Source of the DNA: Gemmatimonadota bacterium
GTDB taxonomy: Bacteria > Gemmatimonadota > Gemmatimonadetes > Gemmatimonadales > GWC2-71-9
Direction: 5' to 3'
DNA: 41,476 bases
Assembly: GCA_016209985.1 (NCBI GenBank)
Contig: JACQVB010000233.1
Coordinates: forward strand, 1-41,476
Shown: positions 1-41,476 of the stretch, one piece after another
How the letters are laid out: every line of letters starts with the position of its first letter
How positions within the stretch are numbered: position 1 is the first letter of the stretch
Notes under the pieces: generated by a model
Seen by the model: the letters and a program-made list of their open reading frames with translations, nothing else
What the model was told of the DNA's origin: nothing
The model's database searches: none
Position numbers and translations under genes: made by a program

Positions 1-431
1 AGCCAGTCGATGGTGTCGTACGCGTCAGGCCCCGATCCGCCGAGGTAGGTGTAGACGCCCTCGGAGAAGTAACGGCCGCGCGCGTTCACGTACGCGAGGG
101 CGTAGCCGTTCTCCATGAACTTCTGATTTTCTGCCGACACCGGGTTGATGAGGTAGGGAAAGAACGTCAGGATCACCGGCAGGTTCTGCCGCGGTTTGTT
201 CTTGGGAAAGAACAGCGAGCCATTCAATCGCTTGCCGTCGCGCATGGGGATCCGCACCATGTCTTCCCGGTCGACCTGAGTGGCGAAGTATTGCGCCTGC
301 GGGTTGGGTGCCTGCGCCGCCTGCGCGTGAGCCGGCTGAATGGTGACGCCGGGCGCAAGGAAAGCGGTGCCGAGCAGGGCGGGGAGTGCGGTGCTGATGA
401 AGAGATGAGTACGAATGCGGTAGGCGCTCAT
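1..431 (-). CDS. Secreted X-Pro dipeptidyl-peptidase (S15)/CocE-type hydrolase, N-terminal part only
   Basis: The gene runs off the left edge; about 143 N-terminal residues are visible. It starts with ATG at 431 and encodes a signal peptide (hydrophobic stretch TALPALLGTAFLAPG ending near AHAQA). Then follows the characteristic opening of S15/CocE hydrolases: a strand with VRIPMRDGKRLNGSLFFP, then LPVILTFFPYL, then a segment rich in NGYALAYVNARGRYFSEG, which in this family leads to the nucleophile elbow. Known members are alpha/beta hydrolases cleaving N-terminal X-Pro dipeptides, glutaryl-acylases or esters; the substrate cannot be told here because the catalytic Ser-Asp-His lie outside the window. 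It is divergent from the cupin gene at 602, with 170 bp between them. Family assignment is good, substrate unknown. Confidence 0.8.
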   Translation of the reverse strand, partial: MSAYRIRTHLFISTALPALLGTAFLAPGVTIQPAHAQAAQAPNPQAQYFATQVDREDMVRIPMRDGKRLNGSLFFPKNKPRQNLPVILTFFPYLINPVSAENQKFMENGYALAYVNARGRYFSEGVYTYLGGSGPDAYDTIDW

Positions 432-601
432 GGATTCTCCCTAAAGAGCGAGCTTGATCAGGGGCGGATGGAAAGATCGTATCCGGGTACTGAACGGAGC
501 GCAACGGGAAGGGGTAAGCCGCCTTTAACGGGGCACCTGGGGGAGCAGATGGCTCGAGTTCCCACATTGACGAGGCCACTGACCGGTCGCACCTTCTTCC
601 G

Positions 602-1495
602 ATGATCCGATCGTTCCTGTGTCCGCTCGCCCTCGGCTGCTTGTGCGTCGCGGCCCAAGCCCAGGCGCCCGCCGCCGCTGCAGCGCCGCAGGGCCTCAAA
701 CCCTGGCACACGGGCGCCGACGGTGTCGCCAGGATGTACCTCGCCGGTGACACCGCGTCTCCCACCGGCCTCGTCGCTCTCCGGGTGCGCTTCCCGGCCA
801 AGGGCGCCAACGACAGCGCGGGAGCCAGGGTCCACGCGCATCTCGCGTCGGCGCACATCACCGTTCTCAAGGGCACGATGGTGGTTGGATTTGGCGACCA
901 GGTGGATTACGGCAAGGTCACGGAGTATGGGCCGGGAAGCTTCATCGTGATTCCGTCGGGCGAGCCGCACTACGAGTGGTATCGGGGCGAGGTGGAGATC
1001 CACCTCGAGGCGGTGGGGCCGCTCAAGCGGGTGGAGCTGGACAGAGGAAAGCCGCACATCGCGGCCGCAGGCCGGCCCACATCGACACCCGGTACCCCCG
1101 CCGCCGATGCTGCGGCCAATGGATTGAAGGAATGGAAGACCCTGCCCAATGGGGGCCAGATGATGCGCCTCGCAGGCGGCGATCCGCCCAACACCACCGA
1201 GCTGGTCGCGTTCCGGATCCGCTACCCCTTGAGCGTCATGCGCGACAGCACGCGGATCTACCATTTCCACTATGGCACCGAGCATGTCCTCATTCTCCGC
1301 GGCTCGCTGATCGTGGGAACGGGGAATCGCGTGGACTACTCCCAAGCGGTGGAGTACGGGCCGGGGAGCTTCATCGAGATTCCGGCCGGCACGCCGCACT
1401 TCGAGTGGTCGCGCGGGGACCTCGAGGCGCAGATCGAGACGATCGGCTCGCTCCGGGCCGTCGACCTCGACCCGAAGACCGGAGAGCCGCGCTAG
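602..1495 (+). CDS. Secreted double-cupin protein
   Basis: A protein of 297 aa with a signal peptide (LCPLALGCLCVAAQAQA) and two tandem, mutually similar cupin barrels of about 110 residues each. Both repeats share the order 'LKPWHTGADGVARM / LKEWKTLPNGGQMM', 'SPTGLVALRVRFP / NTTELVAFRIRYP', 'VDYGKVTEYGPGSFIVIPSG / VDYSQAVEYGPGSFIEIPAG' and a closing 'PHYEW / PHFEW'. The second copy keeps FHYGTEH, a metal-type His pair; the first has AHLASAH instead, so metal binding may differ between domains. Cupins of this kind sit in the periplasm as small-molecule binding or isomerase-like proteins; no substrate can be named. A truncated single-domain relative lies at 22887. The ATG directly follows the intergenic region shared with the divergent hydrolase. 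Confidence 0.8.
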   Translation: MIRSFLCPLALGCLCVAAQAQAPAAAAAPQGLKPWHTGADGVARMYLAGDTASPTGLVALRVRFPAKGANDSAGARVHAHLASAHITVLKGTMVVGFGDQVDYGKVTEYGPGSFIVIPSGEPHYEWYRGEVEIHLEAVGPLKRVELDRGKPHIAAAGRPTSTPGTPAADAAANGLKEWKTLPNGGQMMRLAGGDPPNTTELVAFRIRYPLSVMRDSTRIYHFHYGTEHVLILRGSLIVGTGNRVDYSQAVEYGPGSFIEIPAGTPHFEWSRGDLEAQIETIGSLRAVDLDPKTGEPR

Positions 1496-1513
1496 CGTCC
1501 AGGCGCGGCCTTC

Positions 1514-1885
1514 CTACCACCAGACTTTTCGCGGCCCCCGGTAGAACTGATCGTAGCGGTAGGGGAAGCTCCTCAGAGCCGAGATCGTGACGGCGGCGCT
1601 CAAGCCACCCATCGAGTTGTACCAGCCCCTGGTAGGATAGCCATAGGCTAGCGGATAGTAGCTCCTCCCCGACTGTGCTGTCCGCGTGACGCCTCGCGCC
1701 GAACTGGCTGGCGGAGCGCCTTCGGCGTTCACCTCGCACGCCTTCGCCACCCGCATCTTGATGAGGAGCGCGCATCGCGGATCTGCCTTCACGCGGCCGG
1801 CGCGAGCCGCCGGCGCATCGGGGCGCGGCTGTACGGCGGGGATGGCCGGCGGATTGAGTAGCGCGAGCAGGAGCGAGATCACCAT
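1514..1885 (-). CDS. Small secreted protein of unknown function
   Basis: A 123-aa protein not recognised as a family. It begins with a short hydrophobic leader (MVISLLLALLNPPAIPAVQP) consistent with a signal peptide, followed by an Ala/Pro/Arg-rich stretch and a C-terminal half unusually rich in Tyr, Arg and Gly (SGRSYYPLAYGYPTRGWYNS, then FPYRYDQFYRGPRKVWW). An AGGGAG ribosome-binding site stands 5 nt before the ATG, which supports it as a real gene rather than a shadow. It is convergent with the cupin gene, with only 18 bp between the stop codons. Two cysteines (in DPRCALL and KACEV) could form one disulfide. Function unknown. Confidence 0.55.
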   Translation of the reverse strand: MVISLLLALLNPPAIPAVQPRPDAPAARAGRVKADPRCALLIKMRVAKACEVNAEGAPPASSARGVTRTAQSGRSYYPLAYGYPTRGWYNSMGGLSAAVTISALRSFPYRYDQFYRGPRKVWW

Positions 1886-1984
1886 CGGGACTCCCTGTGG
1901 CTGTCACCTATAAGTATACCCGCCTGGGCGAGGTGGCCACCCGCGGACCCCGGATTACTATGCAAGCGTGGAGCGAATCACCTG

Positions 1985-3151
1985 ATGAGGGGAACAGCTA
2001 CGACGCGCACCGCCGATGTCGTCATCATCGGCGGCGGCATCATGGGTGCGAGCATCGCGTACCATGTCGCCAGGCGGCGCGCCGGACGGGTCATGCTGCT
2101 GGAACGGGCCGACATGTTCGGCACCGGGTCGACCGGTGCCAACGCCGGCGGGATGCGGCACCAGTTCTCCACCGCAGTCAACATCGAGCTGTCTCGCCTG
2201 AGCATCGCGATGATGGAGCGTTTCCCCGAAGAAATGCATCAGGAGGTCGATCTCAACTTCTGCGGTTACCTGTTCCTGTTGGATAACGAGGCCGATATGG
2301 CCGTGTTCCGCCGGAACGTGGCATTGCAGCATCGCCTGGGCGTGCCGACTCGTTTGCTGAACCCTGACGACATCCGGGAGCTGGCTCCCCTGTTTCGGCT
2401 GGACGACATTGTGGGCGGTACGTTCTACGATCGGGACGGGCTGGCCGATCCCAGCGGCGCATTGCAGGGCTACCTGGCCCAGGCTCGCGCGTTGGGCGCC
2501 GAACTGCGGACCGGCGAGCCGGTGACCGCGATTCGAAGCGTGGCCGGCCGGGTGACCGGGGTATCGACATCGGCGGGTGAGATCGACGCGCCGGTGGTGG
2601 TCATCGCGGCGGGGCCGTGGTCGGGCGAGGTGGGGAAGCTCGCCGGCATCGACCTTCCCGTTCAGCCGGTTCGGCGTCAGATCGCGGTGACTCGACCGAT
2701 TCCCGGCATCGATCGGTCCTTTCCGTTCACGATCGATTTCACCCGGTCGCTGTACTTTCATTATGAGAGCGGCGGGATACTCACCGGCATGTCTGATCCT
2801 GACCAGCCGCCCGGGTTCGACACGTCGGTGGACCCTGACTGGCGCCTGGCCCATATCGAGCAGGCGGTGAACCGTCTTCCTTTATTGGAGACGGCAGAGA
2901 TCCTGACTGAGTGGGCGGGATTGTATGAGGTGACGCCGGACGATCAGCCCATCCTCGGGCGATTACCCCAGTTGGATGGGTTGTTTGCGTGTACCGGGTT
3001 CAGCGGGCACGGATTCATGCAGGGGCCGGCCAGCGGCCTGGTGATCGCGGAAGAGATCGTCGACGGCCGTGCCCACACGATAGACATCGATCCACTGCGG
3101 TGGGACCGGTTCGAAAAGCACGCGGCGGTGGCCGAGTACAACGTGATCTAG
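1985..3151 (+). CDS. FAD-dependent amine/amino-acid oxidoreductase (DAO family), DAO1
   Basis: A 388-aa flavoenzyme. The N-terminal Rossmann motif VVIIGGGIMGASIAYHV (residues 12-28) binds the ADP part of FAD. The protein then shows the DAO signature order: a GSTGANAGGMRHQFST loop, a substrate-domain strand, VVIAAGPWSG at the second FAD contact, PVRRQIAVTRP, and the C-terminal TPDDQPILGRLPQ / FACTGFSGHGFMQGPASG segments. This resembles sarcosine-oxidase beta-subunit or glycine/D-amino-acid oxidase relatives, which oxidise a secondary or primary amine. The natural substrate is unknown. There is no lipobox or signal peptide, so it is probably cytoplasmic. Its final 88 bp recur at 7957-8044, and the last 240 bp of a close paralogue survive at 15088-15330, partly inverted. 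Confidence 0.85.
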   Translation: MRGTATTRTADVVIIGGGIMGASIAYHVARRRAGRVMLLERADMFGTGSTGANAGGMRHQFSTAVNIELSRLSIAMMERFPEEMHQEVDLNFCGYLFLLDNEADMAVFRRNVALQHRLGVPTRLLNPDDIRELAPLFRLDDIVGGTFYDRDGLADPSGALQGYLAQARALGAELRTGEPVTAIRSVAGRVTGVSTSAGEIDAPVVVIAAGPWSGEVGKLAGIDLPVQPVRRQIAVTRPIPGIDRSFPFTIDFTRSLYFHYESGGILTGMSDPDQPPGFDTSVDPDWRLAHIEQAVNRLPLLETAEILTEWAGLYEVTPDDQPILGRLPQLDGLFACTGFSGHGFMQGPASGLVIAEEIVDGRAHTIDIDPLRWDRFEKHAAVAEYNVI

Positions 3152-3230
3152 CGTTCCTGCCTCCTGTCATGGCGGTGCAAGCATGTCGCCGCAACTCGCG
3201 GCAGGGTTCCTGCGACTTTCTGGAGCGATG

Positions 3231-3262
3231 TAGAGAACGCTCCGCTCGCTCCGACTTCTCTA
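3231..3262. repeat. Small hairpin with variable-arm design (arms TAGAGAA/TTCTCTA)
   Basis: A 7-bp perfect inverted repeat, TAGAGAA and TTCTCTA, encloses an 18-bp CG-rich core CGCTCCGCTCGCTCCGAC. It stands in the 160-bp gap between DAO1 and the DUF899 operon. The arrangement (word, CG-rich core, complementary word) resembles the mini-elements at 16676, 16371 and 41319. It has no T-run, so it is not an obvious terminator. Confidence 0.45.
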
Positions 3263-3311
3263 TGCAAGCGCCAACAACGACGCCAGACCTGAGAGAATAG
3301 GAGCGTTCAGC

Positions 3312-4043
3312 ATGGCCGCGAACACGCTGGCTCTGCCGCAAGTAGTATCCCGGGAAGAGTGGGTCGCCGTCCGTACGGCGTTGCTCACCAAGGAGAAGGA
3401 GTTGACCCGTGCGCGTGACGTCTTGAATGCCCAACGCCGCCGACTCCCGATGGTCGAGATCGAGAAGGACTACACCTTCGAAGGTCCAGCCGGGTCGGCG
3501 CGTTTGCCGGATCTGTTCGAGGGGCGGCGCCAACTCATTGTCTACCACTTCATGTTCGACCCGAGCTGGGACCAGGGGTGCCCGAGCTGCTCGTTCTTGG
3601 TCGACAACATCGGTCACCTCGCCCATCTGCACGCCCGCAACACCACGCTCGTCCTGGTGTCCCGAGCGCCGCTTGCCAAGATCGAGCCGTACAAGGCGCG
3701 CATGGGATGGGCACTGCCCTGGTTCTCGTCACATCGCAGTGATTTCAACTACGACTTTCACGCCACGTTTGACAAAGCCGTGACGCCCGCGGAGTACAAC
3801 TACCGGGACGCGAGCGGATACCAGGGCGAGGGTCACGGCGTGAGCGTTTTCCTGCGTGACGGAGACCGCGTCTTTCATACATACTCTGCATACGGACGCG
3901 GCACCGAAGCGCTCCTTGGCACCTACCACTACCTCGATTGGACGCCGTTTGGCCGCCAGGAGGATTGGGAGGACTCGCCCGAGGGGTGGCCGCAAACCCC
4001 GACCTACCGCTGGCTCCGCCAGCACGACAGATACGACGGATAA
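3312..4043 (+). CDS. DUF899 family thioredoxin-like protein
   Basis: A 243-aa cytoplasmic protein with the hallmarks of DUF899: an N-terminal helix pair (SREEWVAVRTALLTKEKELT), the conserved RRRLPMVEIEKDYTFEG block, and a thioredoxin-like core YHFMFDPSWDQGCPSCSFL with a CPSC dithiol near residue 95. The tail contains YHYLDWTPFGRQED, also typical. The family is predicted to be redox-active through the CxxC, but its reaction is not established. It is the first gene of a four-gene operon; the next start lies 12 bp downstream. DUF899 genes commonly neighbour YCII proteins and ECF sigma factors, as here. The ATG at 3312 gives the expected family length. Confidence 0.85.
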   Translation: MAANTLALPQVVSREEWVAVRTALLTKEKELTRARDVLNAQRRRLPMVEIEKDYTFEGPAGSARLPDLFEGRRQLIVYHFMFDPSWDQGCPSCSFLVDNIGHLAHLHARNTTLVLVSRAPLAKIEPYKARMGWALPWFSSHRSDFNYDFHATFDKAVTPAEYNYRDASGYQGEGHGVSVFLRDGDRVFHTYSAYGRGTEALLGTYHYLDWTPFGRQEDWEDSPEGWPQTPTYRWLRQHDRYDG

Positions 4044-4055
4044 AGGAGGGAACCT

Positions 4056-4205
4056 ATGTGTCCCGCATGCATTGCGATCCTGGCACTGGCGGCCGCAGGC
4101 GCGACCTCGACGGGCGGTCTGGCCGCACTCGTCGCGAAGCAGCGTCGTGCCGACCGCGTCCTCGAGACCGCTCCGGGCCAGACCCGAGGGGAGAACGAAC
4201 CATGA
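4056..4205 (+). CDS. 49-aa CxxC membrane peptide
   Basis: A short gene with a very strong ribosome-binding site (AAAGGAGGG) 6 nt before the ATG. The product starts MCPACIAILALAAAGATSTG: a CPAC dithiol at residues 2-5 followed by one hydrophobic helix and a basic tail (AKQRRADR). Similar tiny CPAC peptides accompany DUF899/YCII operons, so it is a real operon member. Its TGA overlaps the ATG of the YCII gene as ATGA, indicating coupled translation. The Cys pair at the membrane face, next to the CPSC of DUF899, invites a shared redox role, which is inference only. Confidence 0.8.
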   Translation: MCPACIAILALAAAGATSTGGLAALVAKQRRADRVLETAPGQTRGENEP

Positions 4206-4603
4206 AGTACATGCTGATGATGCACGCGCCGCACGGGACGGGTGATTGGCAGTCATTCAACTGGTCCCCGGAGGACCTCCAGGCGCACTACGGCTACTGG
4301 CATCGCCTCAACAAGGAGCTGTCTGAGTCCGGCGAGCTGGTGGGTGTTGAAGGATTGGCTGCGCCCGGCGAAGCAAAGGTGGTGCGCGCGGGAAAGAACG
4401 GCGTGCCGGCGGTAACCGACGGACCGTTCCCGGAGGCGAAGGAATTCCTCGCCGGCTACTGGATCGTCGAGGTCGACCGGCCGGAACGAGCGTACGAGAT
4501 CGCGGCCAAGGCCTCGGCGGCACCGGGACCGGGTGGGGCCCCGCTCATCCTTCCGATCGAGGTGCGCCGGGTGATGATGAGCGTCCCCCCAGGGGACATG
4601 TGA
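4202..4603 (+). CDS. YCII-related (DGPF-domain) protein
   Basis: A 133-aa protein with the YCII/DGPF fold: MKYMLMMHAP opening strand, the variable helix, and the diagnostic AVTDGPFPEAKEFLAGYW segment around residues 65-85, followed by WIVEVDRPERAYEIAAK. The family forms ferredoxin-like barrels of unknown enzymatic role and is often genetically linked to ECF sigma factors, where it may act as a sensor or accessory. The ATG overlaps the stop of the 49-aa peptide and its own TGA overlaps the GTG of the sigma gene, so the three are translationally coupled. The tail ends in MMSVPPGDM. Confidence 0.88.
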   Translation: MKYMLMMHAPHGTGDWQSFNWSPEDLQAHYGYWHRLNKELSESGELVGVEGLAAPGEAKVVRAGKNGVPAVTDGPFPEAKEFLAGYWIVEVDRPERAYEIAAKASAAPGPGGAPLILPIEVRRVMMSVPPGDM

Positions 4604-5880
4604 CGTCGGAGTCCTGGGACTCCACGTTCGGGCACCTGCTGCGCGAGCTGGCGCCGCAGGTGCTCGGCGCCGTGGCGCGCCGTCAGGGAGACTTCGCCGC
4701 CGCCGAGGACGCGGTGCAGGAGGCGCTGATAGCGGCGGCGACGCATTGGCCGGTGGAGGGCATTCCCGACAACCCGCGCGGCTGGCTCTATCAGGTCGCC
4801 CTCCGGCGACTGACGGACTTCGTTCGGGGTGAACTGGCGAGGCGTCGTCGCGAGGACGCCGTGGCGACCCAACTGTTGGCCGACGAGACATGCGCGCCGC
4901 CTCTCGACGAGGACATCGGGGTCGATCGGGACGACACGCTCGTCCTGCTCTTCATGTGTTGTCATCCCGCGCTGACGCCACCATCGGCGATTGCGCTCAC
5001 GCTCCGCGCCGTGGGCGGCCTGACCACCGCGGAGATCGCCAACGCGTTTCTCGTCCCGGAGGCGACGATGGCCCAGCGCATCAGCCGGGCCAAGCAGAGC
5101 ATCAAGGCCTCCACGGTCCCGTTCAGCATACCCACCGAAGGGGAGCGTGCGGCGCGACTGAGCGCCGTGCTGCACGTGCTATACCTGATCTTCAGCGAGG
5201 GGTATGCCAGCAGCATCGGTCCCGATCTGCATCGCACCGATCTGTCGAAGGAAGCGATCCGGTTGACCCGGGCGGTGCACGGTCTGCTCCCGAAGGATGG
5301 GGAAGTCGCGGGGCTGCTCGCGCTCATGCTGCTCACCGATGCGCGCCGCGCCGCACGGACCGGCGCCAGTGGTGCGCTGATCCCGCTCGACGAGCAGGAT
5401 CGCACGCTGTGGGACGGGCGATTGATCGTCGAGGGGATCGCGCTCATCTGGGAGACACTCTCCCGGGGATCGATCGGCTCGTATCAGCTGCAGGCCGCGG
5501 TCGCGGCCGTTCACGACGAAGCCGCACGCGCCGAGGACACCGACTGGCCGCAAATCTTCGCGTTGTATGGCTTACTGAAGCGGATGTCTGACAATCCGAT
5601 GGTGGCGCTTAACCATGCGATTGCCGCCGCGATGGTGCAGGGTCCGGAGGCGGGGCTCGAGCTGTTGAAAGTGCTGGACACCGATGGGCGCATGGCCAGG
5701 CACTACCGCCTCGATGCCGTGCGCGCGCATCTGCTCGAGATGGCCGGTGACCACGAGCACGCCATTGTGCACTACCGAGCCGCGGCGGAACGAACGGCGA
5801 GCATCCCGGAGCGGAACTATCTCACCACCAAGGCTGCTCGACTCACCACCGAGCAGCGCGGGAAGGATCCTGGCTCGTAA
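4600..5880 (+). CDS. ECF-type RNA polymerase sigma factor with C-terminal extension (DUF6596 type)
   Basis: A 426-aa sigma factor much longer than classical ECF sigmas. Sigma region 2 occupies about residues 10-80 (AAEDAVQEALIAA, NPRGWLYQVALRRLTD). Region 4 follows around 125-170 with an HTH TAEIANAFLVPEATMAQRIS. The remaining 240 residues form a helical, TPR-like extension (VLHVLYLIFSEGYASS, ALMLLTDARRAAR, NPMVALNHAIAAAMVQG) typical of YCII-associated sigma factors. No anti-sigma gene adjoins, so control may lie in the extension or in the co-translated YCII protein. The start is GTG, embedded in GTGA with the YCII stop. The group is known by gene association; its target promoters are unknown. 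Confidence 0.9.
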   Translation: MTSESWDSTFGHLLRELAPQVLGAVARRQGDFAAAEDAVQEALIAAATHWPVEGIPDNPRGWLYQVALRRLTDFVRGELARRRREDAVATQLLADETCAPPLDEDIGVDRDDTLVLLFMCCHPALTPPSAIALTLRAVGGLTTAEIANAFLVPEATMAQRISRAKQSIKASTVPFSIPTEGERAARLSAVLHVLYLIFSEGYASSIGPDLHRTDLSKEAIRLTRAVHGLLPKDGEVAGLLALMLLTDARRAARTGASGALIPLDEQDRTLWDGRLIVEGIALIWETLSRGSIGSYQLQAAVAAVHDEAARAEDTDWPQIFALYGLLKRMSDNPMVALNHAIAAAMVQGPEAGLELLKVLDTDGRMARHYRLDAVRAHLLEMAGDHEHAIVHYRAAAERTASIPERNYLTTKAARLTTEQRGKDPGS

Positions 5881-6050
5881 GCGCCGGTCTGAAATTGAAA
5901 GCGAGCAGGCTCAGGGTCGGCTCGGCGGTTTGCCAGCCAAGTCGCAAGCCTTTACTGCACCGCTTCATAGGAACTTCAGCCGGCGTTCACGGCCTGCTGC
6001 CCAACCTTGGTCGAAGCGACTGCGCCGCCCTCTTCCTCCGGAGTCTGAAC

Positions 6051-6215
6051 GTGAAACACCAGGCCGCCATCCTCTTGCTCTGGGTCATCGCAATCGTCAC
6101 CACGTTCTTTGTCGTCGGTGAAATGCGCGCGCTCACGACGCTGGGCCCCGTTTACGCGGTGTGCATGATCGGGTCGGTCATCACGGTGCGGGCGGCGACG
6201 CGGAAGGCGATCTGA
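6051..6215 (+). CDS. 54-aa two-helix membrane protein
   Basis: A small ORF in the gap between the sigma gene and the convergent dehydrogenase. Starting at GTG 6051 (GGAG motif about 10 nt upstream), it encodes two hydrophobic helices, AAILLLWVIAIVTTFFVVG and LGPVYAVCMIGSVITV, joined by EMRALTT, with a basic C-terminus (RAATRKAI). The frame stays open upstream to about 5895, but those residues look non-coding (Arg/Ser/Pro rich), so the later start is preferred. No family recognised. It could be an orphan small membrane protein. Confidence 0.5.
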   Translation: MKHQAAILLLWVIAIVTTFFVVGEMRALTTLGPVYAVCMIGSVITVRAATRKAI

Positions 6216-6223
6216 CCGGCTCG

Positions 6224-7663
6224 CTACGGCACCAGCTCCCGAATCACCCCGTCGGCCTTGTTGAGGAGGAACACCCGGCCGTCCGGGCCGGTCCCGAACC
6301 GCAGGTCGGCGCGGCCGGCCGGGCTCCGCCCCTGCCCGGCGTTCGTCTCCCGGATCACCTGCAGGATAGTCATCGGCTCGCCCCTCCCGCGGGCGAGCAG
6401 GACCCGCCGGAAGGTGGTGCCGCCCGAAGGCAGCTGATCGGCGTCGAAGGCGAAGATCTCGCCGCTGGGAAAGTCGCCGAACAGCACCAGGTTCCGGAGC
6501 GCGGCGATGGGCCCGCTCCGGTACACCACCACTCCGGTGACGGCCACGTTGCCCAGGAATAGGGAATCGGTGTGGTCGTACTCCACCACGGGGAAGGCCA
6601 CCTGCGAATCGCCGCGCGGGTTTTCCCGGCTCACCACGCCCCGGGATACAAAGCGGTAGCTCCCTTCCCACACGCTCCACCCCAGGTTGCCACCCGGCTT
6701 GACCAGCGACACTTCCTCCACCACACCCTGGCCGATATCCGCCAAGAACAGGTTGCCGTTCACCGGGTCCCAGCCGAAGCGCTGCGGGTTCCGCATTCCG
6801 TAGGCGTAGATCTCGCCCAAGGCGCCGGATTGCGCGCGGCTCACGAAAGGATTGTACGCCGGGATGCCATACTTGCCGTTGGCGGAATTGGTGCCCAGCG
6901 GGTCGATCCTCAGGATCTTTCCGAAGATGGAGCCCAGGTTCTGGGCCAGCCGCAGCGGATCGCCACCGCTGCCGCCGTCGGCCGCTCCCACGTACAACAG
7001 CCCCCAGTCGGGGTGGCCCGGGCGCGCCAGCGGGTTGAAGGCGATCAGGCCGCCGTTGTGGTTGGCAAAGGGCTGCTCCAGCCGCAGGATCTCGCGAGGC
7101 GCGCCTCCGTCATAGGCGGCGGCCGCCGCGTTCCGGGCCCGCCACTCCAGCAGCACCGTATGATGGGTCGCGTTCCCGCCGCCGGGGCGGAAATCGGGAG
7201 CCGCGTTGGTGACGCGCACGTCAGACCAGGTGTAGAAGCGGCCGTAGCCCGGCGTGCCCGACTGGCCGAACTGCGGATGGAAGGCGAAGCTCTGCACGCC
7301 CCGCTCCCGCCCGGCCGCCTCGACCGGGACGTTCCACTCGGCCGCCCTGAGGTCGAGGTACGGTGTCACCCGGCGGCCGTCGTAGCTCACGCTGTAGAGC
7401 GGTCCCCGCATGTCGTTGACGAACAGTCGCCGCGTACCGGGCTCGTCTACCAGCAGCATCATCCGGGCCGGCAGGCTGTCGGCGTCGGGGACCCGAGCGA
7501 ACTCGGAGAAGCGCACCACGATCCGGCCCCGTTCCCCATCAAGCGGAGGGAACGGATCACCGGTCTGCTGCGCCTGCGCCGGCGCAGCGAGGAGGAATAC
7601 CAGGGGAACGAGTGAGACCAGGGCAGAGCGTTTCACGGGGCGGCCGCTTTCGGAGTCTGGCAC
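6224..7663 (-). CDS. Secreted PQQ-type glucose/sorbosone dehydrogenase-like beta-propeller
   Basis: A 479-aa exported protein. The signal peptide is SALVSLVPLVFLLAAPAQAQQ. The body matches soluble aldose sugar dehydrogenase/GSDH propellers: an opening MMLLVDEPGTRRLFVNDMRG, QSFAFHPQFG, the AFNPLARPGHPDWGLLYVG blade, AQNLGSIFGKILRIDP, the diagnostic EIYAYGMRNPQRFGWDP, and FLADIGQGVVEEVSLVKPGGNLGW. Known members oxidise sugars in the periplasm with PQQ as cofactor, but many homologues are of unproven activity. The start used is GTG 7663; a GTG at 7636 would begin directly before the signal sequence and is an alternative. It is convergent with the small membrane gene. Confidence 0.85.
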   Translation of the reverse strand: MPDSESGRPVKRSALVSLVPLVFLLAAPAQAQQTGDPFPPLDGERGRIVVRFSEFARVPDADSLPARMMLLVDEPGTRRLFVNDMRGPLYSVSYDGRRVTPYLDLRAAEWNVPVEAAGRERGVQSFAFHPQFGQSGTPGYGRFYTWSDVRVTNAAPDFRPGGGNATHHTVLLEWRARNAAAAAYDGGAPREILRLEQPFANHNGGLIAFNPLARPGHPDWGLLYVGAADGGSGGDPLRLAQNLGSIFGKILRIDPLGTNSANGKYGIPAYNPFVSRAQSGALGEIYAYGMRNPQRFGWDPVNGNLFLADIGQGVVEEVSLVKPGGNLGWSVWEGSYRFVSRGVVSRENPRGDSQVAFPVVEYDHTDSLFLGNVAVTGVVVYRSGPIAALRNLVLFGDFPSGEIFAFDADQLPSGGTTFRRVLLARGRGEPMTILQVIRETNAGQGRSPAGRADLRFGTGPDGRVFLLNKADGVIRELVP

Positions 7664-7741
7664 CAGAGGCTACCTGTTCGCAGCGGGGCAGGCAACTGGT
7701 TCACCGGGGCTGAAGCTGCAGCGCCGATAGTACCGGGTTTC

Positions 7742-7875
7742 GCATCGACGGTGCGGCGACCCGTTCCCTGATCCAGTACCTGGACGCGAACCACTTTCGC
7801 TGGCTGCTGTCAGTTCCCAACGGTAGCGGCTGGGTCCAGGTCCTCGAAGTGGTATACAGCCGTCAGGCGCGCTGA
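7742..7875 (+). pseudogene. C-terminal relic of an unidentified gene
   Basis: An open frame without a start codon ends at TGA 7873-7875 and reads like a genuine protein end (ATRSLIQYLDANHFRWLL, then SVPNGSGWVQVLEVVYSRQAR). Nothing upstream in frame continues it, because the dehydrogenase gene begins on the other strand at 7663. I take it as a leftover 3' end brought here by recombination. Family not recognised. Confidence 0.35.
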
Positions 7876-7890
7876 CCATCGGTGACGCCA

Positions 7891-7952
7891 AGGGACGCCG
7901 GAGTTTAACTCAGCCTCAGCCGTCAGAACAAACCCTTGTCGCTTCAGCGACA
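7891..7952 (-). repeat. Degenerate tRNA 3'-end repeat with adjoining hairpin
   Basis: On the plus strand GGGACGCCGGAGTTTAACTC (7892-7911) is close to the tRNA-half repeat TCGGGACGCCGGGATTTGA found six times further right, and it has the same orientation. About 25 bp later comes a 16-bp hairpin, TGTCGCT-TC-AGCGACA (7937-7952). The order (tRNA end, then hairpin) parallels the copies at 15460 and 41293. The match is imperfect, so membership in the family is tentative. Confidence 0.35.
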
Positions 7953-7956
7953 GATA

Positions 7957-8044
7957 GCCGTGCCCACACGATAGCCATCGATCCACTGCGGTGGGACCGG
8001 TTCGAAAAGCACGCGGCGGTGGCCGAGTACAACGTGATTTAGCG
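7957..8044 (+). pseudogene. Detached last 88 bp of DAO1
   Basis: This block repeats the last 83 bp of the DAO1 gene plus a few following bases (3069-3154), with only two evident differences (GAC to GCC, and ATC to ATT just before the stop). It encodes the oxidoreductase tail RAHTIAIDPLRWDRFEKHAA and the stop codon, with no gene body in front. Homology begins abruptly at GCCGTGCCCACACG and ends right after TAGCG. The near identity suggests a recent copy. It lies just after the degenerate tRNA-type repeat. Confidence 0.8.
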
Positions 8045-8068
8045 GGACCGGGGCGGGTAAAATCTTCC

Positions 8069-8581
8069 TCAAGGAACCCGGGCGTACAGAAACTGGTCCA
8101 CCACCCGGCCGTCCTTGATCGCGCTGCGCCGCATCCGGCCTTCGAGCTGGTAGCCGGCTTTCTCCAGCACTCGGCAGGACCCGAGATTCCATTCATAAGG
8201 AACCGCGTAGACCCGCGTGAGCTGATGCTGATCGATGGCGTAGCTGGTCACCGCCCGCACGGCTTCCGTGGTGATGCCGCGTCCCCAGAACGGCTCGCCC
8301 AGCCAATATCCCAGCTCGGCCGAGACGCGCTCGACATCCTGGTGCAGCCTGAAGCCGATCCCGCCGACGGCGTGGCTATCCAGGGCAATGGCGAAAAAGG
8401 TTTCCGGGCGCATGGCGAGTGAGCGCTCGATGAAGGCGCGCGCGTCCTCTTTCCCGTACGGGTAGGGGAACGCGTCGCGCAGACCGAGCCAGATCTTCCG
8501 GTTGTTGGCGTGTGTCGCCAGGCTGTCGATGTCGTCGGTGCGGTAGGAGCGCACGACGCCCAGGGGCAGGTCGAGTTGCAC
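8069..8581 (-). CDS. GNAT family N-acetyltransferase (RimJ/RimL type)
   Basis: A 170-aa cytoplasmic acetyltransferase. It opens with VVRSYRTDDIDSLATHANNR, the usual RimJ/RimL beginning. The acetyl-CoA binding strand-helix is ELGYWLGEPFWGRGITTEAVRAV (about residues 90-112), where the pyrophosphate loop normally reads Q/RxxGxG/A; here it is WGRGITT. It ends with CRVLEKAGYQLEGRMRRS, typical of the family. Such enzymes acetylate ribosomal protein N-termini, amines or small molecules; the acceptor is unknown. The ATG at 8581 lies 120 bp from the divergent dipeptidase start. The left end abuts the DAO1-tail relic. Confidence 0.85.
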   Translation of the reverse strand: MQLDLPLGVVRSYRTDDIDSLATHANNRKIWLGLRDAFPYPYGKEDARAFIERSLAMRPETFFAIALDSHAVGGIGFRLHQDVERVSAELGYWLGEPFWGRGITTEAVRAVTSYAIDQHQLTRVYAVPYEWNLGSCRVLEKAGYQLEGRMRRSAIKDGRVVDQFLYARVP

Positions 8582-8700
8582 GGGATATAGATCGGGAGAG
8601 GGGCGGCAGGACGCAATCGCCTGGCTTGACCACGGGCTCCCTCGCCTCTAGCATCGACTGTTCCGAGGAGACGACCAACCTGCGGCACGGAGGCGCAACC

Positions 8701-9948
8701 ATGACTCGACGCTGCGTCCTGCTGGCGACGCTTATGATGTTCCCGACCGGCGCTTTTTCCCAGCAGCGGTGGACGCCCCCGGATTCCGCGCTGCTCGCCA
8801 GGGCCAGGGCGCTGCTGGAACAGGTGCCCTTCGTCGATGGCCACAACGACCTCCTGGATTACGTCCAGGAGAACCTGGGCAGCGATCTCTCCCGGGTCGA
8901 TCTGTCGAAGCGCCAACCGGGGTTTCCGGCCGACATTCCGGCCCTGCGGGAGGGGCGGGTCGGAGTGCAGTTCTGGTCGGCGTATGTGTCGGCCGACTCG
9001 ATCCGCACCGGTGGCGCGTTGCGCCAGGCGCTGCGCTCCATCGACCAGGTGCAGCAGCTGATCGAGGCCTACCCGGAGTTCGAGTTCGCCCGCACGGTGG
9101 ACGACATCGAGCGAATCCATCGGAGCGGCAAGATCGCCTCGCTGATCGGGTTCGAAGGGGGGCACGGGATCGACAACACCCTCTCCGCGCTGCGCATCTT
9201 TTACCGTCTTGGCGTGCGGTACATGACCCTGACGCATTTCCTGACGATCGACTGGGCCGATGCCGCGACGGATTATCCTCGCCATCACGGGCTCACCGAC
9301 TTCGGCCGGGAGGTGGTGCGGGAGATGAACCGCCTGGGGATGATGGTGGACCTCGCCCACGTGAGTGCCGAAACCATGCGGGACGCGATCAAGACGAGCC
9401 AGGCCCCGCTGATCTTTTCGCATTCCGGCTCGCAGGCCATCAACAGCCATCCCCGGAACGTGCCGGATGACGTCCTGCGGATGCTGGCGAAGAACCGCGG
9501 GGTGATCATGGTGGACTTCATTGCGGCGTACACGCCGCCTAACGCGCCGGCCTGGGCCTCGGCGCGCGACTCGGTGCTCCGGCAGGCGCATGCCGAGCTG
9601 GCGTCGGACAGCGCCATCGCCGCCCGGGTCGCCAACTGGGAGCGCCGCAATCCCGAACCCCGCGGGACGGTGGCCGATGTGGCCGATCACATCGATCACA
9701 TCCGCCAGGTGGCCGGAATTGACTATATCGGCATCGGCTCCGACTTCTACACCCCCGCCCCCATCGCGATGGCTGTGGGGCTGGAAGATCCCAGCAAGTT
9801 CCCCAACCTTTTCGCCGAGCTCATCCGCCGAGGCTACAAGGATGACGACTTGAAGAAGATCGCGGGCCTCAACTTCCTCCGTGCCATGCGCGAGGCGGAG
9901 CGGGTGGCGGCGAAACTCCAGGGGACCGAGCGCCTGAAGTCGGAGTAG
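8701..9948 (+). CDS. Secreted membrane-dipeptidase-like enzyme (peptidase M19)
   Basis: A 415-aa exported metallopeptidase with an N-terminal signal (LLATLMMFPTGAFSQQ). M19 landmarks appear in order: VDGHNDL with zinc ligands His48 and Asp50, SLIGFEGGHGID carrying the bridging Glu, YMTLTHF, MVDLAHVS, PLIFSHSGS and YIGIGSDF. Known M19 enzymes hydrolyse dipeptides, including those with a C-terminal D-residue, in the periplasm. The frame is open upstream to 8512, but ATG 8701 is preferred because it starts the signal peptide. The final TAG overlaps the GTG of a DAO-type start (9948), so a peptidase-oxidase operon once continued here. Confidence 0.88.
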   Translation: MTRRCVLLATLMMFPTGAFSQQRWTPPDSALLARARALLEQVPFVDGHNDLLDYVQENLGSDLSRVDLSKRQPGFPADIPALREGRVGVQFWSAYVSADSIRTGGALRQALRSIDQVQQLIEAYPEFEFARTVDDIERIHRSGKIASLIGFEGGHGIDNTLSALRIFYRLGVRYMTLTHFLTIDWADAATDYPRHHGLTDFGREVVREMNRLGMMVDLAHVSAETMRDAIKTSQAPLIFSHSGSQAINSHPRNVPDDVLRMLAKNRGVIMVDFIAAYTPPNAPAWASARDSVLRQAHAELASDSAIAARVANWERRNPEPRGTVADVADHIDHIRQVAGIDYIGIGSDFYTPAPIAMAVGLEDPSKFPNLFAELIRRGYKDDDLKKIAGLNFLRAMREAERVAAKLQGTERLKSE

Positions 9949-9977
9949 TGAAAACGGCAGACGTCGTCATCGCGGGC
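9948..9977 (+). pseudogene. Ten-codon stub of a DAO gene start
   Basis: The 30 bp from GTG 9948 read VKTADVVIAG and match the first ten codons of DAO2 (MKRADVVIAG at 11286) at 26 of 30 positions. The stub overlaps the dipeptidase stop, exactly where a translationally coupled downstream gene would begin. It then stops abruptly at base 9978, the last base of the convergent outer-membrane gene. It looks like the original start of the second operon gene, cut off when the 1.3-kb segment 9978-11285 arrived. Confidence 0.6.
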
Positions 9978-11078
9978 TTACCACCGCACCCCCAGATTCA
10001 GCCCAATCGTGACGAACGCCGGATTCGTGTCTCGCCTAACCTCGGCCCCGATGGCGAGCGGCAGTTTTGGTGGCGCCAGATCCACCCCGATGCCGAAACC
10101 GCCACCAAAACCCAGCGCCCAATCGATCCAGGGAGCGACCGTCGTTCTCACGATTAGAGAACCAGAAGGGCCCAACGTCGCAGGGGGGCAGGACGGGCAG
10201 GGTTCCGACTCCGTGAAGTGGGTCCGCCGGGGACGGAAGCCAACGCTTGCCAGCGCGTACGGCTGGATCCATCCGCCGAAGGGGCGAATTCGCGCCGCGG
10301 CGGCCGCCGTCATGACGCTGGTATTGCCGAGGTCGAGCCGGGGGCTGGGCGAGTAATCGGTCGGCGGCGCCTTCGCATAATAATTGGTGACGATACGGGA
10401 CCCGATCCGCTGGTACGACACTTCCGGGCCGATCGCAAAGAACCGAAACGGGAACCACAACCCCAGGCGTCCGCCGCGTAGCCCGCCACGGGGGTCCGCG
10501 TCGGCGACGGACGCGCGGGTGGTGGCATAGTGGAGCATGATCCGGCGCCAGTGTGGTCGCGGAGTCCGCGCGGCGGCCGGGAAGACGAGCGTCCAATGCC
10601 GCACCAGGGAGCCCGCGGCCGCTCCGACCCCAGCGCCAACGGCTGCGCCAAGGGATCCGGCCACGGCGCCGGCCGCGACGGCCAGAGCCGATCCGTCCGC
10701 GCTACAGTCGGGCGGGTCGTCGCACAACGTCTCGGATATCCCTGCCGCGAGAAAGCCGATGAAGAGGGCGCTGGGGATGCCGGCGGACGGCGCGCCAATC
10801 AGCACGCCTTTCTTCGCGGACCCTCCGCGAACCCAGAGCGAGTCGATGGCGGTCACCTGGCGCCGTTCTCCCGGCTCCGAAAGGGACAGCTCCGATGCGG
10901 TGATCCCCTCGTATCGTCCTTGAACGACGGTTCCGGATCGGTCCCGTATCCGGATCTGCGTCCCGATCCGGAGTGACGCCACCGTCTCGCGTATCCCGTG
11001 TCCGGGGGCCTCTTGCTGCGCCTCTCCTGGGGCCGTGCCCCACAAGAACAACAAGACGCCCGGCATCCAGTATCTCAT
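9978..11078 (-). CDS. Secreted outer-membrane-type protein of unknown function
   Basis: A 366-aa protein with a signal peptide (WMPGVLLFLWGTAPGEAQQ). Residues 30-90 form an Sm-like strand set (IRIRDRSGTVVQGRYEGITA). A Gly/Ala-rich hydrophobic segment follows (AVAAGAVAGSLGAAVGAGVGAA), resembling a glycine-zipper. The C-terminal 180 residues alternate polar and aromatic residues and end in VTIGLNLGVRW, the pattern of an outer-membrane barrel with a terminal aromatic signal. Two Cys pairs (TLCDDPPDC, CPSCP) could be disulfides. The gene sits inverted between the dipeptidase and DAO2 and its stop codon directly abuts the DAO stub. No named family recognised. Confidence 0.7.
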   Translation of the reverse strand: MRYWMPGVLLFLWGTAPGEAQQEAPGHGIRETVASLRIGTQIRIRDRSGTVVQGRYEGITASELSLSEPGERRQVTAIDSLWVRGGSAKKGVLIGAPSAGIPSALFIGFLAAGISETLCDDPPDCSADGSALAVAAGAVAGSLGAAVGAGVGAAAGSLVRHWTLVFPAAARTPRPHWRRIMLHYATTRASVADADPRGGLRGGRLGLWFPFRFFAIGPEVSYQRIGSRIVTNYYAKAPPTDYSPSPRLDLGNTSVMTAAAAARIRPFGGWIQPYALASVGFRPRRTHFTESEPCPSCPPATLGPSGSLIVRTTVAPWIDWALGFGGGFGIGVDLAPPKLPLAIGAEVRRDTNPAFVTIGLNLGVRW

Positions 11079-11285
11079 GAGCGGTGGCTCGGTCGGAGTT
11101 CCCGGAAATACCTCCCGCGCCTATCAAGCGCCAGTCAAGTCGAAGGTTGTGATACCGAAAGACAGGGTAGGGCGGCAAGAAGGCGGCTGGGTTGTTACCT
11201 CAGGCAACAGTTCCGACCGGCTTGCTCCCGAGGCGGACAAGTACCAAGTTCTCAGACCGGCGTCGGACCGGGAAACCGACATCAG

Positions 11286-12584
11286 ATGAAAAGAGCAGAC
11301 GTCGTCATCGCCGGCGCGGGCATTGCCGGAATCGCCATCGCCCACCGGCTGGCCGAGCATCACGGGATTACCGACATCGTCCTGGTGGATCCGCGGCCGC
11401 CGCTCACCTTCACCAGCGACAAGACCGGCGCTAATTACCGGGATTGGTGGCCCGTTCGACCGCTGGTGGAGCTGACGCGCCGCAGCATTCAACTTATGAG
11501 CGAGATGCTGGACTCAGGAGCGGCATTCACGGTGAATCGCCGCGGCTACCTCTATGTGTCGACTCGCCGTGAGTTTCGCGACACGCTGCCCGGGCTGCTG
11601 GCGCCGTACGCCCAGGCGGGTGCCGGGCCGTTACGGATGCACGAGCCATCGGGCACGACCAACTACGAGCCCGCATCGCCGACCGGCAGGGCGGGGGCCG
11701 AGGGCGCCGATGTGCTCGATCCCGAGATCATCCGCCGTACTTTCCCCCACTTCTCGCCGAGCGTCACGGGAGCCATTCACGCCCGCAACGCCGGTACCCT
11801 AGACACCGTAGCCCTCGGCCAGTACCTGCTGGCGGCCGCCATGCGCCACGGTGTTCGGCTGGTGCGCGGGGAAGTGACCCGGATCGACGTGACCGGCAGC
11901 CGGATCAGGAAGATCGGGATTGTGGCCGAGGATGGATCATCCGAAATCGCGACCCGTCACTTTGTGAACGCTGCGGGCCCCTTTGCCGGCCGGGTCGCCC
12001 GGCTCATGAACGTCACGCTGCCGGTGATCAACGTGCGGCAGCAGAAAGTCGCCATCCCCGACCCACTGGGCGCGGTTCCGCCGGATGCGCCGTTCACCAT
12101 AAGCCTCGATCCGCAGGGATCGCTGCCTGCGGGTCTGCACATCAAGCCGGGCACATCGGGCGGCCGAGCGGTGATCAAGCTGGGATGCGCATTCAATAAG
12201 GAGCCGGAAGAGCCGGACTGGGAGCCGCGCGTCACGACTGAGTTCCCCGGTCTCGTGCTCCGTGCGGCAGCGGAACTGATTCCGGCGCTCGAGTCCCACC
12301 TGGACCGACCGCCGGCGCCGGTCGCGCACGAGGCCGGCTACTACACCAGGACGCCGGACGAGCTGCCGCTCATCGGCCCGCTGGGAGTGGACGGCGCCTA
12401 TATCGTGGGGGGCCTGGCCGGATTTGGCGCCATGGTGGCGTGTGCGGCGGCCGAGATCGCGGCCTCATGGATCGCGGGGACGGCGAGGCCGGCATGGACG
12501 AAGAGCTTCGAGCCGGGTCGCTTCACTGCTCCGGGCCACGGGCAGGCCATCGTCACCGAAGAGAGGCTGAGCGGAGCACTGTGA
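11286..12584 (+). CDS. FAD-dependent oxidoreductase (DAO family), DAO2
   Basis: A 432-aa flavoenzyme starting at ATG 11286; the frame is open upstream but the FAD motif VVIAGAGIAGIAIAHRL (residues 6-22) fixes the start. It contains GANYRDWWP, a FAD-loop variant seen in sarcosine/dimethylglycine dehydrogenase relatives, HFVNAAGPFAGRVARL at the second FAD contact, RQQKVAIPDP, TPDELPLIGPLG and GGLAGFGAMVACAAAE near the end. It is likely a cytoplasmic amine or amino-acid dehydrogenase; substrate unknown. In the ancestral layout it probably followed the M19 dipeptidase directly, which would suit oxidation of a dipeptide-derived amino acid (inference). A hairpin stands 45 bp after the stop. Confidence 0.85.
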   Translation: MKRADVVIAGAGIAGIAIAHRLAEHHGITDIVLVDPRPPLTFTSDKTGANYRDWWPVRPLVELTRRSIQLMSEMLDSGAAFTVNRRGYLYVSTRREFRDTLPGLLAPYAQAGAGPLRMHEPSGTTNYEPASPTGRAGAEGADVLDPEIIRRTFPHFSPSVTGAIHARNAGTLDTVALGQYLLAAAMRHGVRLVRGEVTRIDVTGSRIRKIGIVAEDGSSEIATRHFVNAAGPFAGRVARLMNVTLPVINVRQQKVAIPDPLGAVPPDAPFTISLDPQGSLPAGLHIKPGTSGGRAVIKLGCAFNKEPEEPDWEPRVTTEFPGLVLRAAAELIPALESHLDRPPAPVAHEAGYYTRTPDELPLIGPLGVDGAYIVGGLAGFGAMVACAAAEIAASWIAGTARPAWTKSFEPGRFTAPGHGQAIVTEERLSGAL

Positions 12585-12629
12585 TGCCGTCCATAACCAT
12601 CGGCTGGCTCCACGTTACCAGCGGTGAGC

Positions 12630-12652
12630 GCCGAGCCATTGGGCGGCTCGGC
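12630..12652 (+). terminator. Possible terminator hairpin after DAO2
   Basis: An 8-bp perfect inverted repeat GCCGAGCC / GGCTCGGC with a 7-nt loop, 45 bp after the DAO2 stop. It lacks a downstream T-tract, so intrinsic termination is uncertain. The rest of the 320-bp gap to the kinase gene (12585-12905) shows no convincing gene. Confidence 0.3.
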
Positions 12653-12905
12653 TGGGCCGGCCTCCCAGGAAGCAATGGAAACAGCGGCCAGAAGCGCGAT
12701 CGTCGGGCCGCCGAACGTTGACAAACGAATCGTCATATACGAGGGCAAATCATACGCGATGTTTGCCCGTTCCGATGTCGCACACGCGCGGACATCAGGG
12801 TCGTCTTCTCCGACGGTTGCTCGTCGGGTCCCGTCAACTGTAGAAGCAACAAGGGCCAGACTTCCCGGGACCCCCCTGAGCCGAAACCGCATCGCAGCGA
12901 GCGAC

Positions 12906-14864
12906 TCAGCCCTTCGACTGGTCTCCGCTTATCCCCTCCAGCGCCCGCTCCACCTCGGCCTGCCCTTCCAGCAGCCGCTCGATATCGATCGCAATCTCCC
13001 CGGCCCTGGAGAGGTTCTCCGTAATCCCTTCCACCGCCCCGCTACCGGCATGCATGCGCAGCAGATCCAGCCGAATGGTCTCGAGCGACGTCACCGCGTC
13101 CTGCAGCCTGGCCTGGGCCGCAGCGCGCGCCCGTTCCAGGTCCTCCGCCACATGGTCTCGCTGCTCGTTCAGAGCCGGCGCGGCGGCGCCGGCGCGGCCG
13201 TCGGCTGCGAGGTCGCCCAGCAGACCGTTCAACTCCTCCACCCGCTGCCGCATCGCTTGCGCGTCCTGCTCCAGCCGCCCTACGACCGCGGGCAGCTCGT
13301 TCAACTCCTCCCGGACGCCCTTGGGCAGCTCGCCAAACAAGCGCTCCACGGCCATTCCGATCGCCATTTCCGTGGGTCGATAGCCGGTCGTAGGAGCGGG
13401 TAGCCCCTTGAGCCCGAAACCCGCCGCGTTGAACAGCCATTTGCCCACCCGGCTTTCCCAGAATCTCATCCAGCCCTTATCGCTAAGCTCGGGCCGCCGG
13501 CTACCCCGCAGGGCGGCGAGCGGGAGGCCCACCAGCGTTGACAGTATTGCTCCACCAAATGTCAGTAGGGCGACGCCGTCCGCCACCACGCCCGGAAGCG
13601 CGCTCAAATCGAAGAGGAATGCGAGGCCGGTTCCCAGCCCGGTGGCCCCCAGCCCGCCATACAACAGCCCGGATGCCAGGCGATCCACCCAGGTGCGCTT
13701 CTCACCCAGCTCGAACGCCAGCTCTTCCCGCTGGGCGTGGAGATCGTCCTTGAACGCGAGGAGCAGCTCCCGCTGGCCATATCCCGACCGCAGCAGGTTG
13801 CGCGCCATCCGCAATAACATCGCAGGAGGCACGGACCCCATCGCCACCCCCGTGAGCGCCATGAGCAAACTCGCTACCATCGGCTTGCCGTTGATCACGA
13901 ATATCACCGAAGCGACTAGACACCACGCCGTGAATATCCCCCAGATCACGAGACCGCGGACCTGCTCCCGGTTCTGCTTGATGAACACCCGGAGCGCGAG
14001 CGGAATCTCGCGGCGCAAGGCGAGCGACCGGCTCAGAGCCGCGGCCAGGTCCTCGCCGTTGGCGAACCGGTCCGCGGGTTTCTTGGCAAGGCAGCGATCG
14101 ACCGCCTGGGCCAACTGCTTCGGCACTTCCGGAGCGACGCTCGCCACTCGCGGCGCCGCCTGGGTGATGTGCTTGGCGAGGATCGCTGTGACGCTCTCGG
14201 CCTCGAAGGGAAGCCGGCCCGTCAGTATGTAGAATCCCACCACGCCCAGCGAATAGATGTCGCTCCGCTCGTCCACCGGCTCGCCGCTCGCCTGCTCGGG
14301 ACTCATGAATTCGGCCGTCCCCAGCAGCTCGCCCCGGCCGGTGAGCCCGGGACCCGCGCTGACCTGCGCGATCCCGAAATCCGTCACCAGCGCGCGTCCG
14401 CTCCCTTCCTCCAGCAGGATGTTGTCGGCCTTGACGTCCCGGTGGACTACGCCCTGCGCGTGGGCGTAAGCCAAGGCCCAGGCGACCTCCCGGATGATGC
14501 GGGCAGCCTCGGCCGCCGGAAGAGGCCCTCGCCGCCTTATCGCCGCGCCGAGCGACTCGCCTTCGACATAGGCCATGGTGAAGAACACGAAATTGCCGAC
14601 CTGCTCCACCGTGTGGATCGGCACGATGTTGGGCTGGGAGAGCCTCGCCGCCGTGCGCGCCTCGCGCATGAACCGTTCGCGCAACGCCGGCTCGGCGGCG
14701 AGAAGCGGGGGCAACAGCTTGAGCGCCACGGGACGGTCCAGCGCGACCTCGTGGGCGAGATAGACGATACCCATCCCGCCCCGGCCAAGCTCCCGCTGAA
14801 GGGAATAGCGGCCGGCGAGCGCTTCCTGGAGCGCGATGAACTCGGAGTCGGCGTCGTTGGGCAT
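12906..14864 (-). CDS. Membrane-anchored Ser/Thr protein kinase with coiled-coil tail
   Basis: A 652-aa eukaryotic-like kinase. The catalytic domain spans about residues 20-285: glycine loop GRGGMGIVY (28-36), Lys49 in VALKLL, HRDVKADN (catalytic Asp143), DFG at 162-164 and MSPEQA in the activation segment. The kinase core appears intact. After a linker come hydrophobic segments in two pairs (LVIWGIFTAWCLVASVIFVI and VASLLMALTGVAMGSV; GLLYGGLGATGLGTGLAFLF and ALLTFGGAILSTLVGLPLAA), then a long Glu/Arg/Leu-rich coiled coil. It has no PASTA or TPR domain, so the membrane and coiled-coil tail probably provide sensing or dimerisation. Substrates are unknown. It is monocistronic and convergent with DAO2. 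Confidence 0.92.
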   Translation of the reverse strand: MPNDADSEFIALQEALAGRYSLQRELGRGGMGIVYLAHEVALDRPVALKLLPPLLAAEPALRERFMREARTAARLSQPNIVPIHTVEQVGNFVFFTMAYVEGESLGAAIRRRGPLPAAEAARIIREVAWALAYAHAQGVVHRDVKADNILLEEGSGRALVTDFGIAQVSAGPGLTGRGELLGTAEFMSPEQASGEPVDERSDIYSLGVVGFYILTGRLPFEAESVTAILAKHITQAAPRVASVAPEVPKQLAQAVDRCLAKKPADRFANGEDLAAALSRSLALRREIPLALRVFIKQNREQVRGLVIWGIFTAWCLVASVIFVINGKPMVASLLMALTGVAMGSVPPAMLLRMARNLLRSGYGQRELLLAFKDDLHAQREELAFELGEKRTWVDRLASGLLYGGLGATGLGTGLAFLFDLSALPGVVADGVALLTFGGAILSTLVGLPLAALRGSRRPELSDKGWMRFWESRVGKWLFNAAGFGLKGLPAPTTGYRPTEMAIGMAVERLFGELPKGVREELNELPAVVGRLEQDAQAMRQRVEELNGLLGDLAADGRAGAAAPALNEQRDHVAEDLERARAAAQARLQDAVTSLETIRLDLLRMHAGSGAVEGITENLSRAGEIAIDIERLLEGQAEVERALEGISGDQSKG

Positions 14865-14939
14865 CGAGCCAGGAGTTTGGGACCCTGATATTGCAGGGCG
14901 GCAGTCCGGCTGTCCATGGGAACGTCTCTCACAGGCTCC

Positions 14940-15087
14940 CTAGACGTTAAACCACACCCCGTACCCCTTCGCCCTCAGCTCCAATGCCAGGTTCCGCTCG
15001 CTCAGCTCGGCCTCATCGCGCGTAAGCGCGGGATACCGGCGATAAAACTCCGGCCGTAACCGAACGCCATATCGATAGATCTTGTCC
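14940..15087 (-). pseudogene. C-terminal relic of an unidentified gene
   Basis: On the minus strand an open frame without a start ends at TAG 14940-14942 and reads like a conserved protein end: DKIYRYGVRLRPEFYRRYPA, then LTRDEAELSERNLALELRAK, then GYGVWFNV. It joins directly, head to head, with the DAO relic that starts at 15088. There is no upstream coding sequence. Family not recognised. Confidence 0.45.
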
Positions 15088-15330
15088 GAATGGGCGGGTT
15101 TGTACGAAGTGACGCCGGACGATCAGCCTATCCTCGGACGATTATCCCAGCCGGAGGGGTTGTTTGCGTGTACCGGGTTCAGCGGGCACGGCTTCATGCC
15201 AGGGCCGGCCAGCGGCCTGGTGATCGCGGAAGAGATCATCGACGGGCGTGCCCACACGCCGTTGTACTCGGGTACCGCGGCGTGCTGCTTGAACCGATCC
15301 CACCGAAGGCGATCGATGTCTATGATTTAG
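15088..15330 (+). pseudogene. 3' relic of a DAO1 paralogue with an inverted 64-bp segment
   Basis: The segment reproduces the last 240 bp of a DAO1-like gene (WAGLYEVTPDDQPILGRL, FACTGFSGHGFM, GPASGLVIAEEI). Up to 15258 it aligns collinearly with DAO1 2907-3079. From 15260 to 15323 the sequence is instead the reverse complement of the equivalent 64 bp of DAO1 (3080-3143), matching at 54 of 64 positions with no gap. The collinear stop codon follows. Read back in its original orientation the inverted part encodes IDIDRLRWDRFKQHAAVPEY, a plausible variant of the DAO1 tail. There is no gene body upstream. Confidence 0.85.
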
Positions 15331-15375
15331 CGTGCTGCTTTCCTGCCCGGGCACAGTGGTCGGGCCCCGCGTTGG
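15330..15375. repeat. 46-bp repeat, copy 1 (second copy at 24022)
   Basis: Starts GCGTGCTGC and contains GTGGTCGGGCCCCGCGTTGG. It matches 24022-24065 at about 38 of 46 aligned columns with two single-base gaps, in the same orientation. Copy 1 begins directly after the stop codon of the DAO relic. Origin unknown. Confidence 0.45.
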
Positions 15376-15430
15376 GCATTTCGCGACCCGCAGGCGAGTG
15401 GCGGTGGCGGGAAGGACCGTGGGGGATAGA

Positions 15431-15504
15431 GAACGAACAGGGAGGGCCTGCTCGTTTAGTCGGGACGGCCGGGACTTGATGGCGAAGCACAGCGAGTGCT
15501 GGCC
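15431..15504 (-). repeat. tRNA-half repeat, copy A, with terminator-like hairpin
   Basis: TCGGGACGGCCGGGACTTGA (15460-15479) is the reverse complement of a tRNA T-arm plus 3' acceptor, with one extra G. To its left (downstream of the tRNA end) is a hairpin, GAACGAACAGG / CCTGCTCGTT (15431-15456), resembling the hairpin of copy C. To its right the T-loop is interrupted by an insertion containing the hairpin AGCAC-AGCGA-GTGCT (15486-15500), after which tRNA homology is lost. Confidence 0.6.
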
Positions 15505-15627
15505 GGATTCGGCGCCATTGTAGCCGGCCTTCGGCTCCTTTGCTGCCATGATCGCGAGCCAGAGGAATTACGCGTCCTCCTTTTGCGGACTAGACTATGA
15601 CGAAGAGGCGTCCAATCCGGGATCATG
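15499..15627 (+). pseudogene. Possible C-terminal relic of a DAO2-like gene
   Basis: Bases 15499-15525 match the DAO2 coding sequence around 12413-12440 (CTGGCCGGATT, GGCGCCAT) and read LAGFGAIVAG. After a frame change the sequence continues as AAMIASQRNYASSFCGLDYD, resembling the usual end of DAO proteins (a YASxF...YDD pattern). It has at least one frameshift and no gene body. The call rests on short similarity. Confidence 0.35.
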
Positions 15628-15642
15628 ATTCGAGGAATCCGC

Positions 15643-15837
15643 ATGGCTGACTCTCCTCATGGTGATGAAGGCGCGGGCCTGGAATCCGGGCGCGAATCGC
15701 CGCCTCCGACTCCACGCTGGGTCAAGGTGTTCGCCGTCGTCGTGCTGGCGCTGGCGCTCCTTGTCGTGATCGTGATGGCGACAGGGATCGGGGGTCAGCA
15801 CGGTCCCGCGCGGCACCTTCCCGCGCTACGGCCGTGA
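15643..15837 (+). CDS. 64-aa single-pass membrane protein
   Basis: A small protein with an acidic/Pro-rich N-terminus (MADSPHGDEGAGLESGRESP), then one transmembrane helix (VFAVVVLALALLVVIVMATG), then a short basic tail containing GQHGPARH. ATG 15643 has GAGGA 6 nt upstream and is preferred over ATG 15625. Its stop overlaps the GTG of the next membrane protein as GTGA, so the pair is translationally coupled. The GQHGPxRH tail recurs in small membrane proteins next to DUF2269-like genes as far as I recall; function unknown. Confidence 0.65.
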   Translation: MADSPHGDEGAGLESGRESPPPTPRWVKVFAVVVLALALLVVIVMATGIGGQHGPARHLPALRP

Positions 15838-16361
15838 CGCTGGGGCCGGGCCTCCGGCGGCTCGTTCTCGTCATCCATCTCACCTTCTCGGTGGGGTGGG
15901 TCGGTGCGGTCGTCGTCTACGTCGCGCTCGGCCTCTCCGCCGTGACGACGCGAGATGTGCTGACGGTGCGTGCCGCCTGGATCGCGATGGAGTTGACTGG
16001 GTGGCGCGCGATCCTCCCGTTAGCGGTCGGATCGCTGATCACCGGGCTGGCGATGTCCCTGGGTAGCGCGTGGGGATTGCTTCGGCACTACTGGGTCCTG
16101 ATCACGTTCGTGCTCACGTTGCTTTCGACCACCATCCTCTTGCTGCATCTCCCGACCGTGAGCTCCCTGGCGGGTGTCGCGCGGCAGGCGGAGGGGGAGG
16201 CCCTCACCGCTCTCGGAGGGGACCTCTTCCATCCCACCGTCGGCCTCGTGGTGTTGCTGGTCATTATGGTGCTGAACGTCTACAAGCCGAAGGGACTGAC
16301 ACCCTACGGTTGGCGCAAGCAGCGGGAAGAGCGGGGCGTCAAGGGAGGCGCCGGGAGTTAG
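15834..16361 (+). CDS. Four-helix integral membrane protein (DUF2269-like)
   Basis: A 175-aa protein with four hydrophobic helices: LVLVIHLTFSVGWVGAVVVY, AILPLAVGSLITGLAMSLGS, YWVLITFVLTLLSTTILLLH and PTVGLVVLLVIMVLNVYKPK. The opening helix HLTFSVGWVGAVVVYVAL with a His and a GWVG turn resembles DUF2269 and CopD-like proteins. The C-terminus is cytoplasmic and basic (GWRKQREERG). The start is GTG, overlapping the stop of the 64-aa membrane protein. Its role is unknown; the conserved membrane His hints at heme or metal binding, which is inference. Confidence 0.7.
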   Translation: MTLGPGLRRLVLVIHLTFSVGWVGAVVVYVALGLSAVTTRDVLTVRAAWIAMELTGWRAILPLAVGSLITGLAMSLGSAWGLLRHYWVLITFVLTLLSTTILLLHLPTVSSLAGVARQAEGEALTALGGDLFHPTVGLVVLLVIMVLNVYKPKGLTPYGWRKQREERGVKGGAGS

Positions 16362-16370
16362 ACCGGTAAG

Positions 16371-16389
16371 CCGGGAGCGAAGCGAGCGG
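16371..16389. repeat. Mini-element with 13-bp CG-rich core (arms CCG/CGG)
   Basis: CCG, a 13-bp core GGAGCGAAGCGAG, and CGG stand in the short gap between the convergent DUF2269-like gene and the coiled-coil relic. The short arms are weak evidence alone. The core length and style match the elements at 16676 and 41319. Confidence 0.35.
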
Positions 16390-16396
16390 TGCGGAA

Positions 16397-16778
16397 TTAC
16401 CCGAGCTTGATCAGGGCGATTATGGCGCCGAGGAGTGTGGCCCAGGCGCCGAACATCCATTTGAGCAGGTCGGCTTTAAGCTCCTGAGCCGAGGCTTTCA
16501 CGTCGCCCCGGAGGTTGGCGAAGCCTGCGCGCATTTCGGTCCGCAGCCCTGCCATTTCCTGTCGGAGATCGGCCTTAACCTTGGCGATGCGCTGCTCGAG
16601 CTTTGCGTCGAACCGCGCAAAGTTCATCTCGTTCAGTTCACGGAGGTCGGACCGGTACGTCGTATCCACTTGAGACCCTTCGCCTGCGGCTCAGGGCAGG
16701 CCACTCCACCAGTTCGTTGGCGACATCCTCGCCGAGGACGTCATAGAACCGTTTGGACAGCTTGGCGGTAACCGGCAC
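16397..16778 (-). pseudogene. Coiled-coil protein with C-terminal membrane helix, frameshifted
   Basis: The gene begins at GTG 16778 with AGGAG 5 nt upstream and reads VPVTAKLSKRFYDVLGEDVA then NELVEW. The frame then changes. The rest, open from 16669, reads TTYRSDLRELNEMNFARFDA, continues as a Lys/Glu/Arg coiled coil and ends in a membrane helix (WMFGAWATLLGAIIALIKLG). I recall small proteins in which ELVEW runs on into a (V)DxTYRSDL segment within a few residues. Between the two halves lies the mini-element CCCT-core-AGGG (16676-16696), which appears to be the insertion that shifts the frame. Function of the intact family unknown. Confidence 0.65.
16676..16696. repeat. Mini-element with 13-bp core (arms CCCT/AGGG) inside a gene
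   Basis: CCCT, core TCGCCTGCGGCTC and AGGG. The core is the exact reverse complement of GAGCCGCAGGCGA, the core of the element at 41319-41341, although the arms there are GGTAC/GTACC. It falls at the frame break of the coiled-coil gene. Confidence 0.6.
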
Positions 16779-16871
16779 ACCTGCTCCTGAAGAGAACCGG
16801 TCACTTATCTAATACTATGGCGGGCCGGGGGCATAGGCAAAAAAACCGCGGGATCCCATCCCCACGCCGCG

Positions 16872-18335
16872 CTACTCGTCGCCCCGCTCCTTGAGTGCTG
16901 CGAGGAGAGACGGAATGAATCCCCCGAACGATCCGTTGCTCATCACCAGAATCACGTCGCCCCGCCGAGCTCCGCTCGACACCAGGCGTACCAATTCCGC
17001 CACCTCGCCCGAGGTGGCAGCCTGGATACCGCGGCCGCGCAGGGCGCCGACAATCGCCGGCACGTCGAGCTGCTGATCGGCCGGCACCTTGTCGTGCGGC
17101 TCCGGCAGCCGGATCGTGACGGCGTTGGCACGGTCGAACGCTCCGGCGTACTCAGCCTGATGAATGTTGCGGCGGCTGGTGTTCGACCGCGGCTCGAACA
17201 CGGCCCAGAGCCGGCGGTCGGGATACCGCTGGCGCAGACCCAAGATCGTTTCCCGGACCGCGGTCGGGTGGTGGGCAAAGTCGTCGATCACGAGTACCCC
17301 ACCGATTTCACCACGCGGCTCCTGGCGCCGCTTGACACCCTGGAAGCCGGCGAGTCCGTCCGCGATGGTGGCGGGCGAGAGGCCGAGGCGGCGGGCCGCG
17401 GCGTACACGCCGGTTGCGTTCTCGACGTTGTGGTTTCCCGACATGGGCAGGAGCAGCTCCACTCGTTCTTCCCGCGCACCGCGCACCGCGAACCGCGCAC
17501 CGTCCGGGCCGAACCTGGCATCTTCAGCGTGGTACTCCGCGCCCGGGCCGACTCCGTATGTATCCACCGGCGCCCGGCTGTGCGCTCGCGCAATCTCTAC
17601 GGCCCGCGGATACGACGCGCTGACGCCGAGCCAGCCGTCGCGGGGCAGGGTGGCGCAGAACTTCTCGAATGACGACTCGTAGTGCGGCAGGTCGCGGTAG
17701 ATGTCGGCGTGATCGAACTCGATGCTGGTGAGCAGGGCAGTGCGCGCCCGATAGTGCAGGAACTTGGGACCCTTGTCGAAGTACGCCGTGTCGTACTCGT
17801 CCCCTTCGAGCACCACGTATTCCCCGCGGCCCAGCCGGAAATTCCCGCCGTAGTTCGCGGTCACGCCTCCGACGAGAAACGTCGGATCGAGTCCCGCGTG
17901 GACCAACACGTGCGCCATCAGGGCACCGGTCGTCGTCTTGCCGTGCGTGCCCACGATGACGACACAGTGTTTGCCGGCGGCGATGAGCGAGCCGAAAGCG
18001 GCCGGGAAGCTCATCTGCGGGATGCCGCGCTCCCGCGCGGCAGCGGCTTCGGGATTGGCGCGCCGGATCACGTTGCCGATGATGGCCAGCTCAGGTCTAG
18101 CGCGGTCGAGGTTCGCGGCAGCATACGGAGTGAAGACTTCGATCCCCCACTCCCGCAGCATGTCGCTCATCGGTGGGTAGACGTTCTCGTCGCTTCCGGT
18201 GACCTGATAGCCCGCCGCCTTGAGCATGCCCGCGAAGGCGCCCATGCCGGTGCCCGCGACCCCGACGAGATGGATCTGCCGCACCGCTCCCGGGGCGATG
18301 CTGGTCAGGATGTTGCCGTCGTTCGGTGAGGTCAT
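16872..18335 (-). CDS. mpl: UDP-N-acetylmuramate:L-alanyl-gamma-D-glutamyl-meso-diaminopimelate ligase
   Basis: A 487-aa Mur ligase of the Mpl branch. It ligates the recycled tripeptide L-Ala-D-Glu-mDap to UDP-MurNAc, returning cell-wall peptide to synthesis in the cytoplasm. Seen here: the UDP-binding start HLVGVAGTGMGAFAGML (22-38), the Mpl-typical SDENVYPPMSDML, the ATP loop VGTHGKTTTGALMAHVL (129-145), LEGDEYDTAYFDKGPKFLHY (an Mpl hallmark absent from MurC), SIEFDHADIY, DDFAHHPTAV and the closing FEPRSNTSRRNIHQ. All usual domains are present and the length is close to the family's 450-460 aa. The ATG is at 18335. It stands with an MpaA-like amidase and a VanY-like carboxypeptidase, supporting a peptide-recycling role. 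Confidence 0.93.
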   Translation of the reverse strand: MTSPNDGNILTSIAPGAVRQIHLVGVAGTGMGAFAGMLKAAGYQVTGSDENVYPPMSDMLREWGIEVFTPYAAANLDRARPELAIIGNVIRRANPEAAAARERGIPQMSFPAAFGSLIAAGKHCVVIVGTHGKTTTGALMAHVLVHAGLDPTFLVGGVTANYGGNFRLGRGEYVVLEGDEYDTAYFDKGPKFLHYRARTALLTSIEFDHADIYRDLPHYESSFEKFCATLPRDGWLGVSASYPRAVEIARAHSRAPVDTYGVGPGAEYHAEDARFGPDGARFAVRGAREERVELLLPMSGNHNVENATGVYAAARRLGLSPATIADGLAGFQGVKRRQEPRGEIGGVLVIDDFAHHPTAVRETILGLRQRYPDRRLWAVFEPRSNTSRRNIHQAEYAGAFDRANAVTIRLPEPHDKVPADQQLDVPAIVGALRGRGIQAATSGEVAELVRLVSSGARRGDVILVMSNGSFGGFIPSLLAALKERGDE

Positions 18336-18345
18336 GGATAGAAGC

Positions 18346-18423
18346 GGAGTTAGGAGTTAGGGGTTCGGAGGTGGGTGCCCGACTCGAGTGCCCTAACCCC
18401 GAGCTCCTAACTCCTAACTCCTG
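18346..18423. repeat. Long inverted repeat of AGGAGTT units between mpl and spmAB
   Basis: The left arm (18346-18368) reads GGAGTTAGGAGTTAGGGG then TTCGG; the right arm (18391-18423) is its near-perfect reverse complement built from AACTCCT units. A loop of about 22 nt separates them. It fills almost the whole 92-bp gap between the spmAB stop and the mpl start, so it would form a strong hairpin in a shared transcript. It could be an intercistronic stabiliser, an attenuator or a mobile repeat. Confidence 0.65.
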
Positions 18424-18427
18424 TCTC

Positions 18428-19660
18428 TCATCCCCAGAAGATGTACGCGATGAAGATCGCTGCCACGATGCCGGCAACGTCCGCGATCAGGCCGCCGGCC
18501 ACCGCGTACCGGGTCTTCTTGACTCCGACGGAGCCGAAGTACAGGGCCAGGATGTAGAAGGTGGTGTCGGTCGCGCCCTGGAAGGTGGATGCCAGCCGTC
18601 CGATGAAGGAGTCCGCTCCGTAGGTCTTCATCGCGTCCACCATGAGACCGCGGGCTCCGCTGCCGGAGAGCGGCTTCATGAGGGCGGTGGGCAGCGCGGG
18701 AATGAAATCGTCGGGCAGCCCGAGCGCCGCGAACCCGCGCCCGATGCCATTCACCAGGAGGTCGAGCGCTCCCGAGGCGCGAAAGACGCCGATGGCGACC
18801 AGGATCGCCACCAGGTACGGAATGACGCGGATGGCGACCCCGAACCCCTCCTTGGCTCCCTCGATGAACGCTTCGAAGACATTGATCCGCCGGAATGTGG
18901 CCAGCAGGATGAACGTCGAGATCACCCCGAACAGGGTCACGTTGGCCACGACGTTGGAGATGGTCTGCACCCGCTCCTGCGGCAGGCCGGAAAAGAAATA
19001 GATGGTTGCCGCGACGAGACCCGTGACGGCCGCCAGGTATCCCAGGACGACCGGGTCGAAGAGGTTGATGCGCTGCATGGCGGCCACCGCGATCAGCCCG
19101 ACCAGGGTAGAGCAATACGTGGCCAGCAGGATGGGCAGGAACACATCGGTCGGGTTCGCCGCACCCAGCTGCGCGCGGTACACCATGATGCTCACGGGAA
19201 TCACCGTGAGGCCGGAGGTATTGAGGACCAGGAACATGATCTGGGCGTTGGTCGCCCGGTCTTTCTCCGAATTCAGCTCCTGCAGCTCCTGCATGGCCTT
19301 GAGCCCGAGCGGCGTCGCGGCGTTGTCGAGGCCGAGCATGTTGGCCGCGAAGTTCATGATGATCGAGCCGTGCGCCGGGTGGTCGCGCGGCACCTCAGGG
19401 AAGAGTCGCTGGAAAAACGGTCGGGTGATCGCGGCCAGCAGATTGATGGCCCCGCCCTGCTCGCCGACCTTCATGATGCCGAGCCACAAGGCCAGCGTGC
19501 CGGTCAGGCCGAGCGCGATCTCGAAGGCAGTTTTGGACATGTCGAAGGTGCTGGTGACCAGGCTGGTGAAAATCGCCGTGTCACCGAGGAAGATCAGGCG
19601 GATCAGTGCGATGACCAGCGCCACGAGGAAGAAGCCAACCCAGATGTAGTTGAGGACCAT
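18428..19660 (-). CDS. Nucleoside-recognition (Gate) membrane protein, SpmA-SpmB fusion
   Basis: A 410-aa integral membrane protein joining the SpmA and SpmB halves. The N-terminal half (to about residue 190) has the SpmA order: YIWVGFFLVALVIALI, LGLTGTLALWLGIMKVGEQG, FAANMLGLDNAATPLGLKAM and the loop NTSGLTVIPVSIMVYR. The C-terminal half (about 245-410) has the SpmB order: RVIPYLVAILVAIGVFRASG, MKPLSGSGARGLMVDAMK, FQGATDTTFYILALYFGSVG and a final helix IVAAIFIAYIFWG. Spm proteins are known from spore maturation in Firmicutes, but fused forms are widespread in non-sporulating bacteria, where their transported solute is unknown. Placement among cell-wall peptide genes suggests a link to the envelope (inference). 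Confidence 0.9.
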   Translation of the reverse strand: MVLNYIWVGFFLVALVIALIRLIFLGDTAIFTSLVTSTFDMSKTAFEIALGLTGTLALWLGIMKVGEQGGAINLLAAITRPFFQRLFPEVPRDHPAHGSIIMNFAANMLGLDNAATPLGLKAMQELQELNSEKDRATNAQIMFLVLNTSGLTVIPVSIMVYRAQLGAANPTDVFLPILLATYCSTLVGLIAVAAMQRINLFDPVVLGYLAAVTGLVAATIYFFSGLPQERVQTISNVVANVTLFGVISTFILLATFRRINVFEAFIEGAKEGFGVAIRVIPYLVAILVAIGVFRASGALDLLVNGIGRGFAALGLPDDFIPALPTALMKPLSGSGARGLMVDAMKTYGADSFIGRLASTFQGATDTTFYILALYFGSVGVKKTRYAVAGGLIADVAGIVAAIFIAYIFWG

Positions 19661-19668
19661 CGGTCGCC

Positions 19669-20367
19669 TTAAGCTTCGGTTCGGGTGAGCAGCTCGACCA
19701 GCACGGGCACGTGGTCTCGCATCAGGATCTCCGTGGCCGCCAGCGGAAATTCATAGGTGATCACGGGGAGCCCGCGGTCCGCCCCCCACGACCCGAACGA
19801 GCCGGGGGTAGGATAGCCCACATCCGTGACCAGCGGCATCCCGGTCCGTTCGGCCAGCCGCTGCCCGGCCGGGCTCCGGTTGGCATCGTCGATACAGGCG
19901 AGGGGCGCATGGAGCGCGATCACCTGCTCCGGCTGAAGCTCCTCGATGAGTGCCATCAGCGCGCGCGTTTCGGGCTCGGAGCCCGGCTCGCCTCCGGGAC
20001 TCAGCAGGATGTCACTCGGGTCTTCGTTGGTCGAGCGATGCGTCACCGGGTCGGCCTGCCAGTTTCTCGCCGGGAAGTTGCGGTTCAAGTCCACGCCGCG
20101 AGCATTGGCGCGGGTGCCGCGGATCAGGCCGTCCGGATTGGCGGCGAGTACCACCGCGCAATGCGGCGACGGTGCTACGAGCTGGCGCAGGGCCCGCGAC
20201 AGGGCGTACGTGGTTTCCGGTTCCTCGCCATGCAGCCCCGCGAACAGCAGCAGCCGGCATTTCCCGCTCGGGCGCCACACCTCGAGCGGCAGTCCCAGGT
20301 GCGATCGGCCGTATCGCTCCGGCTCCCAGGAGAAGGTTCCCCATTGCCTGCGCGGCCTCAGCTTCAC
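19669..20367 (-). CDS. mpaA: Murein tripeptide amidase-like zinc peptidase (M14 family)
   Basis: A 232-aa protein similar over its full length to E. coli MpaA, which cuts the gamma-D-Glu-mDap bond of the recycled murein tripeptide in the cytoplasm. Seen: ERYGRSHLGLPLEVW near the start, zinc motif HxxE in FAGLHGEEPET (His46, Glu49), VVLAANPDGLIRGTRANARG, the diagnostic GVDLNRNFPARNW, SPGGEPGSEPETRALM, the third zinc His in VIALHAPLACIDD, and GYPTPGSFGSWGADRGLPVI ending in YEFP with the catalytic-type Glu. The frame is open further upstream, but GTG 20367 gives the family start and overlaps the upstream stop as GTGA, so it is coupled to the VanY-like gene. Confidence 0.85.
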   Translation of the reverse strand: MKLRPRRQWGTFSWEPERYGRSHLGLPLEVWRPSGKCRLLLFAGLHGEEPETTYALSRALRQLVAPSPHCAVVLAANPDGLIRGTRANARGVDLNRNFPARNWQADPVTHRSTNEDPSDILLSPGGEPGSEPETRALMALIEELQPEQVIALHAPLACIDDANRSPAGQRLAERTGMPLVTDVGYPTPGSFGSWGADRGLPVITYEFPLAATEILMRDHVPVLVELLTRTEA

Positions 20368-21062
20368 GCCGCCGCCGGGTTCGTATTGATGACGAAACGC
20401 CGGTAGATCTCCTCGAGGTGCGCCAGCACCACGTTCTTGAGCGCGAGATCGGCTCGCTGGACGGTCTCGCGGAGAACGTCCACGGTGAGGAGTCGGATAT
20501 AGACGGAAGCAATCGGAGCGTAGCTCAAGTGCCAACGTTCGGGCGCCACGCCCTGTCGATCGGTGTCATAGGGCCGAAAAAAACCAAACGAGGTGCCACT
20601 CGCTATGTGCCGGTCGAGCCACTCATGCAGCGGGCCGAACATCCCGCCGGCCTCGACTTCCGCAGGGATCAGCTCGATCTCGTAGCCCTTAGGCTTCGCC
20701 GCCTGATCATAGACATCAAGATCGGTGCCCCAGTGATGGCGGGAGGCGCCCGGCAGGGCCGACCACCGCAGAATGGCGAAGACCAGCTCGCGTGGGCTCA
20801 AGAGCTTGATATCCAGGGGACGAGCGTTGCTGTCGAGAACGGCGAGCTCGCCTCTGACTTTGCGGTTCCAGATCGAGCGTTGCCGCTCGAAGCTCCGGAA
20901 TCCACTGTCGATGGCAAGATCGAAACCCTCGGCGGCCGCCGCGGCCCGGAGTTGGAGGAAAGGGCCGACGGCGTCGCGATGCATCCGGGCACCGAGCCTC
21001 TCGCCTTCTTCCGCCGGACAGAGATGGGTGTCGGACTGACCGGTCAAATTGCTTGGCGTCAC
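20364..21062 (-). CDS. VanY/LdcB-type zinc D-Ala or LD-carboxypeptidase (M15B)
   Basis: A 232-aa carboxypeptidase. It shows SGFRSFERQ (about 53-61), the zinc motif SRHHWGTDLDVYD with the SxHxxGxxxD pattern (Ser107, His109, Asp116) and PERWHLSY carrying the last zinc His. M15B enzymes trim the terminal D-Ala of cell-wall stem peptides. No signal peptide is visible from the chosen start, so it may act in the cytoplasm on recycled peptides, ahead of MpaA. GTG 21062, just before NLTGQSDTHL, is chosen because relatives begin near this block; the frame stays open to a TTG at 21146. Its stop overlaps the mpaA start. Confidence 0.82.
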   Translation of the reverse strand: MTPSNLTGQSDTHLCPAEEGERLGARMHRDAVGPFLQLRAAAAAEGFDLAIDSGFRSFERQRSIWNRKVRGELAVLDSNARPLDIKLLSPRELVFAILRWSALPGASRHHWGTDLDVYDQAAKPKGYEIELIPAEVEAGGMFGPLHEWLDRHIASGTSFGFFRPYDTDRQGVAPERWHLSYAPIASVYIRLLTVDVLRETVQRADLALKNVVLAHLEEIYRRFVINTNPAAA

Positions 21063-21238
21063 CTCGGCCGCGTTCGCGACCGAGTCGCGGGGTTGCGGAG
21101 GCGAGGGCGGAGCGGACGTTGGTCGAGAGAGTCGGTCTGAACGCAAGATGCCATTGCGCCGCGAAGGTAGGATACCGGTCCCGGATCGTCAACGCGGAGG
21201 CCCGCGCGATTGGAGCCGGCAAGAAACGAAACGCCTGG

Positions 21239-22056
21239 TCAACCCAGACCGAGAAACCGATTCGCGGCGTTCATCGTGGCGAGGGCGGCAGCCCGCATAC
21301 GATCTTCGGTGACCGGAGAGACGCCGAACAGCCGGTGTGTCCGGTTGTCATGTACCACCTCCAGAGCGGCGACGAACACGTTTTGGCCCATCGCGTCGAC
21401 CGGCAGGAGGCCCTTCAGCGTGAGCTCCGCTGCCTTGCCGACGACCTTGCGGAGGGCGTCCACGGTAGCCTCGGCGGGACCGCGCAACTCGGACATCGGG
21501 GTCTCGCCGCCCGCCGCCCCGACAAACGACTCGCCGGTAATGCGCTTCAACTGCACGTTGAACTGCCTGGTTTGTCCGGTCGAAAGCGAGGCGGCGCCGA
21601 CGAAGATCACCCTGCGGGGGACCCAGTCGAGCCCAGGTTCCGGCGACGTGCTCTCCGCGTCGACCGGGCGCAACACCGACGCGATGGCCCGCTCGAGCTG
21701 CTCCTTGGTAAAGGGTTTGAGCAGCACCGATTTCGCTCCCAGCAATTCGGCGGTACGGCCGACACCGTATTGGTGGTCCACATACCCGGTAAGCGCGATG
21801 ACCGGCGGGATGGGGTTGCCGGTGACTCCCAGGCGCCGCAAGACCTCAAGCCCATCCATCCCGGACATGAACAGGTCCAGCAGAATCAGGTCGGGCGTGT
21901 TGTGCTCGAGCAGGGCGAGAGCTTCGGCACCGTCAGCCGCGCTCACCACTTTGAAGCCAAGGCCAGCAGGAGTTGCCCCAGAACGGTGCGAAAATCCGGT
22001 TGGTCGTCAACGATGAGCGCGAGCTTGCCAGCCCAGGAATGCGGGCGATCCACCAT
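21239..22056 (-). pseudogene. Response regulator with unrecognised output domain, one-base frameshift
   Basis: From ATG 22056 the frame reads MVDRPHSWAGKLALIVDDQP with the acidic pocket DD, then FRTVLGQLLLALA, then ends after a few codons. The remaining receiver domain is in another frame: FKVVSAADGAEALALLEHN, phosphoacceptor Asp in LILLDLFMSG, ALTGY (Thr) and VLLKPF (Lys). Adding one base near 21960 (GGCCTTGG to GGCCCTTGG) restores LLLALGFKVV, so a single-base deletion or a sequencing error splits the gene. The C-terminal 125 residues (QTRQFNVQLKRITGESF, GPAEATVDALRKVVGKAAEL) are an alpha/beta domain I cannot name and are not a standard DNA-binding output. The gene lies just upstream of the wall-peptide genes. 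Confidence 0.75.
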
Positions 22057-22268
22057 GAGCGACGACGCCTAGCAAGTTTTGTGCTTACGCTCTTTTACCA
22101 TCCCCGTCCCGTGGCAATCGCGCCTCGCTTTAGGCTGACGCCGTGCGGTTGGCTCGGGCTAGCAATCTTTGGCACCATTCGGGCGTTGGATTGATGCCTT
22201 TCGGGACTCGGGTGTCTGGTATGGTTGCGGATGCCGAGTTGTGTTCCCCGAGCTGAGGCGGGCATCTT

Positions 22269-22826
22269 ATGTCTATGCCGCAGATGGCTGAAGTTTGGAC
22301 GGTGGCGCGGTGGCGGGAGCTGCCGCCGGTGGAGGGGAAAACCTTCGAGGTCATCGAAGGGGAGCTGGTGGTAAGCGGCATTCCGGCCTACCGGCACTCC
22401 CGTGCTGTGGAAGAGCTGTCACGCCTGGTGGACGGGTACGTTCGGGAACGCGGGATAGGAGAGCTTCACCACCATAAGGCGCCGGTATTCATCAACGATT
22501 ACAACGTCTTCCTGCCGGATTTCGTGGTGTTTCCTCCCGGCGGGCACGTCACGGAGTGGGAGGAGCTGGGGCCTCCGCTCCTCGCCGTGGAGGTGCTGTC
22601 GCCATCAAGTGCGAAGTACGATCGCGGTGCCAAGCGCGTGCGCTACCAGGACAAGGTCGCGGAGTACTGGATCGTGGATCTGGATGCGAGGTTGGTGGAG
22701 CGCTGGCGGCCGCGGGACGAAAGACCGGAGGTGTTACGCGATCAACTGAAGTGGAAGGCTGGCACCTCCACCGTTGAATTGGTCATTGATCTGGGGAACT
22801 ACTTTCTTGCGCTGCTCGGTTGCTGA
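22269..22826 (+). CDS. Uma2 family endonuclease-fold protein (DUF820)
   Basis: A 185-aa Uma2 protein of the PD-(D/E)XK fold. Landmarks: TFEVIEGELVVSG, AYRHSRAVEELSRLVDGYVR, then the putative metal site LPDFVVFPPGG (Asp) and LLAVEVLSPSSAKYDRGAKR (Glu plus basic residue) followed by VRYQDKVAEYWIVDLDARLV. Uma2 proteins are abundant in cyanobacteria, Chloroflexi and Gemmatimonadota; nuclease function is predicted from the fold but biological roles are mostly unknown. The ATG at 22269 gives the usual length. It stands alone, close to relics of mobile DNA. Confidence 0.88.
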   Translation: MSMPQMAEVWTVARWRELPPVEGKTFEVIEGELVVSGIPAYRHSRAVEELSRLVDGYVRERGIGELHHHKAPVFINDYNVFLPDFVVFPPGGHVTEWEELGPPLLAVEVLSPSSAKYDRGAKRVRYQDKVAEYWIVDLDARLVERWRPRDERPEVLRDQLKWKAGTSTVELVIDLGNYFLALLGC

Positions 22827-22886
22827 GCGGCGGCTTCAGCCGCGAAACAACCGCGACAAGAACCTGCGCTTTTCGCCGAGGGGTCC

Positions 22887-23172
22887 ATGAAACAGATCGT
22901 CTGGTGTGCTGTCCTGCTTGCGTACCCACTGACCGTGCGAGCGCAGTCCGCGACCAGGGACGCTCCCGCCCGTTTCCTCGCGAGTGCGTTCGCAGACTGG
23001 AAGACCGGGCCCGACGGGGTCGCGCGGATGAACCTGGTGGGTGACTCCACGTCGCCCACGGGACTCTCGGCGTTCCGGCTCCGCTATCCGGCCAACGTCG
23101 GCAGCGACAGCAGCACGGCCACGGTCCATTTTCACATGGGGACCGAGCACGTCCTGGTTCTCAAGGCCTCGG
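22887..23172 (+). pseudogene. Secreted cupin protein truncated by an IS21-type end
   Basis: Starts with ATG and a signal peptide (IVWCAVLLAYPLTVRAQS). It continues as the N-terminal part of a cupin similar to the gene at 602 (DWKTGPDGVARMNLVGDSTS, then FRLRYPA, then VHFHMGTEHVLVLK). The barrel stops after about 95 residues, where TGGACACCC of an IS21-type terminus begins at 23173. The frame runs on into the insertion for 21 meaningless residues, to 23237. The His pair of FHMGTEH is kept but the rest of the barrel is missing, so the protein should be non-functional. Confidence 0.8.
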
Positions 23173-23340
23173 TGGACACCCAAAAGCGGCCACTGATGGA
23201 CACCTCAAAACCGGCCACCACGAGTCGGAGCGACTGAGACGTTGACCACGGGCGGGGAACGAGAGTTCCTCCGCCCCTATGAGCAACGTCTTGGACCAAC
23301 AGACCCAGCAACAGATCCTGGCCCTCAGCTACGCAAGGTA
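23173..23340 (+). mobile_element. Left-end remnant of an IS21-family element
   Basis: It begins with the repeated terminal words typical of IS21: TGGACACCCAAAAGCGGCCA then TGGACACCTCAAAACCGGCC. About 65 bp later a transposase start appears (ATG 23279: MSNVLDQQTQQQILALSYAR), like the N-terminus of istA, but the homology ends after 20 codons. No istB and no right end are visible. It interrupts the cupin gene on its left and joins a permease fragment on its right. Confidence 0.75.
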
Positions 23341-23344
23341 GCGG

Positions 23345-23484
23345 CTATTCGCTCATTTCCCGCAACACCGCGAGTGGCGTCTTGCGCAGCACCTCTCCCG
23401 AGTTGGCGAACCCGATCACCGTGGTGAGAACGCAGACCGCGAGCCAGACCACCGCGAGCTGGACCGCCGGCAGTGGGCAGACCT
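23345..23484 (-). pseudogene. C-terminal relic of an FtsX/MacB-like permease
   Basis: On the minus strand the frame ending at TAG 23345-23347 reads PAVQLAVVWLAVCVLTTVIG, FANSGEVLRKTPLAVLREMS and E. This is a final membrane helix followed by the 'xPLAVLRE' end typical of large ABC-transporter permeases. No gene body exists. Its other side runs directly into tRNA-half repeat copy B. Confidence 0.6.
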
Positions 23485-23497
23485 GCTCGCCGTTGAG

Positions 23498-23528
23498 TCG
23501 GGACGCCGGAATTTGAATCCGGGACCCC
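23498..23528 (-). repeat. tRNA-half repeat, copy B (uninterrupted T-arm)
   Basis: TCGGGACGCCGGAATTTGAA then TCCGGGACCCC, the reverse complement of a T-stem/T-loop and 3' acceptor strand. Unlike copies A, D1, D2 and E it has a complete T-loop. To the right it continues TATCCACATGATG, only loosely like the anticodon region of copy C. No 5' half of a tRNA is found within the next 150 bp. Confidence 0.6.
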
Positions 23529-23697
23529 TATCCACATGATGCGGGCGCGGGGTGCTAGCCCCAGGTCTTCCGAATCCGACCGAAACCGGTGTCTGAACCG
23601 GCCCGAAATCCGCACACACCCTGATCCGCTGCAGACCTGAGCCGTAGCACTTGAGCGGAAGCTTGCTCCGTTCCGGATCAGCCTTCCCGCAGCCGGT

Positions 23698-23919
23698 TCA
23701 ACCTTGCTGTCCCTTCTTCAGGGCTCGGGACAAATCGGCAATGCGGCCAAGCAGGCGTTGACGCGTTCTGTGCCTCATGTATGCCCGCATGTAGTTGTTG
23801 TTGCAGGTACGGCATCTGCCCCAGGCGTAGCCTCGCCCCCGGGCGACGCGGGTATTCTCCGGCGTCCTGGGATGGCCGCAGGAGAAGGTGGATGTGCAGC
23901 GGCGGGGGCGGCGTTTCAT
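23698..23919 (-). CDS. 73-aa zinc-ribbon protein (HNH-like)
   Basis: A small basic protein starting at ATG 23919. It contains CTSTFSCGHPRTPENTRVAR, then GRGYAWGRCRTCNNNYMRAY, a C...CxH...CxxC pattern with TPEN and NNNYMRAY, as in phage-type HNH/zinc-ribbon proteins. A basic helix follows (MRHRTRQRLLGRIADLSRAL). The frame is open upstream to 24072, but those residues resemble non-coding repeat sequence, so the later Met is used. A TATAAC box lies just upstream. It may bind DNA or nick it; without the full HNH catalytic His this is uncertain. Confidence 0.6.
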   Translation of the reverse strand: MKRRPRRCTSTFSCGHPRTPENTRVARGRGYAWGRCRTCNNNYMRAYMRHRTRQRLLGRIADLSRALKKGQQG

Positions 23920-24021
23920 GGTTATAAGATACGAGAATTCGGCGAGAACGGTTTCAGAAATAATTAGGTCCTCTGATCTGATCGGCATGGAATGCCGGCG
24001 GCGAACGTCCGGCACGATCTC

Positions 24022-24065
24022 GCGTGCTGCCTCCCCGCCGGGAACCGTGGTCGGCCCCGCGCTGG
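24022..24065. repeat. 46-bp repeat, copy 2 (first copy at 15330)
   Basis: Starts GCGTGCTGCC and contains GTGGTCGGCCCCGCGCTGG; about 38 of 46 aligned columns match 15330-15375, same orientation. The gap 23920-24215 otherwise shows no gene. Confidence 0.45.
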
Positions 24066-24215
24066 AGGACACCCGCCCAGGGGAAATCCGGAAACCGCCG
24101 TCAATTGGCCGTCATGGGCGATCGCTTGTCCGAGAGGTGGCCGCCCCGCGGCACATTGCCTCAGCGTTTGGGCGGCCGTTCGGCTCGGCCCAAGATCCAC
24201 GGGAGGCAATGGACG

Positions 24216-24848
24216 ATGGATACCCGTAAGTCACCGCTCCTCCGGCTCGCGGCACTAGCTGCGGTCACGGCCAGCCTGGCGTGCGCCGACCCGACCGATG
24301 AAGGCGGCACCGATCCGAGCAACACGCAGACCACGAGTGTCAAAGACAAGGCGATCCTGACGTCGGCGGAGGCTCGGGCAGCGTTCGAATACGTGAAGGC
24401 GACCTGTGACGGAGTGGATCGGGCGGTGCCGACCAACTTCACGGCGCCGTACGTGGTGAGGGGAAGCGCCGGCACGGCGTCGGTTCGGGGGACCAAGACC
24501 AGTTCGACCTCCAGCACCTCTTCCTCGACGTCCACCACGCGGACCTCCAACCTGACGGTGGCCTTCACGGATTTCAAGGCCACGTCCGGGTCGGGGTCCA
24601 TCAACGGGACCGCGACGTGGTACGACTACTACTACTCCCGCACGGCCTGCTCCAGCACGACCTGCGCGTCCGCCTCCGATCATTCGGAGAGCCTCAAAGG
24701 CTCCGCGCTCGCGGTCAAGTTCCAGTACAACGGCGCGACCTACTCGGACCGCATCACGATCAACGCCAGCAGCGGGAAGGACACGTCTTCCTGGGATGTG
24801 ACCATCACCAACCAGGCGGGAGGCACGTTCACCTTTACCTACCGGTGA
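24216..24848 (+). CDS. Lipoprotein with Ser/Thr-rich linker, unknown function
   Basis: A 210-aa exported lipoprotein. Signal LLRLAALAAVTASLAC ends with a lipobox (SLAC), then ADPTDEGGTDPSNTQ as a polar tether. A helix (SAEARAAFEYVKATCDGVDR) follows, then a low-complexity linker of Ser/Thr (KTSSTSSTSSSTSTTRTS), then a beta-rich C-terminal domain ending in TITNQAGGTFTFTYR. Further Cys lie at TACSSTTCAS and may pair. ATG 24216 is preceded by GGGAGG at 9 nt. The frame is open upstream to 24024 without coding character. No family recognised; it is probably anchored in the outer or inner membrane. Confidence 0.7.
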   Translation: MDTRKSPLLRLAALAAVTASLACADPTDEGGTDPSNTQTTSVKDKAILTSAEARAAFEYVKATCDGVDRAVPTNFTAPYVVRGSAGTASVRGTKTSSTSSTSSSTSTTRTSNLTVAFTDFKATSGSGSINGTATWYDYYYSRTACSSTTCASASDHSESLKGSALAVKFQYNGATYSDRITINASSGKDTSSWDVTITNQAGGTFTFTYR

Positions 24849-24976
24849 GCCGGCGGCCGTCGCGAAGGTGAGCGATGAACGGTGCGCGGCGGACGAGGGT
24901 GAGGAATGCCCCGCGCGCTGTGAGCGCGGAGCAGTTTCGGACCCTGGAGGTGGGTGAGTCGGTGGACGTGAAATAA

Positions 24977-25006
24977 GAACGAGCAGGGCTCGCGACCTGC
25001 GCGTTC
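24977..25006. terminator. Palindromic hairpin, GAACGAGCAGG type
   Basis: GAACGAGCAGG, loop GCTCGCGA, CCTGCGCGTTC (one mismatch). It lies 130 bp after the lipoprotein gene and resembles the hairpins beside tRNA-half copies A (15431) and C (25966), but no tRNA sequence adjoins it. Probably a terminator-like repeat family. Confidence 0.45.
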
Positions 25007-25082
25007 CACGGCACCGAAGGCCGGCGTGAGGGCAGACGTAGCGGTGGTATATTCAAGCCACTCCAGCGAGAACAGAAATCCT

Positions 25083-25310
25083 ATGGATTCGTCGATGGAC
25101 CGGGCTCTGCTCGAGCGTTGGGTGGCGACGTGGCGCGAAGCCGAGTCGGTACTCGCGGAGCAGAAGCGGGCCGAATTAGAGGCACTGGACACGCGGCGCG
25201 CGCTCTCCGAGCTTGCGGCCGCGTTTGAGCACGCCCGGCGCCGGGCGCCCCGTTCGGACACATCTGGTTTGGTCGAACAGCAGCGCTATTTCCGACAGCT
25301 CGCGCGGTGA
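25083..25310 (+). CDS. Putative antitoxin partner of the AbiEii-like protein
   Basis: A 75-aa, wholly helical, charged protein (MDRALLERWVATWREAESVL, then AEQKRAELEALDTRRALSEL). It starts at ATG 25083; the frame is open from 25026 but the earlier residues look non-coding. Its TGA overlaps the GTG of the nucleotidyltransferase gene as GTGA, a tight coupling typical of toxin-antitoxin pairs. Size and helicity fit an antitoxin or neutralising subunit, but no known antitoxin family is recognisable by eye; the assignment rests on context. Confidence 0.6.
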   Translation: MDSSMDRALLERWVATWREAESVLAEQKRAELEALDTRRALSELAAAFEHARRRAPRSDTSGLVEQQRYFRQLAR

Positions 25311-25873
25311 TCGAGCTGTTTCGCGAGGCCCAGGCCCTCCAGCGGTTTCTCCTGGAGCGCGGTTGGCCGTTCTGCTTCATCGGCGGCGTCGCCTTGCAAC
25401 ACTGGGGTGAGCCCCGGGTCACGCGCGATCTCGACCTGACCGTGTTCACCGGCTTCGGTGGTGAGGCCCCGGTGGTGGATGGGCTCCTGGCGCACTACGC
25501 CGGTCGCCGGCGGGATGCCCGTGAGTTCGCGTTGCGCCATCGAGTGTTGCTGTTCTCCACGCCCGCCGGCATCGCGGTCGATCTGGCGCTGGGGGCACTC
25601 CCCTTCGAGGCCGACATGATCGCGCGCGCGGCCGAGGTCGAATTCGAGCCCGGGGTCGCGCTGCGGATCTGTTCAGCCGAAGATCTGTTGGTGCTCAAAG
25701 CCTTCGCCGATCGGTTGCAGGACCGCGCCGACGTGGCCGGCATCGCCCGGCGCCGGGGCCGCGGGCTCGATTGGGATGCCGTCATCGCACGCCTCACGCC
25801 GTTGGCCGAAACCAAAGGGGAGCCCGGGATTCTGGAAACGGTACGGGGGTTGCGCGCGCAATTTGGGAGCTAG
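25307..25873 (+). CDS. AbiEii/MenT-like nucleotidyltransferase toxin
   Basis: A 188-aa nucleotidyltransferase-fold protein. The core motif FCFIGGVALQHWGEPRVTRD then LDLTVF gives the GG-x-A loop (26-29) and the metal-binding Asp41/Asp43 in RDLDLTV. A third acidic strand is AGIAVDLALGALPFE. The SAEDLLVLKAFADRLQDRAD block is characteristic of AbiEii/DUF1814-type proteins. Known relatives transfer nucleotides to tRNA acceptor ends or other targets and inhibit growth or phage. The start GTG 25307 is fixed by overlap with the upstream stop. It is the second gene of a two-gene operon and lies directly before a tRNA-half repeat. Confidence 0.85.
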   Translation: MIELFREAQALQRFLLERGWPFCFIGGVALQHWGEPRVTRDLDLTVFTGFGGEAPVVDGLLAHYAGRRRDAREFALRHRVLLFSTPAGIAVDLALGALPFEADMIARAAEVEFEPGVALRICSAEDLLVLKAFADRLQDRADVAGIARRRGRGLDWDAVIARLTPLAETKGEPGILETVRGLRAQFGS

Positions 25874-25965
25874 GCGGCGAAGATCCTCCCGAGGCAGCCG
25901 CGCCGCGATTTAGATCGGGAATGCCAGCGAGGGGTGGCGGGAAGTAAGCCGGCGGATGGATACGA

Positions 25966-25994
25966 GAACGAGCAGGCGGCTGGCCTGCTCGTTC
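25966..25994 (-). terminator. Perfect 12-bp palindrome, probable tRNA terminator remnant
   Basis: GAACGAGCAGGC, loop GGCTG, GCCTGCTCGTTC: 12 paired bases without mismatch. It lies 5 bp beyond the 3' end of the tRNA half at 26000, on the downstream side, where a tRNA gene's terminator would be. A related hairpin stands at the same place beside copy A. Confidence 0.6.
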
Positions 25995-25999
25995 GAGAA

Positions 26000-26104
26000 T
26001 CGGGACGCCGGGATTTGAACCCGGGCCCCTGAACCCCATTCCGCTCAGGGGAAATACCAAGGACGTCAACTTGTCGATTTCATAGAGGGTTCCGAGCATC
26101 GGCG
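26000..26104 (-). repeat. tRNA-half repeat, copy C: T-arm, anticodon side and att-like flank
   Basis: The best preserved copy. On the minus strand 26040-26000 reads, in order, loop AATGGGGT (T33, anticodon GGG), stem TCAGG, variable GGC, T-arm CCGGGTTCAAATCCCGG and acceptor CGTCCCGA. This is the 3' half of a tRNA with a GGG (proline) anticodon. Homology stops inside the anticodon loop, and the 5' half is replaced by unrelated sequence. The flank 26041-26104 is similar to 41407-41470 (shared GAGGGG or CAGGGG, GTTCCGAGC, TCGG). Breaks inside anticodon loops are typical of integrase attachment sites. Confidence 0.65.
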
Positions 26105-26192
26105 CCGGACTTTTCGAGCATATACCTCAGACATCTTTCAGGCAGAATCCGCTGCCAACTCGCTATAATGCACGCGTCAGGAGGCCAGCGTC

Positions 26193-27938
26193 ATGAGGCG
26201 TGTGTTCACTCTCACCATCTGCGCGGTGTTGGTGATGGGTACTGCCCCGTTTGGCGTCCGTGCCCGTCTATCGGCGCAGACCCCAGCCGGATTCGTCGTG
26301 CGTCTCGGTGCCGCGGCGGAACCCGTGGACGGCCGGCTGCTGCTCCTGATCTCGAAGAACGCGTCGCGCGAGCCGCGGTTCCAGGTCAGCGCCCCGGACT
26401 TGTCGTCGGCGCAGGTCTTCGGTCTCGACGTCAACGGCGTAAAAGCTGGAGACCAGCGCACGTTCGACGCTACGGTGCTCGGCTACCCGATCGAGTCGCT
26501 GTCGCAGCTGCCGGCCGGCGAGTACACGGTGCAGGCGATGCTGCACCAGTACGAGACCTTCCGCCTGGCGACCGGCCACACGGTGAAGCTGCCGATGGAT
26601 CGCGGCGAGGGGCAGCAGTGGACCAGCGCGCCCGGCAACTGGTACAGCACCCCGCAGAAGGTGCGCTGGGACGGCGGCAAAGGGAGTACCATCCGGATCG
26701 AGCTGGACCAGACCTTCCCGCCCATCGCCGGCCCGCCCGACACCAGGTACGTCAAGCGCGTGCGCATCAAGAGCGAGCTGCTGTCGAAGTTTTGGGGCCG
26801 CGACATGCACCTCGGCGCGCACGTCCTGCTGCCGGAAGGGTTCGATAGCCACCCGAACGCGCGCTATCCGCTGATCATCAACCACGGCCACTTCTCGTCG
26901 GATTTCCGCAACTGGCGCGAGACGCCGCCCGATCCGACGGCGAAATGCCAGTACAGCGAGCGCTTCAACCTCGATTGCTACAACCGCATCGAGCAGCAGG
27001 CGGGCTACGACTTCTATAAGGAGTGGATCGGTCCCAACTTCCCGCGCGTGATTGTCATCGAGATCCAGCACGCGAACCCCTACTACGACGACTCGTACGC
27101 GGTGAACTCGGCGAACCTCGGTCCCTACGGCGACGCCATCATGAAGGAGCTGGTGCCCTATATCGAGCAGCGCTTCCGCGGCATCGGCGCCGGCTGGGCG
27201 CGCGCGACCTATGGCGGATCGACCGGCGGCTGGGAAGCGCTCGCCGTCCAGCTGTTCTATCCCGACGAGTTCAACGCCGCCTACGCCGCCTGCCCGGACC
27301 CGATCGATTTCCGCGCCTTCACCGTCGTCGATCTCTACGCCGACCAGAACGCCTACTGGAACGAGGGGCCGTTCCTCAAGGTGCCGCGTCCGGGCCATCG
27401 CGACTATCTCGGTCACGTGAGCGCCACGCTTGAGCAGATCAACCAGCTGGAGCTGGTGCTCGGCACGAAGACGCGCAGCGGCGGCCAGTGGGACATCTGG
27501 CAAGCGGTGTTCTCACCGCAGGGCCCCGACGGCTACCCAATGCCGATCTGGGACAAGCGCACCGGCGTCATCGACCGGAAGGTGGCCGAGTACTGGAAAG
27601 AGCACTACGACCTGTCCTGGATCCTGCGCCGCGACTGGAGCACGGGCCTCGGGAAGAAGCTCGAGGGCAAGATCCATCTCTACGTCGGCGACATGGACAA
27701 CTACTACCTGAATAACGCCGTCTACCTGGTCGAGGGCTTTCTCAAGACCACCAAGGATCCGTACTACGGCGGCGAAGTGGCGTACGGCGATCGCGCCGAG
27801 CATTGCTGGAACGGTGATCCGACCCGCGCCAACGGCTACTCGCGGCTGCGGTATCATCAGATGTTCATCCCGAAGTTCGTCGAGCGCGCGCTCAAGACCG
27901 CGCCGGCCGGCGCCGATCTCCACTCCTGGCGGTACTGA
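26193..27938 (+). CDS. Large secreted esterase-type alpha/beta hydrolase
   Basis: A 581-aa exported protein. The signal peptide is VFTLTICAVLVMGTAPFGVRA. Residues 30-200 form a beta-rich N-terminal domain (FVVRLGAAAEPVDGRLLLLI, QVFGLDVNGVKAGDQRTFDA). The hydrolase domain follows: HLGAHVLLPEGFDSHPNARY, PLIINHGHFSSDF (oxyanion region), VIVIEIQHANPYYDDSYAVN, GPYGDAIMKELVPYIEQRFR and the nucleophile elbow ATYGGSTGGWEALAVQ (Ser). The order matches the putative-esterase (Esterase D-like) family. The substrate is unknown. AGGAGG lies before ATG 26193. It is convergent with the S9 peptidase, 30 bp between stops. Confidence 0.85.
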   Translation: MRRVFTLTICAVLVMGTAPFGVRARLSAQTPAGFVVRLGAAAEPVDGRLLLLISKNASREPRFQVSAPDLSSAQVFGLDVNGVKAGDQRTFDATVLGYPIESLSQLPAGEYTVQAMLHQYETFRLATGHTVKLPMDRGEGQQWTSAPGNWYSTPQKVRWDGGKGSTIRIELDQTFPPIAGPPDTRYVKRVRIKSELLSKFWGRDMHLGAHVLLPEGFDSHPNARYPLIINHGHFSSDFRNWRETPPDPTAKCQYSERFNLDCYNRIEQQAGYDFYKEWIGPNFPRVIVIEIQHANPYYDDSYAVNSANLGPYGDAIMKELVPYIEQRFRGIGAGWARATYGGSTGGWEALAVQLFYPDEFNAAYAACPDPIDFRAFTVVDLYADQNAYWNEGPFLKVPRPGHRDYLGHVSATLEQINQLELVLGTKTRSGGQWDIWQAVFSPQGPDGYPMPIWDKRTGVIDRKVAEYWKEHYDLSWILRRDWSTGLGKKLEGKIHLYVGDMDNYYLNNAVYLVEGFLKTTKDPYYGGEVAYGDRAEHCWNGDPTRANGYSRLRYHQMFIPKFVERALKTAPAGADLHSWRY

Positions 27939-27968
27939 GGCTAGGCCGGGACCGTCGTTCGGCGCACG

Positions 27969-30053
27969 CTACTGCTGGGACGTGCTGCGGACTTGGCCCT
28001 CCTCGCCGGGCGCCTTCTCCCAACTGAACGGCCGCTGGGTGGCGTGCTTCTCGAACCACTCGAACTCGACGTTCATCTTGAATAGCTGGTGCCGGAGTTC
28101 CTCCCAGATGTGTCCGTCACGGGGAGCGACATAGAGGTGCGTAGGAATGCCATTGCTCCTGAGCGCGCGGTACATCTCGAGCGATTGCTGCACCGGCACC
28201 CCAAAATCCTGTTCGCCAACGAAGAAGAGCGTCGGCGTTTGCACATTGGAAACGTCCTTGAGCGGGGAGTTGGCCCAGTAAATATCGAGTGGCGCGTTCT
28301 TCTGCCACGGTGTGCCGCCGAACCAGATTGTTCGATCGCTGCGGGAGGCGCTCTGCGCGTACATCGAAACCCAATTGGCAACGCCCGCGCCGGAGGCCGC
28401 CGCCTTGAAGCGATGGGTGACGGTAATGATCTTGTTCGTCATGTGACCGCCGGCGCTCCAGCCCGACAGGACCATGCGATCGGGGTCGGCGATGCCTCGG
28501 CGGATCACTTCGTCGGTGCCGGCCATGACGTCCAGGTGCGAATTCTGGAAATAGTGGCCCACCATATCGCGCAGAAACGGATCGCCATAGCCGGTGCTGC
28601 CACGGTAGTTGGGGTGTAACACCGCGTAGCCCCTGGCTGCCAGCATCTGCGGACCGTAGTACTCCCGGCCGAATCCGAACTTGTCGGAGTGTGTCGGGCC
28701 GCCGTGCGGCTGGACCACCAGCGGGTATTTCTGGCCCGGCTGATAACCGACCGGATAGATCAGGATGCCTTCGACCGTGACGCCGTCGGCACCCTTCCAC
28801 TCGAGCCTCTCCTGCCGCGGCAGGTCGAACTCTTTCGCGAGGTAATCGAACACGTGGGTCACCTGCCTCGGCGTGGGCGACCCCGGCGCCAGCATCCAAA
28901 CGTCGCCGGCATTGGTCGGCTGGTCCACGATGAACGCGATGCGGTCGGCAGCGATCGACAACCCCGCCTCGAGGCCGGTGAATCCGCCGACGTTGTGCGG
29001 GCCGTCGGTCAGCTGCTTCGGCGTTCCGCCGGTTGCCGGCATGACGAAGAGCTCGGCGTGCACCCCCATGTTGGCCACGAAGTAGATCGACTTGCCGTCC
29101 TTCGACCACACGGCACGCAACACCTCGTACGGCATGTCGGCCGGCGAGACGATTCGGGGCGCACCGCCTGCGGCCGGCATGAGGAAGATCTTGCGGTTGT
29201 AGTACGGCTCGAACCGTTCGCTGGTCGTCGCGAGGAACATCAGCGTCGAATTATCGGGGGAGAGGCTCGCGCCGCCTTGCAGGTAGTCGTCTCTCTTGGT
29301 CAGCTGCACGGCGTGCGAGCCGTCCGCATCCATCACCCATACCTCGCCCTGGCCTAAATCGTCGGGCAGCGGGCTCGGTGCGCGGTGATACGCGATCTTC
29401 CGTCCATCCTGGGAGAGCTGGTAGTCGCGCACCGTAAAGGCACCGCTCGTGATGCGCGTCTCGGCCCCGGTGGCGACCGCGACGCGCCAGATATGCGTCT
29501 GTTGATAGGTTTCGTCGACCGCCACCACATCGTCCCTGGCGTCGGCAGATTTCGGATCGGGCGCCGTGAAGTAGATCGACTTGCCGTCGGGCGACCACGC
29601 GATGCGCGACACCGACGTCGCCTGATGGGTAACTGCCCTGGCCTCGCCGCCGTTGTTCGGGATGACGTACACCTGCGCCTCGTCTCCGTTGGCGCGCCTG
29701 CCGTAGAAGGCGATCCCGGTGCCATCGGGAGACCAGCGTGCGCCCTGCTCTCCGACTCCATTCGTCAGGCGGACGACCCCGGCGCCATCCGTCCCTATCC
29801 GCCAGATGTGGCTGATGCGCCGGTTGGCCTTCCAGTCGGCCTCCGCCAGGATGTAGACAAGTTGGCGGCCGTCCGGCGATAGCTCGGGACCGCTCAAGCG
29901 CGCTACGTTCAGCAGATCGATGAACGTCATCCGCCGCCGCGCTTGCGCCTGGGCGCTGTCGGTGGGGCCCGCGGGTCGTTGCTGGGCCCCGATCGGGGCG
30001 ACCGCGAACACGGTGAGGCTGAGGGTGACGGTCCGGACCAGGCGACGGCGCAC
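27969..30053 (-). CDS. Secreted S9 family prolyl oligopeptidase-like serine peptidase
   Basis: A 694-aa exported peptidase. The signal peptide is VRTVTLSLTVFAVAPIGAQQ. Residues 45-400 are a beta-propeller of PD40-type repeats (SPDGRQLVYIL, RWSPDGTGIAFYG, AWSPDGKSIYFT, VWSKDGKSIYFV). The C-terminal catalytic domain shows PLVVQPHGGPTHSDKFGFG, YAVLHPNYRGSTGYGDPFL, the nucleophile VLSGWSAGGHMTNKI and the His in APRDGHIWEELRHQ. This is the dipeptidyl/acylaminoacyl-peptidase type, active on oligopeptides in the periplasm. The start is GTG 30053 with GGAG upstream. Confidence 0.93.
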   Translation of the reverse strand: MRRRLVRTVTLSLTVFAVAPIGAQQRPAGPTDSAQAQARRRMTFIDLLNVARLSGPELSPDGRQLVYILAEADWKANRRISHIWRIGTDGAGVVRLTNGVGEQGARWSPDGTGIAFYGRRANGDEAQVYVIPNNGGEARAVTHQATSVSRIAWSPDGKSIYFTAPDPKSADARDDVVAVDETYQQTHIWRVAVATGAETRITSGAFTVRDYQLSQDGRKIAYHRAPSPLPDDLGQGEVWVMDADGSHAVQLTKRDDYLQGGASLSPDNSTLMFLATTSERFEPYYNRKIFLMPAAGGAPRIVSPADMPYEVLRAVWSKDGKSIYFVANMGVHAELFVMPATGGTPKQLTDGPHNVGGFTGLEAGLSIAADRIAFIVDQPTNAGDVWMLAPGSPTPRQVTHVFDYLAKEFDLPRQERLEWKGADGVTVEGILIYPVGYQPGQKYPLVVQPHGGPTHSDKFGFGREYYGPQMLAARGYAVLHPNYRGSTGYGDPFLRDMVGHYFQNSHLDVMAGTDEVIRRGIADPDRMVLSGWSAGGHMTNKIITVTHRFKAAASGAGVANWVSMYAQSASRSDRTIWFGGTPWQKNAPLDIYWANSPLKDVSNVQTPTLFFVGEQDFGVPVQQSLEMYRALRSNGIPTHLYVAPRDGHIWEELRHQLFKMNVEFEWFEKHATQRPFSWEKAPGEEGQVRSTSQQ

Positions 30054-30197
30054 GGGAACTCCAGGCAGATGACGGGACGAACTTTAAGCCGGCAGCCAAG
30101 CGCCGCAATAATGCCAAGGTGCCTTGCGCCGCATGCCCCCCCGCTCGAAGCTTAAGCGCAACTCCGTGGTACAGCGCAAAACGCGCATGAGGATGTT

Positions 30198-30560
30198 GTG
30201 AACCAGAAGGAATTGCGGACGACGTTCAGTCATCCTACTCCGGAGTTGCCGGTCAGGGACGTGGAACGGGCTCAGCAGCACTACCGTGATACGCTCGGTT
30301 TCGAGATTCGTTGGCTAGACCCCGGAAAGGAGATCGGCGCCGTATCGCGTGACAATGTCGCGATTTTCTTTCGCCGAAGAAGCCAGCCCTTCGAGCCTGC
30401 CGTTCACTGGGTGTTTGCCGCAGACATCGACGCCACGTACCAAGAATTGCGTTCGTTGGGTGCGCGGATCGTTGAGCCTCTCGAAAAAAAACCGTGGGGG
30501 TTGCGCCAGTTCACAGTGGAGGACATTGATGGCAACCGCTTCTACTTCCACTGTGACTGA
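30198..30560 (+). CDS. VOC (glyoxalase/bleomycin-resistance fold) protein
   Basis: A 120-aa VOC-superfamily protein with the paired beta-alpha-beta-beta-beta units: HPTPELPVRDVERAQQHYRD and LGFEIRWLDPG in the first half, AVHWVFAADIDATYQELRSL, then WGLRQFTVEDIDGNRFYFHC at the end. The ending DIDGNRFYFH carries the usual second-site Glu/His region. Members include glyoxalases, dioxygenases and drug-binding proteins; this short type often binds small electrophiles or antibiotics, but nothing here fixes the ligand. The start is GTG 30198 with GAGGA upstream. It is directly followed by tRNA-half repeat copy D1. Confidence 0.88.
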   Translation: MNQKELRTTFSHPTPELPVRDVERAQQHYRDTLGFEIRWLDPGKEIGAVSRDNVAIFFRRRSQPFEPAVHWVFAADIDATYQELRSLGARIVEPLEKKPWGLRQFTVEDIDGNRFYFHCD

Positions 30561-30609
30561 GCAGCGCACCACCCGCGACCATGCCCAGCGCACCTGGCCC
30601 TGCGATTAT

Positions 30610-30738
30610 CAAAAGCAAAACGTCCAACCTCACGAGTGCAGCAAGATCGAGCGTTCAGTGAGTCGGGACGCCGGGATCTGACTGCGAAGTACAGCGAGCA
30701 GCGCCGGAGGCGCGCGCAGCTGCACCCGGGACCCCGTG
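30610..30738 (-). repeat. tRNA-half repeat, copy D1, with conserved flank and T-loop insertion
   Basis: TCGGGACGCCGGGATCTGA (30663-30681) is the tRNA 3' end on the minus strand. The T-loop is then interrupted by about 42 bp including a GCGCC-GGA-GGCGC hairpin, after which CCCGGGACCCC resumes the T-stem. On the left, 30615-30660 holds a conserved 45-bp flank (GCAAAACGTCCAACCTC, then GCAAGATCGAGCGTT), shared with copies D2 and E. Confidence 0.65.
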
Positions 30739-30882
30739 AGCCGGATTCAAGCACCGTCTAAGTAAGCACGTTTGCCAATACGATGTTCCCAGCTGACTCT
30801 CATTATTCCCCCAAGGCACCGGATTTGCGTAGGCACGGGCACGTCCGGCGGCAGTGCAACCAGCGCCCGGCGGAGGGGACGA

Positions 30883-32376
30883 ATGATGCGGTGGTCTTTG
30901 GTTTTGCCGGTGGCAGTGTTTGCGGCAGCGTGCGCCGACGGCAACGGTCCGACGACTAGCCTGCGGCCACCGCTGGCCCAGCAGGCCGTGGCCTGCGAGG
31001 TCACGGTTGCCTCCAGAACCATGACCTGCGACTCGCCCTCAGTCCCGGCTTCACCCGGGCTGGCGCTCAACGTCATCCTGGGTGGGCCGCAGGGAAGGTA
31101 CGTGCAGCTCGCGTCCACTGGCACAACGTATAACTCCGGCACGCAGGCATTCACTTCCAGCGTCACGGTGCAGAACACGATGGCGCAGCCGATGGGTACC
31201 ACCGACGGGACCACCGCCGATCCCAATGGAACCCGGATCTTCTTCTACAGCGGCCCGACCGTGACCAGCGGCACCGGGGCGGTCTCCGTCGTGGGCGACG
31301 GCACGGCAACCTTCACCGCGCCCAACCAGGCTTACTACCAATACGACGGCGTCATCACGCCGGGCAGCACTTCGGCGGCCAAGACCTGGACGTTCATGGT
31401 CCCGAGCACCGTGAACACGTTCGCGTTCGGGGTCATGGTCAGCACCAGGCTGCCGGATGAAGCGGTCGTATTCCGGTGGGAGGCGATGACGCCGCCGGCA
31501 GGCGACGAAACCAACGATTTCTATCACGTCGCCACGGCACGGGGCGAGGTCTGGGCCTCGGGTGCCAACGGCAAGATCATTCACTACACTGACGCCGGCG
31601 GGTGGGTGGAGCAGCTCACTGGAGCGACGGGGAGCGATGGGCAAGTGGGCCCGATCTACGGCATTTACCTGTGGGTCTCGGGGGACTTGATCGGGGGCGT
31701 GGCAGTGGGCGGCAGTGGCTCGGGCATTCGCCTCTATTACGACGGATCCAACTGGACACGCCAAAGCTCAGGGACTTCGACGCTGATGTCGACCACCGGG
31801 GTGGGAACGGACCCCAGCCGCGAATGGTGGGCCTGCGGCCTCGGCGGGATCGTGTACCGGGCGTACTATCCGAACGCATTCTTCCGGTTTAGTCCCGACT
31901 TCACCACCAACGATCTCTATTCCTGCAGCGGGACGGCCACCAACGACGTCTTTGCCGCGGGTGCCAACGGATTCCTGGCGCACTTTGACGGCACGGGCTG
32001 GACGCCATACACCACCAATACGACGCAAACGATCTTCACCCAGACTCGCTGCAGCGCGCAGGGGGCGACGACCGATATGTGGCTGGCGGGCGCCGGCGGC
32101 GTCATCCGGCACGCGGCGTCGCCCTTTACGACTCTTACGGAGCAAGCCAGCGGGACGACTGAGACCCTGTACGGCATGGACGCGGCCAGTTGCACCGATG
32201 TCTATGCCGTGGGGTCGAACGGGACCATCCTGCACTACAACGGGGCCACCTGGTCGGCGGAGGCGAGTGGGAGGACCAACTTGCTCAGCGAGGTCGTGAT
32301 CCGGACCAAGCTCGACGGCACCCGTGATGCCTTTGTGGTCGGGTCCGGCGGCACGATCCTGCATGGGGTACGGTGA
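30883..32376 (+). CDS. Lipoprotein with beta-propeller-like repeats
   Basis: A 497-aa exported protein. ATG 30883 follows GGAGGGG; the leader RWSLVLPVAVFAAAC ends in a lipobox. Residues 30-230 form a Thr/Ser/Gly-rich beta domain (AFTSSVTVQNTMAQPMGTTD, GTATFTAPNQAYYQYDGVIT). The second half has repeats of the type 'xxDVxAVGxNGxIxHYxGxxW' (WASGANGKIIHYTDAGGWVE, VFAAGANGFLAHFDGTGWTP, VYAVGSNGTILHYNGATWSA), which typically build a beta-propeller on the cell surface. No enzymatic motif. It is probably a surface adhesin or binding protein; the role is unknown. Confidence 0.8.
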   Translation: MMRWSLVLPVAVFAAACADGNGPTTSLRPPLAQQAVACEVTVASRTMTCDSPSVPASPGLALNVILGGPQGRYVQLASTGTTYNSGTQAFTSSVTVQNTMAQPMGTTDGTTADPNGTRIFFYSGPTVTSGTGAVSVVGDGTATFTAPNQAYYQYDGVITPGSTSAAKTWTFMVPSTVNTFAFGVMVSTRLPDEAVVFRWEAMTPPAGDETNDFYHVATARGEVWASGANGKIIHYTDAGGWVEQLTGATGSDGQVGPIYGIYLWVSGDLIGGVAVGGSGSGIRLYYDGSNWTRQSSGTSTLMSTTGVGTDPSREWWACGLGGIVYRAYYPNAFFRFSPDFTTNDLYSCSGTATNDVFAAGANGFLAHFDGTGWTPYTTNTTQTIFTQTRCSAQGATTDMWLAGAGGVIRHAASPFTTLTEQASGTTETLYGMDAASCTDVYAVGSNGTILHYNGATWSAEASGRTNLLSEVVIRTKLDGTRDAFVVGSGGTILHGVR

Positions 32377-32442
32377 GCAGCTCCGCGCCCGAAATGGCAG
32401 AACGTGCCACCGTGGAAGCAGCGTGAAACGCTCCTCGCCGTC

Positions 32443-32992
32443 ATGAGCGAGGAGCACAAGCCCTTGTCCCCGCCTCAACGCTGAAGCGGCCGGACGTTCA
32501 TTCTCGTCAGAGAGCTGCGCCACTCGCCGGAAAGAGTCTGGCAGGCGCTCAGCGACCCGGCGCAGCTACGCCAGTGGGCGCCCTTCGACGCCGATTCGGA
32601 GCCTGGGTACGGTTGGAACCACGGTGAAGCTCACCACGGTGGGAGCGCCCACGCCGCAGGTTTCCGAAACAACCGTGACGCGAGCCGAGCGTCCCAAGGT
32701 GCTGGAGTACCACTGGGGTGGCAACGATATCCGGTGGGAACTCGAAGCCTTTGGTGGCGGCACGCGTCTGACGCTGTGGACCAACATCGATCGCCGCTTC
32801 ATCTCCATGGGTGCTGCCGGGTGGCACATTTGCTTCGATGTTCTGGATCACCTTCTCGGCGGAACCCCCCTCGGCCGCATCGTCGGCCCCGAGGCGATGA
32901 AGTTCGGCGGCTGGCAGCGACTGAACGCCGAGTACGCAAAGCAGTTCGGCGTTGAGATCCCCGGTTGGCCGACCAACACCCCGAAGCGTTGA
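32443..32992 (+). pseudogene. SRPBCC (AHSA1-type) protein, broken by a stop and a frameshift
   Basis: Frame 1 starts at ATG 32443 (MSEEHKPLSPPQR), meets an in-frame TGA at 32482, then resumes as TFILVRELRHSPERVWQALS and DPAQLRQWAPFDAD. Near 32605 the frame shifts by one base and continues as LGTVGTTVKLTTVGAPTPQV, then VLEYHWGGNDIRWELEAFGG, then a normal C-terminus ending KQFGVEIPGWPTNTPKR. Together they form a whole AHSA1/START-like domain of about 180 aa with two lesions. Either the gene is decaying or the sequence carries errors here. Confidence 0.75.
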
Positions 32993-33013
32993 ATCCAAGG
33001 AGGAAAAAACCCC

Positions 33014-33092
33014 ATGAACGCTGCTCAGCTCATCGACAAGGAGATCGCCACTAAGCGGCTGGGACTCGTTTGGCGCACGGAGGAGCTTCGCA

Positions 33093-33100
<8 letters not shown>
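33014..33100 (+). pseudogene. N-terminal stub of a DUF1801-type protein
   Basis: AAGGAGGAAAAAACCCC precedes ATG 33014. The 28-aa product [20 protein letters not shown] has the opening of DUF1801-type proteins (SQLIDxxI), but after IA the homology ends. The stop overlaps the start of the complete DUF1801 gene by 8 bp, so ribosomes loaded on the stub may re-initiate there. Confidence 0.5.
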
Positions 33101-33584
<484 letters not shown>

Positions 33585-33621
33585 AGACTGAGCCTCACCG
33601 ATGTCGATGTTAACGCGCACC

Positions 33622-34488
33622 TCAGCCCGTCTTCCACGCCTTGGCCATCTCGTTCACGTAGTCGGCGTATTTCCGGGGAGCATGACCGAGTACGTTGGTG
33701 AGCTCGGCCAGGTCCTCCTTGCTCGCCTTGAGTCCCTTCGTCTGGAACCACTCGTACATCAGCCGGAAATCGTAGGCCAGCACCGGCGGGATGCCGTAAG
33801 CGAGATTCTGCTTCTCCCAGCTATCCATGTCGTCGCCCGCATACTTAACCGGCTTCCCGAGCGCCTTGCTCCAGATTTCGGCGGTGCCGAGCCCGGTGAG
33901 CGCGTCGGGGCCGACCAGGTTGAGGGTCTGCCCATCCAGCTTTGACGTCGTGAGAGCGATGACGGCAGCGTCGGCAATGTCACGCACGTCCACGCGCGAG
34001 ACACCCGCGCTGCCGAGCGGTTGCGGGTACACGCCGTAGTTGAGGAGCGCCTGCTGATACCAGACGTCGTTCTGGTAGAAGTTGTTGGGCCGGAGAATCA
34101 CCCCGGCCAATCCGCTCGCCTGGATGGCCATCTCCACCGGCACCTTGGATCCGAAGTGCGGGAGGTGGACGGCGCGCTCGGCATCCTGCACCGAGAGATA
34201 CACCACCCGCTTGACGCCGGCATCGCGGATGCCGTTCAAGGCCAGGAGTCCTTCCGTCGCCTCGGTCGGGCTGACGACCGTGACCAGGAAAACGCTGTCG
34301 TACCCCTTGAATACGGACCGGATGGTGCCGATATCCAGCAGGTTGCCCACGACGCCTTTCACGCCCTGGGGGAGCCTCTTCGCCTTTTCCGGATCGCGGG
34401 TCAGCACGCTGACCTCGGCCTTCCCCTGTAACGCCTTCACGACGGTTGAGCCGACCGTGCCGGTGCCGCCGGTTACCAGAACTCTCAT
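33622..34488 (-). CDS. NmrA-like NAD(P)-binding oxidoreductase/regulator
   Basis: A 288-aa Rossmann protein of the atypical SDR (NmrA) class. It opens [20 protein letters not shown] with the GGTGTVG nucleotide loop (7-13), then [50 protein letters not shown] (instead of the catalytic YxxxK) and [20 protein letters not shown]. There is a [13 protein letters not shown] helix and a C-terminal substrate-like domain. The family includes NAD(P)H-quinone reductases and redox-sensing regulators that lack catalysis. ATG 34488. It abuts the decayed higA relic. Confidence 0.88.
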
Positions 34489-34519
34489 GTGCCGCCTCGG
34501 AGAGGAGTGAAGGAGACCA

Positions 34520-34623
34520 GGATTTGATAGCGAAGCATCTCCGCTTTTGCTAACCGTTCCTCGGCGTCAGCGAATCCGAGGTCGGCAAAAAGCATTACCA
34601 GTGCTGGGTTCGATGGAAATCAT
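34520..34623 (-). pseudogene. Decayed HigA-type antitoxin start
   Basis: From ATG 34623 (AAGAAGGAT upstream) the frame reads MISIEPSTGNAF. One extra T in a run of five shifts the frame, after which [20 protein letters not shown] follows, the usual opening of HigA-like XRE antitoxins (NxFADLGFxxAEExLxKAEL). The helix-turn-helix domain is missing: homology ends near 34520. There the sequence CTTCGCTATCAAATCCTGG resembles the T-arm side of the tRNA-half repeats. Confidence 0.55.
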
Positions 34624-34645
34624 ATCCTTCTTTTCGCGATCTTAG

Positions 34646-34808
34646 TCATGTTTTATCCTTTGCTCTCGATCCTGAGCTTCGGAGTCCGCTGTAGTGCTTG
34701 GCAGCTGCATGAAAACGGGCCAGGACTCTTTCCTTGTCAGGTTTGGGTGTTGCAATTCCTGATTTTGACTTCTTGACGAAAACGTCAAGTAGGTACACAA
34801 CTCCAGCA
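34646..34808 (-). pseudogene. C-terminal part of a HigB/RelE-like (Gp49) toxin
   Basis: The frame ending at TGA 34646-34648 reads VVYLLDVFVKKSKSGIATPK then PDKERVLARFHAAAKHYSGL, the C-terminal strand and helix of Gp49/HigB-type toxins (xVYxLHxFxKKSxxGIATPxxE). The N-terminal half with the fold's first strands is absent; upstream the frame leads into unrelated residues. The stop lies 22 bp before the higA relic, the normal toxin-then-antitoxin spacing of higBA operons. Confidence 0.6.
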
Positions 34809-34814
34809 GACTCC

Positions 34815-35100
34815 GCGGTATGTACCGGGTTCGCGCTTCGCATCCCACGTTTCCACCATGCTGGCCAAATGGTCCGCCCAGTCGCGCTCGGCATGCACAA
34901 ATGACCCACTGTAATCGGGATGGTCAAGGAGTTCTTTCCGTTGTATACCGGACTGGAGGATGTCCTCCACTGTCTCGATCAGGGCATCGGGATCAACATG
35001 ATCTTCAAATATCTCAAAATCGCCCTGCAAGAGATATCCCACAGGATCGCCATGCCAGTCCGAATGGACATACAGTTCGTCAACGGCGTCGCCGTCGCCG
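34815..35100 (-). pseudogene. Fragment of an unidentified acidic protein
   Basis: The minus-strand frame reads AVDELYVHSDWHGDPVGYLL, then QGDFEIFEDHVDPDALIETV, then EDILQSGIQRKELLDHPDYS and FVHAERDWADHLASMVETWD, and runs into the toxin relic. It has coding character (acidic, aromatic, low in Arg), and the DNA is visibly poorer in GC than its surroundings. No convincing start is present; a GTG at 35042 is the only in-frame candidate. Family not recognised. Confidence 0.4.
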
Positions 35101-35197
35101 CTTGCGACGTTGCCGCCACCTTGCGCATCTGCGTGTGGAGAGGGCGGCGTGCGGGAATCGGCCCATGCTTCAGGCGAACGGAAGGGAGTCTCGCGTG

Positions 35198-36853
35198 ATG
35201 CGACACCTGCTGCGGTTCTCGATGGCCGTAATCGTCTTGGCTCCTGGAGTCACGGCTGCCCAGGGTGTGAGGGACTCCACCGCGGCACGGGCGCCGGCTC
35301 TGAGGATAGACCCACGGCTGATCGCCGAGGCGGCGGAAGTGTGGACCTTGATCGCAGGGCCGCACAACCCCATCTGGCCGGGCTGGGACGCGTCCGACAC
35401 GCCCATTCTGTTCTACCTGCCTGGCGAGCAGGATGTCCTCATCAATCACCCCCGACCGCCAGCGGGATTCGTCACGTACGGAGGGCCGATCCAATTCCCG
35501 GGAGGTCGCATCGTGGTTCACGATGGAGCTACGATCCTCGGGGCGGACGGCCAGAACACCTCGCGCGACATCGAGGGAGCGCGGACTCTGGTTGTCGCCG
35601 ATGCCCTCTCGAACCTGAGGCAGCAGATCCGCGGCGTACTGGGAGACCCACGACCACCAGCTGAGAAGATACAGAACCTCGGCTTTGCCCAGTTGGCTAC
35701 GGATCCGTACGATCAGCTCGCGCTCGTGGCTCACGAGGCTTTCCACGTTTTCCAGGACCGGGCGGCTCCGACGAAGGGCGCCAATGAGATGCTCCTGCTG
35801 CACTACCCGGTGCTCTCGGTCGAGAACAACGTGGGTTTCGCGCAGGAAGGCGCGGCGCTTGCGGCGGCGCTACGGTCCGACGACGACCCGGGATTCAGCG
35901 CCGCCGTCGTGCGTTGGCTGGCGCTGCGGCGGCACCGCAGGGCCGCGCTTCCTCCGCAGGCCATCGAGTACGAGGACGGGGTGGAGTTCCACGAAGGACT
36001 AGCCAAGTACGTCGAGTACCGGCTGCTGGAAGCGATCGAGGGTCGGCAACCGGGCCCCCAGATGTGGTGGGTGCAAGGGTTTCGCGGATACGACGGGCTG
36101 GCGTCCCGGCGCTCCGTATTCGTCGACAGAATGCTCCAGCACATGCGCGGCGAGGTTGCGGTCAACAACGACCCGTTCGGGACCGCGCCCCTGCGGATGA
36201 GACTGTACTACTCCGGCATGGCGATCGCTGCCGTACTCGACCGGCTCTCCTCGAACTGGAAGGACCGAGTCCTGCAACCGGGGGTGTCCCTGACCGATCT
36301 GGTGGCGGATGCGGTCGGCGCGCGGACCGGCGATGTGCGCCAGGCGCTCGAGGATGCGCGATGGGAGGGAGACTATGATGCTCTCGTCGCCTCGAAGCGG
36401 CGGCTCGCGCGGGAAGGTCAAGCCCGGATTGACACGATGCTCACGCGGATCGAACGGGGCGCAGAAACCGGCATCATCGTGGACTACGGGGCGCTCGACA
36501 CCCCACGAGTGGCGCTGGCCTTCACCCCGTTCGGCATTACCATGGTGGACGCCGATCGTACCATCTACACACAGGTCCCCATCCAGGCCCGCTTCGCGGA
36601 CGGCTCGGAGGTCGCGCAGACGCAGGCGACGCCGCTACTCCACGACCGGAGACGCAAGCTGGTCCAGTTCCGGCTGTCGAGGGAGCTCTCCCCCGAGGAG
36701 GTGGACAGAGCACTCGGCGGTGAGGTGCGGGCCGGTCGCGAGGTCCGCGAAGTGAGACTGGAGTTGCCGGGGGTCCGGGTGAGTTCCCCCAGCGCGACAA
36801 TCCAGTGGGATGGCAATGATCTTCGAGTAACCCTCGCGTCTCCCCGGGAGTAG
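35198..36853 (+). CDS. Secreted putative HExxH metalloprotein
   Basis: A 551-aa exported protein. Signal peptide LLRFSMAVIVLAPGVTAAQG. Near residue 179 the helix QLALVAHEAFHVFQDRA carries HEAFH, a gluzincin-type zinc motif. About 80 residues later VEFHEGLAKYVEYRLLEAIE offers the third-ligand Glu, as in peptidase families where HExxH is followed by ExxA/xYxE. The last 150 residues are beta-rich (VPIQARFADGSEVAQTQATP). No propeptide family named. Known homologues of this architecture are uncharacterised; a peptidase is likely but not certain. ATG 35198 is chosen over the open upstream frame because it begins the signal peptide. Confidence 0.7.
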   Translation: MRHLLRFSMAVIVLAPGVTAAQGVRDSTAARAPALRIDPRLIAEAAEVWTLIAGPHNPIWPGWDASDTPILFYLPGEQDVLINHPRPPAGFVTYGGPIQFPGGRIVVHDGATILGADGQNTSRDIEGARTLVVADALSNLRQQIRGVLGDPRPPAEKIQNLGFAQLATDPYDQLALVAHEAFHVFQDRAAPTKGANEMLLLHYPVLSVENNVGFAQEGAALAAALRSDDDPGFSAAVVRWLALRRHRRAALPPQAIEYEDGVEFHEGLAKYVEYRLLEAIEGRQPGPQMWWVQGFRGYDGLASRRSVFVDRMLQHMRGEVAVNNDPFGTAPLRMRLYYSGMAIAAVLDRLSSNWKDRVLQPGVSLTDLVADAVGARTGDVRQALEDARWEGDYDALVASKRRLAREGQARIDTMLTRIERGAETGIIVDYGALDTPRVALAFTPFGITMVDADRTIYTQVPIQARFADGSEVAQTQATPLLHDRRRKLVQFRLSRELSPEEVDRALGGEVRAGREVREVRLELPGVRVSSPSATIQWDGNDLRVTLASPRE

Positions 36854-36907
36854 CGGAGGCCGGCTCGATCTCCCGCTGAAACGGCCCCCAAACGGCCCCC
36901 GCAGTTA

Positions 36908-37012
36908 CCAAAGCAAAACGCCCAACCTCGCAAACATCTGCAAGATCGAGCGTTAGTGAGTCGGGACGCCGGGATTTGATTGCGAAGCGCAGCAACTCGC
37001 CTCGGGATCCCG
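36908..37012 (-). repeat. tRNA-half repeat, copy D2, with conserved flank and T-loop insertion
   Basis: TCGGGACGCCGGGATTTGA (36961-36979), the tRNA 3' end on the minus strand. The T-loop is interrupted by an insertion holding GCGA-AGCGCAGCAAC-TCGC, then a degraded T-stem (CTCGGGATCCCGC). The left flank 36912-36957 (GCAAAACGCCCAACCTCGCA, then CTGCAAGATCGAGCGTT) is nearly the same as beside copies D1 and E. Confidence 0.65.
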
Positions 37013-37137
37013 CACCGATTGATTGAACAGCAGTGGGGCCATCCATCGCCCTGCCACCAGCGCGACCACACAGCCAACAACAGCCCCGGACACCGCGAAG
37101 CGGAGTCGCTGGGTGACCACCAGCCGGATCACCTGTC
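37013..37137 (-). pseudogene. Internal relic of an FtsX/MacB-like permease
   Basis: The minus-strand frame reads QVIRLVVTQRLRFAVSGAVV then GCVVALVAGRWMAPLLFNQS and VRDPE, the 'QxxRLVVxQGLxLAxxGxxxGxxxAxxLxRxxxxLLF' segment of ABC-permease paralogues that precedes the periplasmic DP(L/E) loop. It is bounded upstream by an in-frame TAG and downstream by tRNA-half copy D2. A second permease end lies beside copy B. Confidence 0.55.
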
Positions 37138-37179
37138 GCGCCTAGCGCGTCACCGGCCAAGCCAGCGCGGAGAACCCGG

Positions 37180-38559
37180 TCAGAGGTATCCGAACACCGG
37201 CGGAAAGACGATCACGACGATCGCCGCCCACCCGGCAAACACGGGCAAATAGTCGGTCTGCCACCGCTCGAGGTCGCTGAACGGTCCACGGCCTCTTAAG
37301 AATCGGACGTAGAGCACGACCGACCACGCCAGGTTGACCAGGAGAATCACGTTCTCGCCCAGGGCCGCCACCCGGTTGGGGGTGAAGCCGAACTCGCTGA
37401 TGCGGGCGGCGAGGGCCCACAGCGCGACCGCGTCGGCCAGGAGCGCGCTGATCACCAGCACCACCTGCAGGATATCGAAAGCGCCGGCGGGCGAACGGGG
37501 GTCGCGGGCCGATATGGAGTAGAGCAGCAGGCCGAGGACCACGACCAGGAGCAGATCGAACGCGATCAGCACGGGGCGCGCGATGTCCACTCCGCGCCCG
37601 GTCCACACCACGGTCGCCAAGAACGTGACCAGCAAGGCGGCGAAGAGCGGTGTGAAGACGCGGGTCAACACCGGCGCCATGTTCTCGATCACGCTCTGCT
37701 TGGCCTCCACCAGCCAGGATCCGATCACGACGGCCCCCATGGCGCCGCACGGCACGACCCACGTCATGAGGAAGGACTCAAGGTTGATCCCGATGGCCTG
37801 GAAGATCATCATCATGAACGCGGTGAAGACGCCGCCGCCCAGGGCGATCAGCACGTAGTAGATGAAGAGCTCGCCGGAGAAGCGAATGAAATCCATGCGG
37901 CCTTCCACTTGCCTCCACCGGCTCCCCGCGTACGCGACGCCGACTGCCACCAGCCAGAACGCGATCGGCAGGTGCAGTACCGTCAGCACCTCCGTGTTGC
38001 CCCGCGGGACGAAGGGATAAACGTTGGCGAGGACGGCCGCCGCCACGAACGCCGCAGCCAGCCAGCCGACGGTTCTTGTGTCTAACCGCCGTTTCCAGAC
38101 GAAATAGGCCGCCAGCAGCGGGAACACGAACAGACTCATGTTGCGGGCGTAAAACGGCGGCAGCTCCTGGTCCTTGTTCAGCGCGATCCCGAAGAGCGCC
38201 GGCAGCTTGATGGCCACGGCCGCCGCCACCGCAAAACCGAAGGCGATGATAGCATCGGTCCGGGCGCTCGCTCGCGGCTCCGCCGCATCGGAGGGAACCA
38301 CGACGAGTTGCTTCCAGAGGCGGTCCGAGTGCTCCCGGGCGAACTCCCGGGAGAGCGCGTCGAGCTGGCCCATGCGCTTCACCGCCACGAGGAACGCCTC
38401 ATCGGCGGCGAGGCCCGCCTTGCCGAGGGCCGCGACCTGCTCGCGCAAGTGGTCTTCCAGCTCCGCTACGTCCACCGGCTGGATGGCCTGCCGGCGGCGG
38501 AGATAGCTCCGCCACAGATCGATCTGCTCTTCGAGCGATACCGCGTGATCTTCAGGCAA
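37180..38559 (-). CDS. Polytopic membrane protein with permease-prefix domain
   Basis: A 459-aa protein. Residues 1-75 form a cytoplasmic permease-prefix domain (LEEQIDLWRSYLRRRQAIQP, ELEDHLREQVAALGKAGLAA, FLVAVKRMGQLDALSREFAR). About ten membrane helices follow (AIIAFGFAVAAAVAIKLPAL to WAAIVVIVFPPVFGYL), similar to DUF4153-type proteins. The prefix domain normally fronts ABC-type permeases and is encoded beside PadR regulators, as it is here: the order padR, 144-aa membrane protein, this gene with an 8-bp overlap forms one operon. No transport substrate can be named. Confidence 0.85.
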   Translation of the reverse strand: MPEDHAVSLEEQIDLWRSYLRRRQAIQPVDVAELEDHLREQVAALGKAGLAADEAFLVAVKRMGQLDALSREFAREHSDRLWKQLVVVPSDAAEPRASARTDAIIAFGFAVAAAVAIKLPALFGIALNKDQELPPFYARNMSLFVFPLLAAYFVWKRRLDTRTVGWLAAAFVAAAVLANVYPFVPRGNTEVLTVLHLPIAFWLVAVGVAYAGSRWRQVEGRMDFIRFSGELFIYYVLIALGGGVFTAFMMMIFQAIGINLESFLMTWVVPCGAMGAVVIGSWLVEAKQSVIENMAPVLTRVFTPLFAALLVTFLATVVWTGRGVDIARPVLIAFDLLLVVVLGLLLYSISARDPRSPAGAFDILQVVLVISALLADAVALWALAARISEFGFTPNRVAALGENVILLVNLAWSVVLYVRFLRGRGPFSDLERWQTDYLPVFAGWAAIVVIVFPPVFGYL

Positions 38560-38986
38560 GGGCGTAGCTCCCTACTGAGAGTGTGGGCGCGCGGGGTTCG
38601 CCTTGGGCTGCTGCGCGGGGAAATCGCTCCCGCGCGGCATAGCGAAACAGCCCCCCCGCGCCTGCGAACAGCGCAACCAACAGGCCATGCAGTAGCACGA
38701 TCATCACGGGGCTGGCGGTGTTCGGATAGTTCAGAGCGAACGCGCCAACCAGCGCCTGGGCGAGTGCGGTCGCGAACAAGGTGCGGGCCAGCCCCCGCGG
38801 CCGGAAGCGCGCGATGATGGCCCCACAGAATCCGATGGCGAGCACGCCACCATACAGCAGGTTCGCGGGGTCGTCATCCTCGATCCCGAGGAGGCCGGCG
38901 GCAGCGTTCGTCCAGAGGATCAGGAATGCGGCGGTGAGCGCTAGGCCGGCAGCCAATCGGTACGCGGTATCGGTCTGCAAGCGCAT
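38552..38986 (-). CDS. 144-aa four-helix membrane protein
   Basis: A small integral membrane protein with helices AYRLAAGLALTAAFLILWTN, ANLLYGGVLAIGFCGAIIAR, TLFATALAQALVGAFALNYP and VMIVLLHGLLVALFAGAGGL. Acidic loop GIEDDDPAN. ATG 38986 has GAGG 4 nt upstream and is preferred to ATG 39013, which directly follows the padR stop. The gene overlaps the next (permease-prefix) gene by 8 bp, so the three are co-transcribed and probably translationally coupled. No named family; frequently seen as a spacer gene in PadR-permease-prefix operons by style. Confidence 0.75.
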   Translation of the reverse strand: MRLQTDTAYRLAAGLALTAAFLILWTNAAAGLLGIEDDDPANLLYGGVLAIGFCGAIIARFRPRGLARTLFATALAQALVGAFALNYPNTASPVMIVLLHGLLVALFAGAGGLFRYAARERFPRAAAQGEPRAPTLSVGSYALA

Positions 38987-39013
38987 CGGTCCTCGAGGTT
39001 GGGGATCCAGCAT

Positions 39014-39400
39014 TCAGGATGCCTGGGAAAGTGACGCGGTCAACGCCGGCCGGGTGGTCGGAATGCCGACACGCAGATCCCGCCAGATCCTCCGCAGGGT
39101 CCGGTCCACCGCTTGCCACTGGTTGCGTTCCCTGGCGAGCTGATCCCTACCTGGCGGCGTGATCCGATAGTACTTGCGGCGGCGGCCGCTCTCGGCGACC
39201 TCCCACCGCGCCTCGATGTAGCCGAGCCGCTCGAGCCGGTGCAGCACCGGGTAGAGCATCCCGTCGGTCCAATCCATGCGCCCGCCGGACACTTCGCGGA
39301 CTCGCTGGAGGATCGCGTAGCCGTAGCTGTCCTGTTCGGCCAGGATCGCCAGGACGATCGGGGTGGAGGAAGCGGCTATCAGGTCCTTGTTGATTTCCAT
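39014..39400 (-). CDS. PadR family transcriptional regulator
   Basis: A 128-aa winged-helix repressor. The canonical core is seen: STPIVLAILAEQDSYGYAIL, QRVREVSGGRMDWTDGMLYP, VLHRLERLGYIEARWEVAES and GRRRKYYRITPPGRDQLARE. The C-terminal dimer helix (RNQWQAVDRTLRRIWRDLRV) is present. PadR proteins repress their own operon and neighbouring transporters and release DNA on ligand binding. The start ATG 39400 is confirmed by the MEINKDLIAAS opening; the open frame upstream is spurious. Two overlapping AT-rich palindromes lie 150-180 bp upstream and two ATACAT repeats 45-65 bp upstream. Confidence 0.93.
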   Translation of the reverse strand: MEINKDLIAASSTPIVLAILAEQDSYGYAILQRVREVSGGRMDWTDGMLYPVLHRLERLGYIEARWEVAESGRRRKYYRITPPGRDQLARERNQWQAVDRTLRRIWRDLRVGIPTTRPALTASLSQAS

Positions 39401-39553
39401 GATGTCACCGGTCGCGAGGTGCCATTGAGCTCGGGTCGGGTCTATACATTGCAGCATCATACATGGCAGCGCTAGGTATATGAACCGCAAACATCCGTTG
39501 ATGGCCTTTCGCACCGGGAAGTGATCGAGCAGGCGCGTGGGATATTCCCTGTG

Positions 39554-39579
39554 GTAAAGTACTTTACAAGACAAAGTAC
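39554..39579. promoter_or_regulatory. Two overlapping palindromes, likely PadR operator
   Basis: GTAAAGTACTTTAC is a perfect 14-bp palindrome (39554-39567). It shares bases with a second inverted repeat, GTACTTT and AAAGTAC separated by 7 nt (39559-39579). The AT-rich symmetry stands out in GC-rich DNA and lies upstream of padR, past the end of the SRPBCC fusion gene. Confidence 0.55.
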
Positions 39580-39672
39580 CAGGGGTCAAGGCCATCAGAG
39601 GACAAACCGACGGCGAGCTAGCCGCCGCCGGTCGTCCCCATATCCTGTTGCTGCGACCGGCCCCCAGCGACG

Positions 39673-40704
39673 TTACCGTTGCTTCGCGTCGCTCACCGGA
39701 ATCATGACATGGGCGTAGGGTGTGCCGCCGTACATGACCCACGGGCCGCCGCCCGCGGGTCTTTTGGTGGGTAGCCCCGCGAGCAGCCTGGCATCGGGGA
39801 GCACGATCATGATATGAGGGCCGTCGAAACCCCACTCATTCTTCGCCGTCGGCTTCTCGGCATACGGGTCAGTGTTGCTGCCGGCCGCGCCTCCCGGTGC
39901 CGTCATATAGCCAATGCCGAACCCGTTGTTGGGCGCGCGGTGGGCTATGTAGGCATCCATCCAGCTCATCCAGGCCTGGTCGATGCACATCGGGTCATTT
40001 CCCTGGGTAGCGGGCATGTCGGGGAAGCAGGTGTATCCGTTGGTGCCGGGACGGAGCTGGACCGGATGTTCGCCGTCCTTCACCGGCCAGTCCATGACGG
40101 CCGCGCGAGCCGCGAGCGAGGCCGGCGCCGCGCTCATCGCGTTGCTGATCTTTGCCTCCTTGTCGCCGGACGTATTCCGCGCCATGGCTTGACCGTGTGC
40201 GAGGGTGGGAAGGCAGAGTCCGATCATCATCAAGGTCGCGAGCGTCGCCATCCCAGCCGGGCTTGGCGTACGGCCGTCGGCTTCGAGTACGGTCTTGATG
40301 CGGTTCAGCTCTCCGTGCACCTCCTGTCTCGCTTCGGCTCCCGCCAGCAGCTCGAAGAGGCGCCACCATCCCTTGAGGTTCGCCTCTCCGCGCATCTCGA
40401 CCAGGGTGCCTCCGGCGGCGGGCTTCAGCTCGAATTCCGAGCGATACCCGATGGCCGCGGCCGAAGCCTCGAACGCCATGCGGCGCGGCGGCTCGAACGC
40501 GACCACACGGCATTCGGTTTCGATCCGTCGTCCGAGGAGCCGGACGGTTTCCTGGATGGTGGTTCCCAGGCGGGTGGGCCCGTCGGCGCCGCGCACCTCC
40601 ACCACGCCTTTCTGCCATTTGGGGGCGTTGGCGAAGTCCGAGAGGAACCCAAAGACGGTGTCCAGCGGCCGGTTGATGACAACACTTCCTGAGACTCGTA
40701 TCAT
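39673..40704 (-). CDS. SRPBCC domain fused in frame to a secreted protein
   Basis: A 343-aa open frame with two unlike halves. Residues 1-145 are a polyketide-cyclase/SRPBCC domain (MIRVSGSVVINRPLDTVFGF, then LSDFANAPKWQKGVVEVRGA, then EFELKPAAGGTLVEMRGEAN). At residue 152 a second Met opens MATLATLMMIGLCLPTLAHG, which is a signal peptide. It is followed by a 165-aa domain found alone elsewhere (MDWPVKDGEHPVQLRPGTNG, CFPDMPATQGNDPMCIDQAW, GPHIMIVLPDARLLAGLPTK, YGGTPYAHVMIPV). A fusion that buries a signal peptide is odd: either translation restarts at 40251 to make a separate secreted protein, or a stop between two genes was lost. Divergent from merR. Confidence 0.75.
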   Translation of the reverse strand: MIRVSGSVVINRPLDTVFGFLSDFANAPKWQKGVVEVRGADGPTRLGTTIQETVRLLGRRIETECRVVAFEPPRRMAFEASAAAIGYRSEFELKPAAGGTLVEMRGEANLKGWWRLFELLAGAEARQEVHGELNRIKTVLEADGRTPSPAGMATLATLMMIGLCLPTLAHGQAMARNTSGDKEAKISNAMSAAPASLAARAAVMDWPVKDGEHPVQLRPGTNGYTCFPDMPATQGNDPMCIDQAWMSWMDAYIAHRAPNNGFGIGYMTAPGGAAGSNTDPYAEKPTAKNEWGFDGPHIMIVLPDARLLAGLPTKRPAGGGPWVMYGGTPYAHVMIPVSDAKQR

Positions 40705-40758
40705 TGGTCGCCTCCCTGTTTCAGATGGATGGTCCGGAAACGGGGTGGAGCATGGGAT

Positions 40759-40774
40759 TTCAAGTGCACTTGAA
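40759..40774. promoter_or_regulatory. Perfect 16-bp palindrome, likely MerR operator
   Basis: TTCAAGTGCACTTGAA is a perfect palindrome, 19 bp before the merR start and 54 bp before the divergent SRPBCC fusion gene. MerR-family operators are palindromes of this size and style (for example CTTGAAGT-type repeats) inside a stretched promoter spacer. It probably controls both genes. Confidence 0.75.
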
Positions 40775-40793
40775 GTCAATAGCCGGGGGAAGA

Positions 40794-41228
40794 ATGGAGA
40801 ACCTCAACATCGGGCAGGTGGCGCGCCGAGCGGGGATTCCGGCGTCAGCGATCCGTTATTACGAGGAGAGTGGCCTGTTGCCGCAGCCGGCTCGGCAGAG
40901 CGGATGGCGGCGCTATGGCCCGGAAGTGCTGCAGCAGCTGCTGGTGATCCGGACGGCGCGCGAGCTCGGGTTCGGGGTGGAGGAGATCCGGGTCCTGCTT
41001 CACGGCTTCCCGTCCGACACCGCTCCGCCGGCCCGTTGGCGCAAGCTCGCCGCGGAAAAGCTTCCTGCGATCGAGGCGGTCATTCGCCGGGCCACGGCGA
41101 TGAAGCGGATGTTGCAGATCGGTCTCTCCTGCCGGTGCGTGCAGATCGAAGACTGTTTTACCGAGGACTGCGCCGGCGTCGTCCAGGAAGTGCGCGGAGA
41201 CCGTAAGGCGCTTCCGGTGATGCAATAA
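40794..41228 (+). CDS. MerR family regulator with C-terminal Cys cluster
   Basis: A 144-aa MerR regulator. The winged helix-turn-helix is NIGQVARRAGIPASAIRYYE then ESGLLPQPARQSGWRRYGPE; the dimerisation helix follows (LVIRTARELGFGVEEIRVLL). Near the C-terminus four cysteines lie in SCRCVQIEDCFTEDC (Cys113, 115, 121, 126), suggesting a metal or redox ligand site such as zinc or an Fe-S cluster; it is not the exact SoxR pattern CxxCxCxxxxxC. ATG 40794 with GGGGGAAGA upstream is preferred over ATG 40752, which would place the operator inside the gene. It probably regulates itself and the divergent SRPBCC fusion. Confidence 0.9.
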   Translation: MENLNIGQVARRAGIPASAIRYYEESGLLPQPARQSGWRRYGPEVLQQLLVIRTARELGFGVEEIRVLLHGFPSDTAPPARWRKLAAEKLPAIEAVIRRATAMKRMLQIGLSCRCVQIEDCFTEDCAGVVQEVRGDRKALPVMQ

Positions 41229-41235
41229 AGGCGCG

Positions 41236-41476
41236 GAGGCACGAAACCAAACGTCCAGCCTCGCAGTATCTGCAAGATCGAGCGTCGTTGAGTCGGGACG
41301 CCGGGATTTGATCGGAATGGTACGAGCCGCAGGCGAGTACCGACGAAGAACGCGCTTGGGTCAGTGGCCCGAGCGCGTTCAACCCGCGACCCCCTGAAAC
41401 CCCATCAGGTTTGAGGGGTGACTATTAACGACAACATGTCGGCGTTTCAACGAGTTCCGAGCGTCGGTCCCGACAT
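41236..41476 (-). repeat. tRNA-half repeat, copy E, with two hairpin insertions and att-like flank
   Basis: The conserved flank (CAAACGTCCAGCCTCGCAG, then CTGCAAGATCGAGCG) precedes TCGGGACGCCGGGATTTGA (41293-41311). The T-loop is then split by two hairpins: GGTAC-core-GTACC (41319-41341) with core GAGCCGCAGGCGA, and GAACGCGCT/AGCGCGTTC (41348-41380). The T-stem resumes (AACCCGCGACCCCC), then CTGAAACCCCATCAGG gives the anticodon stem-loop with GGG. From 41407 the sequence is similar to the flank of copy C. The window ends within this flank. Confidence 0.65.

Follow-up and report, generated by a model that had tools for sequence, protein, structure and literature searches.

In-place microinversion of some 65 bp in the 3' end of an oxidoreductase pseudogene from a Gemmatimonadota bacterium

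Microinversions described from human-chimpanzee comparisons (PMC8755829) and, reportedly, from birds (PMC3123225) are exact in-place reverse complements of tens of bases (17-33 bp), with collinear flanks and short inverted repeats at or near their edges; the inner edges of these repeats fall no more than about 5 nt from the boundaries (PMC8755829). An established class of mutation consists of short template switches, which can invert a spacer or create a palindrome (PMC8604942, PMC7954356), and work on such template-switch mutations has also been reported for E. coli (PMC7202029, PMC6357072). Segments in reverse orientation are also a feature of invertible switches, such as phase-variable promoters and gene ends. 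Judging by title and abstract, no paper on bacterial microinversions as such was on point.

The locus described here, the relic of an oxidoreductase gene, resembles the vertebrate microinversions in being an exact reverse complement between collinear flanks, and may share with them the short inverted repeats near the edges. It differs in its length of 65 bp, in residing in a bacterial pseudogene, in being recognized from a paralogue rather than an orthologue, and in having junctions that are not the simple product of a repeat exchange. With template-switch and quasipalindrome mutations (PMC7954356, PMC8604942, PMC7202029) it shares apparent local reverse-complement copying, and its 7-bp insertion, which perfects a hairpin, is reminiscent of the classical fold-back signature; in contrast to these mutations, its tract is long and the inverted-repeat arms at the flip edges measure only 4 bp. 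Unlike the invertible switches, it has no long inverted repeats, no nearby recombinase and no evident function, and is seen in one orientation. It adds a further, clean example to a kind of mutation that is already known.

The window, i.e. the whole stretch of DNA analysed, spans 41,476 nucleotides and contains an intact gene, DAO1, that serves as the reference paralogue, together with the relic and other gene debris (Table 1). A second intact gene of the DAO family (PF01266; 11286-12581) is distant, with about 24-30% identity to the DAO1 relatives with which it was aligned. The initial annotation had described the relic as collinear with DAO1 from 15088 to 15258, followed by a 64-bp exact-length reverse complement of DAO1 3080-3143 and a stop codon that is collinear again. 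All of this holds except for the start, which was placed slightly too far downstream. An 88-bp duplicate of the DAO1 3' end had been overlooked; it terminates 2 nt past the stop and carries ATT rather than ATC before the stop, as does the relic. BLAST against the whole genome (4.64 Mb, 289 contigs) recovered no significant further copies of the DAO 3' end or of the relic outside the window.

Table 1. Coordinates of the DAO paralogues, the inverted segment and neighbouring remnants in the window
Feature	Position	Strand	Remarks
DAO1	1985-3151	+	Intact FAD-dependent oxidoreductase gene, reference paralogue; PF01266, Pfam E 9.6e-82
Fragment Y	7813-7956	-	Open, C-terminal-like reading frame; sole relative weak (E 0.009); head to head with the 88-bp copy
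88-bp duplicate of DAO1 3' end (3066-3153)	7957-8044	+	Forward orientation; 98% identical, E 9.1e-37 in own genome
Gene X, C-terminal fragment	14943-15074	-	44 aa, open; proteins from 7 related genomes show 46-55% identity; abuts the DAO relic head to head
DAO relic, collinear part	15077-15258	+	182 bp matching DAO1 2898-3079 at 90%; E 2.9e-66 within the genome
Microinverted segment of DAO relic	15259-15323	-	64 bp matched to DAO1 on the opposite strand, plus junction base 15259
GCGTGCTGCTT, inside the inverted segment	15280-15290	+	In the turned-back arrangement, arm of an 11-bp hairpin with 15330-15340
Collinear end of DAO relic, GATTTAGCG	15324-15332	+	Stop TAG at 15328-15330; matches DAO1 and the 7957 copy
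TGCTGCT, 7-bp insertion relative to DAO1 (TAGCG/TTCCTGCC)	15333-15339	+	Just 3' of the stop
tRNA-Pro 3'-end remnants	15432-15493, 23468-23526, ~25960-26030, 30612-30695, 36910-36993, 41244-41320; weak 34513-34536	same strand	

An ungapped alignment of DAO1 3080-3143 with the reverse complement of 15260-15323 has 54 identical positions out of 64 (E 3.6e-13 in a genome-wide BLAST); when 300 shuffled segments were tried in the neighbourhood, the best attained 33 of 64. The edit distance separating DAO1 from the relic is 43, and falls to 22 once one in-place inversion is allowed. For such an inversion the best single intervals are 63-65 bp long; that of 65 bp (DAO 3080-3144) is length-neutral and leaves one mismatched base, 15259, at the left junction. 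The relic combines an exact-length reverse complement with collinear flanks: the 3' end of this truncated paralogue carries a single microinversion in place, about 65 bp long, which has apparently become fixed. We also considered an inverted copy of DAO1 pasted into the relic and rejected it, given the segment's own 16% divergence and the length-neutrality of the event. As divergence from DAO1 does not differ significantly between the inverted and collinear parts of the relic (Fisher p 0.25), the simplest reading is that DNA of the relic itself was turned where it lay.

The ancestral orientation was assessed with 26 relatives, drawn from Gemmatimonadota, Chloroflexota and Acidobacteriota contigs and from genomes of the same order. 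All 26 possess a forward-type C-terminus, mostly ending in ...IDIDxLRW/YxRF...EYNV[IV], ...EKNVV or ...ETNIF, and none shows the flipped tail. A profile of these relatives scores the collinear part of the relic alone at 102 bits, the relic with its tail as it stands at 101 and the relic with its tail turned back at 132.5, so that the turned-back tail adds about 30 bits and the as-is tail nothing. Because the relatives' C-termini are of the forward type and the profile gains only from the turned-back tail, the forward orientation is ancestral and the flip derived. An intact paralogue whose C-terminus is encoded by the flipped sequence, which would have refuted the earlier reading, was sought, but no such protein turned up. 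When 288 genomes of the order were searched at the DNA level, they yielded no closer DAO copy and no closer relative carrying the paralogue, the best long match having about 75% nucleotide identity; the DAO 3' end was matched once each in the 12 related genomes that have the gene. No conserved synteny showing the ancestral neighbourhood was detected in the relatives' loci that were compared.

The substitutions in the relic bear on the timing of the flip. In its turned-back state the segment carries 10 changes relative to DAO1; of these, 6 are synonymous and 4 nonsynonymous, against a random expectation of about 2.5 and 7.5 respectively (P = 0.014 for the segment alone). Over the entire relic 10.5 of 28 changes are nonsynonymous, a value as low as which was reached in none of 2000 simulations, and dN/dS relative to DAO1 is about 0.18, with similar values for the collinear and turned-back parts. 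Most of the divergence, to which the DAO1 branch contributes and whose branches are inseparable on 84 codons, thus seems to have accrued while the segment was forward and under constraint. The mainly synonymous divergence of the turned-back segment, together with the forward tails of the relatives, bears out the earlier proposal that a functional paralogue diverged first and flipped afterwards. Some amino-acid changes in the relic fall at conserved positions (P>S, L/V>P, NV>NG), which is consistent with its decay. Either the gene was already broken before the flip or the flip helped to disable it; the flipped product has no evident function, and the evidence supports no functional consequence.

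The initial annotation had further noted that long inverted repeats are lacking and that only a CACG/CGTG pair marks the edges. The first part stands, as inverted repeats in the flanks do not exceed 6 bp and the longest are not at the edges. Since these repeats measure only 4-6 bp, homologous inversion of the RecA type is very unlikely, as had been supposed. The CACG/CGTG pair is real in DAO1-like sequence, flush with the left edge and overlapping the right edge by 2-3 nt; it is weak evidence, as by chance 36% of random 64-bp segments would have some 4-nt pair close to their two edges, and 3.8% one placed as tightly as here. Moreover, the junctions are not a simple product of that pair: an exchange at CACG/CGTG predicts CACG-TTGTAC...TCTAT-CGTG, whereas the actual sequence is CACGCCGTTGTAC...TCTATGATT, and the junctions, which read CACGCCG...TATGATT, do not look like a clean product of microhomology. 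The relic also contains an exact 11-bp direct repeat, GCGTGCTGCTT, with one copy inside the inverted segment and the other at 15330-15340. The second copy consists of the TGCTGCT insertion and its flanking GCG and T; a repeat this long at such spacing occurs at 5 of 1118 comparable places in the window (p ~0.005, found post hoc). With the segment turned back, the two copies pair as an 11-bp hairpin whose loop contains the right flip edge (fold z -2.3, compared with +1.1 for DAO1). The 3' end of intact DAO1, which was also examined for an unusual hairpin, has none (z ~+1.1).

The location of a flip edge in a hairpin loop and the 7-bp insertion seemingly copied from the flipped segment lead us to favour, with moderate confidence, a replication template switch as the origin of the microinversion. 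During replication the nascent strand would have left its own template near CACACG (15258), used the opposite strand to copy some 65 nt, and switched back at GATTTAG; TGCTGCT might represent a second short templated copy, produced by fold-back from the flipped segment before or during the flip. Four points count against such a template switch: the flip junctions show no clear microhomology product; yeast spacers were observed to invert only between arms longer than 9 bp (PMC8604942); template switching has been argued to be hard at repeats of 3-4 nt (PMC8755829); and the 11-bp repeat, noticed only afterwards, would arise by chance with odds of about 0.5%.

The chief rival is that two double-strand breaks freed the 65-bp piece and Ku/LigD end joining religated it reversed, altering one junction base. 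As the genome has adjacent genes for Ku and a large LigD-type protein (C76:35888-36932), this stays a serious alternative, albeit a less likely one. End joining would fit a flip that is length-neutral, alters 1 nt at a junction and involves no homology, and the region holds other apparent illegitimate joins, namely the abutting head-to-head fragments X/DAO and Y/DAO. These junctions were overlooked previously, and they point to past deletions or illegitimate joins around the DAO copies. Against this explanation, two breaks 65 bp apart with retention of so tiny a fragment are improbable, the same objection having been raised in PMC8755829, and end joining leaves the templated-looking 7-bp insertion unexplained. 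A distinctly less probable route is microhomology-mediated break-induced replication, the mechanism proposed for human-chimpanzee microinversions (PMC8755829), acting through CACG/CGTG after one break inside the segment. The position of this pair at the edges of the DAO1-like sequence lies within the -5 to +4 range of that study, and its tight placement has the low chance frequency given above; however, the junctions do not correspond to a simple product of the 4-mers, and a loose pair of this kind is common in random segments.

The surroundings of the relic provide the context for the remaining explanations. The window contains about six degenerate tRNA-Pro 3' ends, all on one strand and 2.5-8 kb apart, some with a terminator-like hairpin. 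Compared with the intact tRNA-Pro genes on contigs C44 and C185, most of these remnants start at the T-loop TCAAATCC, and one lies about 85 bp past the DAO relic; no Rfam match in the window attained the gathering score. Outside the window, the 84-bp tRNA-Pro remnant repeat has just one other strong copy, at C6:2650-2725, perhaps on a neighbouring contig of the same island. At C185:655-9503 an intact tRNA-Pro(TGG) stands beside a tyrosine integrase domain (8832-9317), and 8.8 kb off, at 655, there is a 3' fragment of tRNA-Pro. An intact tRNA, an adjacent integrase and a distant tRNA 3' fragment are reported to be the usual anatomy of a tRNA-targeted island (PMC4383910), and the region on C185 is likely to be a tRNA-Pro(TGG) island. 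Taken together, the remnants in the window and the anatomy of the C185 region suggest that repeated integrations at tRNA-Pro probably built up the window as an island, the 3' ends being what is left of the attachment sites of tandem integrations; the window's own contig has no integrase match. Such integrations could be the source of the gene debris.

One could suppose that the DAO 3' end is an integration or recombination target in this lineage and that the flip is a by-product of recombination there rather than of replication; the copies at 3066-3153, 7957-8044 and 15077-15332 would then mark unit boundaries beside att-like tRNA-Pro remnants. We consider this very unlikely. An assembly or amplification artefact is a still slighter prospect: the data come from a single fragmented assembly of 289 contigs, but short-read assembly should not flip a unique 65-bp segment with 4-bp flanking repeats without molecules spanning both junctions, and at 16% divergence the segment is not a misplaced DAO1 read. 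Least credible is a programmed, site-specific inversion by an invertase or integrase at the gene end, serving as a phase-variable switch, for although the DAO 3'-end copies and tRNA-Pro remnants indicate that integrases probably acted here, the genome has no match to a serine recombinase of the resolvase family and six to tyrosine recombinases, none of them on this contig, the inverted repeats near the edges are short of recombinase-site length, the target is a pseudogene, and the related genomes yielded just single matches to the DAO 3' end.

The microinversion catalogues that we found concern vertebrates. A bacterial pseudogene beside its intact paralogue, as encountered here, provides a readable before-and-after of such an event, and this suggests that comparisons of paralogues with their relics could serve to survey microinversions in bacteria.
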